Assembly: GCF_014705715.1 (NCBI RefSeq) | Contig: NZ_JACXLC010000001.1 | Coordinates: 1,532,457-1,596,456, forward strand | Direction of reading: 5' to 3' | Length of the DNA stretch: 64,000 nt | Source: Erythrobacter rubeus | GTDB taxonomy: Bacteria > Pseudomonadota > Alphaproteobacteria > Sphingomonadales > Sphingomonadaceae | In this document: one piece after another, positions 1 through 64,000 of the stretch | Layout: the number at the start of each line of letters is the position of its first letter | Position numbering within the stretch: the stretch's first letter is position 1 | Translations under genes and position numbers: made by a program | Notes under the pieces: generated by a model | Told to the model about the DNA's origin: nothing | Database searches by the model: none | The model's input: only the letters and a program-made list of their open reading frames with translations

Positions 1-252
1 TTCAGCGACGATCCCGCGCGTGAGGCCGAGGCGCTGCGCGAGGCGATCAGCGAACAGGCCACCGATGTGCAGCCCGGATTGATCGTCACGGCGAGCGCGG
101 GCCTCGTGATGGTAACCGGCGACCGCGACTTGCGCGAAGTGCTGCGCGAAGCGGATGCGCTGCTGTACGAGGCAAAGGAGCAAGGGCGCAACCGCCTCAT
201 CGCGCGGGTGGATCGGCGTCGGGAAGAACGGGCGATCAAGGTGGCAGCCTGA
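1..252 (+). CDS. C-terminal end of a GGDEF-domain protein (partial)
   Basis: The frame is open from the first base and ends at the TGA at 250-252, so the start lies outside the window. The visible 83 residues contain the end of a diguanylate cyclase domain: SAGLV, a short loop, then ADALLYEAKEQGRNRL, which matches the conserved last helix (A-D-x-A-L-Y-x-A-K-x-x-G-R-N). The GGDEF signature itself would lie upstream, so catalytic competence cannot be judged. It would make cyclic di-GMP if active. It is convergent with the stress protein on the other strand. Confidence 0.85.
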   Translation, partial: FSDDPAREAEALREAISEQATDVQPGLIVTASAGLVMVTGDRDLREVLREADALLYEAKEQGRNRLIARVDRRREERAIKVAA

Positions 253-271
253 CCCGGGCCTTTTGGCTCTC

Positions 272-1108
272 TCAGACCTCGGCATCCTTCGTGTTGACCA
301 CCAGCGTATCGGCCTCGATCGCGCGCAGCAGATCGCTGGTGACGCTGCCGATCGCGGCTTGCCGGAACCCGCTGGCTCCATGGCTGCCAAGTACGACCAG
401 CGCCGACGGATCGAGTTCGAGCCCGCGGCGAATGGCCTCGCTCGCATTGCTCATCACGAGCTCGTAGGTTGCATCGCCCAGCCGTGCTTCGTGCTCTTTG
501 AGCCGTGCCAGAAACTGCTTCATGTTTTGCAGCTCGGCTTTCTCAACCTCTTCGGCGACATAGCTGTCCTTTTGCCACGCCTGAAAGGGAACGTGCCACG
601 CATGCACGACATGGATGGCCGCTTCGGGGAACATTCTGGCTGCGGTAAGGATCGCATGAGCGGAACCGACGGAAAAGTCGGTACCGGCGACGATCTGACG
701 ATACGGCCCATTGGCGCGCATCTTCGCCACCAGCACAGGCTTCGCCATATTGCGCAGGACATAATCGACCGCCGTGCCAAGGAAGAAGTCGCCAAGCGTG
801 TTGTATCGCGCCGGGCCGATGACCAGCATCGAGATATCGTCGCGCTCGCATGCATTGGCGATGGCGGCGGGCGGCGAGCCGGCGGGGAAAACGAATTCGA
901 CGCCATCTTCCTTGTCATCAAGGCCGGTCGTGAGGCGCATTCTCTGGGTCAGAGCGGCGATATCGGCCGGATCATCTTCGGCGAGCGACGTCGCGTGAAT
1001 AAAGCGCAAATTCGCGCCGGTGCTCTGCCGCAATTGCCGGGCGCGATCGATGGCGCGGTCGGCACGCGAACTGAAATCGGTAGCAACGGCTATGGTATCG
1101 ATGGGCAT
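272..1108 (-). CDS. Universal stress protein, tandem UspA domains
   Basis: 278 residues, about twice a single Usp domain, so two Usp folds in tandem (roughly 1-140 and 146-275). Each begins with a short strand and an early Asp (TIAVATDFS; IVAGTDFSVGSAHA). The second domain ends with a good nucleotide-binding loop, VVLGSHGASGFRQAAIGS, while the first has a degenerate version (VIGPARYNTLGDFFLGT). The second half may therefore bind ATP. This is a cytoplasmic stress-response protein; the client process is unknown. It is monocistronic. Confidence 0.88.
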   Translation of the reverse strand: MPIDTIAVATDFSSRADRAIDRARQLRQSTGANLRFIHATSLAEDDPADIAALTQRMRLTTGLDDKEDGVEFVFPAGSPPAAIANACERDDISMLVIGPARYNTLGDFFLGTAVDYVLRNMAKPVLVAKMRANGPYRQIVAGTDFSVGSAHAILTAARMFPEAAIHVVHAWHVPFQAWQKDSYVAEEVEKAELQNMKQFLARLKEHEARLGDATYELVMSNASEAIRRGLELDPSALVVLGSHGASGFRQAAIGSVTSDLLRAIEADTLVVNTKDAEV

Positions 1109-1181
1109 GCTTTACTCCTTGGAAATCAGCGATACACCATCTCATTTATGCCCGCAATTGATTCTCAATAGCATGGCAATT

Positions 1182-2045
1182 CTAACGCTCAGTATCCTCC
1201 GAAAGCGCTGCGGCTTTTTGCAAAAGCGGCAGCGGATCGGCGAGCTCGTAGCCCGGCATCCTCCGCACGAAGTGCTTCAACCAGGTTGCGTGCCCGCTCC
1301 CCGCGAGAACGAGTACCCTGTCTCCCGGTTCAGCGATCATGTCGAGCTTTGCGAACATCTTTGCATTGCGCATGTACCAATACGCGTTGAGTTCGGCACC
1401 CGGCTGTTCATTACCGTTTCCGATTGAAAGCAGCGAATAGTAAAGCCGGTCATGCTGCGCGCCGACAATATCCTCGCGGTTATGGAAGATGAGCGATTCT
1501 GCGATCGATTGTTCCGGCAATCTCGCCTGCTCGGCGGCCACTGTCTCTTGCAGTTCGGCAAGCAGTTCCTCGATCAAACCGTCCTGGCCCGCAGCCTTGG
1601 CGAATTCCATCACCTTTCCCATGGGGAAGTAGTCGGGTTCATCGGGTCCGCCACGTTCGTCATAACCAAACACCGCCTCGTGGCCGAGCATGCGTGCCAC
1701 CCGGTATCCGACCTGTACGCTCTCGGATCGCTGGGAGGTCACCAAGTCACCATATTCGGCGTAGCCATCGAGTTCGAACGATGGCGCGCTGGCTTCGTTC
1801 TCGACGGCAATCCTGGTCGGTTGCCATTCGGCGAGAGTTGCGGCGAGAATTTCGATTTCCCTCTGCCGTCTCGGCGCGAGGACGTCGTCGACTTCCATGT
1901 TGACCGCGTCGAGACCGGGATTGGCAAAATGATACATACCCAGAACCATGACTTCGACCGGTTCCGCCGCGCCGTCATCGCTTTGAGCGGCAGCGGGAAA
2001 GGCGAGCATGCCGGCTATGACAAGCAGGAGCTTCGGAGTTTTCAT
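1182..2045 (-). CDS. Exported DUF5694-like protein (TraB/TIKI-like fold suspected)
   Basis: 287 residues from the ATG giving MKTPKLLLVIAGMLAFPAAAQ, a clear signal peptide; an upstream in-frame ATG would add 13 residues with no function. Motifs typical of DUF5694 proteins are visible: VLGMYHFANPGLD near the N terminus, ENEA in the middle, and GSGHATWLKHF at the C terminus. The early G-x-x-H and late G-x-x-H pattern recalls the TraB/TIKI metalloprotease-like fold, but that relation is inference. Probably periplasmic. A second protein with similar motifs lies at 48492-49289. Confidence 0.7.
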   Translation of the reverse strand: MKTPKLLLVIAGMLAFPAAAQSDDGAAEPVEVMVLGMYHFANPGLDAVNMEVDDVLAPRRQREIEILAATLAEWQPTRIAVENEASAPSFELDGYAEYGDLVTSQRSESVQVGYRVARMLGHEAVFGYDERGGPDEPDYFPMGKVMEFAKAAGQDGLIEELLAELQETVAAEQARLPEQSIAESLIFHNREDIVGAQHDRLYYSLLSIGNGNEQPGAELNAYWYMRNAKMFAKLDMIAEPGDRVLVLAGSGHATWLKHFVRRMPGYELADPLPLLQKAAALSEDTER

Positions 2046-2103
2046 AGCAACTCTTCCTCGTGATTTACCGTAGTAATACAGCAAATCAAGAGGCGGGCAA
2101 GAG

Positions 2104-3324
2104 CTAGCGCAGGCTCACCACGTTGTCGCTCGGCTCGCGCACGCGCGTTCCATTGAACAGGCTGAGCATCGGCTCATCGCTGACCACGACGCATTCGGCA
2201 TCGCCAAAGCCGTTGAACCCGGTCTTCATCGCTGCGCCATAGGCGCCGAGCATGCCGATTTCGATGTAATCGCCCGCTTGAATATCGCCCGGCAGCGGAA
2301 AGGGCCCTGCCATGTAATCGGCATCGTCGCAGGTCGGTCCGTAAAAGGCGAAGTCCTCCAGCCCATCGAGCAGGTCGTCTTCGAGCGCGTTTACCGGAAA
2401 GCGCCAGCCGACATGCGCCGCATCGTAAAGCGCACCGTAAGCACCGTCATTGATGTAAAGCTCGGTGCCGCGGCGGCGTTCGACCTTCACGATCATGCTG
2501 GAATATTCAGCGCACAGCGCCCTTCCCGGCTCGCACCACAGCTCGGCATTGTAGGCGATCGGCAGCGCATAAAAATGCTGGTGGATGATCGCGAAATAGT
2601 CCTCGAGCGGAGGCGGTTCCATTTCGGGATAGATGCTCGGAAAGCCTCCGCCGACATCGATCATGTCGATCACGACCGAAGCCTCGGCAATGGCTGCACG
2701 GGTGCGATCGAGCGCCTGGACGAAAGCAAACGGCGTCATCGCCTGGCTGCCGACATGGAAGCACACGCCCAGCCAGTCGCAATGCTGGCGCGCTTGCTGC
2801 AACAATTCCGGCGCCTCCAGGAGATCGCAGCCAAACTTGCTGGCGAGCGACAGTTCCGAATATTCGGACGACACACGCAGCCGCACGCACAGGCGCAGAT
2901 CGCTCGCCGGCTCGCCCGTTTCCGGGTCGCGGCATGCCTCGACGATCTTTTCCAGCTCCTCCAGCGTATCGAGGCTGAAGGTTTTGACGCCGTGCGTGTG
3001 ATACGCCTCGAGGATCGCGCCGCGCGTCTTGATCGGGTGCATGAAGCACAGGGTCGCATCGGGCAGGACGCCGCGCACCAGCCGCACTTCGGCGATCGAG
3101 GCGACATCGTAATGCGTGACGCCTGCGTCCCACAGCACTTCGATTAGATCGGGCGCAGGATTGGCCTTGACCGCGTACAGCACCTTGCCCGGAAACTTGC
3201 CAACGAAGAACTCTGCCGCACGCTTGGCGGCGTGCGGACGATTGAGGATGACCGGCTCGTCGGGCTGGAGGGCCCGCGCTACGGAGCGCGCGTCAGGATA
3301 TCGGGCGTCAGGGTAAGTGTGCAA
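2104..3324 (-). CDS. Fold-III PLP-dependent ornithine/lysine decarboxylase-like enzyme
   Basis: 406 residues, normal for the alanine-racemase-fold decarboxylases. Lys53 in VLYAVKANP is the PLP lysine. HVGSQ near residue 190, a Gly-rich GGGFPS loop, CEPGRALCAE, and the C-terminal active-site loop GPTCDDADYMAG (Cys plus the substrate-sensing Asp) are all present, so it should be active. It would decarboxylate ornithine and/or lysine to putrescine or cadaverine in the cytosol. The next gene on the same strand order is a carboxynorspermidine decarboxylase, fitting a complete polyamine route. Ornithine and lysine specificity cannot be separated from sequence alone. Confidence 0.85.
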   Translation of the reverse strand: MHTYPDARYPDARSVARALQPDEPVILNRPHAAKRAAEFFVGKFPGKVLYAVKANPAPDLIEVLWDAGVTHYDVASIAEVRLVRGVLPDATLCFMHPIKTRGAILEAYHTHGVKTFSLDTLEELEKIVEACRDPETGEPASDLRLCVRLRVSSEYSELSLASKFGCDLLEAPELLQQARQHCDWLGVCFHVGSQAMTPFAFVQALDRTRAAIAEASVVIDMIDVGGGFPSIYPEMEPPPLEDYFAIIHQHFYALPIAYNAELWCEPGRALCAEYSSMIVKVERRRGTELYINDGAYGALYDAAHVGWRFPVNALEDDLLDGLEDFAFYGPTCDDADYMAGPFPLPGDIQAGDYIEIGMLGAYGAAMKTGFNGFGDAECVVVSDEPMLSLFNGTRVREPSDNVVSLR

Positions 3325-3472
3325 TTCAAGGGACCCCCAGAAGATTTAGCTTTTGAGGCTGCCTTGCGGTGAAAAGTGTCCCTTGGGGCAGCGGAAGCGC
3401 GCATATAGTCTGTCTGCGGGCTCTCGCAAGATCAAATCGCGCGGCGCGCAAAAGTTCCGTATCATGCGAGCG

Positions 3473-4663
3473 CTAGCTCAGGCGATTGCGGAAATCCTCG
3501 TAATCGAAGCGTTTGACGCATTCGAGCGCGTCGGTCTCGCTGTCCCACAGCCAGATGCTCGGAAGCTGCACGCCGTTGAAAGTGTTCGTCTTCACCATGG
3601 AATAATGCGCCTGGTCGAGGAACGCGAAGCGCGCACCCGCCTCTGCGGGAACGGGAAGGCGGTAATCTCCGATCACATCACCTGCGAGGCACGATGGCCC
3701 GCCAAGGCGAATGGCAATGCTGTCATCGGTCAGTTCGCCCAGCATGGCCGGGCGATACGGTGCCTCGAGCACGTCGGGCATGTGGCAGGTTGCGGAGATA
3801 TCGGTGATGCCGATCGGCACTTCGTTGAACCCGATATCGAGCAGTGTCCCGACAAGGATACCCGCATCGAGCGCGATTGCCTCTCCCGGTTCGATGATGA
3901 TCTCCGCCCCGGTATCGGCGGCGGCGTCCCGCAGCAGCTCGACCAGCTGATCCCGCTCGTAATCGGCGCGGGTGATGTGGTGCCCGCCGCCCATATTGAT
4001 CCATTTGAGTTGCCCGAACCACGGCTCAATCGCGTCGAAGACACGGTCCCATGTTGCACGCAGCGGCTCGAAGGTCTGCTCGCACAGATTGTGGAAGTGA
4101 ATGCCTTCGACGCCCTCCATCGCCTCTTCGGTCAATTGATCCAGCGGAAAGCCCAATCGCGATCCCGGCGCGGACGGATCGTATTTCGGCACCTCTCCCG
4201 TTGCGATCATGGGATTGATGCGCAGGCCGACCGACACATCGCCGCCCGTGGTCGCCGCCTGATCGAGGATCAGCGCGGCGCGTTTCATCTGACCGGGGGA
4301 ATTGAAGATCACATGCTCGGACAAGCGGCAAATCTCGTCGAGCTCTTCGGGTTTGAACGCAGCGGAATAGGTTGCGATTTCACCGTCGTAAAATTCGGAC
4401 GCCAGCCGCGCTTCCCACAGGCCGCTGGTGGATACGCCATCGAGATACTCGCCGATGATATGCGCGGTCGACCACATCGAAAACGCCTTGAGCGCGGCGA
4501 ACACCTTGATCGATGCGCCATCCTCAGCCGCTCGGTCACGGATATCGGCGAGGATCTGGCAATTCGCGCGCAGCTTCGCCGCATCGACGACGAAAGCGGG
4601 GCTATCGACACGGGAGAGATCGAAATGGGCGAACGCGCCCGGATCGCCGGCTTTTGTTTCCAT
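3473..4663 (-). CDS. nspC: Carboxynorspermidine/carboxyspermidine decarboxylase
   Basis: 396 residues from the ATG that gives METKAGDP. The reading frame continues upstream without family similarity, and AGGGG sits just before this ATG. It is a fold-III PLP enzyme: FAALKAFSMWS carries the PLP lysine, followed by HFHNLCEQ, NMGGGHH, IEPGEAIAL and GPSCLAGDVIGDY. It removes the carboxyl group of carboxy(nor)spermidine to form spermidine or norspermidine, the last step of the aspartate-semialdehyde-dependent route. Its partner dehydrogenase is at 7637-8848, separated by a 2.5-kb block. The first nine codons recur as a 26-bp direct repeat at 7192. Confidence 0.88.
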   Translation of the reverse strand: METKAGDPGAFAHFDLSRVDSPAFVVDAAKLRANCQILADIRDRAAEDGASIKVFAALKAFSMWSTAHIIGEYLDGVSTSGLWEARLASEFYDGEIATYSAAFKPEELDEICRLSEHVIFNSPGQMKRAALILDQAATTGGDVSVGLRINPMIATGEVPKYDPSAPGSRLGFPLDQLTEEAMEGVEGIHFHNLCEQTFEPLRATWDRVFDAIEPWFGQLKWINMGGGHHITRADYERDQLVELLRDAAADTGAEIIIEPGEAIALDAGILVGTLLDIGFNEVPIGITDISATCHMPDVLEAPYRPAMLGELTDDSIAIRLGGPSCLAGDVIGDYRLPVPAEAGARFAFLDQAHYSMVKTNTFNGVQLPSIWLWDSETDALECVKRFDYEDFRNRLS

Positions 4664-4664
4664 G
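4639..4664. repeat. 26-bp direct repeat, copy A (5' end of nspC)
   Basis: This stretch covers the start codon and first codons of nspC and is identical over 26 bases to 7192-7217, in the same orientation. Bases outside the 26 differ on both sides. It bounds a 2.5-kb segment carrying a sterol-desaturase-like gene and a regulator. Confidence 0.9.
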
Positions 4665-4794
4665 CCCCTGCACTTAGTGTCCCCGTCGTCAAAGCGAAAG
4701 GCCCGGCCCGCGCGGCATGCGCACGGGCCGGACCCTCCGCAATGGGAAGCACGCCGCAAGGGGCCAGGGTCAGGCTTCCCGAAACCCTTCGAGA

Positions 4795-5514
4795 TCAGCC
4801 GATGCTGCGACCGATCAGCAGATCGCCGATTCGATCGGAGCCGCCGTCCACGATGCCCGCCTTTTCCGGTGCCTTGCGCGGATTGCGATACGTGCCGAAC
4901 AGCATGTCGAAATACGGAAGGTCGGCGTAGTTGTAGCGGTGGACGCCGCGCTCATGATGGACGGCGTGCATCTCTGGCCGGGAGATGAAATAGCCAAGCC
5001 AATGCGGCGTCCTGATGTTCGAATGCGTGAACATCGCCATGAAGCTGCCTATCAGGTTGATGATGACGGCTGCCTCTGGCGATACTCCGAACACGCCCAC
5101 GAAAACGAGGCTGCCCAACAGCGCCCATCCCGTCATGTCGAGCGGATGGAACCAATAGGCGCTCCAGATGTCCACACGCTCGGCGGAATGGTGCATCTGG
5201 TGGAGATGCCGCCACAGGATATCGCTCCCGTGCATCGTGCGGTGCCAGGTGTACATGAACAGGTTGAACAGCAGGTATCCGCCGCCCACCTGCGCCCATA
5301 AGGGCAGCGCAGAGCCATCGAGCAGCGTGTACTGCGCCAGCAGACCATCCCACGCGAACGGCGCGGTGAACGCTATCAGGTAATAGAGCATAAAACCGAT
5401 GACGCCGCGCGTGCGCCACAGCTTTTTCTCAGGCAGGTGGCGAGCCGGCAGCACGGCATCGAACACCGCGAACACGGCAAACATGGCCACGAGTATCGCG
5501 ACAAATTCCAACAT
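4795..5514 (-). CDS. Sterol desaturase / fatty acid hydroxylase family membrane enzyme
   Basis: 239 residues with hydrophobic segments near 1-20, 36-60 and 75-92. The di-iron histidine boxes are present in order: HRTMH at 91-95, HLHQMHH at 103-109, and HAVHHERGVHRYN near 185-197. This is the pattern of membrane oxygenases that hydroxylate or desaturate lipids, with the active site on the cytoplasmic face. The substrate is unknown; carotenoid, sterol or fatty-acyl chains are possible in the family. It is divergent from the regulator at 5616 across about 100 bp and lies in the block between the two 26-bp repeats. Confidence 0.87.
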   Translation of the reverse strand: MLEFVAILVAMFAVFAVFDAVLPARHLPEKKLWRTRGVIGFMLYYLIAFTAPFAWDGLLAQYTLLDGSALPLWAQVGGGYLLFNLFMYTWHRTMHGSDILWRHLHQMHHSAERVDIWSAYWFHPLDMTGWALLGSLVFVGVFGVSPEAAVIINLIGSFMAMFTHSNIRTPHWLGYFISRPEMHAVHHERGVHRYNYADLPYFDMLFGTYRNPRKAPEKAGIVDGGSDRIGDLLIGRSIG

Positions 5515-5615
5515 CGAACATTTCCCTTTATTGCTTTGCGGAAGATGCGCGCTTGTTGCCTGCCCCGCGCCGCGCAGATAGGTTGAAGGCCCGATGATTT
5601 GCCGATGAGAACCCG

Positions 5616-7127
5616 ATGACTGTCGAGCTCTCCAAGACGAGCAGTTTCACACTTGGCGGTTTGCTCGTCGAACCGGCCCTGCGCGCCGTCCAGGCAGACG
5701 GTGCGCGCGTCTCGCTGGAACCGCGGGTGATGCAGGTGCTCGTCCTGCTCGCCAGCCGCGCGGGCGAACCGGTGGACCGCGACACGATGGTCGAGCAATG
5801 CTGGGACGGCGTCATCGTCGGCGATGATGCAATCCAGCGCTGCATCGGAAGGTTGCGGCGCCTCGCCGCTGAGGTTGGCGGCTACGAAATCGAAACGATC
5901 CCAAAAGTCGGCTACCGTCTGCTGGAAGAGGGCGCGCCGACTGGTTCCACGCCGCCGCGGAGCCAAGATCGCATAGCCTCGCCTCCGCGGTTACAATTCG
6001 AGCAGGCAATGTTTCGCGGAGACGCGGCCAAAGGCAGCGACTTTTCCGAACTGCTTTGCGCGGACGTGGCTGCTGCGCTCAGCATCAATCGCGATATCGT
6101 GGTCCTAACCGGCACAACCGATCAACCCGCCGACTTTCGCGCTGGTATCGAAGTGCGACAGAGCGGCGACACGCTGCGCATAAATTGCAGCCTGACCGAG
6201 ACTGCGACAGGACGGCTCGCATGGTCGACCTCGATCGATGGCGGCGAGCCCCGGGCCCTCGAAAGCGGCCTGCCAGCGGACTCGCTCGTCCTCGATATTG
6301 CCGGGCGGATCGGCGCAGTCGTCATCGAAGAGGTGACGCGCGCATCCCTCAGCGAGCCGCGCGCGCAGTCCGCCTGGCAAGCGGTGGTCAGAGCGAACGC
6401 AGCCTATCAGCGGATCAATCTCGAAAACCTCTCGGTCGCCGTGGAAGAAGCCCGCAGCGCGCTGACGATGGAGCCCGATTTCGCAGCCGCCCATGCCGCG
6501 CTCGCCAATGCCCTTGCAGCATCATATGAGCTGGGCGGCGCGGCGGACCAATCGATCGCGGAAGAAGCCCGCTTGGCGTGCGATATGGCGCTGGCATTGG
6601 CTCCGGAGGATCCCACCGTCCTCGCATGGACCGCGCATGCCCTGCTCATGATCACTCGCCCCGCCGAAGGGTTGCCTCTGGCCGAGAAAGCCGTCGATCT
6701 CGCGCCCGCCCACTGGATCGCGAACCTGTATCTGGCGCGGCACTACCTCCATCACAGCAGGCCCGAGGATGCCGAGCGGGCCCTGGACGATCACGCACGC
6801 GTCGCGCCGCTGTTTCCTTGGAAATACTTCCCCATGCTGCAGCGCGGCCTCGCCCGGTTTATGCAGGGCGATACGGACGCGGCAGAACACCTGATGCGCG
6901 ATGCTGCCCTACTCAATCCGCGCTATCCCTATTCATGGATGTCGCTGATGATCCTCGGCGCCCTAAAGCAAGACGAGCCGCTCATGAAAAGCGCTGCGCA
7001 GCAATTGAAACAATTGGACGGTGCAGAAGCCCTTGAGCTTCAGCTGGCAAGGATCGCGCACAGCTATCCCGATCCGGATCAGGCCGCGATGGTCCAGAAT
7101 GCGTTCAGGACGGCTTGGGAAACCTAG
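5616..7127 (+). CDS. Winged-helix (OmpR/CadC-type) regulator with TPR domain
   Basis: 503 residues. Residues about 10-105 form an OmpR-type winged helix, with VMQVLVLLASRAGEPV, a recognition-helix region and the wing IPKVGYRL. Residues about 245-480 look like tetratricopeptide repeats (ALTMEPDFAAAHAALANAL; LAPEDPTVLAWTAHALL). No membrane segment is seen between them, unlike classical CadC. It is probably a cytoplasmic one-component regulator and may control the divergent sterol-desaturase-like gene. A similar regulator with a membrane segment is at 30099-31712. Confidence 0.82.
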   Translation: MTVELSKTSSFTLGGLLVEPALRAVQADGARVSLEPRVMQVLVLLASRAGEPVDRDTMVEQCWDGVIVGDDAIQRCIGRLRRLAAEVGGYEIETIPKVGYRLLEEGAPTGSTPPRSQDRIASPPRLQFEQAMFRGDAAKGSDFSELLCADVAAALSINRDIVVLTGTTDQPADFRAGIEVRQSGDTLRINCSLTETATGRLAWSTSIDGGEPRALESGLPADSLVLDIAGRIGAVVIEEVTRASLSEPRAQSAWQAVVRANAAYQRINLENLSVAVEEARSALTMEPDFAAAHAALANALAASYELGGAADQSIAEEARLACDMALALAPEDPTVLAWTAHALLMITRPAEGLPLAEKAVDLAPAHWIANLYLARHYLHHSRPEDAERALDDHARVAPLFPWKYFPMLQRGLARFMQGDTDAAEHLMRDAALLNPRYPYSWMSLMILGALKQDEPLMKSAAQQLKQLDGAEALELQLARIAHSYPDPDQAAMVQNAFRTAWET

Positions 7128-7162
7128 GCCAGGCCTCGGGCATGAATGGCTCTGCGTGAGAG

Positions 7163-7216
7163 TCAGATCACATGGAAACGATCCAACACTTCCGGATCGC
7201 CGGCTTTTGTTTCCAT
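7163..7216 (-). pseudogene. Remnant duplicate of the nspC 5' end
   Basis: An ATG at 7214-7216 opens an 18-codon frame whose product begins METKAGDP, exactly as NspC does, then diverges and stops. It starts 17 bp after the stop of the monooxygenase gene at 7234, which is normal operon spacing. It therefore looks like the original position of nspC directly behind the dehydrogenase gene. The alternative is a chance reuse of 26 bp, which is unlikely. Confidence 0.65.
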
Positions 7217-7217
7217 G
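7192..7217. repeat. 26-bp direct repeat, copy B
   Basis: Identical to 4639-4664 over 26 bases and in the same orientation. It encodes the first eight residues of NspC plus the adjoining base, at a place where no intact nspC follows. Confidence 0.9.
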
Positions 7218-7233
7218 GTGGCTGGTTCAACCT

Positions 7234-7569
7234 TCAATTCGCGGCTGGGAATGCCTCATCTTTAGCTCCAAACGCATCGTAGGATACTTCGTAAAGCGCT
7301 GGCGACACGTCATCGAGCAAAGGCTTGATCTTGGCGATGTGCTCTTCGAACAGATCGCTATCGATCCACGCATCGTATTTTTCACGGCTCTCGAACAGCG
7401 CAACATTTACCGCAGTCCCGTTCTCGCGATTGACATGAAGCCGGTTCCAGATCGCGCCATCCACCTTCCCATCGAGCCTGCGGTATTCGGCGATCTGCGC
7501 GTCGACGAAGTTCTGGAGATCACCCTCTTTCGGGGTGAAGATATTGATGAGCGTTACGATGTCGGACAC
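7234..7569 (-). CDS. Antibiotic biosynthesis monooxygenase (ABM) domain protein
   Basis: 111 residues, the size of a single ABM dimeric alpha/beta-barrel domain. It begins with a beta strand (IVTLINIFTPKEGD), followed by a helix (LQNFVDAQIAEYRRL) and ALFESREKYDAWIDS, the typical order. Members include heme-degrading and quinone monooxygenases and many of unknown substrate. It lies 67 bp downstream of the polyamine dehydrogenase and is probably cotranscribed. The specific function is not evident. Confidence 0.75.
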   Translation of the reverse strand: MSDIVTLINIFTPKEGDLQNFVDAQIAEYRRLDGKVDGAIWNRLHVNRENGTAVNVALFESREKYDAWIDSDLFEEHIAKIKPLLDDVSPALYEVSYDAFGAKDEAFPAAN

Positions 7570-7636
7570 GGTTCAATTCCTGGTTTCAAGTGGTCCCCGC
7601 CACTTCACCAGCGAAGCATCGTCCGAAAGGTTTCAA

Positions 7637-8848
7637 TCAAAATGAAACCGGTCCGTCCAATTCCTTCACCTTCCACGGCAGACCGTGTTCGTTCAGCATT
7701 CCCATGAAGGGGTCGGGGTCCATTTCTTCCATGTTGAAAACGCCCTCACCGCTCCACGTGCCGGTGAACATCATGGCTGAGCCGATCATGGCGGGAACGC
7801 CGGTGGTGTAGCTCACGGCCTGATTGCCGGTTTCGGCATAGGCTGCCTCATGGCTGCAGATATTGTTGATGTAGTACGTCTTTTCGCCCGAACCATGCAG
7901 CGCCTCGCCCGTCGCGATGACGCCGATATTGGTCTTTCCTTTGGTAGTCTCGCCCAGCGTTTCCGGCTTGGGCAGCACGGAAGCGAGGAATTGCAGCGGT
8001 ATTATCTCCCTGCCTTGATACCGCACCGGCTCGATACTGGTCATGCCGACATTCTGGAGCACGGTCAGGTGCTTGATGTATTCATCGCCGAACGTCATCC
8101 AGAAACGCGCCCGCTCAATTTCTGGATTGAACTTCGCGAGGCTCTCAAGCTCCTCGTGATACATCAGGTAGGCTTGGCGCGTGCCGACCTCTTCGAAATC
8201 GAACGGTGTGGATACCTGCATGGCGGGTGTTTCCACCCATTCGCCGTTTTCCCAATGGCGCGCGGGCGCAGTCACTTCGCGGATGTTGATTTCGGGATTG
8301 AAGTTGGTGGCGAATGCCTGACCGTGATCTCCGCCATTGCAATCGAGGATATCGAGTTGGCGGATCGTCTTCAGACGATGCTTCTTGAGCCACATCGTGA
8401 ACACGCTCGTCACGCCCGGATCGAAACCGCTGCCGAGCAGGGCCATGAGCCCTGCTTCCTTGAATTTGTCGTGATAGGCCCACTGCCATTTGTATTCGAA
8501 CTTCGCCTCGTCCTTGGGCTCGTAATTGGCGGTGTCGAGATAGTGCACGCCCGCCTCCAGACAGGCATCCATGATGGGCAGATCCTGATACGGCAGCGCA
8601 AGATTGACGACGAGGGTGGCGCCGACTTTCTTGATGAGGTTAACCATCGCCGGGACTTCTTCGGCGTCGATCTCATAGGTCTCGATCGATACGCCGGTGC
8701 GGGTCTTCACGCTGTCGGCGATGACATCGCATTTCGACTTGGTCCGGCTCGCGAGGTGGATGTCTGGGAATATCTCGGCGTTCATCGCCATTTTGTGGAT
8801 GCAGACCGAGCTGACGCCCCCTGCCCCGATCACCAGAACTGTCGACAT
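7637..8848 (-). CDS. Carboxynorspermidine/carboxyspermidine dehydrogenase
   Basis: 403 residues of the saccharopine dehydrogenase family. The N-terminal Rossmann motif VLVIGAGGVSS is followed by LPYQDLPIMDACLEAG, HYLDTANYE and GLMALLGSGFDPGVTSVF, the pattern of carboxynorspermidine synthases. It condenses a diamine with aspartate semialdehyde and reduces the imine using NADPH. With the decarboxylases at 2104 and 3473 it completes a spermidine-type route that needs no S-adenosylmethionine. It is first in a minus-strand unit with the ABM gene. Confidence 0.87.
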   Translation of the reverse strand: MSTVLVIGAGGVSSVCIHKMAMNAEIFPDIHLASRTKSKCDVIADSVKTRTGVSIETYEIDAEEVPAMVNLIKKVGATLVVNLALPYQDLPIMDACLEAGVHYLDTANYEPKDEAKFEYKWQWAYHDKFKEAGLMALLGSGFDPGVTSVFTMWLKKHRLKTIRQLDILDCNGGDHGQAFATNFNPEINIREVTAPARHWENGEWVETPAMQVSTPFDFEEVGTRQAYLMYHEELESLAKFNPEIERARFWMTFGDEYIKHLTVLQNVGMTSIEPVRYQGREIIPLQFLASVLPKPETLGETTKGKTNIGVIATGEALHGSGEKTYYINNICSHEAAYAETGNQAVSYTTGVPAMIGSAMMFTGTWSGEGVFNMEEMDPDPFMGMLNEHGLPWKVKELDGPVSF

Positions 8849-9119
8849 GTCTTTGACCTTTCAAACTCGATTCTTGCGCGCGCATTAGGGCAATGCAGGA
8901 CCCACGACAATTGATCCGATGTTTCCTACGCGGCGCGAATTCGGCATAGCGGAATCATGGCAAATCCATTTCCAACAGCTGCGCACGTGTCAGGGTGCGA
9001 AAATAGCGGAATTCCGGGAGATTTTCTTGTCCCTGGACCGTGTAACACGCGGTCCATGTCTGGTGGTTGGCTGGGTGGCGCGGGTCGCCCCGGCCCGCAA
9101 CAAAGGACGACCCAGATCG

Positions 9120-10079
9120 ATGACTGAACTGCGCAAGCCGACGAGCGAGGGTGTGGCAAAGGCGCTCGCGAGCCTGGGGGCGATCCCCCTCCCCCCGACA
9201 CCGCTCTTGCCTGTCGAGGTCGACGGCATGCGGTGCCACGTGAAGTGCGAGAACCTGCAACCCATCGGCGCCTTCAAGATCAGGGGCGCGTGGTGGCGAT
9301 TGAGCAACCTTCAGGATGACCATGCCGTCGCCGTGTCGAGCGGCAATCACGCGCAAGGCGTCGCTTGGGCGGCAAGGCGCCTCGGGATCAGGGCGACCAT
9401 CGTCATGCCGCGCGATGCTCCCAAGGTGAAGCTGGCGAACACGCGCGCTCTGGGAGCCGAGGTCGTGCTCTACGAGCGCGCGCCCAAGGACCAAGGGGGC
9501 GAAGACCGCGACGAGGTTGCAGCGAAGCTGATCGAGAAGCGCGGCGGTACCCTCGTCCACGCATTCGGCGATCCATGGGTGATGGAGGGTCAGGGCACCG
9601 CAGGGCTGGAAGCGGCCCGGCAGCTGGGGCGTGAGCCGAGCCGCGTCGTCACCTGCTGCGGCGGCGGAGGGCTGGCGGTCGGCCTGTCGCTCGCCTGCCC
9701 GAATGCCGCCATCCACATCGTCGAACCCCAAGGCTGGGACATGGTCGGCCAGGCTCTGGAAGCAGGCGAGCTCGTGCGCGTGGCCGCCGATCCGCCCAGG
9801 ACGATCTGCGATGCGTTGCAACCCGACGTGACCAAGCAGCTCAATCTCGACATGCTGAGCGGGCGCGCGGAGCCGGGAGTGACGGTCAGCGATGACGAAG
9901 TGCGGGGTGCGCAGCGTTGGGCCTTCGCCAATCTGCGCATGGTGCTGGAACCGGGCGGAGCAGCCGCGCTCGCCGCGGCGCTTGCGGGGAAGGTGCCGGT
10001 CGACAGCGACACCGTCATCATGCTCACCGGCGGCAATGCCGATCCCGCGCGCTTCGCCGAGACCATTGCCGATGGGTGA
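9120..10079 (+). CDS. Threonine/serine dehydratase-like PLP enzyme
   Basis: 319 residues from the ATG giving MTELRKPTSEG; the frame is open for 67 codons upstream but lacks family similarity. Fold-II PLP motifs: GAFKIRGAWWRL holds the Schiff-base lysine, SSGNHAQGVAWAA binds the substrate carboxylate, and CCGGGGLAVGL is the phosphate loop. It lacks the C-terminal ACT regulatory domain of biosynthetic IlvA, so it resembles catabolic threonine dehydratase, serine racemase or hydroxyaspartate dehydratase types. The substrate cannot be fixed from sequence. Confidence 0.85.
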   Translation: MTELRKPTSEGVAKALASLGAIPLPPTPLLPVEVDGMRCHVKCENLQPIGAFKIRGAWWRLSNLQDDHAVAVSSGNHAQGVAWAARRLGIRATIVMPRDAPKVKLANTRALGAEVVLYERAPKDQGGEDRDEVAAKLIEKRGGTLVHAFGDPWVMEGQGTAGLEAARQLGREPSRVVTCCGGGGLAVGLSLACPNAAIHIVEPQGWDMVGQALEAGELVRVAADPPRTICDALQPDVTKQLNLDMLSGRAEPGVTVSDDEVRGAQRWAFANLRMVLEPGGAAALAAALAGKVPVDSDTVIMLTGGNADPARFAETIADG

Positions 10080-10148
10080 TCGGTTGCGTTTGACAATCGA
10101 TCGTGGTTTGCGCAGGAAACGCTTCGAGGAAATGAGGGGATCACTTCA

Positions 10149-10601
10149 ATGCTAGCGCAAATGCTCGCGCCCGCAGCGGTGCTGGTGCTGTGGACACTGA
10201 TCATGCTGTTCTGGATCATACCATCGCGCTTCGGCGCGATTGCCAGGATTGAGGACAAATCCGTTCTCCCTCGAAAGGAAGGAGTCCGCGGCGGCGATCT
10301 CGAAGGGGTGATCCCGGACCGGGCGAATTGGCCCGCGCACAATCACACCCACCTGCATGAGCAGCCCACGCTGTTCTATGCTGTCACAGTAGTGCTTGCG
10401 CTCATGGGATCAGGCACTTTCGACATTCTGATGGCGTGGATCTACGTTGGTCTCAGGATCCTGCACTCACTCTGGCAAGTGCTCGTGAACAAGGTGCCCG
10501 TGCGCTTTGTTCTGTTCCTCCTGAGCTCAATCGTGCTGGTGGTCTTGGCAGTCCGCGCGGTGATCGCCACGCTGTTCGCCGACCCGAGCGTCGTCTCTTG
10601 A
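10149..10601 (+). CDS. MAPEG-family membrane protein 1
   Basis: 150 residues with four hydrophobic segments. HNHTHLHEQPTLFYAVTVVLA is the characteristic MAPEG region (basic/His cluster, E-x-P, then a membrane helix), followed by GLRILHSLWQVLVN. The family includes glutathione-dependent membrane transferases; bacterial members are mostly uncharacterised. It is 19 bp upstream of a second MAPEG gene, so the pair is probably cotranscribed and arose by duplication. Confidence 0.82.
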   Translation: MLAQMLAPAAVLVLWTLIMLFWIIPSRFGAIARIEDKSVLPRKEGVRGGDLEGVIPDRANWPAHNHTHLHEQPTLFYAVTVVLALMGSGTFDILMAWIYVGLRILHSLWQVLVNKVPVRFVLFLLSSIVLVVLAVRAVIATLFADPSVVS

Positions 10602-10620
10602 ACACTTACGGGAACTGAAA

Positions 10621-11079
10621 ATGATCGGAATGGATATCCTTCAACCCGCAGTCGCGCTGATGATCTGGACGATGATCATGTGGGCGTGGATGTATGCGAG
10701 CCGCATTCCCGCGATGAACAAGGCGAACATCCAGCCCGACGATGCTCAGGTCGTTGGCCTGCTGGATCAGAAGCTGCCAAACAAAGTCCAGTGGAAAGCG
10801 CACAATTACAATCACCTCCATGAACAACCTACCGTGTTCTATGCAGTCGCAATCGTGCTCGCGCTGCTGGGCGCGGGCGACGGGATGAGCGCCTTCCTCG
10901 CATGGCTATACGTTCTGCTGCGCGTGATCCACAGCGTCGTTCAGGTCACCGCCAACAAGGTGATGGTGCGCTTCGTCCTGTTCGCCTTGTCTAGTATGAT
11001 ACTGATCGCGCTCATTGTCAGCGCGGCCATGATCGTGTTTGGCGCGGGGGCTGATCAGAGCCCCTTCCTCTCCGCCTAG
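10621..11079 (+). CDS. MAPEG-family membrane protein 2
   Basis: 152 residues, clearly paralogous to the preceding gene: KVQWKAHNYNHLHEQP, FYAVAIVLALLG and LLRVIHSVVQVTANKVMVRF align throughout. Four membrane segments are predicted by eye. Its function is unknown beyond the family's link to glutathione-dependent membrane chemistry. Both copies keep the HLHEQP core. It is convergent with trxB. Confidence 0.83.
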   Translation: MIGMDILQPAVALMIWTMIMWAWMYASRIPAMNKANIQPDDAQVVGLLDQKLPNKVQWKAHNYNHLHEQPTVFYAVAIVLALLGAGDGMSAFLAWLYVLLRVIHSVVQVTANKVMVRFVLFALSSMILIALIVSAAMIVFGAGADQSPFLSA

Positions 11080-11095
11080 GAAAGCGCTCTGGGCG

Positions 11096-12073
11096 TTATT
11101 CAGCCGCTTCGGTTTCGGGCTCGGCTGAAGCGGCTTCCATGGTTGCGAGAAAGCGTTCTCCATCGAGCGCGGCCATGCAGCCCATTCCCGCAGCCGTGAC
11201 CGCCTGCCGGTAGACGTGATCCGTGACGTCTCCGGCAGCAAACACACCGGGCAGCGCCGTTTTGGGAGTGCCGGGCTCCACATCGAGATAGCCGCTGTCA
11301 TCCATCGCCAGCTTGCCCTTGAACAGCTCGGTCGCGGGAGCGTGGCCGATTGCGACGAAAGCACCGTCCACTTCCAGTGTCGAAGTCTCGCCGGTCACGG
11401 TGTCTTCGAGCACGAGGTGATGCAGCGCGCCGTCCTCGCCCGCCTCGAAACTTGTCACGGTCTTGTTCCACAAAGCCGAAATCTTCGGATGTTTGAGCAA
11501 GCGGTCTTGCAGGATCTTCTCCGCCCGCAGCTCATCTCGGCGGTGGATCAAGGTCACATCGTCCGAATGGTTGGTGAGGTACAGCGCCTCTTCCACGGCG
11601 GTATTGCCGCCACCGATCACGGCGACTTTCTTGCCGCGATAGAAGAAACCGTCGCAGGTTGCGCAGGCTGACACGCCCTTCCCGCCCAATTCCTGCTCAC
11701 CCGGCACACCAAGCCACTTTGCCTGCGCGCCGGTGCAGATCACCAGCGTATCGCCGATATACTCATCGCCGCTGTCGCCGATCGCCTTGTAAGGCGGTCC
11801 ATTTTCGAGATCGACCGAGACGATCGTGTCCCACATCATGCGAGTTCCCACATGCTCGGCCTGGGCTTTCATCTCTTCCATGAGCCACGGCCCCTGCACC
11901 ACGTCGCGAAAGCCGGGGTAATTCTCGACGTCGGTCGTGATCGTCAGCTGACCGCCGGGCTGAAGTCCCTGGACCACGATCGGCTCAAGCATGGCGCGCG
12001 CGGCATAGATCGCAGCGGAATATCCTGCAGGGCCGGAGCCGATGATGAGCATCTTGGTGCGATGGGTGGCCAT
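11096..12073 (-). CDS. trxB: Thioredoxin-disulfide reductase
   Basis: 325 residues, normal for low-molecular-weight TrxB. FAD site IIGSGPAGYSAAIYAARA, redox pair CATC in GVSACATCDGFFYRG, NADPH site AVIGGGNTAVEEALYL, and the C-terminal FAD motif GVFAAGDVTDHVYRQA are all intact. It reduces thioredoxin with NADPH in the cytosol. There is a short C-terminal Glu/Ala-rich tail. It is monocistronic. Confidence 0.96.
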   Translation of the reverse strand: MATHRTKMLIIGSGPAGYSAAIYAARAMLEPIVVQGLQPGGQLTITTDVENYPGFRDVVQGPWLMEEMKAQAEHVGTRMMWDTIVSVDLENGPPYKAIGDSGDEYIGDTLVICTGAQAKWLGVPGEQELGGKGVSACATCDGFFYRGKKVAVIGGGNTAVEEALYLTNHSDDVTLIHRRDELRAEKILQDRLLKHPKISALWNKTVTSFEAGEDGALHHLVLEDTVTGETSTLEVDGAFVAIGHAPATELFKGKLAMDDSGYLDVEPGTPKTALPGVFAAGDVTDHVYRQAVTAAGMGCMAALDGERFLATMEAASAEPETEAAE

Positions 12074-12152
12074 ATTTCGAATTCCTGTTGTTCTGAAGCA
12101 CCGACTTAAGCGTTCGGCAGCGCCGCTTCAATTCGCGGTGGAGAGGATTGTC

Positions 12153-12944
12153 TTATGCATCCACAAGCTGATCTTTGATCCGCTCACGTTTCGCAGCATC
12201 GACCCCGAGAACCTGTTCCAGATATGCATCGGTCGAACCAAACCGGTCTGTCATGGATTTGCGCGCGGCTTCAAGAAATTCCGCATCAACGCCCATGAGA
12301 ACGCGCATAGTCGCCTCATCTTTTGCACCGTATTTGCCGCCCATCAACGCCATCCCATGCGCAATACGCTCTTCATTGCGCGGTGAATGATTGGTCAGCA
12401 GGTAATCGTGCATCGCGTCATCGGCATGCACGCCGAGGATGTGATGCAGGAGGTCGACCGCGATACCGGTCCGATCCTTCCCAGCGGCGCAATGGACGAG
12501 ACTCGCCCCCGTCCCCGATGCCAGGGCGGTGAAATAGTCGCGCAGGACCGAGTTCAGGCCGGTTCGGTCAGGTAGAGCGCCGTACAGATCGACCATCGCC
12601 TTGTGAGCGGTCGATGCATCGACGCTGCCCTCTGCCGCTTCAAGATGCGGTGCGAGGCCAGCCGTCTCGCCTTCGAAGAAGAGCACCTCGGCATCGAAAC
12701 CCTTGGGCCGCCGGCAGGTGTGGCGTTCGCGCTCGCTGTCTCCCCTGAGATCGACCACGTGTTTCAGGTCCAGCCCGGAAACAGTTTCGAGATCGCTCTC
12801 GGTCGCCTTGGCATGGTGACCCGATCGAAACAGCAGCCCGGTCTTGACGCGCCCCCCGCCAGCGACTGCGTATCCGCCGTAGTCACGCAGGTTGTGAATT
12901 GCCTCGGTTGAGAGGAACGGGCCGGTTTTCGTGTCTCGAATCAT
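12153..12944 (-). CDS. Tyrosine-protein phosphatase (DSP-like)
   Basis: 263 residues from the ATG giving MIRDTKTGPFLS; the upstream extension to 13016 has no family features. NLRDYGGYAVAGGGRV and LLFRSGHH are the N-terminal family signature, DLR follows, and the P-loop HCAAGKDRTG contains the catalytic Cys and Arg. It is related to the Mycobacterium PtpB/YnbD-like family that acts on phosphotyrosine or phosphoinositides. It has no signal peptide and is probably cytosolic. Its target is unknown. Confidence 0.87.
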   Translation of the reverse strand: MIRDTKTGPFLSTEAIHNLRDYGGYAVAGGGRVKTGLLFRSGHHAKATESDLETVSGLDLKHVVDLRGDSERERHTCRRPKGFDAEVLFFEGETAGLAPHLEAAEGSVDASTAHKAMVDLYGALPDRTGLNSVLRDYFTALASGTGASLVHCAAGKDRTGIAVDLLHHILGVHADDAMHDYLLTNHSPRNEERIAHGMALMGGKYGAKDEATMRVLMGVDAEFLEAARKSMTDRFGSTDAYLEQVLGVDAAKRERIKDQLVDA

Positions 12945-13124
12945 TGCTCGAAAGACTTGGCAGTGCACGGGGCCCCGTACAACCGCCCGAATGCGCGGAT
13001 GCCGAATAATGGCCACGCCCCGCTACGTATCCATGCGTAGCCCATTGCAAAGGCGAAAGAGGTAACCTTCCGGATAACCACATCGCCATCGCGCCGACAT
13101 TCCATATAATCCAAAGGCACATCA

Positions 13125-13583
13125 ATGGCTTACGTACTCATCGCTGACGACGACGAACTGATCGCCGAGATGGCGTGCGATTTGCTGATCGATGAAGGAC
13201 ACGCGTGCGGCTGGGTGACGAGCGGCGAGGAAGCTTGGGATCTGATGCAGAAGAGACGGCCCGACATCCTGCTGCTGGATCAGGACATGCCCGGCATCTC
13301 CGGCGTCAGCTTGCTTCGTAAACTGCGCGGCTCAGCCAAATTCTACGATCTACCGGTCATCATGTTTACCGCGATGAGCGGCGAAGCGGACGAGGACCGG
13401 GCCATCTATGCCGGGGCTCAGGAATATCTGCGAAAGCCTTTCACACCGTCGGGGCTCATTAGTCGGATCGATAGGGTCTTGGCCAAGCGAGGTGACTTCG
13501 GGCATCTCGATCTGAAGACAAGACTGGCACGCGAAGCTGGCTTTCTCGATGAGGGCAGCCCGTTGGAGCGGCGCTTGGTCTAG
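13125..13583 (+). CDS. Single-domain response regulator receiver
   Basis: 152 residues made of one CheY-like domain with a short tail and no output domain. The acidic pocket DDD (8-10), phospho-acceptor Asp52 in LLLDQDMPG, Thr in IMFTAMSG and Lys in RKPF are all present. It probably acts as a phosphotransfer or protein-binding switch. No histidine kinase lies beside it, so its partner must be encoded elsewhere. Confidence 0.9.
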   Translation: MAYVLIADDDELIAEMACDLLIDEGHACGWVTSGEEAWDLMQKRRPDILLLDQDMPGISGVSLLRKLRGSAKFYDLPVIMFTAMSGEADEDRAIYAGAQEYLRKPFTPSGLISRIDRVLAKRGDFGHLDLKTRLAREAGFLDEGSPLERRLV

Positions 13584-13592
13584 AGGACGCAG

Positions 13593-14996
13593 TCAACCAG
13601 TGGCAAGATCGCTGCAAAACGTCTTCGTCCACGCTTGGACATTGTCATCGCGCACCGTTTCGATCATCGCCTCATAGCGGCTCTTGCGCTCCCCTAGAGG
13701 CATATCGAGCGCGGTTTCGATCGCGCGGGCAAGCGCATCCGGGCTATGCGGATTGACGAGCAACGCACCATTGCCGCCGCATCCGAGCTGGTGCGCAGCG
13801 CCAGCGAAATCCGAGAGTATCAGTACACCCGGATCGTTGGGGTCCTGCGCAGCAACGTACTCCTTGGCGACCAGGTTCATGCCGTCGCGTAGAGGCGTAA
13901 CCAATCCGATCTTCGCTCCTCGGAAAAAACCGTAGAGTTCCGCGTGGCTGTATCCCTGGTTTACATACCGAATAGGGACCAGGTCGACCTCGCTGCGCGC
14001 CCCGTTGATCTGCCCCGTTTTCTGTTCGAGTTCGGCGCGGATTTTCTGGTAGCTCTCGACATCCTCACGGCTCGGCGGGGCGATCTGTATGAATACGAGG
14101 TCGCGCACGCGCTCGGGATGCTGGTCGAAGAAACGGCCGATACCATCGATCCGTTCCGGCAGGCCTTTTGAGTAATCGAGCCGGTCCACCCCGATCATGC
14201 CGGTGCGATGACGAGTGGAGGAAAGCAGGCGCTGCGTCGCCTGCCGTGCCTCGCCGCTATCACCCTGCTCCTGGAAGTGATCCCAATCGATCCCGATGGG
14301 ATAAGCGCGCGCCGTTGTGGTGCGCCCCTCATGCGTGATCCGCCCGCTTTCCTTTTCGACCTCGGCACCCAGCTCGGTCTCGCAATAATGCACGAAACTC
14401 GATAGCCATTCCTCGGTCTGGAAACCGATGAGATTGTAGCTCAGCATGGTGCGAACCAAACGCTCATGGAAAGGCAGCGAAGTCAGCAGCCGTGTTGGTG
14501 GCCACGGCGTGTGCAGAAAAAACCCAATCCGGTTTTTCGCGCCAAGCTCCCGCAGACGGTCACCAATCGGGATCAGATGATAATCATGAACCCATACGAG
14601 GTCATCTTCCTCGATCAGCGGCATGACGCTTTCGGCGAAGCGTTCGTTCACCCGCTCGTAGCCGCGACCGGTCTCGTTTTCGAACTCGGCAAGATCGATG
14701 CGATAGTGAAACAGCGGCCACAGCGTCGAATTGGCATAGCCGTTATAATATTCATCCACGTCGCGGGTGCTGAGGTCGATTGTGGCGGTAGTTACGCCTC
14801 CACCGCGCTGGACGTTGATATTCCCAGTGCGGTCTTCACTCTCCTGACCGGACCATCCAAACCACAGGCCGCCGCGATCCCTGAGCGCCGCATTCAGCGC
14901 GCCTGCAAGTCCGCCCTGCGCACCTGCCGCCCCGCGCGCTTTGGGAACAGCGACGCGGTTCGAGATGACGACAAGTCTTGATGACGGGCGGCTCAT
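13593..14996 (-). CDS. otsA: Trehalose-6-phosphate synthase
   Basis: 467 residues from the ATG giving MSRPSSRLVVISNRV; an overlapping GTG at 15017 is an alternative start. GT20 features: RLVVISNRVAVP, WVHDYHLIPIGDRLRELG, GFFLHTPWPP, GVDRLDYSKGLPERI, and TPLRDGMNLVAKEYVAAQ. It transfers glucose from UDP-glucose to glucose-6-phosphate. It is the last gene of the otsB, GH15, otsA unit, with 7 bp to the stop of the GH15 gene. Confidence 0.93.
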   Translation of the reverse strand: MSRPSSRLVVISNRVAVPKARGAAGAQGGLAGALNAALRDRGGLWFGWSGQESEDRTGNINVQRGGGVTTATIDLSTRDVDEYYNGYANSTLWPLFHYRIDLAEFENETGRGYERVNERFAESVMPLIEEDDLVWVHDYHLIPIGDRLRELGAKNRIGFFLHTPWPPTRLLTSLPFHERLVRTMLSYNLIGFQTEEWLSSFVHYCETELGAEVEKESGRITHEGRTTTARAYPIGIDWDHFQEQGDSGEARQATQRLLSSTRHRTGMIGVDRLDYSKGLPERIDGIGRFFDQHPERVRDLVFIQIAPPSREDVESYQKIRAELEQKTGQINGARSEVDLVPIRYVNQGYSHAELYGFFRGAKIGLVTPLRDGMNLVAKEYVAAQDPNDPGVLILSDFAGAAHQLGCGGNGALLVNPHSPDALARAIETALDMPLGERKSRYEAMIETVRDDNVQAWTKTFCSDLATG

Positions 14997-15003
14997 AAGT
15001 GGA

Positions 15004-16806
15004 TTATCGCACTTCACTCCAGGATTTGGACAGCAATCCGGCGCAGTTGATTACCCCTACCAGCGAGTAGGTCTGCGGGAAGTTCCCCCAAAGCTCACCG
15101 GTTTCATAGTCGAGGTCCTCCGAAAGCAGGCCCGATTGGGTGGTGTGGCTGAGCATGGTGGTAAAGAGCTTGCACGCCTCTGCATCCCGTCCAGCGAGAT
15201 GAAGCGCTTCGATCAGCCAGAAGGTGCACACGTTGAAAGCGGTTTCGGGTGCGCCGAAATCGTCCTCGGCGGCATAGCGCAGCATGTGGTCGCCGCGGCG
15301 CAGGTGCTCTTCGACGGCGGCAAAGGTCTGTTTGAAACGATCATTTTCCGGCGAAAGGAAGCGCAATTCGACCATCTGGAGGAGGCTGGCGTCGAGGTAA
15401 TCGCTTTCGAAGCTTGCACCGTAATGCCCGCCCTCCCCGTTCTCCTTCCACGCCTCGGCCTCGATCTTCTCGCGGATGGCATCCGCACGCTCGCGCCACA
15501 GCTTCGCCCGGTCGGTCTTGCCGATATGCTCGGCCACGTTGGCGAGCCTGTCGCAAGCCGCCCAGCTCATTACCGCTGAGTAGGTGTGCACCTCTTGCCG
15601 GGTGCGAAACTCCCAAAGGCCGGCATCGGGCTGATCATGCATCGCCCATGCCATCTTCCCGACCTGCTCGAGATTCTCGAAATCATGGCTGTCCGCCATG
15701 CGCAGCAAACGGGTGTCGAAGAATCCCTGCACGCTCGGCAAGACGATCTGACCATAGCAATCGTGCTGGATCTGCTTGTAGGCGGCATTGCCCCGGCGCA
15801 CCGGTCCCATGCCGCGATATCCAGCGAGATAGCTTGCGGTGGTCTCGTCGAGCTCGCTTTCTCCCATCACCGAATAAAGCGGCTGGATCTGCCCTCCCCT
15901 CGCGCCGTCCACGATGTTGCGCAGATAGGAGAGGTACTTCTCCATGACATCGAGCGCACCCAACCGATTAAGCGCCTGGATCGTGTAGTAGGAATCCCTG
16001 ATCCAGCAATATCGGTAATCCCAGTTCCGCTCGGAATCCGCAGCCTCCGGGATGGAGGTGGTAAGCGCAGCGACAATCGCGCCGGTCTCCTCATGCTGGC
16101 ACAGCTTCAGCGTGATTGCGCAGCGAATGACCTCTTCTTGCCATTCCAGCGGGATCGCCAGCATCCGCACCCAGCGCTGCCAGTATTTGCGCGTCGCCTG
16201 CTCCATCGAGCGCACTTGCTCGCGGACATTCCCGACAAAGGGTTCATCCGGGCCGAGAAAGAAGTGCGTGTCTTTCTCGATCCGAAAAGTGCGGCCCTCC
16301 ATGATGTAACCCACCGGTGCATCGGTTGAGAGGCGAAGTGCTTGCGGACCGACAAGGTAGCGAATGTGGTTGGTTCCGTGCGTGGTCTCAGCCACCTGCG
16401 CCCCGTAATTCTTGACCGGCTTCAGAACGACCCGAACACGCGGATTGCCGGCGATGGGGCGGACGATGCGGACATAGGCAACCGGGCGGTACATCCGGCC
16501 GGAACGCTCATAACGCGGGCAGAAATCGAGGATTTCGACAGCGCTGCCGTCTTTCGCCTCAAGCCTCGTGACCAGATTGGGCGTGTTGCGGATGTATTCC
16601 TGGCTCGCGCTTACCTGCCCTTCCAATTCAAACCGCCAGATGCCTGCATCGCGCTGGTCGCCATTCAGAAGCGAGGAGAACAGAGGATCGCCATCAACGC
16701 GCGGTACGCAGCCCCACACCAGCGCTCCCGTCTGGTCGATCAGGCCCGAAACCTGGCAATTGCCAACAGGCCAGAGTTCAAGGTTTGGGAGGCGTTCTTC
16801 GGTCAT
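15004..16806 (-). CDS. Glycoside hydrolase family 15 (glucoamylase/trehalase-like)
   Basis: 600 residues from the ATG whose ATGA overlaps the stop of otsB. N-terminal beta-sandwich region (SGLIDQTGALVWGCVPRVDG) followed by the (alpha/alpha)6 barrel with NWDYRYCWIRDSYYTIQAL and LLSEDLDYETGELWGNFPQ, which carry the two catalytic acidic sites of GH15. No signal peptide, so cytosolic. Some GH15 enzymes of this kind are trehalases. Its place between otsB and otsA suggests it acts on trehalose or a related alpha-glucoside, perhaps for turnover, but this is inference. Confidence 0.88.
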   Translation of the reverse strand: MTEERLPNLELWPVGNCQVSGLIDQTGALVWGCVPRVDGDPLFSSLLNGDQRDAGIWRFELEGQVSASQEYIRNTPNLVTRLEAKDGSAVEILDFCPRYERSGRMYRPVAYVRIVRPIAGNPRVRVVLKPVKNYGAQVAETTHGTNHIRYLVGPQALRLSTDAPVGYIMEGRTFRIEKDTHFFLGPDEPFVGNVREQVRSMEQATRKYWQRWVRMLAIPLEWQEEVIRCAITLKLCQHEETGAIVAALTTSIPEAADSERNWDYRYCWIRDSYYTIQALNRLGALDVMEKYLSYLRNIVDGARGGQIQPLYSVMGESELDETTASYLAGYRGMGPVRRGNAAYKQIQHDCYGQIVLPSVQGFFDTRLLRMADSHDFENLEQVGKMAWAMHDQPDAGLWEFRTRQEVHTYSAVMSWAACDRLANVAEHIGKTDRAKLWRERADAIREKIEAEAWKENGEGGHYGASFESDYLDASLLQMVELRFLSPENDRFKQTFAAVEEHLRRGDHMLRYAAEDDFGAPETAFNVCTFWLIEALHLAGRDAEACKLFTTMLSHTTQSGLLSEDLDYETGELWGNFPQTYSLVGVINCAGLLSKSWSEVR

Positions 16807-17546
16807 AATTCCAGCCATTCATGCACGGATTGAACATCGGGGAGAGAGTATTGCGCACCTGTGCCGGGGCGCGTGCCGACAAGAATGCCCGCCCCGCCAA
16901 ACTTCGCGCAGGCGGAGAAACCTGCTTCATCGGTCAGGTCATCCCCGATGAAAATCGGACGCGCACCTGCGAAAGGTTCCTCCGCCATGAAAGCGGCGAC
17001 AGCAGCACCTTTATTGGCGGACTTGGCGACAATCTCGACCACGGACTTGCCATGCTGCGCAGCCCATCCATGCCGGTCCGCCAATTGCTCGGCGAACGAG
17101 CGAGCAGCCTCGCCAGCTTCGGGATTGGAGCGATAATGGAGCGCAGCCCCGTGAGGCTTGTCCTCATAATCGATCATGTTGCTGGTAGCGAAGGCGCGCA
17201 TTTCGTGGTCGATCTCCGCCGGGAGGCTCAAGGCGCCCTGACCAAGCACCGTACCATCGCGGCGGCGCATGTCCGATCCATGCGAGCCTGCCACTGCAAT
17301 GTCGAGCGACCCCAGATGCTGTTCGATATCGGAAACCCCGCGCCCGCTGACGAGCGCGCAGCGCCCCTCCAGCCGATCCGCGAGCTTGGAAAGCTCGCGG
17401 GCCAATCCGGCGCGCGGCTCGATTGCATCGGGCCCCGGCGCCAATTCAACCAGTGTTCCATCGAAATCCAAAAACAGCGCGGCAGGCTGCTCCGCGATCA
17501 GCGAGGCAAGCGTTGGCGGCGGACCGAGAGCAATGCGGGAATGCAT
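16803..17546 (-). CDS. otsB: Trehalose-6-phosphate phosphatase
   Basis: 247 residues of the HAD superfamily. ALFLDFDGTLVELAPGPDAI is motif I with the nucleophile Asp, CALVSGR is motif II, and FIGDDLTDEAGF is motif IV. It dephosphorylates trehalose-6-phosphate, the step after OtsA. It is the first gene of the three-gene trehalose unit. Confidence 0.92.
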   Translation of the reverse strand: MHSRIALGPPPTLASLIAEQPAALFLDFDGTLVELAPGPDAIEPRAGLARELSKLADRLEGRCALVSGRGVSDIEQHLGSLDIAVAGSHGSDMRRRDGTVLGQGALSLPAEIDHEMRAFATSNMIDYEDKPHGAALHYRSNPEAGEAARSFAEQLADRHGWAAQHGKSVVEIVAKSANKGAAVAAFMAEEPFAGARPIFIGDDLTDEAGFSACAKFGGAGILVGTRPGTGAQYSLPDVQSVHEWLEL

Positions 17547-17605
17547 GATGCTGGCATAGAGCGTCAGGCCCGGGCGTCAATGAACATGCTGCACCGCAAC
17601 AGGAA

Positions 17606-19240
17606 TCAGCTTCGCTGAGCCGACAGCAGACCCTTCCCGATAACCTGCGCCTGTATCTCCGCAGCGCCTTCGAAGATGTTGAGAATACGCGCATCGCAGA
17701 GGACACGGCTAATCGGGTATTCGAGCGCATAGCCGTTTCCGCCATGGATTTGCACGGCGTTATCGGCTGCGCTCCACGCCGTGCGAGCCGCCAGCAGCTT
17801 GGCCATGCCAGCCTCGATATCGCAGCGATTTCCGCGATCTTTTTGCCGCGCGGCGAAATAGGTGAGCTCCCGGCTCATAACGATCTCTACCGCCATCAAG
17901 GCCAGCTTATCCGACACGCGGGGGAAGCGCGTCAGCGGCTCGCCGAATTGCTTGCGTCCCTCGGCGTAGTCGAGCGCGAGATCGAAGGCGTTCCAAGCCA
18001 CGCCGATGGCCCTCGCAGCTGTCTGGATTCGTGCGCCTTCGAAAGTGCGCATCAGCTGTTTAAAGCCCTGCCCCTCGGCATCGCCAAGCAGCGCGCCGCT
18101 CGCCACGGCAAACCCATCGAAGCCGAGTGCGTATTCCTTCATCCCGCGGTAGCCGAGCACCTCGATCTCGCTGCCGTCGATGCCTTTGTCGGGGAATGGT
18201 TCTTCATCCGTGCCGCGCGCCTTTTCGGCGAGGAACATCGAGAGCCCGCGATAGCCGGGCTGATCCGGATCGGTGCGCACCAACAGCGTCATAAGATCGG
18301 TGCGCGCCGCGTGCGTAATCCACGTTTTCGCGCCGTCGATCTGCCACTGTCCGCTCTCGGTCTTCCGCCCGCGTGTGCGGACGCTCGCGAGGTCGGAACC
18401 GGTGTCTGGCTCGGTGAAGACCGCCGTGGGCAGGATCGATCCATTGGCGATGCCGGGCAGGAACTTCTGCTTTTGCGCATCGGTACCGTTTTCGCCGATC
18501 AGTTCGCCTGCAATTTCCGAGCGGGTGCCAAGTGACCCTGCGCAAATCCAGCCGCGAGAAAGCTCTTCGGAGACGATCGACATGGCGAGCTTTCCAAGGC
18601 CGAGCCCGCCATAGCTTTCGTCAATGCAGACCCCGAACACTCCGAGCTCGGCCATCTCGGCAATGATGCTCTCGGGAATAAGCGCGTCGGCAAGATGCCA
18701 TTGATGCGCGCGCGGCGTGATGCGGTCTGCGGTGAAAGCGCGGAATTGCTCGCGCACCAGGTCGAGCGTTTCATCGCCCAAACTGTCATTCGGCCTTGCA
18801 CCGCTTACAAGCAGATGCGTGAAGTCGGCGCGCGTTTCCGGCGTGCTTCCCTCTGCGAAAAAACGTCCAACCGCGGGATCGCTACCGAGGGTATGTGCAG
18901 CATCACCCATGCCAAGAGCGTAGGGACGAACCACTTCGCTGGCGCTCATTGGGACGCCATTGGCAAGCTGCGCACAATATTCGCCGAACCCGATCCGCAG
19001 GGTGAGTTCTTCGATAGGCCCCATCTGCCCGACAGCTTCCACGCGGGCGCACCAATCGACCGTCGCTTCCATCGCTGCAACAGTCGCCGCGATCCACGCA
19101 AAGCCATGAACCGCGTGCTGCTCCGCTGACATCAGAGCAGGATCGGATGCAACCCGCGCCCGAACGGCCTCTCGAACGGCGTTGGAGTAAGCCTGCGCCG
19201 CACGCGCGGCATCGCGCGCCAAGTCTATCCATTCACTCAT
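17606..19240 (-). CDS. Acyl-CoA dehydrogenase family protein with N-terminal extension
   Basis: 544 residues, about 150 longer than a classical acyl-CoA dehydrogenase; the extra helices are N-terminal (1-150). The core has MAELGVFGVCIDESYGGLGL, VFTEPDTGSDLASVRT for FAD binding, TWITHAARTDLM, QIHGGNGYALEYPI, and FEGAAEIQAQVIGKGLL. It is a flavoenzyme that oxidises acyl-CoAs and passes electrons to ETF. The substrate is unknown. It is not obviously in an operon. Confidence 0.88.
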   Translation of the reverse strand: MSEWIDLARDAARAAQAYSNAVREAVRARVASDPALMSAEQHAVHGFAWIAATVAAMEATVDWCARVEAVGQMGPIEELTLRIGFGEYCAQLANGVPMSASEVVRPYALGMGDAAHTLGSDPAVGRFFAEGSTPETRADFTHLLVSGARPNDSLGDETLDLVREQFRAFTADRITPRAHQWHLADALIPESIIAEMAELGVFGVCIDESYGGLGLGKLAMSIVSEELSRGWICAGSLGTRSEIAGELIGENGTDAQKQKFLPGIANGSILPTAVFTEPDTGSDLASVRTRGRKTESGQWQIDGAKTWITHAARTDLMTLLVRTDPDQPGYRGLSMFLAEKARGTDEEPFPDKGIDGSEIEVLGYRGMKEYALGFDGFAVASGALLGDAEGQGFKQLMRTFEGARIQTAARAIGVAWNAFDLALDYAEGRKQFGEPLTRFPRVSDKLALMAVEIVMSRELTYFAARQKDRGNRCDIEAGMAKLLAARTAWSAADNAVQIHGGNGYALEYPISRVLCDARILNIFEGAAEIQAQVIGKGLLSAQRS

Positions 19241-19309
19241 AGGGAGGTCTGCTAGCAGAGCTTTTTCAAAAGAGGGACCAATTCAATTTGCGAGGCGCCT
19301 CGGCCCGGA

Positions 19310-20032
19310 TCAGATTGCATGGGCTTTGAGCGCTTCGTAATCCCCACGGCAAGCCTCCGCGACTTCCGCATATTCGCCCTCCAGTTCAGGCAGCGGGCCC
19401 GATGCAGAACCAAATCCAGTCGACGCGTTTACCTTGTCGTACCAATGCGCGCCCCAAACACCATCATCTTCATGCGGGCCTTTCTCCCACGAAAGCATCG
19501 CTGGGTCCCACGAAATTCCGAGGACGGAGCAAAGCCTGGACAAGGTGCGATGCGAATCGCGAAGAATGTCGTCGGAATCGACCACCGGCGCAGGCGCGCC
19601 CGCCCTTTCGGTTTCAAAATCGAAATACTCTCGCAGCTTTGCGAAGCCCAGCATTTCGGGCCGGCGCAGCTCGTTCTTCGCGCGATAGCTCGCGACAACC
19701 CCTTCCGGCGCGCGGATAAGGAAAGCGTGCCTGTGCTCCGGAAAATCGGCGATCGATACCGGGCCGATCATGTGGTGCGGCATGTGCTTTTGATACCAGA
19801 CAGGTTGGTTTTCTGGCGCATCGCCGGATTGCGTCTCGACAATGCTTCGCCAGTCGCAGTCCATATCCGCAATTGTCTCCGCGGCCATCGGATGAGGCTC
19901 GCCGCTGTGCTTGAGAAAGGCGCCGTAAAACGGTTCATCCGACACCGCGCAATCGCTGCGCGCGCCGAAGCTGCGCATCATCGCGGTCGAGATGTTTCGC
20001 GGGCCGCTCCACATGGCAATGCGGACGGTCAA
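19310..20032 (-). CDS. Sulfotransferase-family protein
   Basis: 240 residues. IAMWSGPRNISTAMMRSFGA is a PAPS-binding 5' loop of the sulfotransferase fold, and HAFLIRAPEGVVASY resembles the 3'-phosphate loop region. It overlaps the upstream aminotransferase gene by 4 bp, so the two are translationally coupled and probably act on related amino-acid-derived compounds. The real reaction is unknown. Confidence 0.75.
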   Translation of the reverse strand: MTVRIAMWSGPRNISTAMMRSFGARSDCAVSDEPFYGAFLKHSGEPHPMAAETIADMDCDWRSIVETQSGDAPENQPVWYQKHMPHHMIGPVSIADFPEHRHAFLIRAPEGVVASYRAKNELRRPEMLGFAKLREYFDFETERAGAPAPVVDSDDILRDSHRTLSRLCSVLGISWDPAMLSWEKGPHEDDGVWGAHWYDKVNASTGFGSASGPLPELEGEYAEVAEACRGDYEALKAHAI

Positions 20033-20943
20033 GCGGCGTCTCGATCCATCAGCGCTTTATAAAGACCTTGCAACCGCTCGACCATCGGACCACGCCCATC
20101 TGTCAGATGCCTTCCATCCACCTCGGTCACGGGTACGACACCTGCAAAGGTCCCGGTCACGAATGCCTCATCCGCGCCATAAACGTCGGTGAGCGAGAAG
20201 TTTTTCTCGAACACCGGAATCCCTTCTTCGCGGCATAGCTGAATGACATTGCTGCGGGTGATCCCGCCGAGACAGTAATCGCCGCTGGATGTCCAGACCT
20301 CGCCTCTCCGGACAATGAAGAAATGCGTCGAGTTGCACGTCGCGACAAAGCCGTGCGGGTCGAGCATGAGCGCTTCGTCCGCCCCTGCCTGCGCCGCCTG
20401 AATGCAGGCCGTGATGCAGTTGAGCTTGCTGTGCGAATTGAGCTTCTGGTCCTGAACCGCTGGATCGCCGCGCCGGACATGGACCGTGAACAGCCTGATC
20501 CCGGTTTCGATGGTCGCCGGCAGGGGCGCCTTGTATTCCGGGATTATCACGATCGTCGCAGGCGAGATCACCACGCGCGGGTCCTGGTAAGGCGTCGAGC
20601 GGATACCGCGTGTGACCATCAATCGGATGTGCACACCGTCTTCGCCGCGCATGTTGTTGCCATCGATGGTCGCGCACAATCGGCCGGTCAGTTCCTCGCG
20701 GCTCAGCCCGATATCCATCGCTATGGCTTTCGCGCCTTCGTAAAGGCGGTCGAGATGAGCTTCCAGAAACGCGAGTCTGCCGCGTTGCAGGCGAAGCCCT
20801 TCCCAGACACCGTCTCCCAGCATGAACCCGCTATCGAACACCGATACGCTCGCCTCGGCGCGTGGCACCAGCGTTCCGTTGACGTTGATCAGCACCGCAT
20901 CATTGCGCGGATCGGGCGCGAAATCGTGTGTCCCCTTGGCCAT
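20029..20943 (-). CDS. Class IV aminotransferase (branched-chain / D-amino acid type)
   Basis: 304 residues. ASVSVFDSGFMLGDGVWEGL is the N-terminal class-IV signature, KLNSHSKLNCITACIQA contains the PLP lysine, and YCLGGITRSNVIQLC is the phosphate-binding loop. It transfers an amino group between amino and keto acids using PLP in the cytosol. Branched-chain, D-alanine and aminodeoxychorismate-lyase-like members share this pattern, so the substrate is left open. Coupled to the downstream sulfotransferase-like gene. Confidence 0.83.
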   Translation of the reverse strand: MAKGTHDFAPDPRNDAVLINVNGTLVPRAEASVSVFDSGFMLGDGVWEGLRLQRGRLAFLEAHLDRLYEGAKAIAMDIGLSREELTGRLCATIDGNNMRGEDGVHIRLMVTRGIRSTPYQDPRVVISPATIVIIPEYKAPLPATIETGIRLFTVHVRRGDPAVQDQKLNSHSKLNCITACIQAAQAGADEALMLDPHGFVATCNSTHFFIVRRGEVWTSSGDYCLGGITRSNVIQLCREEGIPVFEKNFSLTDVYGADEAFVTGTFAGVVPVTEVDGRHLTDGRGPMVERLQGLYKALMDRDAA

Positions 20944-21012
20944 CGGCCTTGTTTAGGCGGATCGCCGGGACTGGCAATAGCTCACTTGGGACGTGCCACT
21001 GCCGCGTTTGGA

Positions 21013-21282
21013 TCAGACCGGGTCGAGCCGGATCGTCTGCGGATGGAGAGTATTGTCCTCGATCGTCAAGATGCCTGACGCGACAGCTTTGCTGATCATA
21101 TGAACGCGGTTTCGCGCTCGCATTTTCAGTCTCGCATTCTCAATATGACGTTCGACGGTTCTAGGCGCGATTTCGACATGTTTTGCAATTTCTTTAGTCG
21201 TCAAACCTCGAGCTGCCCATCTCAGTATCTCGTTCTCCCGCCTGGTTAACGGTATCGAATTCTCGGTATCGCTGATAATCAC
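21013..21282 (-). CDS. Stand-alone LuxR-type helix-turn-helix regulator
   Basis: 89 residues that are almost only the GerE/LuxR DNA-binding domain: PLTRRENEILRWAARGLTTK, EIAKHVEIAPRTVERHIENA and RLKMRARNRV. There is no receiver or ligand-binding domain. Transcribed divergently from the amyloid-like gene cluster across about 470 bp, it is the best candidate for its regulator. Such short LuxR-type proteins may respond through expression level or a partner protein. Confidence 0.85.
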   Translation of the reverse strand: MIISDTENSIPLTRRENEILRWAARGLTTKEIAKHVEIAPRTVERHIENARLKMRARNRVHMISKAVASGILTIEDNTLHPQTIRLDPV

Positions 21283-21753
21283 AAGCTTTATCCCTGCATC
21301 GTTGTTTTACTAACTATGCGAACCCAAAACTGTGAATTTCAAATATAAGATAGGTTAGCCTGTTTAGCTAACTACACTAATTTTTGTTTTATTATTTATT
21401 TTTCACTAATCCAGAATAGTATATTTATTGCATTATCGTCAACTGACGCGCTGCAGCTGGATCGCTTCTCAGTTCGGATCTGTGAAGATCGATAGATAAG
21501 CGTCTGACTGTCAAAGCGCTTTTTCCGCGAAGAACTAGAGCAGATGACGCCGTGTTTCGGCCGCCCCGAAGAACTCTTGGTTAAATTTACCTACAGGTTC
21601 TTACCAAGCGCAAATGCCTAAGGGAAAGCGACTCGGGACAATCATGCTGTAAATCAGCCGGATAGCCCGCGGCACGCGGTATCGGCACAATCAATCTCGA
21701 ACACGGCAACCCACTGGCGAACACGGTGGGCGGTCCGTTGCGGGAGAGAAAAC
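21283..21753. promoter_or_regulatory. AT-rich divergent intergenic region of the amyloid-like cluster
   Basis: No convincing gene is present. About 21330-21440 is strikingly AT-rich compared with its surroundings. An inverted repeat lies at 21354-21359 (gttagc) and 21367-21372 (gctaac), with further taactaa-like half sites on both sides. A gggagag sequence precedes the ATG at 21754. This is the likely promoter and regulator-binding region for both directions. No clear sigma-54 or sigma-70 element was identified. Confidence 0.5.
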
Positions 21754-22314
21754 ATGCGGGCACCTCAAACCAAACGTATATTCGCGAACATACGGTTTCG
21801 GCCTGTAACCCATGCCCCGATAGCGATCGCGGCGATATTGGTTGCGGCTGCTCCGGTGACCAGCGCGTCGGCACAGTCCGCCCAGATGGAAGCCGAAACA
21901 AGCCCGGGCAGCATGGTCGTGTTGCGAGAGGTCCCGACCCGGCCCGCTCAGCACGATGCGGCGGGCGAGGCGCTAACCGTGACGCTCGCACCCAATGACG
22001 CCTTCGCCGATGCGCTCGATCTTGGCCTTGCCGAACTCGACGATGCGCAGGCGGCAACGATCACTTCAAGTGTAATGAACGGCCTCAGCTTTCTGAATCA
22101 GGTCGATGCCGGCAGTGCGGCGACGGACTCGTTGATCGCGGACAGTCTCCAGCAAAACGGGCTGTCCTTCCTGAACGGCTCGGGACCGACGTCCGCCGGA
22201 TCGATCGTTTCCGGCTCGGTCGATGCGAGCTTAGCAGCAGCAAACTCGGCGATCGGAAGCGCCCTAGGCTCGGTATCAGGCGCACTCGGCGGTCTAAACG
22301 GAACCGGGCAATGA
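21754..22314 (+). CDS. Exported small protein of the Fap-like cluster (NGLSFLN repeats)
   Basis: 186 residues. The N terminus is basic and then hydrophobic (IAIAAILVAAAPVTSASAQ), a signal peptide with an AxA-type cleavage site. The mature part has two copies of NGLSFLN (in SSVMNGLSFLNQ and LQQNGLSFLNGSG) and ends in a Gly/Ala/Ser-rich tail (GSALGSVSGALGGLNG). No family is recognised. It opens the cluster and overlaps the next gene by 4 bp, so it may be a chaperone, nucleator or minor fibre component, as FapA or FapB are in Pseudomonas. That role is inference. Confidence 0.7.
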   Translation: MRAPQTKRIFANIRFRPVTHAPIAIAAILVAAAPVTSASAQSAQMEAETSPGSMVVLREVPTRPAQHDAAGEALTVTLAPNDAFADALDLGLAELDDAQAATITSSVMNGLSFLNQVDAGSAATDSLIADSLQQNGLSFLNGSGPTSAGSIVSGSVDASLAAANSAIGSALGSVSGALGGLNGTGQ

Positions 22315-22937
22315 CCAAAGTGCGCAGCCCCCTCTCAATTCTTGGTCTTGCTCTGGCACTTAGCTTCAGTGCGACCGCCGACGCGCAGGACGCCCAGGCG
22401 CCCTCCCCCGAAAAGCCCGGTGACTATATCGAGATCGGTAACGAGATCGGCGAATTCGATGGCGTCCGTCAGCTCAATATCGCCGCAGGAAACGGGAACC
22501 AGCAGGCAAATGTCGCCTCTGTCGCTTCCGGCGATTTCGCGATCAACACGGCCGTCGTCGCACAAGCCGCGGACCACACCCAGCCCGAGGAAAGTCGCAC
22601 TTATTCTGCACGAATTGTCGGTGAAGCCTTCGCAGACAGCCACGGCCTGACGGCGATCAATATCGCCGCAGGGTCCGACAACCAGCAAGCCAACCTCACA
22701 TTGATAACAACCGGATTGGAAGGGCAGATCGCGAGCACCGCATTGCTTTCGCAGACCCGCGCTTCCTCAGACCCGAAGGGGGCGAATAACTCTTCCGCAG
22801 CATCCGAATACACAGCGCAGATCGATCCGACTGCGTTCGGAAACAGCAGTGGGATCGTTCAAGTCAGCCTCATCGGTGGCACGGGGAACACCTCGGCCAA
22901 TGTCGCTGTGCTGTCCATGGAGGTCGGCACGAATTGA
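22311..22937 (+). CDS. Fap-like amyloid subunit 1, three imperfect repeats
   Basis: 208 residues with a signal peptide (SILGLALALSFSATADAQ). Three repeats are visible: LNIAAGNGNQQANVASVASG near residue 60, INIAAGSDNQQANLTLITTG near 117, and VSLIGGTGNTSANVAVLS near 185. The linkers are rich in polar and acidic residues. The G/A-A-G-x-x-N-x-Q-x-N core is like the repeats of FapB/FapC functional amyloids, where Asn/Gln ladders stack in the fibre. It is likely secreted and surface-polymerised. No close homologue could be checked. It overlaps the upstream gene by 4 bp. Confidence 0.75.
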   Translation: MTKVRSPLSILGLALALSFSATADAQDAQAPSPEKPGDYIEIGNEIGEFDGVRQLNIAAGNGNQQANVASVASGDFAINTAVVAQAADHTQPEESRTYSARIVGEAFADSHGLTAINIAAGSDNQQANLTLITTGLEGQIASTALLSQTRASSDPKGANNSSAASEYTAQIDPTAFGNSSGIVQVSLIGGTGNTSANVAVLSMEVGTN

Positions 22938-22958
22938 GCCCAGAACAGGAGAATTGAA

Positions 22959-24062
22959 ATGCGAAAACATGTGCTCCTCGCAGGCGTAGCGGCAGCAGCC
23001 GTATCGTTTGCACCAGCCACCACGATCGCCCAGGATGGTACCCTGGCCGACATCGTCGATGAACTCGGCGATTCACTCGAAGAGCGGCCCGATGAAGGCG
23101 TCAGCCTTGGTCTCGAAGGCACTGCCGAAGTGCACTATGAGAACGAAATCGAAACGGAAATCGAAACCGATGTCGACTTCACCAAGGATGTCACGCTTGT
23201 CGGTACGGTCAATCTGAATGGTGACATCAATGTCGATGCCGCCGCAGTTGCGATCGTGGACAACAAGCAAGCGCTTATCGGAAACACGCTCTATTTCAGT
23301 GAAGAAAACGAGCTCAATGGCGAAAATGGCTTCGTCGATCCGGTCTTCGGACCAGGATTTAGCGAAAACGGTGATCTCGGTGCGCCATTCGACTTCCTCG
23401 ATGGTGACCTTCAACCGCAAATCCGTGTTGGATTCTTCGCGCCCGTGGTCAACACGGTCGATGGTCTGACACTCGACGTTGAAGGCAATGTCGGGATCAA
23501 CCTTTCCGCCGGGTATTACAATATCCAGGAAAACATCGCGGCATTGGCAGTTTCGAACTTCGAAGGGACTGACGATGATGCCGGTGGCATGGCGGAAGCT
23601 TCGCTCACGACGCTTCAGCTGTCGACGCTCAACTTTATCGGCGAAGATCCTGTGAACGATCAGGCTGAAGACGATGAGGAGGCCGGTGGCTCCGCCAATG
23701 ACTGGCGTATCCGGAACACCGTGTTCGCAACCGATAGCTCGGTTACCGTGAACGGCAATGCAGGGATCAACGCTGCTGCCGGTGCGATGAACACGCAGAA
23801 GAATGCGCTTGTCCTGGCAGTCGCGACCGATTCGGCCATGGCCGAAGCGACAGCCGGTGTGATCCAGGCCAGCGTCGGAAACCTCATCGACGTACAGGAT
23901 GAGATCAACATCGTGAGCCCCGGTTCGTTTGAAGGTGCAGGCAATCTCGGCGTGAATATCGCCGCGGGCAGCATGAACCATCAGATGAACTCGCTGATCG
24001 CTGCAGTCGGTCTGGCTGGAGCCGGGAATGGTGGCGGTACCCCGCCGGACGACCCCAGCTGA
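22959..24062 (+). CDS. Fap-like amyloid subunit 2 (probable major fibre protein)
   Basis: 367 residues with a signal peptide (HVLLAGVAAAAVSFAPATTIAQ). Three well-preserved repeats: VGINLSAGYYNIQENIAAL near residue 172, AGINAAAGAMNTQKNALVLA near 269, and LGVNIAAGSMNHQMNSLIAA near 330, separated by long acidic linkers. An earlier Asn-rich stretch (NLNGDINVDAAAVAIVDN) may be a weak fourth repeat. Repeat number, repeat type and variable linkers match the layout of FapC. It is directly followed by a strong terminator, as expected for an abundantly made subunit. Confidence 0.75.
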   Translation: MRKHVLLAGVAAAAVSFAPATTIAQDGTLADIVDELGDSLEERPDEGVSLGLEGTAEVHYENEIETEIETDVDFTKDVTLVGTVNLNGDINVDAAAVAIVDNKQALIGNTLYFSEENELNGENGFVDPVFGPGFSENGDLGAPFDFLDGDLQPQIRVGFFAPVVNTVDGLTLDVEGNVGINLSAGYYNIQENIAALAVSNFEGTDDDAGGMAEASLTTLQLSTLNFIGEDPVNDQAEDDEEAGGSANDWRIRNTVFATDSSVTVNGNAGINAAAGAMNTQKNALVLAVATDSAMAEATAGVIQASVGNLIDVQDEINIVSPGSFEGAGNLGVNIAAGSMNHQMNSLIAAVGLAGAGNGGGTPPDDPS

Positions 24063-24075
24063 GGCTGACCACTGT

Positions 24076-24112
24076 TTGGGGAGCCGGTTCGCTGGCTCCC
24101 CAACCTTTTTTT
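24076..24112 (+). terminator. Rho-independent terminator after the amyloid subunit genes
   Basis: Perfect 10-bp stem, ttggggagcc (24076-24085) with ggctccccaa (24094-24103), 8-nt loop, then cc and seven T. It is the clearest terminator in the window and lies between the second amyloid gene and the C39 peptidase gene. Read-through or a separate promoter must supply the downstream genes. Confidence 0.85.
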
Positions 24113-24128
24113 GGAAAGCAACGGGATC

Positions 24129-24845
24129 ATGCGAACTGTCTGCCTGCCCTTGATCAGCATCGGGATGCTTTGCAGCCTTGCAGGGTGCGCGAGCGCGCCC
24201 GGAGGCATCCAGCCATTTGCCGTCGGGCAGGAGGGACTCCGCGCCCAGCCGCTCTACAAGCCGGTATCCAGCTGGCGGACCCGCAAATTCACCAACCTCG
24301 TACGTCAGCAGACCGATTTCAGCTGCGGTGCTGCCGCGCTGGCGACGATATTCAACTACGCATACGGCAAGAATACGAGTGAGCAGCAAGTCCTCGTGAA
24401 CATGCTGAAAATCGCCGATCCGGATGTGATCCGGGAGAAGGGATTTTCACTGCTCGACATGAAGAATTACGTTCTCGCGGTCGGCATGACCGGGCAGGGT
24501 TACGAAGTCGAATACGACGCGCTCAAGAACCTGAAGGTTCCGGCGATCGCTCTGCTGGATATCAAAAACTACAAACACTTCGTGGTCGTAAAGAAGGTGC
24601 GCGATGATTTCGTCCAGATCGGCGATCCCGCACTTGGCAACCGGACCATGTCACGGCGCGATTTTCTGAAATCGTGGAACAACGTCGTCTTCGTCATCGT
24701 CGGCGATGGCTTCGATCCTGACACGGTCCTTCTCAACCCGCCCCCGCCCCTTTCCGCAGCGCGGCTTTATGGCCTGCGCTCTCCCGTCAGAAACGCGGAG
24801 ATTTACGACCAGGGTCTCGGGCCAGCCTTCAACTTCGTCTTCTAG
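24129..24845 (+). CDS. C39-peptidase-like lipoprotein (FapD-like)
   Basis: 238 residues from the ATG giving MRTVCLPL; a TTG six codons upstream lies inside the terminator T-run. The signal sequence ends with LAGC, a lipobox, so it should be lipid-anchored. The peptidase core has QQTDFSCGAAALATIFNYAYG with the catalytic Cys and oxyanion Gln, YKHFVVVKKV with the His, and QIGDPALGNRTMSRRDF with the Asp. This is the C39 papain-like fold used by FapD in Pseudomonas for fibre maturation or export. The triad is intact, so activity is expected. Confidence 0.82.
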   Translation: MRTVCLPLISIGMLCSLAGCASAPGGIQPFAVGQEGLRAQPLYKPVSSWRTRKFTNLVRQQTDFSCGAAALATIFNYAYGKNTSEQQVLVNMLKIADPDVIREKGFSLLDMKNYVLAVGMTGQGYEVEYDALKNLKVPAIALLDIKNYKHFVVVKKVRDDFVQIGDPALGNRTMSRRDFLKSWNNVVFVIVGDGFDPDTVLLNPPPPLSAARLYGLRSPVRNAEIYDQGLGPAFNFVF

Positions 24846-24856
24846 GACAAACGGCC

Positions 24857-25732
24857 ATGGCACATTCACCATTTGAAAAAGAGAGCACGAGAACCCGCCC
24901 CATCGCGAATTGGCACCGGGCATTCCGAAGCTGCCTGCTGACGGTTGGATCGCTTTCGCTAATTTCCGCAGCTCCGCCCGAAACCGGCCTCGAGGGCCTA
25001 GGGCGCGAGATTTCCGACGATGAAATGTCGGATATGCGCGGTAAATTCATCAGGTCCAACTCCATTCATTTCTTCGGCGTCGAACTGTTGCAGAGCTGGC
25101 AATCGGCTGACGGCGTGACGCTGATGGCGACCCTGCAATTCAACGTCGACTTCGCGAACGGCGCGGGCAACTTGGATGGCGCGGTCCCGACGGTTCAGAT
25201 CTCGTGGAATCGCGTCTGCGCAACCTGCGCGGACTCCACCATGGACGTGTCCGGCATACAGTCCGATTTGTCCAACAGCGCACAATTGGCCCAGTCCGAA
25301 CCGGCGCTCTCGATCGGCAAATTCGGCAGCATCGACGGCCTCGTGCAGACGCAAGAACTCGCTGGATCGGATAACAATGTCCTCAATAATATGCGCGTGT
25401 CCGTCGTCCCCGCGGCGTCGCTTCAGTCGCTTCCCGCTGATGAGGCTTCCTCGATTTCATCGAGCGTGTCGCATCTGACCGACCAAGGCGAATCCATCGA
25501 TTTCAACGTGGCCCGCAATGAGCTCGGCATCGCGATGACCCGCGGGAGCGAATCCGTTCGCCAAGGCATCAGCGGCGAACTCAACCAGGCGGCTCAGCAC
25601 GTGATCCTCCAAAGCAGCCTCAACGCAATCCGCAACGAGATGGCGATCACCGTCGGCGTGAATGACCTCAATCAAGCAAGGCAGCACAGCGTGCAAACCG
25701 CCCTATCAGCGATGAAGGGGAGAGGAATGTGA
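24857..25732 (+). CDS. Exported CxxC protein of the Fap-like cluster (FapE-like candidate)
   Basis: 291 residues. A hydrophobic stretch near residues 25-42 (CLLTVGSLSLISAAPPE) is a likely signal peptide, preceded by a long polar N-terminal region. NRVCATCADS near residue 116 is a CxxC pair. The rest is rich in Ser, Asn, Gln and Ala and resembles a beta-helical or coiled secreted protein. Fap subunits and FapE carry a CxxC motif, so a minor fibre component is possible; the full-length match cannot be tested here. It starts 11 bp after the C39 gene. Confidence 0.62.
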   Translation: MAHSPFEKESTRTRPIANWHRAFRSCLLTVGSLSLISAAPPETGLEGLGREISDDEMSDMRGKFIRSNSIHFFGVELLQSWQSADGVTLMATLQFNVDFANGAGNLDGAVPTVQISWNRVCATCADSTMDVSGIQSDLSNSAQLAQSEPALSIGKFGSIDGLVQTQELAGSDNNVLNNMRVSVVPAASLQSLPADEASSISSSVSHLTDQGESIDFNVARNELGIAMTRGSESVRQGISGELNQAAQHVILQSSLNAIRNEMAITVGVNDLNQARQHSVQTALSAMKGRGM

Positions 25733-26373
25733 ACAGGGAAAGCGCACGGCGACTGGCATCGCCTATCAAGGATGGCATCGGCGGGGCGACCTGCGCTTTG
25801 ATCGCCTTTGCAACCTTGAGCATTTTCAGCGCGCCTCATGCGAGGGCCGAGACGGTCGATCACCAATTCGCGGTCGAGGATGCCGGGCGGGCCAATTGCG
25901 CCGACTACCTCGCGGCGCGCGAGGGCGGAACGAGGCAATCGGCCCGCTACATCGGCTTTATCGAGGGGTATCTGACCGCCGCCAATCGGTACGAACCCAA
26001 CACTATTGACCTGACACCATGGCACACGCCTGAGGCGTTCGCGCTGATCCTCGACCAGCATTGCAAGCGCGCGAAGGAAGAAGGTCTGGCGATGGTCGCG
26101 CAGCGGCTCGTCGTGTCGATGATGCCGCACCGCCTCGCAAGCAAATCCGAACTGGTCGAGGTGCGCGAGGGCGACAAGAGCGCCGTCGTCTACGAGAGGA
26201 TAATCTGGCGGGCGCAGAACCAGCTCGCGCGCCGCGGGCTTTATCGCGGCGAACCCGATGGGAAGGATTCTCCGCAGTTCAGGCAAGCGCTCACCCAATT
26301 CCAGCGGCTCGCAAAGCTCGATGAAAGCGGCGTCCCCGACGTCGCGACTTTGTGGGTGCTGCTCAACCCATAG
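25729..26373 (+). CDS. Exported protein with C-terminal peptidoglycan-binding domain
   Basis: 214 residues from a GTG overlapping the previous stop by 4 bp. A hydrophobic segment (GATCALIAFATLSIFSAPHARA, residues about 15-36) acts as signal peptide. The middle has two Cys and a helical pattern (ANCADYLAAREGG; FIEGYLTAANRYEPN) that resembles Rap1a/Tai-like small periplasmic folds. The C-terminal 55 residues (ARRGLYRGEPDGKDSPQF, ALTQFQRLAKLDESGVPD) are a PG_binding_1 domain. It may dock the apparatus to the cell wall. No such gene is part of the Pseudomonas fap operon. Confidence 0.7.
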   Translation: MNRESARRLASPIKDGIGGATCALIAFATLSIFSAPHARAETVDHQFAVEDAGRANCADYLAAREGGTRQSARYIGFIEGYLTAANRYEPNTIDLTPWHTPEAFALILDQHCKRAKEEGLAMVAQRLVVSMMPHRLASKSELVEVREGDKSAVVYERIIWRAQNQLARRGLYRGEPDGKDSPQFRQALTQFQRLAKLDESGVPDVATLWVLLNP

Positions 26374-26442
26374 CAAGCAGGAGCGCACAACCTTCCGGGT
26401 CGCACAGAGAGAAAAACATCTGACCAGAGGGGAGAGTGAAAA

Positions 26443-27843
26443 ATGCCCGACATAGCGAGAAGAGCAAGCGTGCTGCTTGCCACGGCCACCGCGCTGCCTT
26501 TTGCAACGACCGCCGCGGCTCAGGATGCAGATCCTCTAGCGGAGTGGATCGAAAGCGACGATCTCAGCCAGGAGCTTGATGAAGCGGTTCAGCCGGACAT
26601 GGCTACAGAACTTGCAGAGCTGCGCGCGCGTGACAGCGCTTCGCGCCAGAGAATTGCCGATCTTGAGGACCGGCTAGACCGTTTGGAAAAGGTCGCTGGA
26701 CTGGCCGGTGCATACCCGCTCAATGCCGCGGAACAAGCGGCGATGCGCGGTCGGGGTTTCGGTACGAACGTGATGTCACCGACCTATCGCGGCGACCAAA
26801 TCGAGCTGCTTCGCGGGCCAAGCGGCTTCGTGAGCGCCATACAGGACCAGGAACCGGAAGAGACGGAATCCGCCACCCGGCGCGAGCCTGCGCCGTCACA
26901 GTCGGTCACGGATATAACGGAAGATGCGCAAGGCTATTTCGGGCGGCGCTTCAGCTTCGAGACCGGCATCAATTACGCGCATTTCGATGACGCGCGCATC
27001 AACCTGAGCGGGTTCCTGGCGCTCGATGCGATCTTTCTCGGCCTCATCAGCATCGATGAACAGAGCTCCGATATCATCACTACCGATTTCACCGGACGCT
27101 TTGCCCCGAGTGACCGGCTGCAATTCGACGTGAACGTTCCGGTGATCTACCGCTCCTCCGTTTTCCAGTCGGGCGGCGCCGGCGGTAACGCCTCTGGCCT
27201 CGCCGATGCGCGTGTCGAGGAATTCGGCATCGGCGATATCAATGGCGGCGTGAGCTATCGGCTGCTGCGCGAAACCGTAAGGCGGCCCGATGTGGTCATA
27301 AACGCCCGTGTAAAGGGTCCGACCGGCCGCGACCCGTTCGGGATCGGGCTGGTCGAAGTGCCCGGCACAGAGGGTAATCTCGAAGTTCCGGAATCGCTAT
27401 CCACGGGCAGCGGCGTTTGGGCAGCATCCGTCGGCGCGTCCGTGCTGAAGACGCTCGATCCGATGATCGTTTTCGGGAACCTCACCTACTTCCATAATTT
27501 CCAGCGCGGATTCGAAGATATCGACGAGATAGAAGGTTTGCAGCCGGGCGACGTCGATATTGGCAACGCCATTCAGTTCGGCGCAGGCTTCGCCTTCGCC
27601 CTGAACGAAAAATCGAGCATCTCAACCAGCTTCACTCTCCGCTATGGCGATGAAACGCGTTTGCGGTTTGACGAAGGAGAATTCAGCGATGTCATCGGTA
27701 GCGGGTCTACCGTCGGGCTGCTCAACCTAGGCGCCACCTTTGCCATTTCGGACCGGATTTCACTGCTCACCAGCGTCGGCGTAGGGATGACAACCGATGC
27801 ACCGGACGTGACAGTGAGCGCGCGCGTGCCGTTCCGGTTTTAG
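26443..27843 (+). CDS. Outer-membrane beta-barrel with N-terminal coiled coil (FapF-like)
   Basis: 466 residues. Signal peptide ends at TTAAAQ. Residues about 55-86 form a heptad-rich helix (ELAELRARDSASRQRIADLE, DRLDRLEKVAG), then a Pro/Glu-rich linker, then from about 165 an alternating hydrophobic beta-strand pattern ending in the terminal Phe of RVPFRF, typical for outer-membrane insertion. FapF is a trimeric barrel with an N-terminal coiled-coil gate that exports Fap subunits, and this architecture matches. It has a gggga ribosome site 10 bp before the ATG and closes the cluster. Confidence 0.75.
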   Translation: MPDIARRASVLLATATALPFATTAAAQDADPLAEWIESDDLSQELDEAVQPDMATELAELRARDSASRQRIADLEDRLDRLEKVAGLAGAYPLNAAEQAAMRGRGFGTNVMSPTYRGDQIELLRGPSGFVSAIQDQEPEETESATRREPAPSQSVTDITEDAQGYFGRRFSFETGINYAHFDDARINLSGFLALDAIFLGLISIDEQSSDIITTDFTGRFAPSDRLQFDVNVPVIYRSSVFQSGGAGGNASGLADARVEEFGIGDINGGVSYRLLRETVRRPDVVINARVKGPTGRDPFGIGLVEVPGTEGNLEVPESLSTGSGVWAASVGASVLKTLDPMIVFGNLTYFHNFQRGFEDIDEIEGLQPGDVDIGNAIQFGAGFAFALNEKSSISTSFTLRYGDETRLRFDEGEFSDVIGSGSTVGLLNLGATFAISDRISLLTSVGVGMTTDAPDVTVSARVPFRF

Positions 27844-27911
27844 GCTCCCAAGCACGCCTATGGACACGGTACCAGCGAGATATACCACGGCGCCCACTGA
27901 GAAGCGGAAAC

Positions 27912-27962
27912 TTGACTCATCGCCTTTAATTGCATAATTCATTAAATATGCAATTAAAGGCG
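27912..27962 (+). promoter_or_regulatory. bigR promoter with overlapping 16-bp-arm palindrome
   Basis: TTGACT (27912-27917) and TAATTC (27935-27940) are 17 bp apart and fit a sigma-70 promoter. A perfect inverted repeat, arms 27921-27936 and 27947-27962 with a 10-bp centre, covers the spacer, the -10 box and the expected start of transcription. The expected +1 is within a base or two of the ATG at 27948, so the mRNA may be leaderless. It is probably the operator for BigR itself. Confidence 0.72.
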
Positions 27963-28295
27963 ATGGAAGAAAAAGCCTCCAAGGTAAGCGAGCTCCTCAG
28001 ACTGCTTTCGCATCGGGACAGGCTTATGGTTCTATGCCATTTGGCGCAGGGAGAAATGTCTGCGGGCGAGCTGGGACAGGCACTAGGCCGCAAAGCTCCT
28101 GCCATGTCTCAGCAGCTCGCCATATTGCGGCGCGAAGGCATCATCGCGGCCCGGCGCGAAGGCCAATCGATTTTCTATCGGATCTGCCACGAAGATGCCG
28201 TGGCGATCATGTCTTTCCTCTATGCTCGGTTTTGCAGCGACGACGCGGAAAACCTCGCGGTGTCCGGCGCGGAAAGTGAGGTTGAACGGGCATGA
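27948..28295 (+). CDS. bigR: BigR-type ArsR-family persulfide/sulfide-responsive repressor
   Basis: 115 residues from the ATG inside the right operator arm; ATG 27963 is an alternative and a TTG at 27930 is unlikely. The winged helix has LSHRDRLMVLCHLAQGEMSA, GELGQALGRKAPAMSQQLAI and RREGQSIFYRI. Two cysteines, one in MVLCHL and one in ARFCSDD near the C terminus, sit where the redox pair of Xylella and Agrobacterium BigR sits, which forms a disulfide or polysulfide bridge to release DNA. It overlaps the next gene by 4 bp. Confidence 0.85.
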   Translation: MQLKAMEEKASKVSELLRLLSHRDRLMVLCHLAQGEMSAGELGQALGRKAPAMSQQLAILRREGIIAARREGQSIFYRICHEDAVAIMSFLYARFCSDDAENLAVSGAESEVERA

Positions 28296-29158
28296 GCAAT
28301 CCGGTCGTCACCTCTTTCTTTGACCAAGCAACCAAGAATGTCAGCCACATCGTGGCCGATCCGGACACACGCCAATGCGCGATCATCGATCCGCTTTTGG
28401 ATTACGATCAGTCCTCGGGACGAACGTCGACCGAATCTTCCAATGCTATCATCGAATATGTGAAGAGCCAGGGTCTTTCGGTGGCTTGGATTATCGACAC
28501 CCACATACACGCAGACCATCTCTCTGCCGCGCAGCGTATCAAGGCCGAGCTTGGTGGTCGATTGGGCATCGGGGGACACATTTCCGAAGTTCAGCGCGTT
28601 TTCAGCGAGGTTTTCAACACCGGATCGTGCTTCATTCCGGACGGCTCCCAATTCGATCATTTATTCCGCGATGGGGAAACATACCAAGTCGGCAATATCG
28701 AGGCACGTGCCATCCACACTCCGGGCCACACACCAGCCTGTATGACCCACGCGATTGGCGACGCAGCATTCGTTGGCGACACTCTGTTCATGCCCGATTA
28801 TGGAACTGCACGCTGCGATTTTCCCGGAGGCGATGCGCGGACCCTGTATCGCTCGATCAAGCGTATCTTCGCCCTGCCCGACCAGACGCGCATATTTCTC
28901 AATCACGATTATCTTCCAGCCGGACGCACCGAGTATCGCTGGGAAACCACCGTCGCTGAGCAACGCCGCGAAAACATCCATGTCCGGGAAGGGATCAGCG
29001 AAGATGATTTTGTCGCCATGCGGACAGAACGCGATGCTGCCCTCGCAATGCCGAACCTGATGATACCCTCCGTCCAGGTCAACATGCGCGCAGGCTCTTT
29101 TCCCCCTGCAGAAAGCAACGGGGTCGCCTATCTTAAGGTACCGGTAGACGCCTTGTGA
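28292..29158 (+). CDS. Metallo-beta-lactamase-fold persulfide dioxygenase-like enzyme (Blh/ETHE1 type)
   Basis: 288 residues. Metal motifs: HTHIHADHLSAA, HTPGHTPACM, FVGDTLFMPDYGTARCDFPG, and FLNHDYLP. The DTLF, GTARCDFPGG and HDY pattern is that of ETHE1/Blh persulfide dioxygenases, which oxidise glutathione persulfide to sulfite using a single iron. It is located between bigR and two YeeE-type genes, the usual bigR-blh arrangement for hydrogen sulfide detoxification. Cytosolic. It overlaps both neighbours by 4 bp. Confidence 0.87.
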   Translation: MSNPVVTSFFDQATKNVSHIVADPDTRQCAIIDPLLDYDQSSGRTSTESSNAIIEYVKSQGLSVAWIIDTHIHADHLSAAQRIKAELGGRLGIGGHISEVQRVFSEVFNTGSCFIPDGSQFDHLFRDGETYQVGNIEARAIHTPGHTPACMTHAIGDAAFVGDTLFMPDYGTARCDFPGGDARTLYRSIKRIFALPDQTRIFLNHDYLPAGRTEYRWETTVAEQRRENIHVREGISEDDFVAMRTERDAALAMPNLMIPSVQVNMRAGSFPPAESNGVAYLKVPVDAL

Positions 29159-29601
29159 CCATAACAGCCTTCCCTGGAGCGATGCCCTTCGAAGGCCTGA
29201 TTGGCGGGCTCCTGATCGGGTTAGCCGCTGCGCTGCTGCTGCTGGGTTCTGGACGCATAGCGGGGATTAGCGGCATCGCTGCGAGAGCATTATCGCTTAG
29301 TCAGTCCGGCATTTCGGCGTCGTCTGCATGGATGTTCATGGGCGGCCTGCTGCTTGGAGCCATCGCTGTTCATTTCCTGATTTCCCCGATCGAATCCAGC
29401 TTCCCTCCTTCAAACGCTTTGCTCATTTTCGGCGGCTTGCTTGTGGGGTTCGGCACCCGGCTGGGGAGTGGTTGCACCAGCGGTCATGGGGTTTGCGGGA
29501 TGTCCCGATTCTCCCGTCGATCCTTCGTCGCCACGCTGACTTTTATCGCGAGCGGAATAACTACGGTCGCACTTGCAAATGAGGCGGGATGGGCATGGTG
29601 A
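29155..29601 (+). CDS. YeeE/YedE-type sulfur-transport membrane protein, first half
   Basis: 148 residues with four membrane segments (GLLIGLAAALLLLGSGRIAG; WMFMGGLLLGAIAVHFL; LLIFGGLLVGFGTRL; and a C-terminal one). The conserved loop LGSGCTSGHGVCGMSRFS contains the Cys typical of YeeE/YedE thiosulfate or sulfide transporters. It forms a split pair with the next gene, which overlaps by 13 bp. It probably moves reduced sulfur compounds across the inner membrane in the BigR operon. Confidence 0.83.
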   Translation: MTITAFPGAMPFEGLIGGLLIGLAAALLLLGSGRIAGISGIAARALSLSQSGISASSAWMFMGGLLLGAIAVHFLISPIESSFPPSNALLIFGGLLVGFGTRLGSGCTSGHGVCGMSRFSRRSFVATLTFIASGITTVALANEAGWAW

Positions 29602-30011
29602 TGCGCCGTGCCCTCGTTTCGCTCGCGTCAGGCGGCCTGTTCGGATCCGGCCTGGCGGTCTCCGGCATGATGGACCCGAAACGCGTCAGAGGGTTTCTCG
29701 ATATCTTTGGCGATTGGGATCCAACACTCGCTTTCGTCATGGGAGGGGCAACAGCTGTCATGGCCTTGGGCTGGCTCATCCAGGGCCGCATGCCAGCACC
29801 CGCCTTTGCCGACGAGTTTCAGTTGCCTGGCACGCGTTTGATCGACCTCAGGCTGGTGACAGGCTCGGCCATGTTTGGCATCGGTTGGGGATTGGCCGGG
29901 CTTTGCCCTGGCCCCGGGCTCGCAGCGCTGGTTATCGAGCCCATGTCGGCCGGAATCTTCGTCGCGAGCATGGTCGCAGGAATGGCAGTTCATCGCGCCG
30001 CAAAGCTCTGA
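29589..30011 (+). CDS. YeeE/YedE-type sulfur-transport membrane protein, second half (DUF6691-like)
   Basis: 140 residues with four membrane segments. GGLFGSGLAVSGMMDPKRV and FGIGWGLAGLCPGPGLAALV are the second-half signature, with a conserved Cys in LCPGP. It pairs with the preceding protein to make one YeeE-like unit. An overlapping start (ATG inside the previous gene) suggests translational coupling. It is the last gene of the bigR operon. Confidence 0.83.
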   Translation: MGMVMRRALVSLASGGLFGSGLAVSGMMDPKRVRGFLDIFGDWDPTLAFVMGGATAVMALGWLIQGRMPAPAFADEFQLPGTRLIDLRLVTGSAMFGIGWGLAGLCPGPGLAALVIEPMSAGIFVASMVAGMAVHRAAKL

Positions 30012-30098
30012 TCGACGACCATGCAACACGCGTTCGAAAGACCAGGCGAAGCAGCACCGTGCTGATCTTTGGTGACGGAAATATGTTGCCCTGCTTGC

Positions 30099-31712
30099 TC
30101 AGCTCTTGATTGCAAGAGCAAGCTTTGTGTTGCCCTCTGTCAATCGCCGCTGCGCAATAAGTTCGCGCATGATCCGATCCTCCAAATCTTGCCATTCGAT
30201 CGAGCCTATTACCTCTTCGAGAAATGGGGACTGCTCAAGCCACTTGATATCCCTCCAGCCCAGGTTGACTGCCTGCGCCATTAAAGCCTTTGCCTCCTCG
30301 TTTTCGCCGAGGGCAGCGAATACCTCAGCCAACTGTATCCGAAATTCCGGATCGGGATCGCTGTCGAGTTCGGAGAGCTTGGAAGGTGAAAGTAGCTGGC
30401 CAGCGCGCGCTTTACGCCCAGCCATCGCATCCAGCGCTGCGAGATCGTACTGACCTTTCCAGCCGGCAGCCTCCAGGGCGCGCCTCGCGTCATCGACATG
30501 TCCAAGCGCGATTTTCGCGCGCCCTTTTAATTGGAGGATCGAGGGAGCCGAGCGATCGTCACCCTTGGCCTGCTCGAGCGCTTCGAGTGCAGCACTAGCG
30601 CGGCCATTGCGAAGGTGAGATCTCGCGATCTCGCTTAATACGACGACCTGTCCCGGATTGAGAGTGAGGGCCTTTTTACGCCAGCGCTCAGCGGCCGGAT
30701 GATCGATCAGTTCGAGACTCTGAGCGATCTGTATCTCGGCGTAGCGCGATCTCCCGCCCGCCGCCAGCACCTGAAATTCCAGATCGAGTGCCTGATATAG
30801 CTGTCCTTGTACCAGCAACACGTAGGCTGCGCTCGAGCCTGCAGGCGCATTGTCCGGATCCAATTGATAAGCGTATTGCAGCGCCGACAAGCTCTCATTC
30901 ATGCGCCCTTGAGAGCCGAGCGTATAACCCAGCGCAGACCAAGCATTGCTGTCCTCGGGCCTTTCCTCGATCAGCGCGCGAGCGAGAGCTTCGGCTTCTT
31001 CCTTGTTTTCGAGGCCACCGCCAAACTTGGTCGCCTTGGTCGACAAAGCAAAGCTGAGCGTAAGGCGCGCGTCGAAATTGTCAGGCTCTCGGTGCAAGGC
31101 ATCGCGGAGCATGGCAATAGCGCGATGGGTCTCGACGGATTGATGGAGACCAAGCTGCTGGTTGGCACGCGTCACCAAAAGAGACACTTCTGAAGCCTTA
31201 CTAGCTTCCGATGTGTCTTGCGCGGTTTCCGAACCGATATCGGGCGCAACGAAGAAAATGACGACCGCAATCAACACGCTCGCCAGTCCATAGGTCGCCG
31301 CGGCATCTTGTGGTGCCTTAAGGGATGGCCACTTCCTTCTAGCGGCCTTAGTCTCCAGTCTTCCAGCTGTACTGGCGATAGCATATCCGGACCCGCGCAC
31401 AGTGCGAATGTAAATGGGGTTTTTCGGATCGTCGCCCAAGGCCTTCCGCAGCAGCGCGATCCTTTGAGAAACGGTTTCGTCGCTGACATGCTCGGCATTC
31501 CAGACGGCCTGCGCGAGAACCGAATTGCTGACCGGCTCGGGAGCTGCCCGAACCAAGCATAGCAGCGTATCGAAGCTCAAATCGGAGAGCCTTATTACGC
31601 GCGTGCCTCGCCAGACTGAACGCGCTTCAGTGTCGATGATCACATCGTTGAGGACATATTGCACAATGCATCTCTTATCGCCGCAGAAAAGCGATGCTTC
31701 AAGAATCTTCAA
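30099..31712 (-). CDS. CadC-like membrane regulator with winged helix and TPR repeats
   Basis: 537 residues. An OmpR-type winged helix is at about 20-115 (VIRLSDLSFDTLLCLVRAAP, QRIALLRKALGDDPKN, TVRGSGYAI). A single membrane span is near 140-160 (GLASVLIAVVIFFVAPDIG). TPR-type repeats fill 180-510 (PEDSNAWSALGYTLGSQG; LNPGQVVVLSEIARSHL). It resembles a membrane-bound one-component activator. It is divergent from the serine hydrolase gene at 31783 and may control it. The N-terminal start is uncertain. Confidence 0.82.
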   Translation of the reverse strand: MKILEASLFCGDKRCIVQYVLNDVIIDTEARSVWRGTRVIRLSDLSFDTLLCLVRAAPEPVSNSVLAQAVWNAEHVSDETVSQRIALLRKALGDDPKNPIYIRTVRGSGYAIASTAGRLETKAARRKWPSLKAPQDAAATYGLASVLIAVVIFFVAPDIGSETAQDTSEASKASEVSLLVTRANQQLGLHQSVETHRAIAMLRDALHREPDNFDARLTLSFALSTKATKFGGGLENKEEAEALARALIEERPEDSNAWSALGYTLGSQGRMNESLSALQYAYQLDPDNAPAGSSAAYVLLVQGQLYQALDLEFQVLAAGGRSRYAEIQIAQSLELIDHPAAERWRKKALTLNPGQVVVLSEIARSHLRNGRASAALEALEQAKGDDRSAPSILQLKGRAKIALGHVDDARRALEAAGWKGQYDLAALDAMAGRKARAGQLLSPSKLSELDSDPDPEFRIQLAEVFAALGENEEAKALMAQAVNLGWRDIKWLEQSPFLEEVIGSIEWQDLEDRIMRELIAQRRLTEGNTKLALAIKS

Positions 31713-31782
31713 GTTTCTTCACGTGACGCAAAAAGTCGCCGGGACAATGCTTCGCTGATTGATGTCATTTGGGAAACGAGAA

Positions 31783-33600
31783 ATGAAAAAGCGCATCGCA
31801 CGCGCCACACTCGGAGCGGCATTGCTCTCGGTAAGCGCCTCTGGGACAAGCCAGGAGCAAAGCGGCGAAGCAGCAAATACCGCACCGTTCGGCTTGTGGG
31901 TGTGGAGTGCCGAGGAGCCAGATCCTTCGCGCGCCCTGACGCTCAAAATGATCGACGGTAGTTGGCTCGCCGACGTCGATGGCTCCATAGTAAAGGCGAG
32001 GGGAAGCAAGAGCGAGATTTTGTTGATGCTGCCCGACGGGCAGGCTTTTCGCGGCCAGTTGAATGCCGATAGATCCGAAGTGAGCGGATACTGGTTTCAG
32101 CCGCCAAATCTACTCGACTACCAATATGTCGCTACGCCTGTGGTGCTGAAGTCCACGGATCGGGACAAGTGGCGAGCCAACATTGAAATTCAGCCCCGGC
32201 CATTCACAGTATTTCTGGATGTATTCAAAGGCAAAGATGGGAGCACTGCAGCCGTCATCAGGAACCCTGAGGGTAACAATACTCTGGGCGCAAGTCAGTT
32301 TAGGGTGGAGGCAGAATCTACAGGTGGATGGAGCCTCGTCAGCGGAAGCGGTGAACAAGAACAGCGACATCGCCTCTTTCAACAGGAACACGGAGGGCTA
32401 AGGCTCCAGTATGATCGTTTCAATGAACCCATCGGCTTAATCCCGGCAAGCCATACCGACCGATTGGCTTACGTCAGTCGGCCTGATAATCGGGGTACGG
32501 AAAGCTACAGCCCTCCGCCGCAGCTTAATGACGGATGGCGCGTCGGCACACCCGAACAGGCGGGCTTCGACCGTGAAGCGCTGCACAAGCTGACGGATAG
32601 GATCGCAGGGCTCGATCCCAGGACCGAGCCGCATCTTATCCATTCATTGTTGATCTCACGACGAGGGTCGCTCGTATACGAGGAGTATTTCTACGGTCAC
32701 GGTTGGGAGAAGCGCCATGATGTACGATCGCTCGGCAAAGTGTTCGGCTCGGTCATGGTGGGTGCCTTGCAGCAGCAAGGGCACGCCATCACGGCCGAGC
32801 ATCGCCCTGTCGCCGGATTGCTGCGGGATGCAGGCATCCCTGCCGGCGACGACCGCAAAGCCGATATCACGCTACACGATTTGATGACCTTCACCAGCGG
32901 CCTCGATTGCGATGTCAATTCTAGCGAGTCGGCTGGCAACGAGTGGAACATGTGGGAGCAGGAAAAGGAGCCAGACTACTGGCTTTACACCGCGAAACTC
33001 GCGATGTTTCATGACCCGGGAAGCCGCTACGCTTACTGTTCCGGCAGCGCTAATCTTGTTGGCGCCAGTCTGGTCGAATTCGGCGAGGCTCCTGTCCATC
33101 AGCTCTTCGACGAACTCATAGCAAAACCACTAGACTTCGGTCCCTATCACTGGGCGCTTGCGCCAAACGGCGAAGGCTATCTGGGTGGCGGTGCCTATAT
33201 CCGGCCACGCGACATCCTTAAGATTGGCAAGATGTATGTGTCCGAAGGCAGGTGGAATGGGCGCCAGATCATAAGCGCCAATTGGGTTGAAGAGTCGACA
33301 AAGCCCTATATCGAGATCAGTCCTGAAACGACGGGTATGACACCGGAAGCCTTCCAAAACAGCTACTTCGGCGGATTGCAAGCGTACATCTGGGTTCTGA
33401 ACCCTATTGTTGTGGGTGATCGCAGCTACACGTCATATCAGGCCAGCGGCAATGGAGGGCAATTGCTGATTGTCGTCCCCGATCTTGAGCTGGTGGTCGC
33501 TATCACCGGCGGTAATTACCGCATGGGCGGCATTTGGGGCCGCTGGCGCGATCAAATCGTCGGGGGGTACATTATTCCTGCATTGACCGATCTTTTGTAA
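31783..33600 (+). CDS. Exported serine hydrolase (class C beta-lactamase-like) with N-terminal extension
   Basis: 605 residues from the second in-frame ATG (MKKRIARATLGAALLS), which gives a signal peptide. The hydrolase domain starts near residue 260: SLGK in DVRSLGKVFGS is the S-x-x-K catalytic pair, YCSGSAN is the Y-x-N-like site, and GGAYIRPRDILKIGKM and GNGGQLLIVVPDLELV are typical later motifs. The first 230 residues form an unassigned beta-rich domain. Substrates of this family are varied (esters, D-peptides), and beta-lactam resistance should not be assumed. Confidence 0.83.
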   Translation: MKKRIARATLGAALLSVSASGTSQEQSGEAANTAPFGLWVWSAEEPDPSRALTLKMIDGSWLADVDGSIVKARGSKSEILLMLPDGQAFRGQLNADRSEVSGYWFQPPNLLDYQYVATPVVLKSTDRDKWRANIEIQPRPFTVFLDVFKGKDGSTAAVIRNPEGNNTLGASQFRVEAESTGGWSLVSGSGEQEQRHRLFQQEHGGLRLQYDRFNEPIGLIPASHTDRLAYVSRPDNRGTESYSPPPQLNDGWRVGTPEQAGFDREALHKLTDRIAGLDPRTEPHLIHSLLISRRGSLVYEEYFYGHGWEKRHDVRSLGKVFGSVMVGALQQQGHAITAEHRPVAGLLRDAGIPAGDDRKADITLHDLMTFTSGLDCDVNSSESAGNEWNMWEQEKEPDYWLYTAKLAMFHDPGSRYAYCSGSANLVGASLVEFGEAPVHQLFDELIAKPLDFGPYHWALAPNGEGYLGGGAYIRPRDILKIGKMYVSEGRWNGRQIISANWVEESTKPYIEISPETTGMTPEAFQNSYFGGLQAYIWVLNPIVVGDRSYTSYQASGNGGQLLIVVPDLELVVAITGGNYRMGGIWGRWRDQIVGGYIIPALTDLL

Positions 33601-34447
33601 GTCAATGCCTGCTCATCGATTTTGTTCATATTGAATCAAACGCCCAGGGACCGGCCTAGAAATGCACGAATATCGACTCTGCGGGGTTGAGCTGGCGCTT
33701 CGAAATCGTCTTTTTAGGCATCGCAACCGTTTTGGTTCGGTGTCGGACTTCTGCCCAAGTCTGAAAATCCACGATTGGCAGAAGAGGCGGGACGTAAATC
33801 GAGAACTTATAATATCAAAATATATGAATTTAGTTCGAGAAAACTGGGCCGGTACCCCAACTTATATTCCCAGACGAACGCGCGCATGCCTACGCATCCG
33901 CCAGGGTATTGCGCCCGGTGTTGTTTGCCATGGCAAATGAGGCGCGTTCTGTCCGCAGTGCAGCGTCATAAAGCGAGACATCTCGCAACATGTAGCCACT
34001 TGCCGCTGCCATCCAAACATGAGAACTTTGGCGAGAATAGCAGCAAGCGAAACTTCCCGGCTCTCCAATCGGTGGATTTACGAGAAGATGTGTGGCGCCG
34101 CGTCCGCTCTGGCGGCGCTCCATCCCGCTCCACCTCTGACCTTTGTGCCTGCGCGAGGCTGAGCCATGTTGATCGCAGCGAACAAATGCGATCCGTGCTT
34201 ACTGTCCAATCACAGCGCTATCGTTCTTGGATCACACAGAGACTAGGAATAGCAGGACAATGAGTATCTCCTGCGTCGGTCATGAAGGTGGAAAACCGTA
34301 CACTGTGGCCCGTTCTAAGGGGTGCCTCATTATTTCGATATTCGGAATAGTGCTTTTCAAGATGCTGACATTCATCCGATCCTCGAAGTGAACTAGGTCT
34401 TCATCATGAGCCCGTCTTTTTGGGCCAAACGATTAAGGATAGTCGAG
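33601..34447. other. Gap with no convincing intact gene; decayed coding sequence suspected
   Basis: Two overlapping plus-strand frames (33662-33940 and 33775-34263) and one minus-strand frame (33890-34123) are open, but none has a recognisable domain or a good ribosome site. The minus-strand frame contains protein-like stretches (GYMLRDVSLYDAALRTERAS) with no clear start. The stretch near 33795-33850 is AT-rich. It is best read as a decayed gene region, typical inside old islands. Confidence 0.4.
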
Positions 34448-34921
34448 ATGACCGCAGATACGCGCCCACCTTTGCCGCCATTCACCGCCGAGACTGCTGC
34501 GCAAAAAATCCGCCTTGCAGAGGATGGCTGGAACTCGCGCGATCCGGCCAAGGTGGCGCTCGCCTACACGCCGGATAGCCGTTGGCGTAACCGCGCCGAG
34601 TTCATTCAGGGGCGCGAGCAGATAGAGCAGTTTCTCACTCGAAAATGGGCGAAGGAGCTAGATTATCGCCTCATCAAGGAACTCTGGGCCCACGATGGCA
34701 ACCGCATCGCGGTGCGCTACGCATATGAGTATCGCGACGACAGCGGCCACTGGTTTCGGGCCTATGGTAACGAGAACTGGGAATTCGACGCCAATGGGCT
34801 GATGGATCAGCGCCATGCCAGCATCAACGAGCATCCGATTCCGGTAGGCGACCGCAGATTCCGCTGGCCACTTGGCCGGCGGCCCGAAGATCATCCGGGC
34901 CTGAGCCATTTTGGTTTCTAA
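34448..34921 (+). CDS. DUF1348 / NTF2-like family protein
   Basis: 157 residues from the ATG giving [11 protein letters not shown]; the 14 codons upstream are not family-like. [40 protein letters not shown] and [20 protein letters not shown] match the DUF1348 cone-shaped fold (SnoaL-like). It is often annotated as a nuclear transport factor 2-like protein with unknown substrate. The next gene starts 3 bp after its stop, so they are cotranscribed. Confidence 0.85.
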
Positions 34922-34924
34922 GCC

Positions 34925-36553
34925 GTGAGTACCGCAACTCCCTTTCACCCAGGCGAGATCCGCGCCCAGCAACGCGTGGGTGCAACAGATGTCGCAGAGT
35001 GGGCGGCGGACTTCATCCGACCGTACATGCCCGATCAGCACCGTACGTTTTTCTCCGAGCTGCCCTTCTTGGTCGTGTCAGGTGCGGATGCGAATGGGAA
35101 GCACTGGGTTACACTGATTGACGGGCCCGAGGGCTTCATCTCTTCGCCCGATGAGCGAACACTGACGGTTCGAACGCAACCCGATGCGCATGACCCACTT
35201 GTCGAAACGCTGATGGACGGCGGCGACGTAGGTGTTCTTGGTATTGAATTGGCAACCCGTCGCCGCAATCGAATAAACGGGAGGGTGCTCCCTTCAGATT
35301 CGAGCCTGCGCATCAAGGTTGTTCAGAGCTTTGGGAATTGCCCGCAGTATATCCGTGAACGCCGTTGGAGACGTGTGAGCAAAGTTTCGCCGCAGCGTGC
35401 AATCCGTTCTAAAACGCTGAGCGAGAGCCAAATCGCGCTTATCCAGTCGGCAGATACAATGTTTATTGGCACCGGACAGCGTCGCCACGGCGAGCATTCA
35501 TCAAACGGTTTCGACTCCTCACATCGCGGCGGCGAGCCTGGCTTCGTGGCGGTCATAGACAAGGGCCATCTACGTATTCCCGACTACGCAGGTAACAACT
35601 TTTTCAACACTATCGGGAACCTCCTTGTAAATCCGAAGATCGGCCTTGTTTTCGTTGACTTCGAAAGCGGCGCGTTGCTCCATGTATCTGGTACAACACA
35701 AATCAACTGGGAACCCGAAGACAGCCATGATCCGGGCGCTCGACGAATGATCGAGATGACAATCGACGCGGTTATCGAACGACCGGCTGCACTGTCCCTG
35801 CGCTGGTCGGAAGACGACGAGGACCTTCTCCAATTCACCGTCATCGACAAGGTCGAGGAAGCGGCGGGGATCACGTCGTTTCATTTGGCCAGAGCCGATG
35901 GATTACCTCTCGAACCCGTCGAAGCTGGTCAGCACCTACCGATTGAGCTGGATATTCCGGGACAACCCGGACCCGTGCGCCGGAGTTATTCTCTGTCGGG
36001 CGCGCCCGCCTCGGGATTTTACCGGCTGACCATCAAACGCGAGAGCAAAGGCCTTGCTTCGCGCTATATGCATGATGTGCTGAAAGTGGGCGACCGTATC
36101 CGTGCGCGCCGGCCCTCAGGCGATTTCGCAGTCCCCTGCACCAACTGCCCGCTGATACTCGTCAGCGCCGGCGTTGGGCTCACTCCAATGGTGTCCATGC
36201 TACATGCCGTTGCGGGCGAAAGCAGTGATCGGCCGGTGTGGTTCGTCCATGGTACTCGCAGCGGATCGACCCACGCCATGCGATCGGAGGTGGCAACTTT
36301 GGTCGCTGCAAATAGACAAATCAGCAGCTTGATGGCTTACAGCCGACCTGACAGCCAAGACAGGCAAGGCATAGATTTCGATACAGCCGGCCGGATCAAT
36401 GCGGCGACGCTGATCGCTCTCAATGCGGGGGACGCGGCACATTACATGATTTGTGGTCCGGGAGCCTTTATCGCGGACCTCCGCTCGGGTCTCGAACAAC
36501 AGGGCGTGGCTACGGATCGCATTCACTTCGAAACCTTCGGCCCCGCTTCTTAG
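34925..36553 (+). CDS. PNPOx-like / ferredoxin-reductase-like fusion flavoprotein
   Basis: 542 residues from a GTG. Residues about 40-300 form a split-barrel FMN-binding domain of the pyridoxamine-phosphate-oxidase type (FVAVIDKGHLRIPDYAGN; FFNTIGNLLVNPKIGLVFVD). Residues about 310-540 form an FAD/NAD(P) reductase: VRRSYSLSGAP for FAD, ILVSAGVGLTPMVSMLHAVA for NAD(P), and MICGPGAFIADLRSGL. It ends at HFETFGPAS with no 2Fe-2S domain. It is probably a soluble NAD(P)H oxidoreductase; the electron acceptor is unknown. Operon with the DUF1348 gene. Confidence 0.83.
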   Translation: MSTATPFHPGEIRAQQRVGATDVAEWAADFIRPYMPDQHRTFFSELPFLVVSGADANGKHWVTLIDGPEGFISSPDERTLTVRTQPDAHDPLVETLMDGGDVGVLGIELATRRRNRINGRVLPSDSSLRIKVVQSFGNCPQYIRERRWRRVSKVSPQRAIRSKTLSESQIALIQSADTMFIGTGQRRHGEHSSNGFDSSHRGGEPGFVAVIDKGHLRIPDYAGNNFFNTIGNLLVNPKIGLVFVDFESGALLHVSGTTQINWEPEDSHDPGARRMIEMTIDAVIERPAALSLRWSEDDEDLLQFTVIDKVEEAAGITSFHLARADGLPLEPVEAGQHLPIELDIPGQPGPVRRSYSLSGAPASGFYRLTIKRESKGLASRYMHDVLKVGDRIRARRPSGDFAVPCTNCPLILVSAGVGLTPMVSMLHAVAGESSDRPVWFVHGTRSGSTHAMRSEVATLVAANRQISSLMAYSRPDSQDRQGIDFDTAGRINAATLIALNAGDAAHYMICGPGAFIADLRSGLEQQGVATDRIHFETFGPAS

Positions 36554-36573
36554 AGAGGCCATAGCAACCACCT

Positions 36574-37461
36574 TTAATTCAAGAAGTGATTGGATCGTAG
36601 CGCATCGGCAGCGAAGCTCTTGAACGCGCGGACCTTTGCCGAACCCAGGGGCCCTTCCGCGTGGACCAGGTGAATGGGCACTGGTTCTTTTTCCCAGTTC
36701 GTGAGGACGGTCCGCAACCCGCTATCGCCCAGTTCCGGGCCAATCTGATAGGACAGGACCCGTGTTAATCCCAAGCCGTGCTTTGCCGCCTCGATCGTGC
36801 CTGAGACAGTTGAAAGGCTGAGACGTGGATGCACAGCCACGGTTTTGTTGTCGCGAAAACTCCAATTCTCGATGCGGTACGGCCCGAAGCCAATAATGTC
36901 GTGATCCGCTAGCTCTTCCGGGGACATTGGCACGCCGTTCTTCTCGATATAGTCGGGACTGGCACACAGCACCCAACGCACCTTGCCAACCCTCGATGCG
37001 ATGAGGGCGGAATCTGGCAGATGCCCGATCCGAACGGCGAGATCGATCCCTTCGTCGACAATATTGACGATCCGATCGACGAACAATGCGTCGACCGACA
37101 CTTCCGGAAACCTCTTTAAGAACTCCGCCACGATCGGCGAAATGTAGTGCTGACCAAACAGGACCGATGCGGTTAGGCGCAACGTGCCTTGAGGCCGTTC
37201 GTTCGCCCCGCGCGCCGCGTCGTCGGCCGCTTGGACCGCGGCAAGGATTTTACGCGCGTCAATCAGATAGGCTGTCCCCGCCTCGGTGAGGGTGACGGAC
37301 CGGGTCGTCCGATGAAACAGCTGCGTGCCGACATGGGCCTCAAGGTCGCCAACCAGTCGCGTGATCGACGGCGGACTGAGAGAAAGTGACCGCGCCGCAC
37401 CAGATAATGTCCCAGCGTCGGCGACAGCAACGAACGCTGTGAGGGCGCGGAGTTGATCCAT
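36574..37461 (-). CDS. LysR-family transcriptional regulator
   Basis: 295 residues. The N-terminal winged helix is clear (ALTAFVAVADAGTLSGAARS; LSLSPPSITRLVGDLEAHVG; TRSVTLTEAGTAYL), followed by a substrate-binding domain of normal length. It is convergent with the flavoprotein gene and about 135 bp divergent from the hydrolase at 37597, so the latter is its more likely target. The inducer is unknown. Confidence 0.9.
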   Translation of the reverse strand: MDQLRALTAFVAVADAGTLSGAARSLSLSPPSITRLVGDLEAHVGTQLFHRTTRSVTLTEAGTAYLIDARKILAAVQAADDAARGANERPQGTLRLTASVLFGQHYISPIVAEFLKRFPEVSVDALFVDRIVNIVDEGIDLAVRIGHLPDSALIASRVGKVRWVLCASPDYIEKNGVPMSPEELADHDIIGFGPYRIENWSFRDNKTVAVHPRLSLSTVSGTIEAAKHGLGLTRVLSYQIGPELGDSGLRTVLTNWEKEPVPIHLVHAEGPLGSAKVRAFKSFAADALRSNHFLN

Positions 37462-37596
37462 GGCCGATGCTCTAGATTATTCCTGAAAACGGAACAAGTT
37501 CTTTTACAATGAGCTGATTATCATCGCATGACAACAAAGCTAGTTCCTTTTTCGACAGCAAGAAATCCGCTCCCTAGCCGATCAAAGGAATAAGCC

Positions 37597-38592
<996 letters not shown>

Positions 38593-38655
38593 ACAAGTTT
38601 GCGAGGCGGTTTCAGGAGGACGCCGCCTCGCACCCCTTTCCTGAAAGGACGTGTC

Positions 38656-39627
38656 ATGAGATTGCACCAAATCCCGACCCGGCGCTCATTTCTTCGACAA
38701 ACCGGCGCCGCGGCGATCGCTTCAGCCTTGGTCGGCCTTCCGATCGCGACGGGAAAGAAGCGCATTGCGCTGGATGTCGCCAAGGTTGAATATCAGCTCT
38801 ACCGCAACGCGACAGCCAGACTTCACTACGCCGGGATGACTTTTCTGCTCGACCCGATGCTGTCCGCGAAGGGAGAACTGCCGTCTTTTGCAGGAATCGC
38901 ACCCAATCCGACGGTTGAGCTGCCAGCACCTGTGCACGACATCGTGGCGGACATCGATGCGGTCATCGTGAGCCACCTTCACGAAGATCATTTCGACGAC
39001 GCTGCGGCCAAAATCCTCTCAAAGGACATCCCGCTCATCACACCGCGAAATCGCGCGCCAATAAGCCCTCGTGACCCTGCCAAGACAGTGAGCCACAGCC
39101 AGCGACTGAAGGACTATGGTTTCACCGATGTGCGCGAAATCGATGACGAAGACAGCAACTCGACGACATTCAGGGGCGTCACGCTAACCCAAACCTGGGC
39201 TCTTCACGGGGAGGGAAAGGTCGGGGAGCTTATGGGCGGCGTGAACGGCATAGTGCTTTCCGCGCCAGGCATGCCCACCATTTATTGGGCCGGTGACACC
39301 ATCCTCGACGTAGTCGAGATGGATCACATCCTCTCACTATATAAGCCGGACATCGTGATCGCCCACACTGGCGGGCCTGTCGTCGAAGCGCTGTCACCGG
39401 AAATCCTGCTCATGGATGCAGCGCAAGGAGCCGAGCTGGTCGAAATGGTTAGTCGCTACAATAAGAACGCGTTTGTGATCGCGGTTCACATGGAGGCTCT
39501 CGACCATTGTTTTTCGTCGCGTAAAGACTTCATGGCAGCGGTTGCTAAGGTCGATTCCGATATTCAGAGGCGCGTATTCGCGCCTGCCGATGGTGACGTC
39601 ATTAACTTCGATTGGCCGCCTGCTTGA
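38656..39627 (+). CDS. Tat-exported metallo-beta-lactamase-fold hydrolase (UlaG-like)
   Basis: 323 residues from the ATG after an aaggac site; upstream frame has no similarity. The N terminus has a twin-arginine signal (PTRRSFLRQTGAAAIASALV). VIVSHLHEDHFDD carries the H-x-H-x-D-H metal site, with YWAGDTILD as the later Asp site. The UlaG-like subgroup includes lactonases and phosphodiesterases of broad kind. It follows the alpha/beta hydrolase by 63 bp on the same strand, suggesting a joint degradative role. Confidence 0.8.
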   Translation: MRLHQIPTRRSFLRQTGAAAIASALVGLPIATGKKRIALDVAKVEYQLYRNATARLHYAGMTFLLDPMLSAKGELPSFAGIAPNPTVELPAPVHDIVADIDAVIVSHLHEDHFDDAAAKILSKDIPLITPRNRAPISPRDPAKTVSHSQRLKDYGFTDVREIDDEDSNSTTFRGVTLTQTWALHGEGKVGELMGGVNGIVLSAPGMPTIYWAGDTILDVVEMDHILSLYKPDIVIAHTGGPVVEALSPEILLMDAAQGAELVEMVSRYNKNAFVIAVHMEALDHCFSSRKDFMAAVAKVDSDIQRRVFAPADGDVINFDWPPA

Positions 39628-39708
39628 ACAAGTTGCCAAACAGCGGGCCGACCGCTTTCGACCCAGAGCCCGCCTCCAGATCCCATTAAGATTTGACCGC
39701 GTTCCATA

Positions 39709-40623
39709 ATGGAATACTTCAGACACGACAGCTATTGTGCCATGCGAAGATATCAAGACATCTATCCTTCTGCTCCGATACTAATGAGCGACGGCTCAGT
39801 TCGGCCGAGTGCGGCCGAGCTGCTTTCGCTCGAGTATTTCGAAGCCGAACCGGCAAGTATGCCGCATGAGGTGTTTTCACAGCATCACATTCTGATCAAT
39901 CTGAAAGCCGAACCGCACCGAGTTGAGAACTGGCGCGGGGAAGAACACCGGGATTTCACGTTCCGTAAGAATGAAGTCATTGTCACCCCGTCAGGGATCA
40001 AGAGTGGATGGCGCTGGCACGAGCACTCACGATGCATCGTAATAACTCTCGATCCGGCCATGCTGGAGGCGTTCACGCAGAATGAGCTCGGAAAGGTGCT
40101 CACGCATCAGCAATTGGTCGATACGCCGCAGTTCGAGGATGCCGACCTTACTGCGGCTGCGACTATGCTGTACGAGGCGCTGCGGCAGTCCTCCAGCGGT
40201 TCGCAAATCATGTTCGAAAGTCTGGCGCGGATATTTCTTGTCAAACTTGTAGAGCGTTATGGAGATGAACAATCCGAGGAGCTTGCATTCTCGCGCGCTT
40301 TTACTCCCGCTCATTACAAACGCGTCCTCGATTTTGTGTCGCAGCGGTTTGGTGATGCAATTTCGATCGAAGACATTGCCCGCGAAGCTGGGCTGTCTGC
40401 ATCGCATTTCACGCGCCTGTTTAAGAGAACAGTGGGTGATACGCCGCATCAATTCTTGATGCGGTATCGGGTGGAACAGGCTGCCAAAATGCTCGCTGAC
40501 AAAAGCAAGGCAGCGATCGAAGTCGCGCACGCTTGTGGCTTTTCCGATCAGCCGCATATGTCACGGGTCTTCAAGCAGTATCGGGGCGAAACACCTAGCG
40601 CTTGGCAGCGTCGCCACGCCTAA
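39709..40623 (+). CDS. AraC-family transcriptional regulator
   Basis: 304 residues; starts at 39742 or 39784 are alternatives with no better ribosome site. The C-terminal 100 residues hold two helix-turn-helix units (ISIEDIAREAGLSASHFTRL; AAIEVAHACGFSDQPHMSRV; FKQYRGETPSAWQRRHA). The N-terminal part (INLKAEPHRVENWRGEEHRD) is a cupin-like effector domain. It probably controls the exported hydrolases on either side. Confidence 0.9.
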   Translation: MEYFRHDSYCAMRRYQDIYPSAPILMSDGSVRPSAAELLSLEYFEAEPASMPHEVFSQHHILINLKAEPHRVENWRGEEHRDFTFRKNEVIVTPSGIKSGWRWHEHSRCIVITLDPAMLEAFTQNELGKVLTHQQLVDTPQFEDADLTAAATMLYEALRQSSSGSQIMFESLARIFLVKLVERYGDEQSEELAFSRAFTPAHYKRVLDFVSQRFGDAISIEDIAREAGLSASHFTRLFKRTVGDTPHQFLMRYRVEQAAKMLADKSKAAIEVAHACGFSDQPHMSRVFKQYRGETPSAWQRRHA

Positions 40624-40739
40624 AAGATGCATGCTGGTGCAATAGTCGGAATCTTCAAATCTCAAGCAGGCAACGTCAAGCAATGGCGAATGCGGTCTCG
40701 TATCTAGGGTTCATCAGAACGAACCCAAGGAGACCCCTA

Positions 40740-41756
40740 GTGCTCAATTCCCTCAAGACTATCGCACTGTCGGCTTCAGCCGTCGTCCTCTCTGCTGAAG
40801 CCCTTCCGGCGACAACCAATGGAGCGTTTGCCATGTCCAACGAAATTGCCGCCACCAACACTCAGCAAGCGGCATTCACGACGCAGCGCGTGACCTTCCA
40901 ATCCGCAGGTGAAACCATTGTTGGTACACTTTATGTACCTACGGGTGTCGATGCACAAAACGCAGCGAAGGCCGTGGTGGTTACCGGAGCGTGGACAACC
41001 ATCAAGGAACAAATGCCTGCACTTTATGCCGAACGTTTGGCACAGAACGGCATGGTCGCTCTTGCCTTCGATTTTCGCACATGGGGTGAGAGCGAAGGTT
41101 CGACCCGCAGTCTTGAAAATCCGGAAATGAAGATCACCGATATCGAGGCAGCAGGCCGTTACCTTGCCTCCCGGGCAGAGGTGCGTGAGGTGCATGGACT
41201 CGGGATATGCGCCTCTTCAGGATACATGGCCACCGCTGCCGAACGCACTGACATCTTCCGCTCAATCGCTTTGGTAGCGCCTTGGCTGCACAATCAACCG
41301 ATCGTTGAAGCTGTCTATGGAGGCCAAGATGGCGTCAACGGCCTTCTCGAAACTGCCCGCAATGCAAAGGCGACAGAACGCTCAACTGGCGAGCCTCAGC
41401 TGATTACCGCAGGTGGCCCGGAAGGGTCCGACGCTTTGATGGCGCTAGATGGATATTACTCCGATCCAAGCCGTGGAATGATCCCGGAATGGGAAAACAC
41501 CTTCAATCTTGCCTCTTGGACAGGCTGGTTGAACTTCGATGGCGTGCGTGCAGCGAGCGGCATCAATGAACCGACCTTGATCGTGCATTCTGAGGCCGCC
41601 GCGATCCCTGACGGCGCCAAGGAATTCTACGAAAGCCTGACCGCACCCAAGTCGCAAGTTTGGCTCGATGGCGTGACCCAGTTCGACTTTTACGATCAAG
41701 CCAACGGCGTTGATCCTGCAATTGAAGCTGTCACCGCTCACTTCGAGCGCAGCTGA
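40740..41756 (+). CDS. Exported alpha/beta hydrolase (dienelactone hydrolase-like)
   Basis: 338 residues from a GTG placed 7 bp after AAGGAG; upstream ATGs have no such site. The first 26 residues form a signal peptide (SLKTIALSASAVVLSAEALP). VVVTGAWTTIKEQ is the oxyanion region and LGICASSGYMATAAE holds a Ser nucleophile in the G-x-C-x-S-S-G context of this family. The catalytic Asp and His should lie in HSEAAAIPD and the C-terminal region but are less clear. Substrate unknown. Confidence 0.8.
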   Translation: MLNSLKTIALSASAVVLSAEALPATTNGAFAMSNEIAATNTQQAAFTTQRVTFQSAGETIVGTLYVPTGVDAQNAAKAVVVTGAWTTIKEQMPALYAERLAQNGMVALAFDFRTWGESEGSTRSLENPEMKITDIEAAGRYLASRAEVREVHGLGICASSGYMATAAERTDIFRSIALVAPWLHNQPIVEAVYGGQDGVNGLLETARNAKATERSTGEPQLITAGGPEGSDALMALDGYYSDPSRGMIPEWENTFNLASWTGWLNFDGVRAASGINEPTLIVHSEAAAIPDGAKEFYESLTAPKSQVWLDGVTQFDFYDQANGVDPAIEAVTAHFERS

Positions 41757-41837
41757 GCCTAACCATCTCCATATTTCCCGGTGCCTTTCCCCTCCCGATC
41801 GGTACCGGGAAGTCCTCTCCAACAAGGGACCCTCAAC

Positions 41838-42803
41838 ATGCTCCTAAAAAAAAGGACTCTCGCCATGGCACTTGCAATCGCTACCGCCACGCCAGCTCTC
41901 GCAGAACCTATCCAAACTGAATCTTCCGATGTCGCCGCAGTCGAAACGGTCATCGAAAGTATCGCCAATCTGGCTGACCAGTCTGAATTTGAGACACTCG
42001 AGAAGCTATTCGATGATGAAGTTCTGGTCGACTATTCCAGCCTCAATGGCGCGCCAGCCGAGATCAAGAGCCCGCAAGCCTTGATGACAGAATGGGCCAG
42101 CGCCCTGCCGGGCTTCGACCGGACCCGCCATGACGTGTCTGGTATCGATGTCGATGTGAATGGGCGGCTTGCGACTGCGACTGCCAATGTCGTCGCGGAT
42201 CATTGGATCGACGGCCAGCATTGGCAGGTCAGCGGTCGCTACAATTATGCGTTTGAGCTCGACGGTGCGGAAGAGGAAGGTGTCTGGCAGGTTACGTCAA
42301 TGACTTTGACCGTGACCGGAGAAGAAGGTTCTCGCGACGTCTTTGATCCTGCGGTTGAAGCAGCGAACACAGACCCAGCACCCTATATCCAGCGGCAGCG
42401 CACTCGGCAGGCTGTGGTCGATTTCCTAACCGGCCTCGAACAGAACGATATGGCCAAAGTGAACAGGGTCTGGGCTGAAGACGCGGTTCAGGATATGCCA
42501 TTTGCAACCGAAGGCACGCCCAGTCGGGTAGTCGGTCGTGAAGCACTGATTGAACTCTATTCAGGCTGGCCTGCAAATGCCGCCAATCCGAACTTCACAG
42601 ATCATCTGGTCATCCATCCACTCAAGGATCCCCAGATGGTCTTCGCCGAGTATCGTGGGCGGGTCGATATTATCCCGACCGGACGCGAGTACAAGCAGAC
42701 CTATGGCGGCCTGTTCCACGTCAACGCTGACGGCAAGATCACGCTATTTCGCGAATACTACGACCCGAGACCCTTCGGCTATGCCTTTGCTATTGGAGAG
42801 TAG
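41838..42803 (+). CDS. Exported protein with two SnoaL/NTF2-like domains
   Basis: 321 residues from the ATG after aaggga. A signal peptide is evident (MALAIATATPALA). Two tandem NTF2-like domains follow: about 30-165 (AAVETVIESIANLADQSEFE, LEKLFDDEVLVDYSSL) and about 195-320 (RTRQAVVDFLTGLEQNDMAK, LFHVNADGKITLFREYYDP). Each could bind a hydrophobic substrate as an isomerase, cyclase or dehydratase. It lies 81 bp after the hydrolase and is probably cotranscribed. Confidence 0.78.
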   Translation: MLLKKRTLAMALAIATATPALAEPIQTESSDVAAVETVIESIANLADQSEFETLEKLFDDEVLVDYSSLNGAPAEIKSPQALMTEWASALPGFDRTRHDVSGIDVDVNGRLATATANVVADHWIDGQHWQVSGRYNYAFELDGAEEEGVWQVTSMTLTVTGEEGSRDVFDPAVEAANTDPAPYIQRQRTRQAVVDFLTGLEQNDMAKVNRVWAEDAVQDMPFATEGTPSRVVGREALIELYSGWPANAANPNFTDHLVIHPLKDPQMVFAEYRGRVDIIPTGREYKQTYGGLFHVNADGKITLFREYYDPRPFGYAFAIGE

Positions 42804-43010
42804 GTCAAAGTTTTGATTGCCCCGACCATCTAAAGAGTGTCAGCAGCATCATGTTAGACGATGGACTTCATCTCGAGCAACCTGTCCAAATCCAGCCAGT
42901 CCGCTAGCGGCCCACGTTCGCACTTCGTTAATAGGCAGAGAGGGTGGAATGCACTGCCGAATAACGGTTCTGGAAGTGCAAGCCGATTATCTCTTTTAGC
43001 CAGACGAGAC

Positions 43011-43622
43011 CTAAGTGTCTCTTGCAAGACCGCTCAAGATGGCCTCGAAACTTCTAAGATAACGAGATGCAGCCTCCGCAAAGTCCTCTTGGACGGCGCA
43101 ATCGAGCGCTGCGGCCTGGATGGCGGCGAGAACAATGTTCGATAACGGCGCGACAGGCTGCTCCACGATTGCGCCCGCTTCCATCGCTGAAGTCAGGCCG
43201 GCAGTCACCAAGCCGCCAAAGTGTGCGGTGTCCAGCTCCCTCCAACGTTCGTAACCGAGAACGCTTGGACCGTCCTGCAAAGTGATACGGGCCGTTGGTG
43301 GATCGGCGCATAACTCGAAGTAGCGCTCGGTCGTCAGTGTCATGTTCTCAAGAGGCCCCAGATTCGGCTTTGCACTCGCCGCCACCGCTGCTGCCACATT
43401 AGAAGAGACGGTCTCGAACACACATTCGAAGAGTTCCTCTTTGTTGCGAAAGTGATGGTAGACCGCTCCTTTGGCGACATTCGCCCGTGAGGCGATCGCG
43501 TCAACGCTCGTCGCTATGAAACCAAGGGTCCCGAAGCTTTCTGTGGCAGCCTGAAGAATGGCCGCTTTTGTCCTTGCCCTTCGCTCCTCTTGGCGCACCA
43601 ACTTCTTGCTCCCGCTTGACAT
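43011..43622 (-). CDS. TetR-family transcriptional regulator
   Basis: 203 residues. Residues about 14-60 form the TetR DNA-binding domain (RRARTKAAILQAATESFGTL; GFIATSVDAIASRANVAKGA; VYHHFRNKEELFECVF). The C-terminal domain (LSGLARDT end) is of the common TetR_C type. The gene is divergent from a membrane protein gene at 43689, and two palindromes lie between, one adjoining its start codon. It is probably autoregulated. Confidence 0.9.
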   Translation of the reverse strand: MSSGSKKLVRQEERRARTKAAILQAATESFGTLGFIATSVDAIASRANVAKGAVYHHFRNKEELFECVFETVSSNVAAAVAASAKPNLGPLENMTLTTERYFELCADPPTARITLQDGPSVLGYERWRELDTAHFGGLVTAGLTSAMEAGAIVEQPVAPLSNIVLAAIQAAALDCAVQEDFAEAASRYLRSFEAILSGLARDT

Positions 43623-43659
43623 ACCGACTATCGGTCAATAAATACCGACCACTAGTCGG
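43623..43659. promoter_or_regulatory. Two palindromic sites, probable TetR operator
   Basis: The first palindrome, ACCGACTATCGGT, is at 43623-43635, immediately upstream of the TetR start codon. The second, CCGACCACTAGTCGG, is at 43645-43659. Both share CCGAC/GTCGG-like half sites and their centres are about 23 bp apart. They occupy the divergent gap between the TetR gene and the membrane protein gene, so both are likely controlled. Confidence 0.65.
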
Positions 43660-43688
43660 AAATAGATCTTCTCTCAGGATAACTCAAT

Positions 43689-44105
43689 ATGGGCTCCGTT
43701 GAACTGCTTCTCGGCAAATCCGGGTTTCTCATCTTCACTATCGGGCTCGTAATCGGCGCAGCCATCCCGCGTTTTCGCAACCCGCGCATGGGTCTCTCCG
43801 CGCATACGACTGCCGTGCAGACGGGGACCGCCCTGATCGCGTTCGGGCTTTTCTGGCCGCACTTGGAAATTGCAGCATGGGCAGCCATGCCTTTGGCCGT
43901 ATCGCTCGTCGGATCCTTCAGTGTTCTGATTGTGAGCCTTGTCCTCGCCGCGTCCTTTGGCGCGGGCGAAGCGCTGCCGATCGCTGGAAAAGGGTTCAGT
44001 ACCACCAAGGCGAAGGAGCGGACCGTTTCCGTCTTAGCGCTTGGAAGCTCGCTTTGGATGCTTCTTGCCTGCTCCTCAGTCTGCTTCTTTTTCCTGTTCT
44101 CGTGA
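43689..44105 (+). CDS. Four-helix membrane protein resembling hydroxylaminobenzene mutase (HabA/HabB)
   Basis: 138 residues with four membrane segments. RNPRMGLSAHTTAVQTGTAL followed by FGLFWPHL resembles the conserved core of hydroxylaminobenzene mutases (N-P-R-M-G-L-S-x-H, then G-T-x-L and a Trp-Pro motif). Those enzymes rearrange hydroxylaminoarenes to aminophenols. The match is by eye, so the specific reaction is uncertain. Likely repressed by the divergent TetR protein. Confidence 0.62.
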   Translation: MGSVELLLGKSGFLIFTIGLVIGAAIPRFRNPRMGLSAHTTAVQTGTALIAFGLFWPHLEIAAWAAMPLAVSLVGSFSVLIVSLVLAASFGAGEALPIAGKGFSTTKAKERTVSVLALGSSLWMLLACSSVCFFFLFS

Positions 44106-44150
44106 TCGAACATAGTAAACGCTCTACGAACCTGAGATGGGAAACCTGCG

Positions 44151-44813
44151 ATGTCAGCCGATCAAATAATCATCAGAGACGAAGTATCTGAGGATGTTTC
44201 CGCAATACACGAGCTGACGAAGATCGCGTTCGCACCCATGCCGTTTAGCGCGGGCGACGAACAGCACCTCATCGATGCGCTGCGGGCAGATGGAGAATTG
44301 CCGGTCTCGCTCGTTGCGGAGCTGAAAGGAGAGATTGTTGGACACATCGCGTTCTCACGCGTGTGGCTAAATGGCAATCCGGGCGATTGGTTCGACCTCG
44401 GTCCCGTATCAGTGAAGCCTGACCTACAGTCGCGCGGTATCGGGAGCCAACTGATCAACCACGGGCTGGAGCAGATCAAGCAATTAGGTGCGGAAGGGTG
44501 CGTGCTTATTGGGTACCCATCCTACTATGGCCGCTTCGGTTTCCGTCATGATCCCGACCTAACATTTAACGGAAAGGTGAACGCCAATTTCCAGCACATC
44601 ACCTTTGTCGGCGAAACGCCAAAAGCTAAGGTCACTTTTCGAGCGTGCCTTTCGCAATCGCACGCAACTTCCTCGCTGCGGAAATCCCCACGTCAAGGTA
44701 AGCATAAAAACGAAAGCAACTTCTCTTTGCTTCCGAAGCGATACTTCCACCGCCAAAGCTTGCAGCCATTGGTTTTGACAAGTAAAGAAACGTCTACCCG
44801 TCCGCGAGTTTAG
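44151..44813 (+). CDS. GNAT acetyltransferase with a chimeric C terminus
   Basis: 220 residues. The GNAT fold is good to about residue 162: HELTKIAFAPMPFSAGDEQH, LGPVSVKPDLQSRGIGSQLI for acetyl-CoA binding, GYPSYYGRFGFRHDPDL, then AKVTF. Related N-acetyltransferases end a few residues later. Here the last 55 or so residues have no family character and are encoded by DNA that is antisense to an integrase remnant (44632-44837). The natural end seems to have been replaced by a recombination junction near 44635. Function of the protein may be impaired. Confidence 0.78.
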   Translation: MSADQIIIRDEVSEDVSAIHELTKIAFAPMPFSAGDEQHLIDALRADGELPVSLVAELKGEIVGHIAFSRVWLNGNPGDWFDLGPVSVKPDLQSRGIGSQLINHGLEQIKQLGAEGCVLIGYPSYYGRFGFRHDPDLTFNGKVNANFQHITFVGETPKAKVTFRACLSQSHATSSLRKSPRQGKHKNESNFSLLPKRYFHRQSLQPLVLTSKETSTRPRV

Positions 44814-44837
44814 AGAGATGGTCCCCGACACGCGCAT
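44632..44837 (-). pseudogene. Decayed N-terminal part of a P4-type tyrosine integrase
   Basis: Two reading frames on the minus strand together match the arm-binding domain of tRNA-targeting integrases. Frame one (44693-44785) reads LLVKTNGCKLWRWKYRFG then SKEKLLSF and stops. Frame two (44632-44706) reads YAYLDVGISAARKLRAIAKG and stops. The family consensus is LLV, NGSKLWRWKYRF, KEKLLSFG-YP-VSLAEARKLR, so one frameshift joins them. The catalytic domain is absent. It lies about 200 bp from the 3' end of tRNA-Met and points away from it, as island integrases do. Confidence 0.75.
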
Positions 44838-45040
44838 TTCTGAACTAAAGGTCCTGAAAAAAATTGGAGCTATCGCTCCATTTACTAACCCCGTGAGAGT
44901 TCCTCCAAACACCCCACACCAAATCCGACTGCACACGAATGTAAGCAAACACAAACGAACAGAGTCCAGCCGCACACGACTGATCCTTTTCACATTTTCG
45001 GGTACATACGAAAGTCTGCGCACCTATTCAGATCCACGAC

Positions 45041-45117
45041 TGGTAGCGGAGGAGGGACTTGAACCCCCGACACGCGGATTATGATTCCGCTGCTCTAACC
45101 ACCTGAGCTACTCCGCC
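45041..45117 (-). tRNA. tRNA-Met (CAT)
   Basis: 77 nt including CCA. Acceptor stem GGCGGAG with CTCCGCT (one G-U), D arm AGCTCAGGTGGTTAGAGC, anticodon stem gcgga/tccgc with the CAT anticodon in a 7-nt loop, and T arm with GTTCAAG. The sequence is close to the elongator tRNA-Met of Alphaproteobacteria. A CAT anticodon also occurs in tRNA-Ile2, but the stem sequence favours elongator Met. The 3' end faces the integrase remnant. Confidence 0.92.
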
Positions 45118-45243
45118 CCAATCGGGGTTCCGGGCCGGTTATGGTGGCCAGGATTCGCAAGGGCTTTGCCCTGCGCGAGCGGCGCATTTAGGGCGCGTCT
45201 GCGTGCTGGTCAACCATTCTTGCACACACGCCGTCCTCCAGTG

Positions 45244-45762
45244 TCATGGTCTGGCTTTTCCGCGGAATGGCATCCTCTTCACAGCCTCCCATGGTCCACC
45301 GAGATAGCGGTGGAGTTCCAGCGCAGGAAAGACAAAATCGCGCTCCTCGATCTGAGGTTCGAGCTCGGACTGCAGTGCTTGCGCTTCTTTCCTGGTCACC
45401 TTGTTCTGGATAGTAATGTGAGGGCGCGGTTCATGCAGGTCCTGCTCGGTAAGGCTGCCATGGAAGTGGTCAGCAATCATCGCGCGCAAAGAGAGCAGTT
45501 CAGGCGATTCCAGTCTGATCGCGGTGCCTTTACCGAGATTCATCAATCCAATAACCCTCGCCTTTGGCGGAGCAAATTCGCGGGCCACTCGCGGAAGGAA
45601 ATCACAGAGTTCGCCCAGCAGCGAAGGCGCAAAAGCGTGAAACATCGTGACATGCGCGTGCAGATGGTTTCGCTCTGGCGGAAAGTGCTTGCGGCGTAGA
45701 GCATCCGCCCAGTTATGCATGTCCGGCGGTAATTTCGCAGTGACGATGAAGGGCTGAGCCAT
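45244..45762 (-). CDS. 2H phosphoesterase (2'-5' RNA ligase family)
   Basis: 172 residues from the ATG giving MAQPFIVTAKLP; the upstream frame to 45885 overlaps mltG and has no family similarity. Two H-x-T motifs, HVTMF and HITIQ, sit about 80 residues apart, as in 2H phosphoesterases acting on 2',3'-cyclic or 2'-5' bonds. It lies just after mltG (7 bp between) and is probably the last gene of the fabF-mltG unit. Biological substrate unknown. Confidence 0.82.
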   Translation of the reverse strand: MAQPFIVTAKLPPDMHNWADALRRKHFPPERNHLHAHVTMFHAFAPSLLGELCDFLPRVAREFAPPKARVIGLMNLGKGTAIRLESPELLSLRAMIADHFHGSLTEQDLHEPRPHITIQNKVTRKEAQALQSELEPQIEERDFVFPALELHRYLGGPWEAVKRMPFRGKARP

Positions 45763-45769
45763 CCGCGCC

Positions 45770-46735
45770 CTACATCTCGCCTCGCTCGCGGCGAAGCGCG
45801 TACCATTTCGCGACGGCTGCATTGTGCCCTGCGAGAGTCTCGTTGAACTCGTGCCCGCCCGTTCCGTCGGCGACCATGTACACATAATCGTGTTTTTCCG
45901 GGTTCAGCACGGCAGCGATGCTTTCACGACCGGGATTGGTGATCGGTCCTTCGGGCAAACCGACGCGAGTGTAAGTGTTGTAATCGTTGACGGCGTTGAT
46001 CTCCGACTGCCGGATACGGCGGCCGAGCGGTTTACCCTTGGTGATAGGATAGATAATCGTTGGGTCCGCTTGCAGCATGATCCCCTGGCGAACCCGGTTC
46101 GAATAGAGCCCAGCGACAGTCCTGCGCTCCGATGCGGTCCCGGTTTCCTTTTCGACAATGGATGCGAGGATGACAGCGTCGCACGGATTGTCGACGGCGA
46201 TGTCGGGCGCGCGCTCGGCCCAAGCTTCGGCAAGATATGCGTCCATCGCAGACTTCATCTGATCGATGATTTCGCTGCGATCCTGGCCCCTTTCGAACGC
46301 ATAAGTGTCGGGCAGGACCGAACCTTCCTCCGGCACCTCGATCTCGCCGGTCAACAGCTCTTCTTCCATGAGCTTTTCCCAGACCAGAATGGACGGTGTT
46401 CCCTCTGGAATGGTGACGAACCGGCGGATGACGTCGCCGTTCTGAAAAGCGGCAAGAATGTCGCCCTGGTCCATATCGGGCGTCAGCGCGAACTCACCCG
46501 CCTGTATCGGCTCGCTGGAGCCAAACAGACGCGCACGCAGCAGAAAGCCGTCTCCTGAAGAGATTAGCCCTTCTTCTTCGAGCTTGTATGCGACGCTGCC
46601 GAGCGACGATCCGGCAGGGATAATGAATGGCGACTCTTCTTCGATCGTCGCTTCGCCTAGATACGAGCCCGCAAGGATCAATCCTACCGCCGCCAGCATG
46701 AACAGGCTCACGACGAAAAGGCCGAGGCGTTTCAC
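45770..46735 (-). CDS. mltG: Endolytic murein transglycosylase MltG (YceG)
   Basis: 321 residues. An N-terminal membrane anchor (GLFVVSLFMLAAVGLILAGS) is followed by a LysM-like region (IPAGSSLGSVAYKLEEEGLI) and the catalytic YceG domain: ASIVEKETGTASERRTVAGL with the catalytic Glu, VFYNR-equivalent YSNRVRQGI, and LQADPTIIYPITKG. It cleaves nascent peptidoglycan strands and limits glycan chain length at the inner membrane. It follows fabF by 4 bp, the common order in this group. Confidence 0.93.
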   Translation of the reverse strand: MKRLGLFVVSLFMLAAVGLILAGSYLGEATIEEESPFIIPAGSSLGSVAYKLEEEGLISSGDGFLLRARLFGSSEPIQAGEFALTPDMDQGDILAAFQNGDVIRRFVTIPEGTPSILVWEKLMEEELLTGEIEVPEEGSVLPDTYAFERGQDRSEIIDQMKSAMDAYLAEAWAERAPDIAVDNPCDAVILASIVEKETGTASERRTVAGLYSNRVRQGIMLQADPTIIYPITKGKPLGRRIRQSEINAVNDYNTYTRVGLPEGPITNPGRESIAAVLNPEKHDYVYMVADGTGGHEFNETLAGHNAAVAKWYALRRERGEM

Positions 46736-46739
46736 CGGA

Positions 46740-47999
46740 TCAATCGACCTTCTGCATGATCAGCGAGGCATTGGTGCCGCCGAAACCGAAGCTGTTGTTG
46801 AGCACCGCGCGCACTTCGCGCTTTTTCGCCTTAAGCGGGACGAGGTCGATACCTTCGGTGCCATCGTCCGGATTATGCAGGTTGAGTGTCGGCGGGACGA
46901 CACCGTCGCGCATGGTGAGGATGCAGAACACGGCCTCCACTGCGCCCGCCCCGCCTAGCAGATGCCCGATAGCCGATTTGGTGGAGCTCATCGAAGCGCC
47001 GCTCAGATCGTCGCCGAGCACGCGCTTTACGGCAGCAAGCTCGATCGTGTCCGCCATCGTGCTGGTTCCGTGCGCGTTGACGTAGTCGATGTCGCCCGGC
47101 CCCAGCCCTGCTTTCTTTAGAGCCATCCGCATGGCTAGCTCAGCACCCTTGCCTTCCGGATGAGGTGCAGTGACGTGGTAGGCATCGCCCGACAGGCCAT
47201 AGCCGGTGACTTCGGCGTAGATGGTCGCGCCGCGCGCTTTCGCCCGCTCGTATTCTTCGAGCACGACCACGCCTGCACCCTCGCCCATGACAAAGCCTTC
47301 GCGATCCTTGTCGTATGGGCGGCTCGCCTCGGTTGGGCGATCGTTATAGCTGGTGTTGAGAGCCCGCGCCTGCGCGAAGCCTGCGATGCCGAGCGGATTC
47401 ACGGTGCTTTCCGCGCCACCTGCAAGCATGACGTCGGCATCGTCCATCGCGATCATGCGCGCGGCATCGCCAATCGAATGTGCGCCTGTCGAACACGCCG
47501 TCACAACGGCATGGTTCGGGCCCATGAAGCCGTATTTGATCTGCACCTGACCGGTGACGAGATTGATCAGGCGGCCATGCACAAAATGCGGGCTGACCCT
47601 GCCTGGGCCGCGCTCATGCAGATTGACGCTCTCGATTTCGATGCCGGGAAGTCCGCCGATCCCTGCGCCGATCGAACAGCCGGTGCGCTCTTTCTCGGCG
47701 TCGGTCATTTCGGTCAGGCCGGCATCTTCAAGCGCCTGCCCCGCGGCATCGATGCCGTAAACGATGAAAGGATCGACTTGCCGCTGAACCTTGTGATCGA
47801 CGCGCTTGTCAGGATCGAAGCCCCACGGGTGATCCTTGCCCTTCACCTCGCACGCGATCGTCGCCTTCTGGCCCTCCGGATCGAAGCGCGTGATCGGCCC
47901 GGCCCCGCTTTCGCCCGCGATGAGGTTTTTCCAGCTCGTTTCGACATCACCGCCAAGCGGGGTCACAAGACCTAGTCCGGTTACGACAACACGGCGCAT
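46740..47999 (-). CDS. fabF: 3-oxoacyl-ACP synthase II
   Basis: 419 residues from the ATG giving MRRVVVTGLGLVTPLG; the nine codons upstream are not conserved. The Cys-His-His triad is present in VTACSTGAHSIGDAA, NAHGTSTMADTIEL and SSTKSAIGHLLGGAGA. It elongates fatty acyl-ACP in the cytosol. The order acpP, fabF, mltG is a classic arrangement. Confidence 0.97.
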   Translation of the reverse strand: MRRVVVTGLGLVTPLGGDVETSWKNLIAGESGAGPITRFDPEGQKATIACEVKGKDHPWGFDPDKRVDHKVQRQVDPFIVYGIDAAGQALEDAGLTEMTDAEKERTGCSIGAGIGGLPGIEIESVNLHERGPGRVSPHFVHGRLINLVTGQVQIKYGFMGPNHAVVTACSTGAHSIGDAARMIAMDDADVMLAGGAESTVNPLGIAGFAQARALNTSYNDRPTEASRPYDKDREGFVMGEGAGVVVLEEYERAKARGATIYAEVTGYGLSGDAYHVTAPHPEGKGAELAMRMALKKAGLGPGDIDYVNAHGTSTMADTIELAAVKRVLGDDLSGASMSSTKSAIGHLLGGAGAVEAVFCILTMRDGVVPPTLNLHNPDDGTEGIDLVPLKAKKREVRAVLNNSFGFGGTNASLIMQKVD

Positions 48000-48075
48000 T
48001 AAAATCTCCAATTGCATCCGGGCCAAGAGCCATTCGGCGCATGCTGCGGCAGCTTCACGCTGCCCTGAAACACTA

Positions 48076-48138
48076 CAGGCCCGGAGCCCTTGTTCAAAAG
48101 GGCACGGGCCTGTCGGTCAGAAGCCCGCCGATGCGGGC
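48076..48138 (-). terminator. Paired hairpins between acpP and fabF
   Basis: Read on the minus strand after acpP, a stem gcccgc/gcgggc (48123-48138) comes 14 nt after the stop, followed by a longer bulged hairpin with arms 48076-48083 and 48105-48112 plus an inner stem 48086-48091/48098-48103. T-runs are weak, so this is probably a partial terminator or RNA stabiliser that lets acpP exceed fabF in expression. Confidence 0.55.
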
Positions 48139-48151
48139 GTTCTGAGGGCGA

Positions 48152-48388
48152 TTAGCCCTTGTGTTCTTCGATATATTTGGTGGCATCGCCGACCGTGCTG
48201 ATCTTCTCAGCCGCATCGTCGGGGATTTCGACGCCGAACTCTTCTTCAAACGCCATCACCAGCTCGACGATGTCGAGGCTGTCTGCGCCCAGATCGTCGA
48301 TGAAGCTTGCTTCCTGAGTTACCTTATCGCCTTCAACACCCAGGTGCTCGACAACAATTTTCTGCACGCGGTCGGCAGTATCGCTCAT
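48152..48388 (-). CDS. acpP: Acyl carrier protein
   Basis: 78 residues, acidic, with [20 protein letters not shown], where the Ser of DSL carries 4'-phosphopantetheine. It carries growing acyl chains for fatty acid synthesis. It is the first gene of the fabF-mltG unit and is separated from fabF by about 150 bp containing hairpins. Confidence 0.98.
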
Positions 48389-48491
48389 GTGTGTCCCTCT
48401 TGTATTGGGGTTAGAATTTCAAAAAGTGCCCTAAAGGCCGGTTCGATAGAGCGCAAGTGCAGAACGCAAATGCCCCCGTTTCCCGCGTTTT

Positions 48492-49289
48492 CTAACCGAA
48501 CAGCGGACGAGCCGAAGTCAGCTCGACATCGCTGCGCAGCATCAAAGCGCGCTCGATCATGTATTTATGCCATGCGCCGAAGATCACAAGGGCTTTGAGC
48601 CCTTGCCCACTTATCGTGTCCAGCGTTTGCTCGATCAGATCGGTATGCGCGCGGTTGATGCGGGTCCAGCCGCCCGGGCCGAGATCGGGGTCGAAATAGA
48701 TCTGGTAAGGTGTTTGCGCACTCTGAACGATAACATCGTATTCGGGCGTGTGGATGAAGCGCGGATCCTGCCCGCGCCCGTCCAGCGCCTCGGAATATTG
48801 CGCCCTCGCCGTCTGATGTTCCGCCCATTGCGAGGCTCTGGCTGGATCATCCTCTATCCGTTTGAGCGCAGCGGCGCGGTCATCAGCGATTTTCTGTGTC
48901 CAGCCCGCAGTTCCAGCGATCGAATAATCCAGTTCGACCGAAAGCGGAAAGGCGACATCGGTGAGTTCCGGGAAGACACGTGTGCGCGGCTCGGTGACTT
49001 CGCCAGTCTCCGCAAAGCTGGTGCGGGCGGCCTTAATTCGATCAGGGCAAATTTCGCTCAAGACAATGTCGGGATCGAAGCGTCTTACCGCCTCCCGCAG
49101 CACATCGAGCGAATAGAGCTCACTGGTGCGGTGCGTGCCGTGGATTGCCCCAATGACCGAAACTTTCGTCAGATCATCTGGAGAAGACGAGCTCTCCGGT
49201 GCGCAACTGGCCAGCGTCTGGGACGCGGCACCGGCACCGGAAGCTGCTGCAAGGCTCCCGAGCATGGCGGTTCGACGGGTGGTTCGCAT
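48492..49289 (-). CDS. Tat-exported lipoprotein, TraB/DUF5694-like
   Basis: 265 residues. The N terminus has a twin-arginine signal (MRTTRRTAMLGSLAAASG) and a lipobox-like LASC, so a Tat lipoprotein is likely. VIGAIHGTHRTSELYSLDVL and VIFGAWHKYMIERAL give early and late G-x-x-H motifs plus SEICPDR with an acidic site. It is similar in pattern to the protein at 1182-2045. A metal-dependent peptidase-like fold is possible. Function unknown. Confidence 0.62.
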   Translation of the reverse strand: MRTTRRTAMLGSLAAASGAGAASQTLASCAPESSSSPDDLTKVSVIGAIHGTHRTSELYSLDVLREAVRRFDPDIVLSEICPDRIKAARTSFAETGEVTEPRTRVFPELTDVAFPLSVELDYSIAGTAGWTQKIADDRAAALKRIEDDPARASQWAEHQTARAQYSEALDGRGQDPRFIHTPEYDVIVQSAQTPYQIYFDPDLGPGGWTRINRAHTDLIEQTLDTISGQGLKALVIFGAWHKYMIERALMLRSDVELTSARPLFG

Positions 49290-49345
49290 GTCTTCTCATC
49301 GCCTCTTTGCCGCTGTCAGGTTGCGACCGTGCGACGACAGGCTTT

Positions 49346-50368
49346 CTATATCAAGCCCTTGGCTGCGAGCTGCGCCTCTCCGCGTTCCCGACTTTCCACG
49401 CGCTTGAGACCGGCCTTCGGATAGTTCTTGTCGGGTTCGGTCGCTAGCGCCCGCTCGTAATATGTTGTCGCCCGGTCCAGTTCACCCTCGCTCTCATGGC
49501 ACAGCCCGATGTTAAATAGGACCGAGACGTGTTCCGGATTTGAAGCTTCGAGCTCGCGAAATTTGATGCACGCGCCAAAAGGATCGTTTTTGGTAAGGCG
49601 CAGCGCCTCCTTGAAGGTTCGCCGGTCCTGCTTGGTCAGTCCTTTGCGCCGTTCGAGCAAGCGTGGATCGGACTTCCTGAACGCTGGCAAAAGATCGCTC
49701 TGCACCGCATCAATATATCTGGCGGCAAGGGCGCCAATCATTGCGTCAGGATCAGGCGCAGCGTGATCATCTTCGCAATACGTTTGAGAGCTCTCGAGAT
49801 CCGCATCGTCGTGATAAAGACGGCTGCCATCGGCGGCGACCATCGTCACACTTGCACGGTAGTGGACTGTGATCTGCCGGCACGGTATTTCTATTTCCTC
49901 GTGCTCTACGCATTCGTCATCCTCGTCCCGGAGCACGCACTCCTTGCGGATCTTTGGCGACGTGGAGTAATCGGATATGCTGCTATGGGCTGCGCCGCGC
50001 AGGACCGCGTCGGGGCCGCTGTCTGAGCCAGCAACCTCAATATACCGCTGCTCCGCTTCGTCTTCGGTTGCGGGATCGACCACGAATATCCGCTCCCTTT
50101 GCGCGAGCGCGGCAGGGATAACTTGGAAGTAAGGCTCGTCCGCCACGACCGGTTGGCTCAATAGATCGGTTATACTCGCCTGTAATCCGTAGCCCCAGTC
50201 GCCGCCGAATGGCTCGGTAGCAAGAATGTCGATTTCCGCCGGGACATCCGCACGGGCGGCATAAAAGCCTTCTACCGGCAGTGTCTCCGCCAGCGCCGTG
50301 CTGGAGGCGCCCACCGCGCATATTGCAGCAAGGAAAATGCGCAAAGGCGCAGATGCAGAAGAAGACAT
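49346..50368 (-). CDS. Exported TPR-containing protein of unknown function
   Basis: 340 residues from the ATG giving MSSSASAPLRIF, with signal peptide to SSTALAE; an upstream frame to 50482 is not used. The central part has Cys/Asp/Glu-rich loops (ECVLRDEDDECVEHEEIEIP). The C terminus has one TPR-like pair (EHVSVLFNIGLCHESEGELD, RATTYYERALATEPDK). It is probably periplasmic. No family is recognised. Confidence 0.7.
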   Translation of the reverse strand: MSSSASAPLRIFLAAICAVGASSTALAETLPVEGFYAARADVPAEIDILATEPFGGDWGYGLQASITDLLSQPVVADEPYFQVIPAALAQRERIFVVDPATEDEAEQRYIEVAGSDSGPDAVLRGAAHSSISDYSTSPKIRKECVLRDEDDECVEHEEIEIPCRQITVHYRASVTMVAADGSRLYHDDADLESSQTYCEDDHAAPDPDAMIGALAARYIDAVQSDLLPAFRKSDPRLLERRKGLTKQDRRTFKEALRLTKNDPFGACIKFRELEASNPEHVSVLFNIGLCHESEGELDRATTYYERALATEPDKNYPKAGLKRVESRERGEAQLAAKGLI

Positions 50369-50602
50369 TCTCGAACCCCCCGATTGATTTGGAGGAGCCT
50401 GTTGCAGCGTCGCTTTATGCCTCGTGAATGTACCTTTCATCGACTGGAAACGCACTGCCCAGCCCGCGCATAAACAGCTCATCGCAGCTGATTAACGTCT
50501 CGGCGAAGGCTCGGAACGATCTATGCCCTCAGCCCGTTAAGTCATTGAAACCGCAATGCAAAAGGCTTGCGGATCATGAAGCTAAAACAATCAAGGAGAT
50601 CC

Positions 50603-51046
50603 ATGACTAATACAGTCGACATTCTGAAGAACCTTACACAAACCACTTTTGATTCCGTCGAAGGCTATCGCAAGGCCGGCGACAAGGCCGAAAGTCCGGC
50701 ACTGACCCAGGCACTGGAGCGCCGCGCAAGCGAACGTTCGAAGACGCTGGACACGTTGAACCAGGCGCTGACCTCGCGCGGTGAAGACCCCATTACATCG
50801 CCGAGTACGATGAGCCAGATGCACCAGACATGGCTGTCGATTACCGACTCGTTCTCGAACGGGAACGAAGCAGCGGCAGAACGTGTCGAAGAAGGCGAAG
50901 ATTATCTCGTCGAACAGTTCCGCGATGTCCTTGAAGACGACAGCAACGAACTCGACAGTTCGACCAGGATGCTGATCCAATCGGCATACCGCGAAGTACG
51001 CGAAGGCGAACGTTTTACCGACATGCTCGAGAAGCAATACGCGTAA
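50603..51046 (+). CDS. DUF2383 four-helix-bundle protein (PA2169 family)
   Basis: 147 residues from an ATG 6 bp after AAGGAG. The ferritin-like helical pattern of this family is visible (DILKNLTQTTFDSVEGYRKA; ALERRASERSKTLDTLNQAL; GEDYLVEQFRDVLEDDSNEL). Members are stress-related proteins of unknown biochemical role. Isolated gene; a hairpin (51059-51080) lies after the stop. Confidence 0.83.
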   Translation: MTNTVDILKNLTQTTFDSVEGYRKAGDKAESPALTQALERRASERSKTLDTLNQALTSRGEDPITSPSTMSQMHQTWLSITDSFSNGNEAAAERVEEGEDYLVEQFRDVLEDDSNELDSSTRMLIQSAYREVREGERFTDMLEKQYA

Positions 51047-51425
51047 CCGCATCAGGATAGGACGCGTGGATGAGCGTCCTTAGGGTGTCGAGCGCCGCAG
51101 CCTTGCGCTGCGCCGCGCTCCGCCCGAACCAACATCGGTTTTGGCGTTGAGCGCGCCACGTATTGGGGAGCGCTGATTTTCAGCGACTTGCGCTGCTCCG
51201 CCAAGACTTTTCCATCCAGAAACGAAAGCGCCCGGCCTCACGGTCGGGCGTTTTTGCGTGTTACCTACCGATTGATCGTGCCGCAATACACGCCCCAGCC
51301 TCGGGGAATCGCCACGAAGTGTAATTTCGCACCAGCTGTGCTAAGCGGGATTCGGGAACGCATTCTTGCTGGGTATTCAAAACATTGGGCCCGCGTCACT
51401 CTCATGTTGAACGGGAGCAAGATGC
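51047..51425. other. Intergenic region with hairpin and terminator, possible small RNA
   Basis: No gene is evident. A hairpin with arms aggacgc/gcgtcct (51059-51080) follows the DUF2383 stop. About 150 bp further on, a strong plus-strand terminator lies at 51229-51255. The stretch between is GC-rich and can fold, so a small RNA transcribed rightwards is possible. No known RNA family was recognised. Confidence 0.4.
51229..51255 (+). terminator. Rho-independent terminator
   Basis: Stem cgcccggcc (51229-51237) with ggtcgggcg (51242-51250), 9 bp with one G-U, 4-nt loop, followed by five T. It lies 180 bp after the nearest plus-strand gene, which suggests a separate short transcript or a long 3' UTR. 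Confidence 0.8.
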
Positions 51426-52196
51426 ATGTTGAAGACTTCTCTAGCCACCACTTTTGCCGCGACTTTGGCAATCCTCGTAGCGGCGCCTGCTTCTGCACAG
51501 GATCGATCCTCCGGTCGTCAGGATCAGGAGCGGGGCACCGCTGAAATTCCGCAATGTTCACGCAATCTCGGCACGATCGCAATCGTTGAGCCTGACAACC
51601 AATGGTGGCGGGAACTGAGCCTCGGCAGCCCCGAGGCAATTATGCGCATATTCGTCCAACGATCAGGCTGCTTCACTCTGGTAAATCGTGGCCGCTCGAT
51701 GCGCAGCCGCGCCATGGAGCGCGCACTCGCCGATCAGGGCGAGCTGCAAGATGGCTCGAACCTGGGCCGCGGGCAGGTGAAGGCGGCCGACTACTTCCTG
51801 CAGCCCGATATTGTGACGACAAATTCGGATAGCGGCGGAGGCGGCGTCGGCGCTTTGGTTGGCGGCTTGCTGGGGCGCAGGGTGCTCGGCGGACTTGCCG
51901 GCGGCATCAACGTCAAAAAGAAAGAGGCGAACGTCACGCTGTCGGTCGTGAACGCACGCACGACGGTTGAGGAGGCTCTTGTCGAGGGCTACGCGCGCAA
52001 GAGGGATTTGCGCTTCCGCGGGGGCGGTGGCGGCGGTTGGTGGACCGGCTTTGGCGCAGTGGGCGCGAGCGGATACCAGAACACCGAGATCGGTCAGGTT
52101 ATCGTGCTGGCTTACCTCGATGCCTATTCGAAGCTCGTTTACGATCTGGGCGGTCTACCCGATGATGCCGCAGCAGCCGCCCCCGAAGCGAGGTAG
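51426..52196 (+). CDS. CsgG/HfaB-family exported protein
   Basis: 256 residues. Signal peptide MLKTSLATTFAATLAILV to ASAQ, with no lipobox, unlike classical CsgG. The body follows the CsgG pattern: GTIAIVEPDNQWWRE, SGCFTLVNRGRSMRSRAMER, VKAADYFLQPDIVTTNSDSG, ANVTLSVVNARTTVEEALVE, and a Gly-rich stretch near 198-205. CsgG-family proteins form export pores or periplasmic assemblies in curli and holdfast systems. Here no curli genes are adjacent, but the window also holds a Fap-like cluster 24 kb away. Confidence 0.72.
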   Translation: MLKTSLATTFAATLAILVAAPASAQDRSSGRQDQERGTAEIPQCSRNLGTIAIVEPDNQWWRELSLGSPEAIMRIFVQRSGCFTLVNRGRSMRSRAMERALADQGELQDGSNLGRGQVKAADYFLQPDIVTTNSDSGGGGVGALVGGLLGRRVLGGLAGGINVKKKEANVTLSVVNARTTVEEALVEGYARKRDLRFRGGGGGGWWTGFGAVGASGYQNTEIGQVIVLAYLDAYSKLVYDLGGLPDDAAAAAPEAR

Positions 52197-52245
52197 CGGG
52201 CCTTTGAACGGCGGGAGATGCAGTTAGCGCCTCCCGCCCGCTCAA

Positions 52246-54060
52246 TCAGCTTTCGCTTTCGCCGGCCTGATCTTTTGGGGCTTGCTTCTGCGGCGGTTCG
52301 ATCGTCCGCAGGAACAGTTCGCGCAGCTGCGATGGCTCTGCCTTGGACGGCGCGCTCATCATCAGGTCTTCGCCCTTCTGGTTCATCGGGAAGGCGATTA
52401 CCTCGCGGATTGCTTCCTCTCCGGCGAGCAGCATGACAATACGATCGATACCCGGAGCGGAGCCGCCATGCGGTGGCGCACCGAGCTTGAACGCTTCGAT
52501 CATCCCGGAAAACTCGCGGTCGACAGTTGCCTTGTCGTAGCCCGCGATTTCGAAAGCCTTGTACATGATATCCGGGCGGTGGTTCCGGATTGCGCCGGAT
52601 GACAGCTCATAGCCGTTGCAGACGATGTCGTACTGCCACGCCTTGATTTCGAGCGGGTCCATGTTCTCGAGCGCATCCATCTCGCCCTGCGGCATCGAGA
52701 ACGGGTTGTGAGAGAAATCGACCTTTTTGAGGTCCTCGTCCCACTCATACATCGGGAAATCGACGATCCAGCAGAACTTGAAGCAGTTCTCTTCGATGAG
52801 GCCGAGCTGCTCGCCCACCTGTGTGCGGGCGGCACCGGCGAGCTTTGCTGCATCTTTCTCCTTGCCAGCAGCGAAGAACAGCCCGTCGTCCGGACCCAGG
52901 CCGAGCTCATTGTAAAGCTCTTCCATCCGCTCCGGGCCGTGGTTCTTGGCGATCGGCCCGCCAAATTCGCCGCCCTTGCGCGTGACATAGCCGAGCCCTG
53001 CAAAACCCTCGCTTCGCGCCCAATTGTTCATGTCATCGAAGAACTTGCGGCTCTTTTCGTTCGTTTTGGGGGCCGGGACCACACGGACCACGCCGCCACC
53101 GCCCACGATCTTTTCGAACAGGCCGAACCCGGATTTCTCGAAATGCGACGTCACATCGCTGATGATCAGCGGGTTGCGTAGATCAGGCTTGTCCGTGCCG
53201 TATTTCATCATCGCTTCGGCGTAGGGTATGCGCGGGAAACTGCCCGACGGAGTAACGCTGTATCCACCCGAAAATTCCTCGAAGGTCCCGGCGAGCACTG
53301 GCTCGAGCGCCTGGAAAACGTCTTCCTGCGTCACGAAGCTCATTTCGAAATCGAGCTGGTAGAATTCGAGGCTGCGATCGGCGCGCAAGTCCTCGTCGCG
53401 AAAGCAAGGCGCGATCTGGAAATAACGGTCGAAGCCTGAGACCATCAGCATTTGCTTGAACATCTGCGGCGCCTGCGGGAGCGCGTAAAAATTGCCCGGA
53501 TGCATCCGGCTCGGCACGAGGAAGTCGCGCGCGCCCTCCGGAGAAGATGCCGTCAGGATCGGAGTCTGAAACTCGGTGAAGCCCTGATCGATCATGCGCT
53601 GGCGCAGCGATGTGATGACCTTGCTGCGCAGCATAATGTTGCGATGCATGGTTTCGCGCCTGAGATCGAGGAAACGGTATTTGAGGCGGATTTCCTCCGG
53701 ATATTCCTGCTCGCCCGCCACCGGCATCGGAAGTTCTTCCGCAGCACTCTGCACCGTGATCTCGCGAGCGAACACCTCGATTTCGCCGGTCGGCAAATCC
53801 TTGTTCACTGTCTCCGCGGTGCGCGCTTTCACATCGCCATCGATGGTGACGACCGATTCGTTGCGCAGCTTTTCGAGCACCGGGAGCGCAGGCGAATCCT
53901 CATCCGCCACGATCTGCGTGATGCCGTAATGATCGCGCAGATCGACAAATAGAACACCGCCATGGTCGCGTTTCCGGTGGATCCAGCCCGACAAGCGGAC
54001 GGTTTCACCGACATTCTGAGCGGAAAGCTGTGCGCAAGTGTGCGTACGATAGGCGTGCAT
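52246..54060 (-). CDS. aspS: Aspartyl-tRNA synthetase (bacterial type)
   Basis: 604 residues, the length of bacterial AspRS with the GAD insert. The OB-fold anticodon domain ([20 protein letters not shown]) is followed by the class II core: motif 2 in [19 protein letters not shown] and motif 3 in [16 protein letters not shown]. It charges tRNA-Asp; non-discriminating variants also charge tRNA-Asn and cannot be excluded. It is monocistronic. Confidence 0.97.
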
Positions 54061-54252
54061 CTAAACTCTTGTCCTGTTTGAGCGTATGGCGCTAAAGGCG
54101 CGCCAGCATTTTGCGGGCTTTCGAAAGCCTCGCGGATATGGGCGCGCTAACAGGGCATGACCCGCACTTTGTCAAGACGCCAAGGTGCAGCATAGCAAGC
54201 CTCTGGGAAACTACCCGAGAGCGGTACTCCGCTCAAAACGACAAGAAGACAA

Positions 54253-55455
54253 ATGAAAATACACGACCTGATAACCACCACCGAAGCTCTCACGGATTTG
54301 TGCGAGCGCCTTTCCCAATCAGAATTCGTCGCCGTTGATACCGAGTTCATGCGCGAAAATACCTATTGGCCGGAGCTCTGCCTGGTGCAGATCGCCAATA
54401 GTGAAGAGGCGGCGGCAATCGATCCGCTCGCCGAAGGTATCGACCTTGCGCCGCTGCTCGATCTGATGTGCGAAAACGAAGATGTGCTCAAGGTCTTCCA
54501 TGCCGGTGGTCAGGACGTCGAAATAATCGTCAACCTGACGGGCAAGACCCCTTTCCCCATTTTCGATACCCAGATTGCGATGATGGCAATCAGCCAGTCC
54601 GAGCAGATCGGCTATGCAAACCTCGTCGACACCTGGCTCAACATCACGATCGACAAGGGTGCGCGGTTCACCGATTGGAGCCGCCGTCCGTTGACGGATC
54701 GTCAAATCGAATATGCCATTGGCGATGTGACGCACCTGTCCAAGATCTTCCCGAAAATCCTGGGCAAGCTGATCAAGACCGATCGCGGCAATTGGCTGAA
54801 TGCCGAAATGGAAAAGCTTGCCGATGCGAGCAACTACATCGTCAACCCGGATGCCTCGTGGAAGCGCATCCGCTCGCAAGGGCGCAATCCGCAAGTCCTC
54901 GGCCGATTGAAGGCGCTGGCCGCGTGGCGCGAAGGCGAAGCACAGCACAAGAACATCCCGCGCGGTCGGATCATGCGCGATGAGACGCTGGCCGACATCG
55001 CGAGCCATCCGCCGAAAAAGCAGGCAGACTTGGCAAAGGTACGCGGGCTTTCTGCCGCCTGGCGCGACAACGACATCGGCAAACGACTGATGCGTGTGAT
55101 TGCGGACGCCGATCCGCTGCCGAAGGACGAGATGCCCGCCAAGATGAAGCGCGGCGCGCCGCTGGGTAAAGAGGGCGCGCTTGTTGCCGACCTCCTGAAG
55201 CTTCTCCTGAAAATCCGCGCGCGCGAGATCGACGTTGCACCCCGCTTGCTGACCCGCGCCGATGAGATGGAAGCGCTCGCCGCAGGGGTCCGTGATTTGA
55301 AGGTGCTCGAAGGCTGGCGCTACGACGTCTTCGGCAAGGATGCGCTGCAGCTCGTGGAAGGCAAGCTTGGATTTGCTGTGCAAGGCGGCCGGCTGAAGAT
55401 GACCCATATCGACGACATGCAGGCCAGCATGGAAGAAGCGCTGGCGGCCGACTGA
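54253..55455 (+). CDS. rnd: Ribonuclease D
   Basis: 400 residues. The DEDD exonuclease domain has VAVDTEFMRENTYWPELCLV, HAGGQDVEI, and a DWSRRPLTDRQIEYAIGDV region with the last acidic residues, followed by HRDC domains (RLKALAAWREGEAQHKNIP). It trims tRNA 3' ends in the cytosol. oxyR begins 1 bp after its stop, so they are cotranscribed. Confidence 0.95.
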   Translation: MKIHDLITTTEALTDLCERLSQSEFVAVDTEFMRENTYWPELCLVQIANSEEAAAIDPLAEGIDLAPLLDLMCENEDVLKVFHAGGQDVEIIVNLTGKTPFPIFDTQIAMMAISQSEQIGYANLVDTWLNITIDKGARFTDWSRRPLTDRQIEYAIGDVTHLSKIFPKILGKLIKTDRGNWLNAEMEKLADASNYIVNPDASWKRIRSQGRNPQVLGRLKALAAWREGEAQHKNIPRGRIMRDETLADIASHPPKKQADLAKVRGLSAAWRDNDIGKRLMRVIADADPLPKDEMPAKMKRGAPLGKEGALVADLLKLLLKIRAREIDVAPRLLTRADEMEALAAGVRDLKVLEGWRYDVFGKDALQLVEGKLGFAVQGGRLKMTHIDDMQASMEEALAAD

Positions 55456-55456
55456 G

Positions 55457-56353
55457 TTGAGTATTTATCTCCCTACGATCAAGCAGCTGCAATATCTGGT
55501 TGCGCTGCATGAGCACGGCCATTTTGGCCGCGCTGCAGACGCTAGCTTTGTTTCGCAATCGACCTTGTCCGCCGGAATACGCGAACTGGAATCGCTGCTC
55601 GGCGTGACACTGGTTGAACGCAGCCGCCGCGTCGTACGCTTTACAGCTCTGGGTGAGCAGGTGGTTGCCAAAGCCAACCGTTTGCTGCGCGAAGCCGAAG
55701 AGCTCTCAGACCTTGTCCAAGCGTCAGGAAAGCCGCTGTCGGGACAGCTGCGCATGAGCGTCATTCCGACCATCGCACCGTTCATGATTCCGCGCCTTCT
55801 GCCGCGGCTGAAGAAGGAGCGGCCGGACCTACAATTGATGCTGCGCGAGGAAACCAGCCAGGACGCGATTGAGTCGTTGCAACATGGTCGGGTAGACTGC
55901 GTGCTTCTCGCCCTGCCCTTCGATACGGGCGATGTCGAGGTCGAGCATATTTCGGATGATCGTCTCTACGTTGCGTTTCCGAAAGACGATCCGCGCGATC
56001 CGCCCGCGCAAGTGCCACCCGACATGATAGACCAAGGGCGGTTGTTACTGCTCGAAGACGGACATTGCCTTCGCGATCATGCGCTCGCCGCCTGCAACCG
56101 CAGCGAACTGCGCGGAAGTGCCTCGATGATCGGCACGAGCCTTCATACCCTGGTGCAAATGGTCGACAACGATTTGGGGCTGACGATGCTGCCGGAAATG
56201 GCAATCGAGGCGGGTATCTTGAAAAGTACAGATGTGGTTGCGCGCCCGGTCGAAGGCGAAACGGCAAAACGCGAAATTGTGCTGGTGTGGCGCAAGAACT
56301 CCCCGCGCGAGGCGGATTTCAAGCTGTTGGCAGAGGAATTGCGCGCCGGTTAG
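55457..56353 (+). CDS. oxyR: OxyR hydrogen-peroxide sensor (LysR family)
   Basis: 298 residues from a TTG directly after rnd. The winged helix is at 1-65 (LVALHEHGHFGRAADASFVS; QSTLSAGIRELESLLG). Two cysteines, in LLLEDGHCLRDHALAACNR, are nine residues apart, exactly the spacing of the Cys199-Cys208 pair of E. coli OxyR that forms the activating disulfide. It should activate peroxide-defence genes. Its place behind rnd is typical of this lineage. Confidence 0.93.
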   Translation: MSIYLPTIKQLQYLVALHEHGHFGRAADASFVSQSTLSAGIRELESLLGVTLVERSRRVVRFTALGEQVVAKANRLLREAEELSDLVQASGKPLSGQLRMSVIPTIAPFMIPRLLPRLKKERPDLQLMLREETSQDAIESLQHGRVDCVLLALPFDTGDVEVEHISDDRLYVAFPKDDPRDPPAQVPPDMIDQGRLLLLEDGHCLRDHALAACNRSELRGSASMIGTSLHTLVQMVDNDLGLTMLPEMAIEAGILKSTDVVARPVEGETAKREIVLVWRKNSPREADFKLLAEELRAG

Positions 56354-56398
56354 GCTGGCTGCAACTCCGCGCGGTTTCCACACCAGCTCGCCCTTAAT

Positions 56399-57007
56399 TC
56401 AATCCATATGCTTCAGACCAACCCTCAGGTAATCCCAGCCGGTGACACAGGTCAGCACGGCGGCAGTCCACAGACTGGCAAGACCGACAATATGAATCCA
56501 GCTTTCGGCAATCGTCGTACAAGGCATCCCAAGCGACTGACAGGGCTGACCGTGGACCGCCCCACCGCCTATGAGCGCACCGAGCGCGATAAGCTGGAAC
56601 GTCGTCTTCCACTTGGCGAGCCGCGACACAGGAACAGATACCTGAAGCCCGCCTAGGAATTCGCGCAGGCCCGATACAGCAATTTCGCGCATCAGGATGA
56701 TGAGGCCCGCAATCACGTGAAAGTCGCCAACATATGGACCTCGCAGATAACCCTGAGCGGTCAAGATGAGGATCACCGTGGCAACCATGATCTTGTCCGC
56801 GATCGGGTCGAGGAAGATTCCCAGCTTCGACACCGTACCTTGAGCGCGGGCAAGATAGCCATCGAAGAAGTCGGTGATCGCAATCAGGCAGTAGAGCGCA
56901 AATCCGATCGCGTATCCCAGCTGCCAACCTGGCCACCACAGGAAAAACGCCAAAAGCGGCAGCGCGAATATCCGCGACAGGGTCAGGATGTTGGGCACAG
57001 TCAACAT
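56399..57007 (-). CDS. pgsA: CDP-diacylglycerol-glycerol-3-phosphate 3-phosphatidyltransferase
   Basis: 202 residues from the ATG giving MLTVPNILTLSRIFALP; the longer frame to 57058 lacks family similarity. The CDP-alcohol motif is complete: DFFDGYLARAQGTVSKLG followed by FLDPIADK. Five or six membrane segments. It makes phosphatidylglycerophosphate in the inner membrane. It is divergent from an LplT-like transporter, which is also a phospholipid gene. Confidence 0.93.
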   Translation of the reverse strand: MLTVPNILTLSRIFALPLLAFFLWWPGWQLGYAIGFALYCLIAITDFFDGYLARAQGTVSKLGIFLDPIADKIMVATVILILTAQGYLRGPYVGDFHVIAGLIILMREIAVSGLREFLGGLQVSVPVSRLAKWKTTFQLIALGALIGGGAVHGQPCQSLGMPCTTIAESWIHIVGLASLWTAAVLTCVTGWDYLRVGLKHMD

Positions 57008-57145
57008 AACGGGTACCGCTCTAACGCCCCTTTTGACCGCATAAAAGGCTCCTCGCACCGCTTGTGAACGCTCTTGTCATCGCCCTTGTGCATGCGAGTG
57101 CGTTCGCTATGTGAAGAGATCGAGGAGCGATTTCGACGATCTGAT

Positions 57146-58534
57146 ATGACCACCACGACGCACCTCATGCGCTCCAAGCGCTTTCTGCCTTTGATGGCGA
57201 CCCAGTTTTTCAATGCTTTCAACGACAATCTCTACAAGACGGCATTGGTCCTCTTCGTCGTCTATTCGGTCTACAATTCGGAGAAGCACGAGGCGTTTTT
57301 CAGCGGCCTCGCCTCGCTCGTATTTATCCTGCCTTTTGTCCTACTATCTGCGCTGGCGGGACAGCTGGCCGATACACGCGACAAGGCGAGGATTATCCGC
57401 ATTGTCAAACTGTGCGAGATAGGCTGGGCTTCGCTCGGCGCGGCTGGGCTTTTCATGGCGTGGCAGGGCATTGCCGTTCACACCTTCGCCATTCCGCTAC
57501 TCCTTTTCGTGGTGTTCCTCGCCGCTGCGCAATCGACCTTCTTGGGCCCGATCAAGTATGCGATCCTGCCGCAGCATCTCGAAAAGGACGAAGTTCTCCC
57601 CGGAACCGGCCTTGTCGAAGCCGGCACCTATATCGCGATCCTAACAGGAACAATCCTCGCCGGATTTATCTATGTGGAACTGGCGATGGTGCTTATCGTG
57701 GTGACTGCAGTGGCAGGATATTTTGTCAGCCGCTGGGTGCCGGACGCTCCTCCGCAGAGCGACTACGAAATGCACTATCCACTCCTTGAACCCTATGCGG
57801 AAAAAGTGCGCAATCCAGTGCTTCGCTGGCTCGGATATGCGCCGGTCGCCATCGCCGATCAGGCTGTGATGAGCTGGCGGCTTGTGCGCGACACGATGCA
57901 CAACCGCGAGATTTTTCTTGCTATCATCGCCATCAGTTTCTTCTGGACCATCGGAGCGGTGCTGTTCATCCAGTTCCCTCCGCTTGCAAAGAACCAGCTG
58001 CTCGCGAGCAAGGAAGTCGCCAGTCTTTTCCTCGTCATCTTCTCAATCGGCATCGCAATCGGATCGGTCGGCGTCAATGCGCTGCTGAAAGGCGAGGTTT
58101 CTGCCAGGTTTTCGCCCGCATCTGTAGTCGTCATGGGAGTCTTCGTGATCGGCTTTTATGTGGTGGCAAAAATGTGGTCACCCAACGCAGCAGGTGAACT
58201 CCTTTCGGTCGGGTCCTTCCTGATGGAGCCCTTGGCAATTCCGCTGCTGCTGATGCTTCTGGGCATTTCGACCGCTGGCGGGTTTTTCGTGGTACCGCTT
58301 TATGCGTTTCTGACCACTCGCTGTGCCCATGATGCGGCATCCCGCACGATCGCGGCCAACAATATCGTCAATTCGCTGTCGATGGTGGTAGGCTCGCTTA
58401 TCGCCATCGGGATGACGTCGATTGGAATTCCGGTTGCAGAACAATTGCTGCTAGCGGCGGCCATGTCGATTATCTCGGCATGGCTCGGACGGCTATTGTT
58501 CAACGCGGAAAGAGCAGCGCTCGCCCTCGCGTGA
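57146..58534 (+). CDS. MFS transporter, LplT-like
   Basis: 462 residues from the ATG giving MTTTTHLMRSKRF; starts at 57074 or 57167 are alternatives. About twelve membrane segments. FLPLMATQFFNAFNDNLYKT and LAGQLADTRDKARIIRIVKL are characteristic of LplT-type lysophospholipid flippases, which in many bacteria are fused to or sit beside an acyltransferase. Here the acyltransferase part is absent. Its likely job is to move lysophospholipid across the inner membrane. Confidence 0.82.
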   Translation: MTTTTHLMRSKRFLPLMATQFFNAFNDNLYKTALVLFVVYSVYNSEKHEAFFSGLASLVFILPFVLLSALAGQLADTRDKARIIRIVKLCEIGWASLGAAGLFMAWQGIAVHTFAIPLLLFVVFLAAAQSTFLGPIKYAILPQHLEKDEVLPGTGLVEAGTYIAILTGTILAGFIYVELAMVLIVVTAVAGYFVSRWVPDAPPQSDYEMHYPLLEPYAEKVRNPVLRWLGYAPVAIADQAVMSWRLVRDTMHNREIFLAIIAISFFWTIGAVLFIQFPPLAKNQLLASKEVASLFLVIFSIGIAIGSVGVNALLKGEVSARFSPASVVVMGVFVIGFYVVAKMWSPNAAGELLSVGSFLMEPLAIPLLLMLLGISTAGGFFVVPLYAFLTTRCAHDAASRTIAANNIVNSLSMVVGSLIAIGMTSIGIPVAEQLLLAAAMSIISAWLGRLLFNAERAALALA

Positions 58535-58558
58535 CGCGCAGATCATTCAGCAAATCAA

Positions 58559-58750
58559 CTAGATTATGAAAATGAGAATGGCCGCGGTTGCTGCGACATA
58601 AGTGCTTGCAAAGCCCTGCACATCCTTGGCCGTGAGCCGCCAAAGGCTCTCGGCCGGAATGTCGAAAATGTCGTTTTTCACATGTGGGGGCAACGTCATG
58701 CGAAATGGATGACGGGTTGTCTCATTGGTGAGGACCAGGCTTCTGCGCAT
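58559..58750 (-). CDS. Small single-span membrane protein, hypothetical
   Basis: 63 residues with an agagaga ribosome-site-like sequence 4 bp before the ATG. The C terminus (FASTYVAATAAILIFII) is one membrane span ending the protein, so it would be tail-anchored. The N-terminal 40 residues are polar. It is convergent with the transporter gene. No family is recognised, and it could still be a chance frame. Confidence 0.5.
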   Translation of the reverse strand: MRRSLVLTNETTRHPFRMTLPPHVKNDIFDIPAESLWRLTAKDVQGFASTYVAATAAILIFII

Positions 58751-58955
58751 CGTTCTCTCTACTTCTTGCTTCCCGTCACCGGGCGTACACGATTTTAACG
58801 AATTCTTAACCCTTGAGTGCCGCGCAGGTTTTCAGCTGTCGCACAGCGGGACAGAACCGAGGGTCTGCTAACCATCTCTCTGCTCGCTCTCACGTTGCGC
58901 GCGTGCGCAGCTGGGTCTAAGCGCGACCGGAAGCTAGATTTGGGAGAATTCTTTC

Positions 58956-60614
58956 GTGAAAAGTGCCGCCGAACTGCTGGTCGAGTGCCTCGCTGAACAG
59001 GACACCGACCGCATTTTTACAGTCCCCGGGGAAAGCTTCCTCGCGGTGCTCGATGCGCTTCACGAAAACACCAAGATTGATACGGTTGTCTGCCGCCAAG
59101 AAGGCGGCGCAGCCTTCATGGCGTGCGCCGACGGCTCGATGATGCAAAGGCCCGGAGTAGCATTCGTCACGCGAGGCCCTGGCGCCACCAATGCTAGCAT
59201 TGGCGTGCATGTGGCCCATCAGGATTCGCAGCCCATGATCCTATTTGTCGGCGACGTCGCGCGCGGAATGCGCGACCGCGAAGGCTTTCAGGAGATCAAC
59301 TTCGAAGCATTCTTCGGGCCCATCTGCAAATGGGCCGTGCGGATCGACGATCCTGCGCGCATTCCCGAATTTATCGCGCGCGCCTATTCCGTCGCGATCA
59401 GCGGGCGGCCCGGGCCGGTCGTGATTGCCTTGCCCGAAGACATGCTCTGCGATCAAGTAGACGAGGCGCTTAAAGCGCGGCCGCTCGTGACGCGTCCTGC
59501 GCAGGCCGCCTGTCCCGACGCCATGCAAGCGCTGTTCGGGCTGATCGCGGATGCGGCCAGCCCCGTGGCAATCATCGGAGGGGCGGGCTGGAATGCGAAG
59601 GCGCGCGATCACTTTCAGCAATTCGCCGAAAGCATAGGCCTGCCCGTCGCGACAGCGTTTCGCAGGCAGGACGCGATCGCGCCGACGTCGTCTGTTTATG
59701 CCGGAAATCTTGGCTACGGCCCCAACCCCAAGCTGGTTGAGCGAGTCAAATCTTCGGATCTCGTCATAGCGATCGGCGCCCGTCTGGGAGAGGCGACCAC
59801 GGACGGATATGAAGTCCCTGCGCTGGAGCATCCTGATCAACTGCTGGTCCATATTCATCCGGACCCGGAGGAATTAGGGCGCGTCTACAAGACCGACCTC
59901 GCCCTATGTTGCGCGGTCGATGAATTCGCCGAGACCGCCGCTCTTTGGGAAGATCACTCGATCATTCCGTTCGATGCAGGGGCGCAGGCTCACAGCGAAT
60001 GGGATGAATGGGCGACTGCCAAACCTACCAGCGACACCTACACACTGGACATGGCGGCCTGCGTATCATTCATGCGAGAAACGTTGCCAGCCGACAGCAT
60101 TATCTGCAACGGCGCAGGTAACTTCGCGGGCTGGTGGCACCGCTATTGGCGCTATGCCGGATTTCCGAGCCAACTTGCACCGACAGCTGGTGCGATGGGC
60201 TACGGCCTGCCGGCTGCCGTGGCCGCAAGCCTGCGCGAGCCCGACCGCACGGTCGTTGCCGTCGCGGGGGACGGAGATTTCCTCATGAATGGACAGGAAT
60301 TGGCGACTGCTGCGCAGCATGGTGCCAATCTCTTGGTCATAATCGTCGACAATGGCGCTTACGGCACGATCCGGATGCATCAAGAGCGTGAATATCCGGG
60401 CCGTGTGTCCGGCACGCAGCTCGCCAATCCCGATTTTGCAATGCTGGGCGCGGCTTTCGGCGCCTGGAGCAAAGCCGCATCGACAACCGACGAGTTTCGC
60501 GAGGCCCTGGCCGAAGCTCAGGAACGGATTGGTCTCAGGCTGATCCACATGAAAATCGACGTGGAACAGCTAGCCGCGAGCGGCGCGACGATCAGCGGGC
60601 TGCGCGCTCGCTGA
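58956..60614 (+). CDS. Acetolactate synthase-like TPP-dependent enzyme
   Basis: 552 residues from a GTG 8 bp after GGGAGA. The N-terminal TPP domain has FTVPGESFLAVLDALHE with the catalytic Glu and TRGPGATNASIGVHVAHQD. The central FAD/DHS-like domain is present, and the C-terminal TPP domain has VAGDGDFLMNGQELATAAQH followed by DNGAYGTIRMHQE. The pattern is of large-subunit acetolactate synthase, but catabolic relatives (oxalyl-CoA or benzoylformate decarboxylase, sulfoacetaldehyde acetyltransferase) are similar. With no ilvN beside it, a non-ilvB role is likely. Confidence 0.85.
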   Translation: MKSAAELLVECLAEQDTDRIFTVPGESFLAVLDALHENTKIDTVVCRQEGGAAFMACADGSMMQRPGVAFVTRGPGATNASIGVHVAHQDSQPMILFVGDVARGMRDREGFQEINFEAFFGPICKWAVRIDDPARIPEFIARAYSVAISGRPGPVVIALPEDMLCDQVDEALKARPLVTRPAQAACPDAMQALFGLIADAASPVAIIGGAGWNAKARDHFQQFAESIGLPVATAFRRQDAIAPTSSVYAGNLGYGPNPKLVERVKSSDLVIAIGARLGEATTDGYEVPALEHPDQLLVHIHPDPEELGRVYKTDLALCCAVDEFAETAALWEDHSIIPFDAGAQAHSEWDEWATAKPTSDTYTLDMAACVSFMRETLPADSIICNGAGNFAGWWHRYWRYAGFPSQLAPTAGAMGYGLPAAVAASLREPDRTVVAVAGDGDFLMNGQELATAAQHGANLLVIIVDNGAYGTIRMHQEREYPGRVSGTQLANPDFAMLGAAFGAWSKAASTTDEFREALAEAQERIGLRLIHMKIDVEQLAASGATISGLRAR

Positions 60615-60630
60615 CTCCCCATTCGCAGCT

Positions 60631-61380
60631 TCACCGCATTGTCATGCCGCCATCGACCATGTACTGCGATCCAGTGACATAAGAGCTCTGGTCCGACAGC
60701 AGGAACAGCGCCACCTGCGCCACTTCCTCAGGATTTCCGAGCCTGCCGAGCGGGACCATTGTCTGGATTTGCTCCAAGAACTGCTCTTTCTCTTCTTCAG
60801 AAAGGCCCATTCCGTTCATGAAGTTCGTATCGATTGGGCCGGGTGCGATCGAATTGACCCGAATGCCCTTGGGAGCGAGCGCCGCCGCCCAGCTCCGCGT
60901 TATCCCAGTAACTGCGCCCTTGGTCCCCGCATAGACCGCACCTTCGGCCTGACCGAGGTACGGAGAGACGGAAGACGTGACTACAACAGACGCGTTGTCG
61001 TTCAATGCCGGAATTAACTCCGCCATCTGCAGAACCGGGCCGCGTACGTTCACGTTGTTCATGTGGTCGAAGAATTCGGCATCCATCTTATCGTTCGGGC
61101 CGAACTTTCCGTACCCGGCATTGAGCCACAGGCCATCGATGCTGCCCATCTGATCCTTGACCTTATCGCCAAGCTCTTTGGCCGCCGCTGGGTCTGCGGC
61201 ATCGCTGCGAAGGACGAGCGAGCCTGACGGCAAGCTGCGACCAGCCTCGTCGAGATGATCCTGACTGGTGCCCGTGACGGCGACCTCTCCGCCTTCGTCG
61301 ACGATCATCTTGGCCGCCGCGAGGCCCATGCCGCTTGTGCCGCCAGTGATTAGAATACGCTTGTTCTCGAACCTGCTCAT
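60631..61380 (-). CDS. Short-chain dehydrogenase/reductase
   Basis: 249 residues of classical SDR type. ILITGGTSGMGLAAAKMIVD is the cofactor loop, NAG appears as LWLNAGYGKFG, and the Ser with YAGTK gives the catalytic S-Y-K set. IAPGPIDTNFM follows. It is cytosolic and NAD(P)-dependent; the substrate is unknown. It is convergent with the TPP enzyme. Confidence 0.9.
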   Translation of the reverse strand: MSRFENKRILITGGTSGMGLAAAKMIVDEGGEVAVTGTSQDHLDEAGRSLPSGSLVLRSDAADPAAAKELGDKVKDQMGSIDGLWLNAGYGKFGPNDKMDAEFFDHMNNVNVRGPVLQMAELIPALNDNASVVVTSSVSPYLGQAEGAVYAGTKGAVTGITRSWAAALAPKGIRVNSIAPGPIDTNFMNGMGLSEEEKEQFLEQIQTMVPLGRLGNPEEVAQVALFLLSDQSSYVTGSQYMVDGGMTMR

Positions 61381-61469
61381 GATCGCTCCGATGGTCTAAA
61401 GTCTGTTTTCAAACCAACGGCATGTCCGGCAAATGGGTTCCGATCTTTATGCTACGGCTCGCCGCATTT

Positions 61470-61898
61470 TCAGCCTTCCGCCATCTTGCAAATGATTTCC
61501 CATTCCTTCGGCGTGATCTTTGCAACGGACAAACGTGACAGGCGAACGAGTTCGCAATCGGCGAGCTTCGGCTCCGCCTTGATCTGTTTGAGCGTTACCG
61601 GGTTTTCGAATTTGCGCTTCGGTTTCACCTTTACCGCGGCCCATTTGCCTGTTTCATCGGTCGGATCGGTTATCCCGGCGACGCTTACCTCGCAGATCCC
61701 CACGATCTCCAAACCTTCTCGAGAATGATAGAAGAAGGCTTCATCGCCCACTTCCATCGCAGCCAGATTATTCTTGGCAAGATGGTTGCGCACCCCGTCC
61801 CAAGTGCCTTCCTTTTCGGCGACAAGATGGTCCCAACTGTATTTGAATGGTTCGGATTTCATCAGCCAGTAATTGCGGGCAGATTTGGCCACGGGCAT
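61470..61898 (-). CDS. EVE-domain protein
   Basis: 142 residues, the size of a single EVE domain. NYWLMKSEPFKYSWDHLVAE, TWDGVRNHLAKNNL and GDEAFFYHSREGLEIVGI are the family signature. EVE domains are PUA-like and may bind modified nucleobases. Function in this genome is unknown. No restriction system lies beside it. Confidence 0.92.
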   Translation of the reverse strand: MPVAKSARNYWLMKSEPFKYSWDHLVAEKEGTWDGVRNHLAKNNLAAMEVGDEAFFYHSREGLEIVGICEVSVAGITDPTDETGKWAAVKVKPKRKFENPVTLKQIKAEPKLADCELVRLSRLSVAKITPKEWEIICKMAEG

Positions 61899-62085
61899 TT
61901 CTCCTATAATTCTCCAACTGGTCCGACGCGTAACCTTCTGGCGGCGCGCTCACCACCCCAGAACGAAGCAAGCAGCGCAATTAACCCGATTTTTATCGGA
62001 TCACAGCATACCACCACGGTTTTCGCACTTCTTGGGGGTAGCGGTCTTGTCTTGAGAGAGGCTGACCGCACGTGGTTCGGGTTGG

Positions 62086-63759
62086 ATGGCAGTGGAAGAG
62101 ACAGAGACCGATAGCAAGACATTCGGGAACGCCGAGAAGGACTTCGTCGCACTCGGCATCGCTATTGCTGCAATCATTCTTTTCGTCGGTACCGGCAGCT
62201 CGGTGCTTCCGCGCGCTATCGACGCGGTGTTCTCCGGCGGTAAGGAACCCGAACGGCTACTCGTATCCGCGCTGTTGCTGAATATCGCGCTCATAATTTT
62301 CGGCTGGCGGCGATATCGCCAGTTGTCGTACGAAATCGCCGAGCGCAAACGCGCCGAACGTCAGGCCCGCGAACTGGCGGAAATAGACTGCCTGACCAAC
62401 TGCCTTAACCGCCGCAGCATGGCAGCAGCCACCCAGCGCTTGCGAAAAACGGCAAGCGAACGCGGTCAAGCCGTCGCCTACACCATGATCGATCTCGACA
62501 ATTTCAAACAGATCAACGACATGCACGGTCACTCGGTCGGTGATCAGGTGCTCGTAATTTTGGCCAAGCGGCTGAAAGAGGAACTGCCAGACGACGCGAT
62601 CCTGGCGCGCCTCGGCGGTGACGAATTTGCGTTCGTCGTGGCATACGACCTGCATCAGAGGCGGCGGATCGACGATCTTGTCATCCGGCTTTTCGATCAG
62701 GCCATCCTGCCGTTTCGCCTTGGTAACCTCGTAATCGATGCAACCATGTCGATGGGCGTGGCGACCGATGACGGGCAGACCGAACTGAACCCAACCCTCG
62801 ATGATGCCACCCAATTGATGCACCGCGCGGACATCGCGATGTACCACGCAAAGAAGCAGGGCAAGAACCGCTATTTCTGGTTCGAACCAAGCATGGAAAA
62901 CGAGCTGCGTTTTCGCAATGAACTCGAACTCGGTATCCGCCGAGGGATCGTCGACGGCGAATTTGTGCCTTATTACGAGCAGCAGGTAGATATCGCGACC
63001 GGCGAACTCGTCGGATTTGAAATGCTCGCCCGATGGGATTCCCCGGACCTCGGGGTGGTGAGTCCCGAAGTGTTCATTCCGATCACCGAAGAAATCGGAA
63101 TGATTGCAGAGCTGTCCGAGAAACTGATGGATCGCGCGTTCAGGGATGCACAGCAGTGGGACGAGTCGATCACTTTATCGGTCAATATTTCGCCAGTGCA
63201 GCTGAGGGACCCATGGTTCGCACAGAAACTGCTGAAGCAACTGGTCGCCAACAATTTTCCGCCACACAGGCTCGAGATCGAAATCACCGAAAGCTGTCTT
63301 CACGAAAATGTGGGCATGGTGCGATCGACGATCACGAGCCTGAGAAACCAAGGCGTAAAGATCAGCCTCGATGACTTTGGCACTGGTTATTCCAGCCTTG
63401 AGCAGCTGAGATCGTTGCCCTTCGATCGTCTGAAGATAGACCGATCCTTCGTTCGCGAATTGCGTGGCTCGGAGGGTTGCAGCAAAATCGTCGACGCTAT
63501 CATCTCGCTGGGACGCGGGCTCGACCTTCCAATCACCGCAGAGGGTATCGAAAGCGAGGAAATTCTCGATACGCTGAAGCAAATGGGAAATCTCAAAGGT
63601 CAGGGTTTCCTCTACGGCAGACCGGAAAATGCCGAGGAAGTCCACGCTCGGCTCAAAAGTATGGGACTGCTTTCGACAACCTCCGACACGGCAGCGTTGG
63701 TTGCTGAAAATGCCGCTCCCAACATCATCGAGAGCACCAAAACGCGCGCCAGTTTATAG
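62086..63759 (+). CDS. Membrane GGDEF-EAL cyclic di-GMP protein
   Basis: 557 residues. Two membrane spans at about 20-40 and 60-75 (LLVSALLLNIALIIFGW), then a linker helix. GGDEF domain about 100-265 with LARLGGDEFAFV intact. EAL domain about 280-540 with EML in GFEMLARWDSPDLG, ISLDDFGTGYSSLEQLRS, LKIDRSFVREL and TAEGIESEEI, so the metal and catalytic residues seem present. It could be a synthase, a phosphodiesterase, or both. No sensory domain is visible apart from the membrane part. Confidence 0.93.
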   Translation: MAVEETETDSKTFGNAEKDFVALGIAIAAIILFVGTGSSVLPRAIDAVFSGGKEPERLLVSALLLNIALIIFGWRRYRQLSYEIAERKRAERQARELAEIDCLTNCLNRRSMAAATQRLRKTASERGQAVAYTMIDLDNFKQINDMHGHSVGDQVLVILAKRLKEELPDDAILARLGGDEFAFVVAYDLHQRRRIDDLVIRLFDQAILPFRLGNLVIDATMSMGVATDDGQTELNPTLDDATQLMHRADIAMYHAKKQGKNRYFWFEPSMENELRFRNELELGIRRGIVDGEFVPYYEQQVDIATGELVGFEMLARWDSPDLGVVSPEVFIPITEEIGMIAELSEKLMDRAFRDAQQWDESITLSVNISPVQLRDPWFAQKLLKQLVANNFPPHRLEIEITESCLHENVGMVRSTITSLRNQGVKISLDDFGTGYSSLEQLRSLPFDRLKIDRSFVRELRGSEGCSKIVDAIISLGRGLDLPITAEGIESEEILDTLKQMGNLKGQGFLYGRPENAEEVHARLKSMGLLSTTSDTAALVAENAAPNIIESTKTRASL

Positions 63760-63827
63760 TCTGCGCACTCGCTTCCGATGCCGCGCACTGGACGTGAAGG
63801 TCCGCCGAGCATAAATGCGCGGACGAT

Positions 63828-64000
63828 ATGCGCGTATCCTTCATCAAAATGCACGGTCTCGGCAACGATTTTGTCGTCCTCGATGCTCGCAATCAGCCGA
63901 TTCCTGAGATCTCAGGTAAGATAGCTGCTGGCATCGCCGATCGACGTGAAGGGATTGGCTGCGACCAGTTGATCGTGCTGGGACAAAGCGAAAGCGCCGC
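63828..64000 (+). CDS. dapF: Diaminopimelate epimerase (partial, N-terminal)
   Basis: The frame opens at an ATG giving [19 protein letters not shown], the well-known DapF N terminus, continues with [17 protein letters not shown], and runs off the window. The first catalytic Cys would lie outside. DapF converts LL- to meso-diaminopimelate for lysine and peptidoglycan. Confidence 0.95.

Follow-up and report, generated by a model that had tools for sequence, protein, structure and literature searches.

A probable Fap functional-amyloid operon of the Erythrobacter lineage with an additional gene, X, between fapE and fapF

What prevents the subunits of Fap functional amyloids from aggregating ahead of their export is an unsettled question, and the component FapA is optional and often absent in known Fap systems. 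The closest described relative of the locus reported here is the Pseudomonas operon fapABCDEF, with which it has in common all six homologues and their order, a C39 peptidase triad and a FapC protein with three repeats. A Fap system has been defined as at least four fap homologues lying less than 5 kb from their neighbours (PMC6173800; here and below, papers are cited for parts of their text). A preliminary description of the present locus held that such systems were described mainly outside the Alphaproteobacteria; this fits a 2013 paper (PMC3792158), but two screens of GTDB published in 2025 report Fap across the Pseudomonadota (PMC12392863, PMC12822426).

The locus lies in a stretch of 64,000 nucleotides, hereafter the window, and comprises the following features.

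21013..21282, minus strand: stand-alone LuxR/GerE-type DNA-binding ORF of 89 aa, oriented divergently to the operon and a candidate for its local regulator (GerE 1.3e-18)
21283..21753, plus strand: upstream region, presumed promoter region (45.6% GC against 58.6% for the window)
21754..22314, plus strand: fapA-like gene, 186 aa, periplasmic chaperone candidate (NF058617 FapA 3.3e-4, 21 bits against a cut-off of 110; position)
22311..22937, plus strand: fapB-like gene, 208 aa, putative nucleator or minor amyloid subunit (NF058557 FapB 3.8e-21; two clear repeats)
22959..24062, plus strand: fapC-like gene, 367 aa, putative major amyloid subunit with three imperfect repeats (NF058558 FapC 1.6e-16; match to 9nqd; repeats)
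24076..24103, plus strand: stem-loop of 12 pairs (one G-U) followed by CC and seven T, intrinsic-terminator-like, in the fapC-fapD gap (-23.3 kcal/mol)
24111..24845, plus strand: fapD, 244 aa from TTG, predicted periplasmic C39 peptidase lipoprotein (NF058616 FapD 4.3e-69; catalytic triad)
24857..25732, plus strand: fapE-like gene, 291 aa, putative fibre-associated or anchor subunit (NF058559 FapE 2.9e-14)
25729..26373, plus strand: gene X, 214 aa, extra component with a signal peptide (by eye), a weakly HdeA/HdeB-like helical domain with two cysteines, and PG_binding_1 (4.6e-10; co-occurrence; low-confidence model)
26443..27843, plus strand: fapF, 466 aa, predicted outer-membrane amyloid exporter with an N-terminal coiled coil seen by eye (NF058560 FapF 1e-111; match to 5o65)

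The seven co-directional genes named in the preliminary description were confirmed as open reading frames between 21754 and 27843, while the block start that it gave, 21013, belongs to the divergent LuxR/GerE-type ORF. A search with NCBIfam profiles placed the genes in the order A-B-C-D-E-[X]-F within 6.1 kb, with strong matches for FapB to FapF and a weak one for FapA, so that more than the four clustered homologues of the published definition are present. All six Fap products score below the curated NCBIfam cut-offs. However, among 21 FapF matches above 320 bits in 398 genomes of the phylum, only 7 passed the cut-off and all of these belong to one family (f194), which we infer to be Pseudomonas; the equivalog cut-offs therefore mark a narrow scope and do not define the Fap system. 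The operon was correctly called a divergent Fap system, as borne out by the profiles and by matches to solved FapF and FapC structures, but it is not rearranged, since the order is the canonical fapABCDEF with one insertion, and the "extra parts" come down to the single gene X. The sequence shows homologues of all six Fap proteins (weak in the case of FapA) in the canonical order, and both the catalytic and the repeat signatures are preserved; we consider it almost certain that the block is a Fap secretion and assembly system of the Erythrobacter lineage. Its base composition gives no sign of foreign origin (59.5% GC against 58.6% for the whole window). A flanking gene on either side of the operon was sought in 81 same-genus genomes each, with 32 matches for the upstream and 68 for the downstream gene; no empty site was found, because the two were adjacent in none of these genomes.

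Among the subunit genes, the FapC-like product carries three repeats scoring 42.9, 34.6 and 29.6 bits with a repeat profile (the best of 2000 shuffled sequences reached 7.9 bits), and the solved FapC structure 9nqd was the top PDB match of a ten-row FapC family profile (6.5e-21). In the FapB-like product two repeats are clear and the third is degenerate, scoring 0.1 bit with a FapC-derived repeat profile; hence the claim of two proteins with three repeats each holds cleanly for one protein only. For FapB, a published screen reports three repeats in 93.9% of 1095 cases (PMC12392863). The FapA profile matched 3 of 9 other alphaproteobacterial fapA products tested and none of the remaining 6.

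The C39 peptidase lipoprotein was also read correctly at the outset: Cys72, His156 and Asp172 are intact and invariant in all 38 aligned FapD proteins, and the lipobox is LAGC. Translation of fapD more probably starts at an in-frame ATG, residue 7, than at the TTG. The CxxC motif seen earlier belongs to the FapE of the window, which shares it with just two other alphaproteobacterial FapE proteins, those of L032 and L063 (3 of 25 in all); it was therefore rejected as a defining trait. The proposed coiled-coil barrel is FapF by profile, with a match spanning residues 51-466 and including the N-terminal region, and the FapF crystal structure 5o65 was the top PDB match of its ten-row family profile (1.5e-119, positions 149-474 of 474). 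This alignment runs from the plug region through the final residue, and by sequence FapF is predicted to be a plugged outer-membrane barrel; the heptads of its putative N-terminal coiled coil were recognised by eye. Compared with Pseudomonas Fap, the locus differs in its sub-cut-off profile scores, weak FapA, degenerate third FapB repeat, an STG in place of the second PTG motif of FapF, and the presence of X between fapE and fapF.

The synteny is conserved in relatives. All 24 other alphaproteobacterial fap loci examined have X between fapE and fapF, as against none of 13 loci outside the class, and the full A-B-C-D-E-X-F order is retained in 22 of the 24; the exceptions are L076, where fapA was not found, and L166, where fapA and fapB were not found and a contig end cuts the locus. 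Of 100 genomes from the same genus, 15 contain full-length X, and these 15, the window's own among them, are also the ones with true FapF. The window falls inside a 24-row clade with SH-aLRT support of 100 in the FapF tree and 99 in the FapD tree. Given the Fap matches and this synteny, the barrel did not turn out to be an unrelated porin, the repeat proteins did not fall into a known non-amyloid family, and the cluster did not break up in relatives. X itself is very likely a dedicated part of the Fap system.

The only secure domain of X is PG_binding_1, found in 22 of 22 members examined. Its N-terminal domain contains two cysteines, Cys57 and Cys112, that are likewise invariant in all 22, and two conserved cysteines are found in E. 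coli HdeA and HdeB, the periplasmic acid chaperones in which the pair forms a disulphide. A model of this domain built from a two-row alignment is helical, at low confidence (mean pLDDT 60.9), and of the 7 VIA-align rows obtained with it, the four highest are HdeA/HdeB (Z between 7.5 and 5.4); the Foldseek comparison was non-significant (E 2.0), and hhalign against E. coli HdeA/HdeB gave a probability of 12% (E 0.0024). Pfam HdeA (PF06411) matched 10 of 22 members weakly (best E 0.0033), its gathering score was exceeded in 2 of 10 distant members, and a search of 96 genomes of the class with it for further family members returned only 2. The window protein had no Pfam HdeA match at E<=1, and PDB sequence-profile searches for X found no HdeA at E<=1 or, in a second search, E<=10. 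An AlphaFold2 model of full-length X was set aside (mean pLDDT 54.5). Taken together, the evidence that the N-terminal domain resembles HdeA/HdeB is weak; X further differs from these chaperones in its fusion to PG_binding_1 and its place in an amyloid operon.

Relatives of X also occur away from fap operons. Five of 14 distant X loci adjoin genes for giant Asn-rich secreted proteins, 9 have no such neighbour, and 4 of the 5 carry FapD/F-like or CsgG-type exporters. In L186 and in the C12 locus of genome G439 (L197), the giant protein lies between the distant X and a gene like HfaB/CsgG, the holdfast-anchor and curli exporter family; here the exporter belongs to another family, CsgG, and neither FapD nor FapF was found in the two slices. 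Another X lies about 10 kb from the FapD/F-like locus of genome G246 (L196). It is conceivable, though we would not count on it, that the X family represents peptidoglycan-tethered HdeA-type holdases dedicated to the export of amyloid and Asn-rich repeat proteins in Alphaproteobacteria. Outer-membrane exporters as unrelated as FapF, the FapD/F-like type with its giant QQNNG-repeat cargo and the HfaB/CsgG type would then have this family in common.

Extrapolating from work on Pseudomonas, FapB, FapC and FapE would cross the inner membrane via Sec and remain unfolded in the periplasmic space alongside FapA; FapD proteolysis would be required before exit through a gated FapF trimer, whereupon FapB would nucleate and FapC polymerise into surface amyloid. 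Within this route, the C-terminal domain may hold X on peptidoglycan near the periplasmic FapF coiled coil, and the HdeA/HdeB-like domain may act as a holdase that keeps subunits soluble where they exit, adding to the action of FapA, which is poorly conserved. We put this wall-tethered holdase forward tentatively, at a little under even confidence. X may instead be a scaffold that uses its peptidoglycan-binding domain to fix FapF or FapE to the wall, with the N-terminal domain as a protein-protein docking module, a reading that is plausible but on balance doubtful; the securely assigned PG_binding_1, the weak likeness to HdeA and a FapF coiled coil that spans the periplasm (PMC5557850) speak for it, whereas the invariant cysteines, the HdeA/HdeB structural rows from the low-confidence model and the distant X genes in HfaB/CsgG-type loci speak against. 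That the operon is an ordinary one already included in the GTDB screens, with X a passenger without a Fap role, would suit the occurrence of fap operons in many Pseudomonadota families (PMC12822426), but X is in every other alphaproteobacterial locus, is missing from all 13 others and, within the genus, accompanies true FapF in 15 of 15 genomes, whereas a passenger would probably have been lost across loci with different flanks; we regard this as improbable.

A further alternative concerns the cargo, namely that the operon exports a non-amyloid adhesin in the manner of FapD/F-like or FilB/FilC "pilus" systems. The FilB and FilC profiles do match (1.3e-33 and 2.4e-18), and loci of a FapD/F-like class, whose gene neighbours differ, are frequent in Alphaproteobacteria. 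We examined 20 loci of this class of weak FapF proteins, considered here together with the FilB/FilC profiles; they share with the window a FapF-like barrel and, L087 excepted, a C39 FapD-like gene (19 of 20), and L078 and L079 also have FapB/C-type repeat proteins. However, their FapF proteins score about 100-180 bits against more than 320 for the Fap type, they form a separate 19-row branch of the FapF tree (SH-aLRT 100), and X is present in 1 of the 20 slices only (L088). The same tree splits all Fap-type FapF from this class with support of 100, although the corresponding split in the FapD tree reaches only 61 (a 25-row alphaproteobacterial group there has 84). Since scores are far higher with the FapD and FapF profiles, and FapB, FapC and FapE are present with a FapC family that matches solved amyloid FapC, a non-amyloid adhesin is very improbable, and membership of the FilB/FilC "pilus" systems was rejected on profile scores and the FapF tree.

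Regarding regulation, homologues of the LuxR/GerE ORF (60-74% identity) lie upstream of and divergent from the operon in just three of the 24 alphaproteobacterial loci at E<=1e-12, namely L032, L063 and L163. No sigma-54 site with <=2 mismatches was found in 21283..21753, nor any sigma-70-like site on its plus strand. The stem-loop after fapC was equalled in strength by none of 40 dinucleotide shuffles in the window. Over spans of 100 bases, which cut some stems that proved stronger over 150 bases, one or more of the 40 shuffles equalled the native stem in 10 of 25 alphaproteobacterial loci; outside the class, none of 40 did so in 6 of 13 loci. With 150 bases, the stem after fapC beat the best stem after fapD, a control consisting mostly of coding sequence, in 37 of 38 loci. 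L150 was anchored on fapB in both the 100-base and the 150-base comparisons, and in another of the stem-loop analyses the genes of L157 were paired across its two tandem sets. We think it somewhat probable that this structure is a partial terminator setting subunit excess, by which fapABC would be expressed in excess over fapDEXF, and it offers a simple candidate for such control. Among the open-licence papers searched, the only one to mention fapC, fapD and a terminator means Rho by that word (PMC7764130). A combination of Fap operon, X holdase and stem-loop role is likely the best explanation of the locus as a whole.

The GTDB screens report Fap across the Pseudomonadota, and the alphaproteobacterial branch has therefore probably been counted already, which tempers the suggestion that it was undescribed. 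A description of the branch was not found: neither "Alphaproteo-" nor "Erythrobacter" occurs in the main texts of PMC12392863 and PMC12822426, and searches for FapC with Alphaproteobacteria, Fap amyloid with Erythrobacter, and HdeA with FapC returned no open-licence paper. The Fap system itself is known and the new part is X. This work describes a Fap system in detail for Alphaproteobacteria of the Erythrobacter lineage, and X, present in every operon examined of one fap branch and beside other repeat-protein exporters, is a testable new accessory factor that may act in the handling of subunits before export. If the wider family reading is true, secreted amyloids would share X as a module for quality control in the periplasm, one absent from Pseudomonas Fap.

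The fap block of this Erythrobacter rubeus DNA consists of seven plus-strand open reading frames, which overlap or are separated by short gaps, the largest of 69 bases. The features discussed here are:

21013-21282, minus strand, divergent ORF for an 89-aa GerE-type regulator
21754-27843, plus strand, fap block
25729-26373, plus strand, extra gene X between fapE and fapF

We searched the products against NCBIfam and obtained, in gene order, FapA (3.3e-4), FapB (3.8e-21), FapC (1.6e-16), FapD (4.3e-69), FapE (2.9e-14), X and FapF (1e-111); none of the Fap matches reached its curated cut-off. The nearest named FapF, from Erythrobacter longus DSM 6997, was 76% identical. For a profile of 10 alphaproteobacterial FapF sequences the four best matches were FapF crystal structures (5o65 at 1.5e-119), covering the plug region through the last residue. 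With a profile from 10 FapC relatives, the solved FapC entries 9nqd and 9u4u were the sole matches (about 7e-21). By sequence, the barrel of the preliminary description is thus FapF and not an unrelated porin. The C39 peptidase with intact Cys-His-Asp was confirmed as well, with Cys72, His156 and Asp172 kept in all 38 aligned FapD sequences. Of the two proteins credited with three repeats, FapC indeed has three, far above shuffled controls, while in FapB two are clear and the third is degenerate. The left boundary formerly placed at 21013 was incorrect, being that of the GerE-type ORF.

FapF was then sought in overlapping genus, class, order and phylum samples (E<=1e-3). Scores formed two main groups: true Fap lay above 320 bits, and a separate FapD/F-like class scored about 100-180 bits. 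None fell between 182 and 320 bits, and there were scattered matches below 75 bits. Matches occurred in 24 of the 100 genomes from the genus (15 above 320 bits), 27 of 385 in the class (4), 46 of 246 in the order (12, all within the window's own family) and 42 of 398 in the phylum (21, of which 18 lay outside the class; 13 of these 18 served as our comparison set). The cluster proposed as an operon stays together in relatives, with E, X and F in this order in all 24 other alphaproteobacterial loci. The full order A-B-C-D-E-X-F was present in 22 of them, the exceptions being L076, with no detected fapA, and L166, which ends at its contig end. In the FapF tree, 24 of 25 alphaproteobacterial rows, including the window, formed one clade (SH-aLRT 100), the row outside it coming from another family (G222), and the FapD/F-like class separated with support 100. 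The FapD tree recovered a 24-row alphaproteobacterial set containing the window (support 99), with support of just 61 for the FapD/F-like split; both trees were quick searches with long branches flagged. Second, divergent fap-like operons occur in same-genus genomes (L078 5306-10993; L079 5998-11622), with three FapB/C-type repeat genes followed by FapD-like and FapF-like genes, X being absent from the slice. One genome outside the class has two tandem fap sets, B-C-D-E then A-B-C-D-E-F (L157 2736-12266).

Of the window's flanking genes, only the GerE-type ORF and, at 27% identity in L164, a metallo-beta-lactamase had matches among the 24 other loci; two groups of those loci shared flanks among themselves. 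Since flanks differ between loci, the operon has occupied several places. No empty site for the window's operon was found when one flanking gene from each side was sought in same-genus genomes. Downstream of fapF, 27930-30011 encodes an ArsR-family regulator, a metallo-beta-lactamase-fold protein, Sulf_transp and DUF6691 (Pfam), at a guess a sulphur-related unit unrelated to Fap.

Between fapC and fapD, 24076-24103 forms a 12-pair stem, one pair being G-U, with CC and a run of seven T behind it; its energy of -23.3 kcal/mol was equalled by none of 40 shuffles. The best stem after fapC was unmatched by shuffles in 15 of 25 alphaproteobacterial and 6 of 13 other loci and matched by at least one shuffle in the remainder (L150 was mis-anchored). 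Strict terminators occurred at 3/25 and 4/13 C-D junctions, respectively, against 1/171 other junctions (L157 was mis-paired). The simplest reading of the stem is that fapABC are produced in excess. Four loci (window, L032, L063 and L163) have the GerE-type ORF alongside the operon, and in these it may act as the operon's regulator. A FapD/F-like locus (L081 8511-10851) has two stand-alone ORFs of GerE type nearby, with 52-54% identity to that of the window.

Gene X encodes 214 aa with a signal peptide, as judged by eye. PG_binding_1 and, in the N-terminal domain, Cys57 and Cys112 were present in all 22 copies. Although X was not a criterion in picking the loci, all 24 other alphaproteobacterial loci have it between fapE and fapF, and it was found in none of the 13 outside the class. 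In 12 of these 13 the fapE-fapF gap could not hold X, being no longer than 134 bases; in L153 the gap is 1122 bases, with no X match found there. Within the genus sample of 100, which counts the window's own genome, the 15 genomes with full-length X (E below 1e-80) were exactly the 15 with true FapF. Four weaker matches covered the C-terminal domain only, and one genome, G078, had a divergent X (118 bits) with no FapF match found. Class-wide, 20 of 385 genomes had X at E<=1e-10, 16 of these without true FapF; 12 of the 16, together with G078, provided our distant set of 14 loci in 13 genomes.

Pfam HdeA matched 10 of 22 operon copies weakly (best 0.0033) but gave no match to the window's own X at E<=1; of 10 distant members, two (L190, L199) scored above the Pfam cut-off. 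An AlphaFold2 model of the N-domain from a two-row alignment had a low mean pLDDT of 60.9. With this model, Foldseek ranked HdeA first at a non-significant E of 2.0, and in VIA-align HdeA/HdeB formed the top 4 of 7 rows (Z 7.5, 6.5, 6.2, 5.4), a range where the tool warns of chance matches for helical folds. Because PDB profile searches and hhalign (12%) did not support HdeA identity and the model is weak, we call the domain HdeA-like, not HdeA. An E. coli record labels HdeA and HdeB periplasmic acid stress chaperones, and we infer that X may act as a holdase.

Away from fap, a giant Asn-rich protein (838 to 3063 aa) lay 21-588 bases from X in 5 of 14 distant loci and was not found in the other 9:

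L186 3315-14883 (G078): X, a 1557-aa Asn-rich secreted protein and, beyond it, an HfaB/CsgG-like lipoprotein in a row
L187 11299-13815: 838-aa secreted protein with QQNNG-type repeats, adjoining X
L196 7004-16195: 3063-aa secreted protein with QQNNG-type repeats, adjoining X
L197 (G439): CsgG match about 7 kb from X, giant gene in between
L198: cut by its contig end

L187 and L196 have a FapD-like gene on the giant protein's other side and, past it, a gene for a FapF-like barrel in the opposite orientation. Alphaproteobacteria thus apparently possess a second FapD/F export system, as yet uncharacterised. The L186 row adjoins ExbB, ExbD, TolB-like, OmpA-family and OmpW genes.

The FapF of Pseudomonas forms a trimer whose plugged barrels sit on a coiled coil in the periplasm, and FapC secretion there requires the FapD catalytic cysteine (PMC5557850). 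Among the other components, a disordered chaperone (FapA), a nucleator (FapB) and an anchor (FapE) have been described (PMC12822426). By homology, the window's FapA, FapB, FapD, FapE and FapF would play these roles. Fap was described in 2013 as confined to the Beta-, Gamma- and Deltaproteobacteria (PMC3792158), 25 further genera were added by a review in 2018 (PMC6173800), and two 2025 GTDB papers reported 1172 (PMC12392863) and 1602 (PMC12822426) fap clusters. The main texts of the latter two mention neither 'Alphaproteo-' nor 'Erythrobacter', and that of PMC12822426 neither 'peptidoglycan' nor 'HdeA'. Given these published surveys, the window's operon is a member of a known system, and what is new in it is the fixed extra gene X. 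The distant loci suggest, without proving, that several kinds of repeat-protein exporter make use of X.
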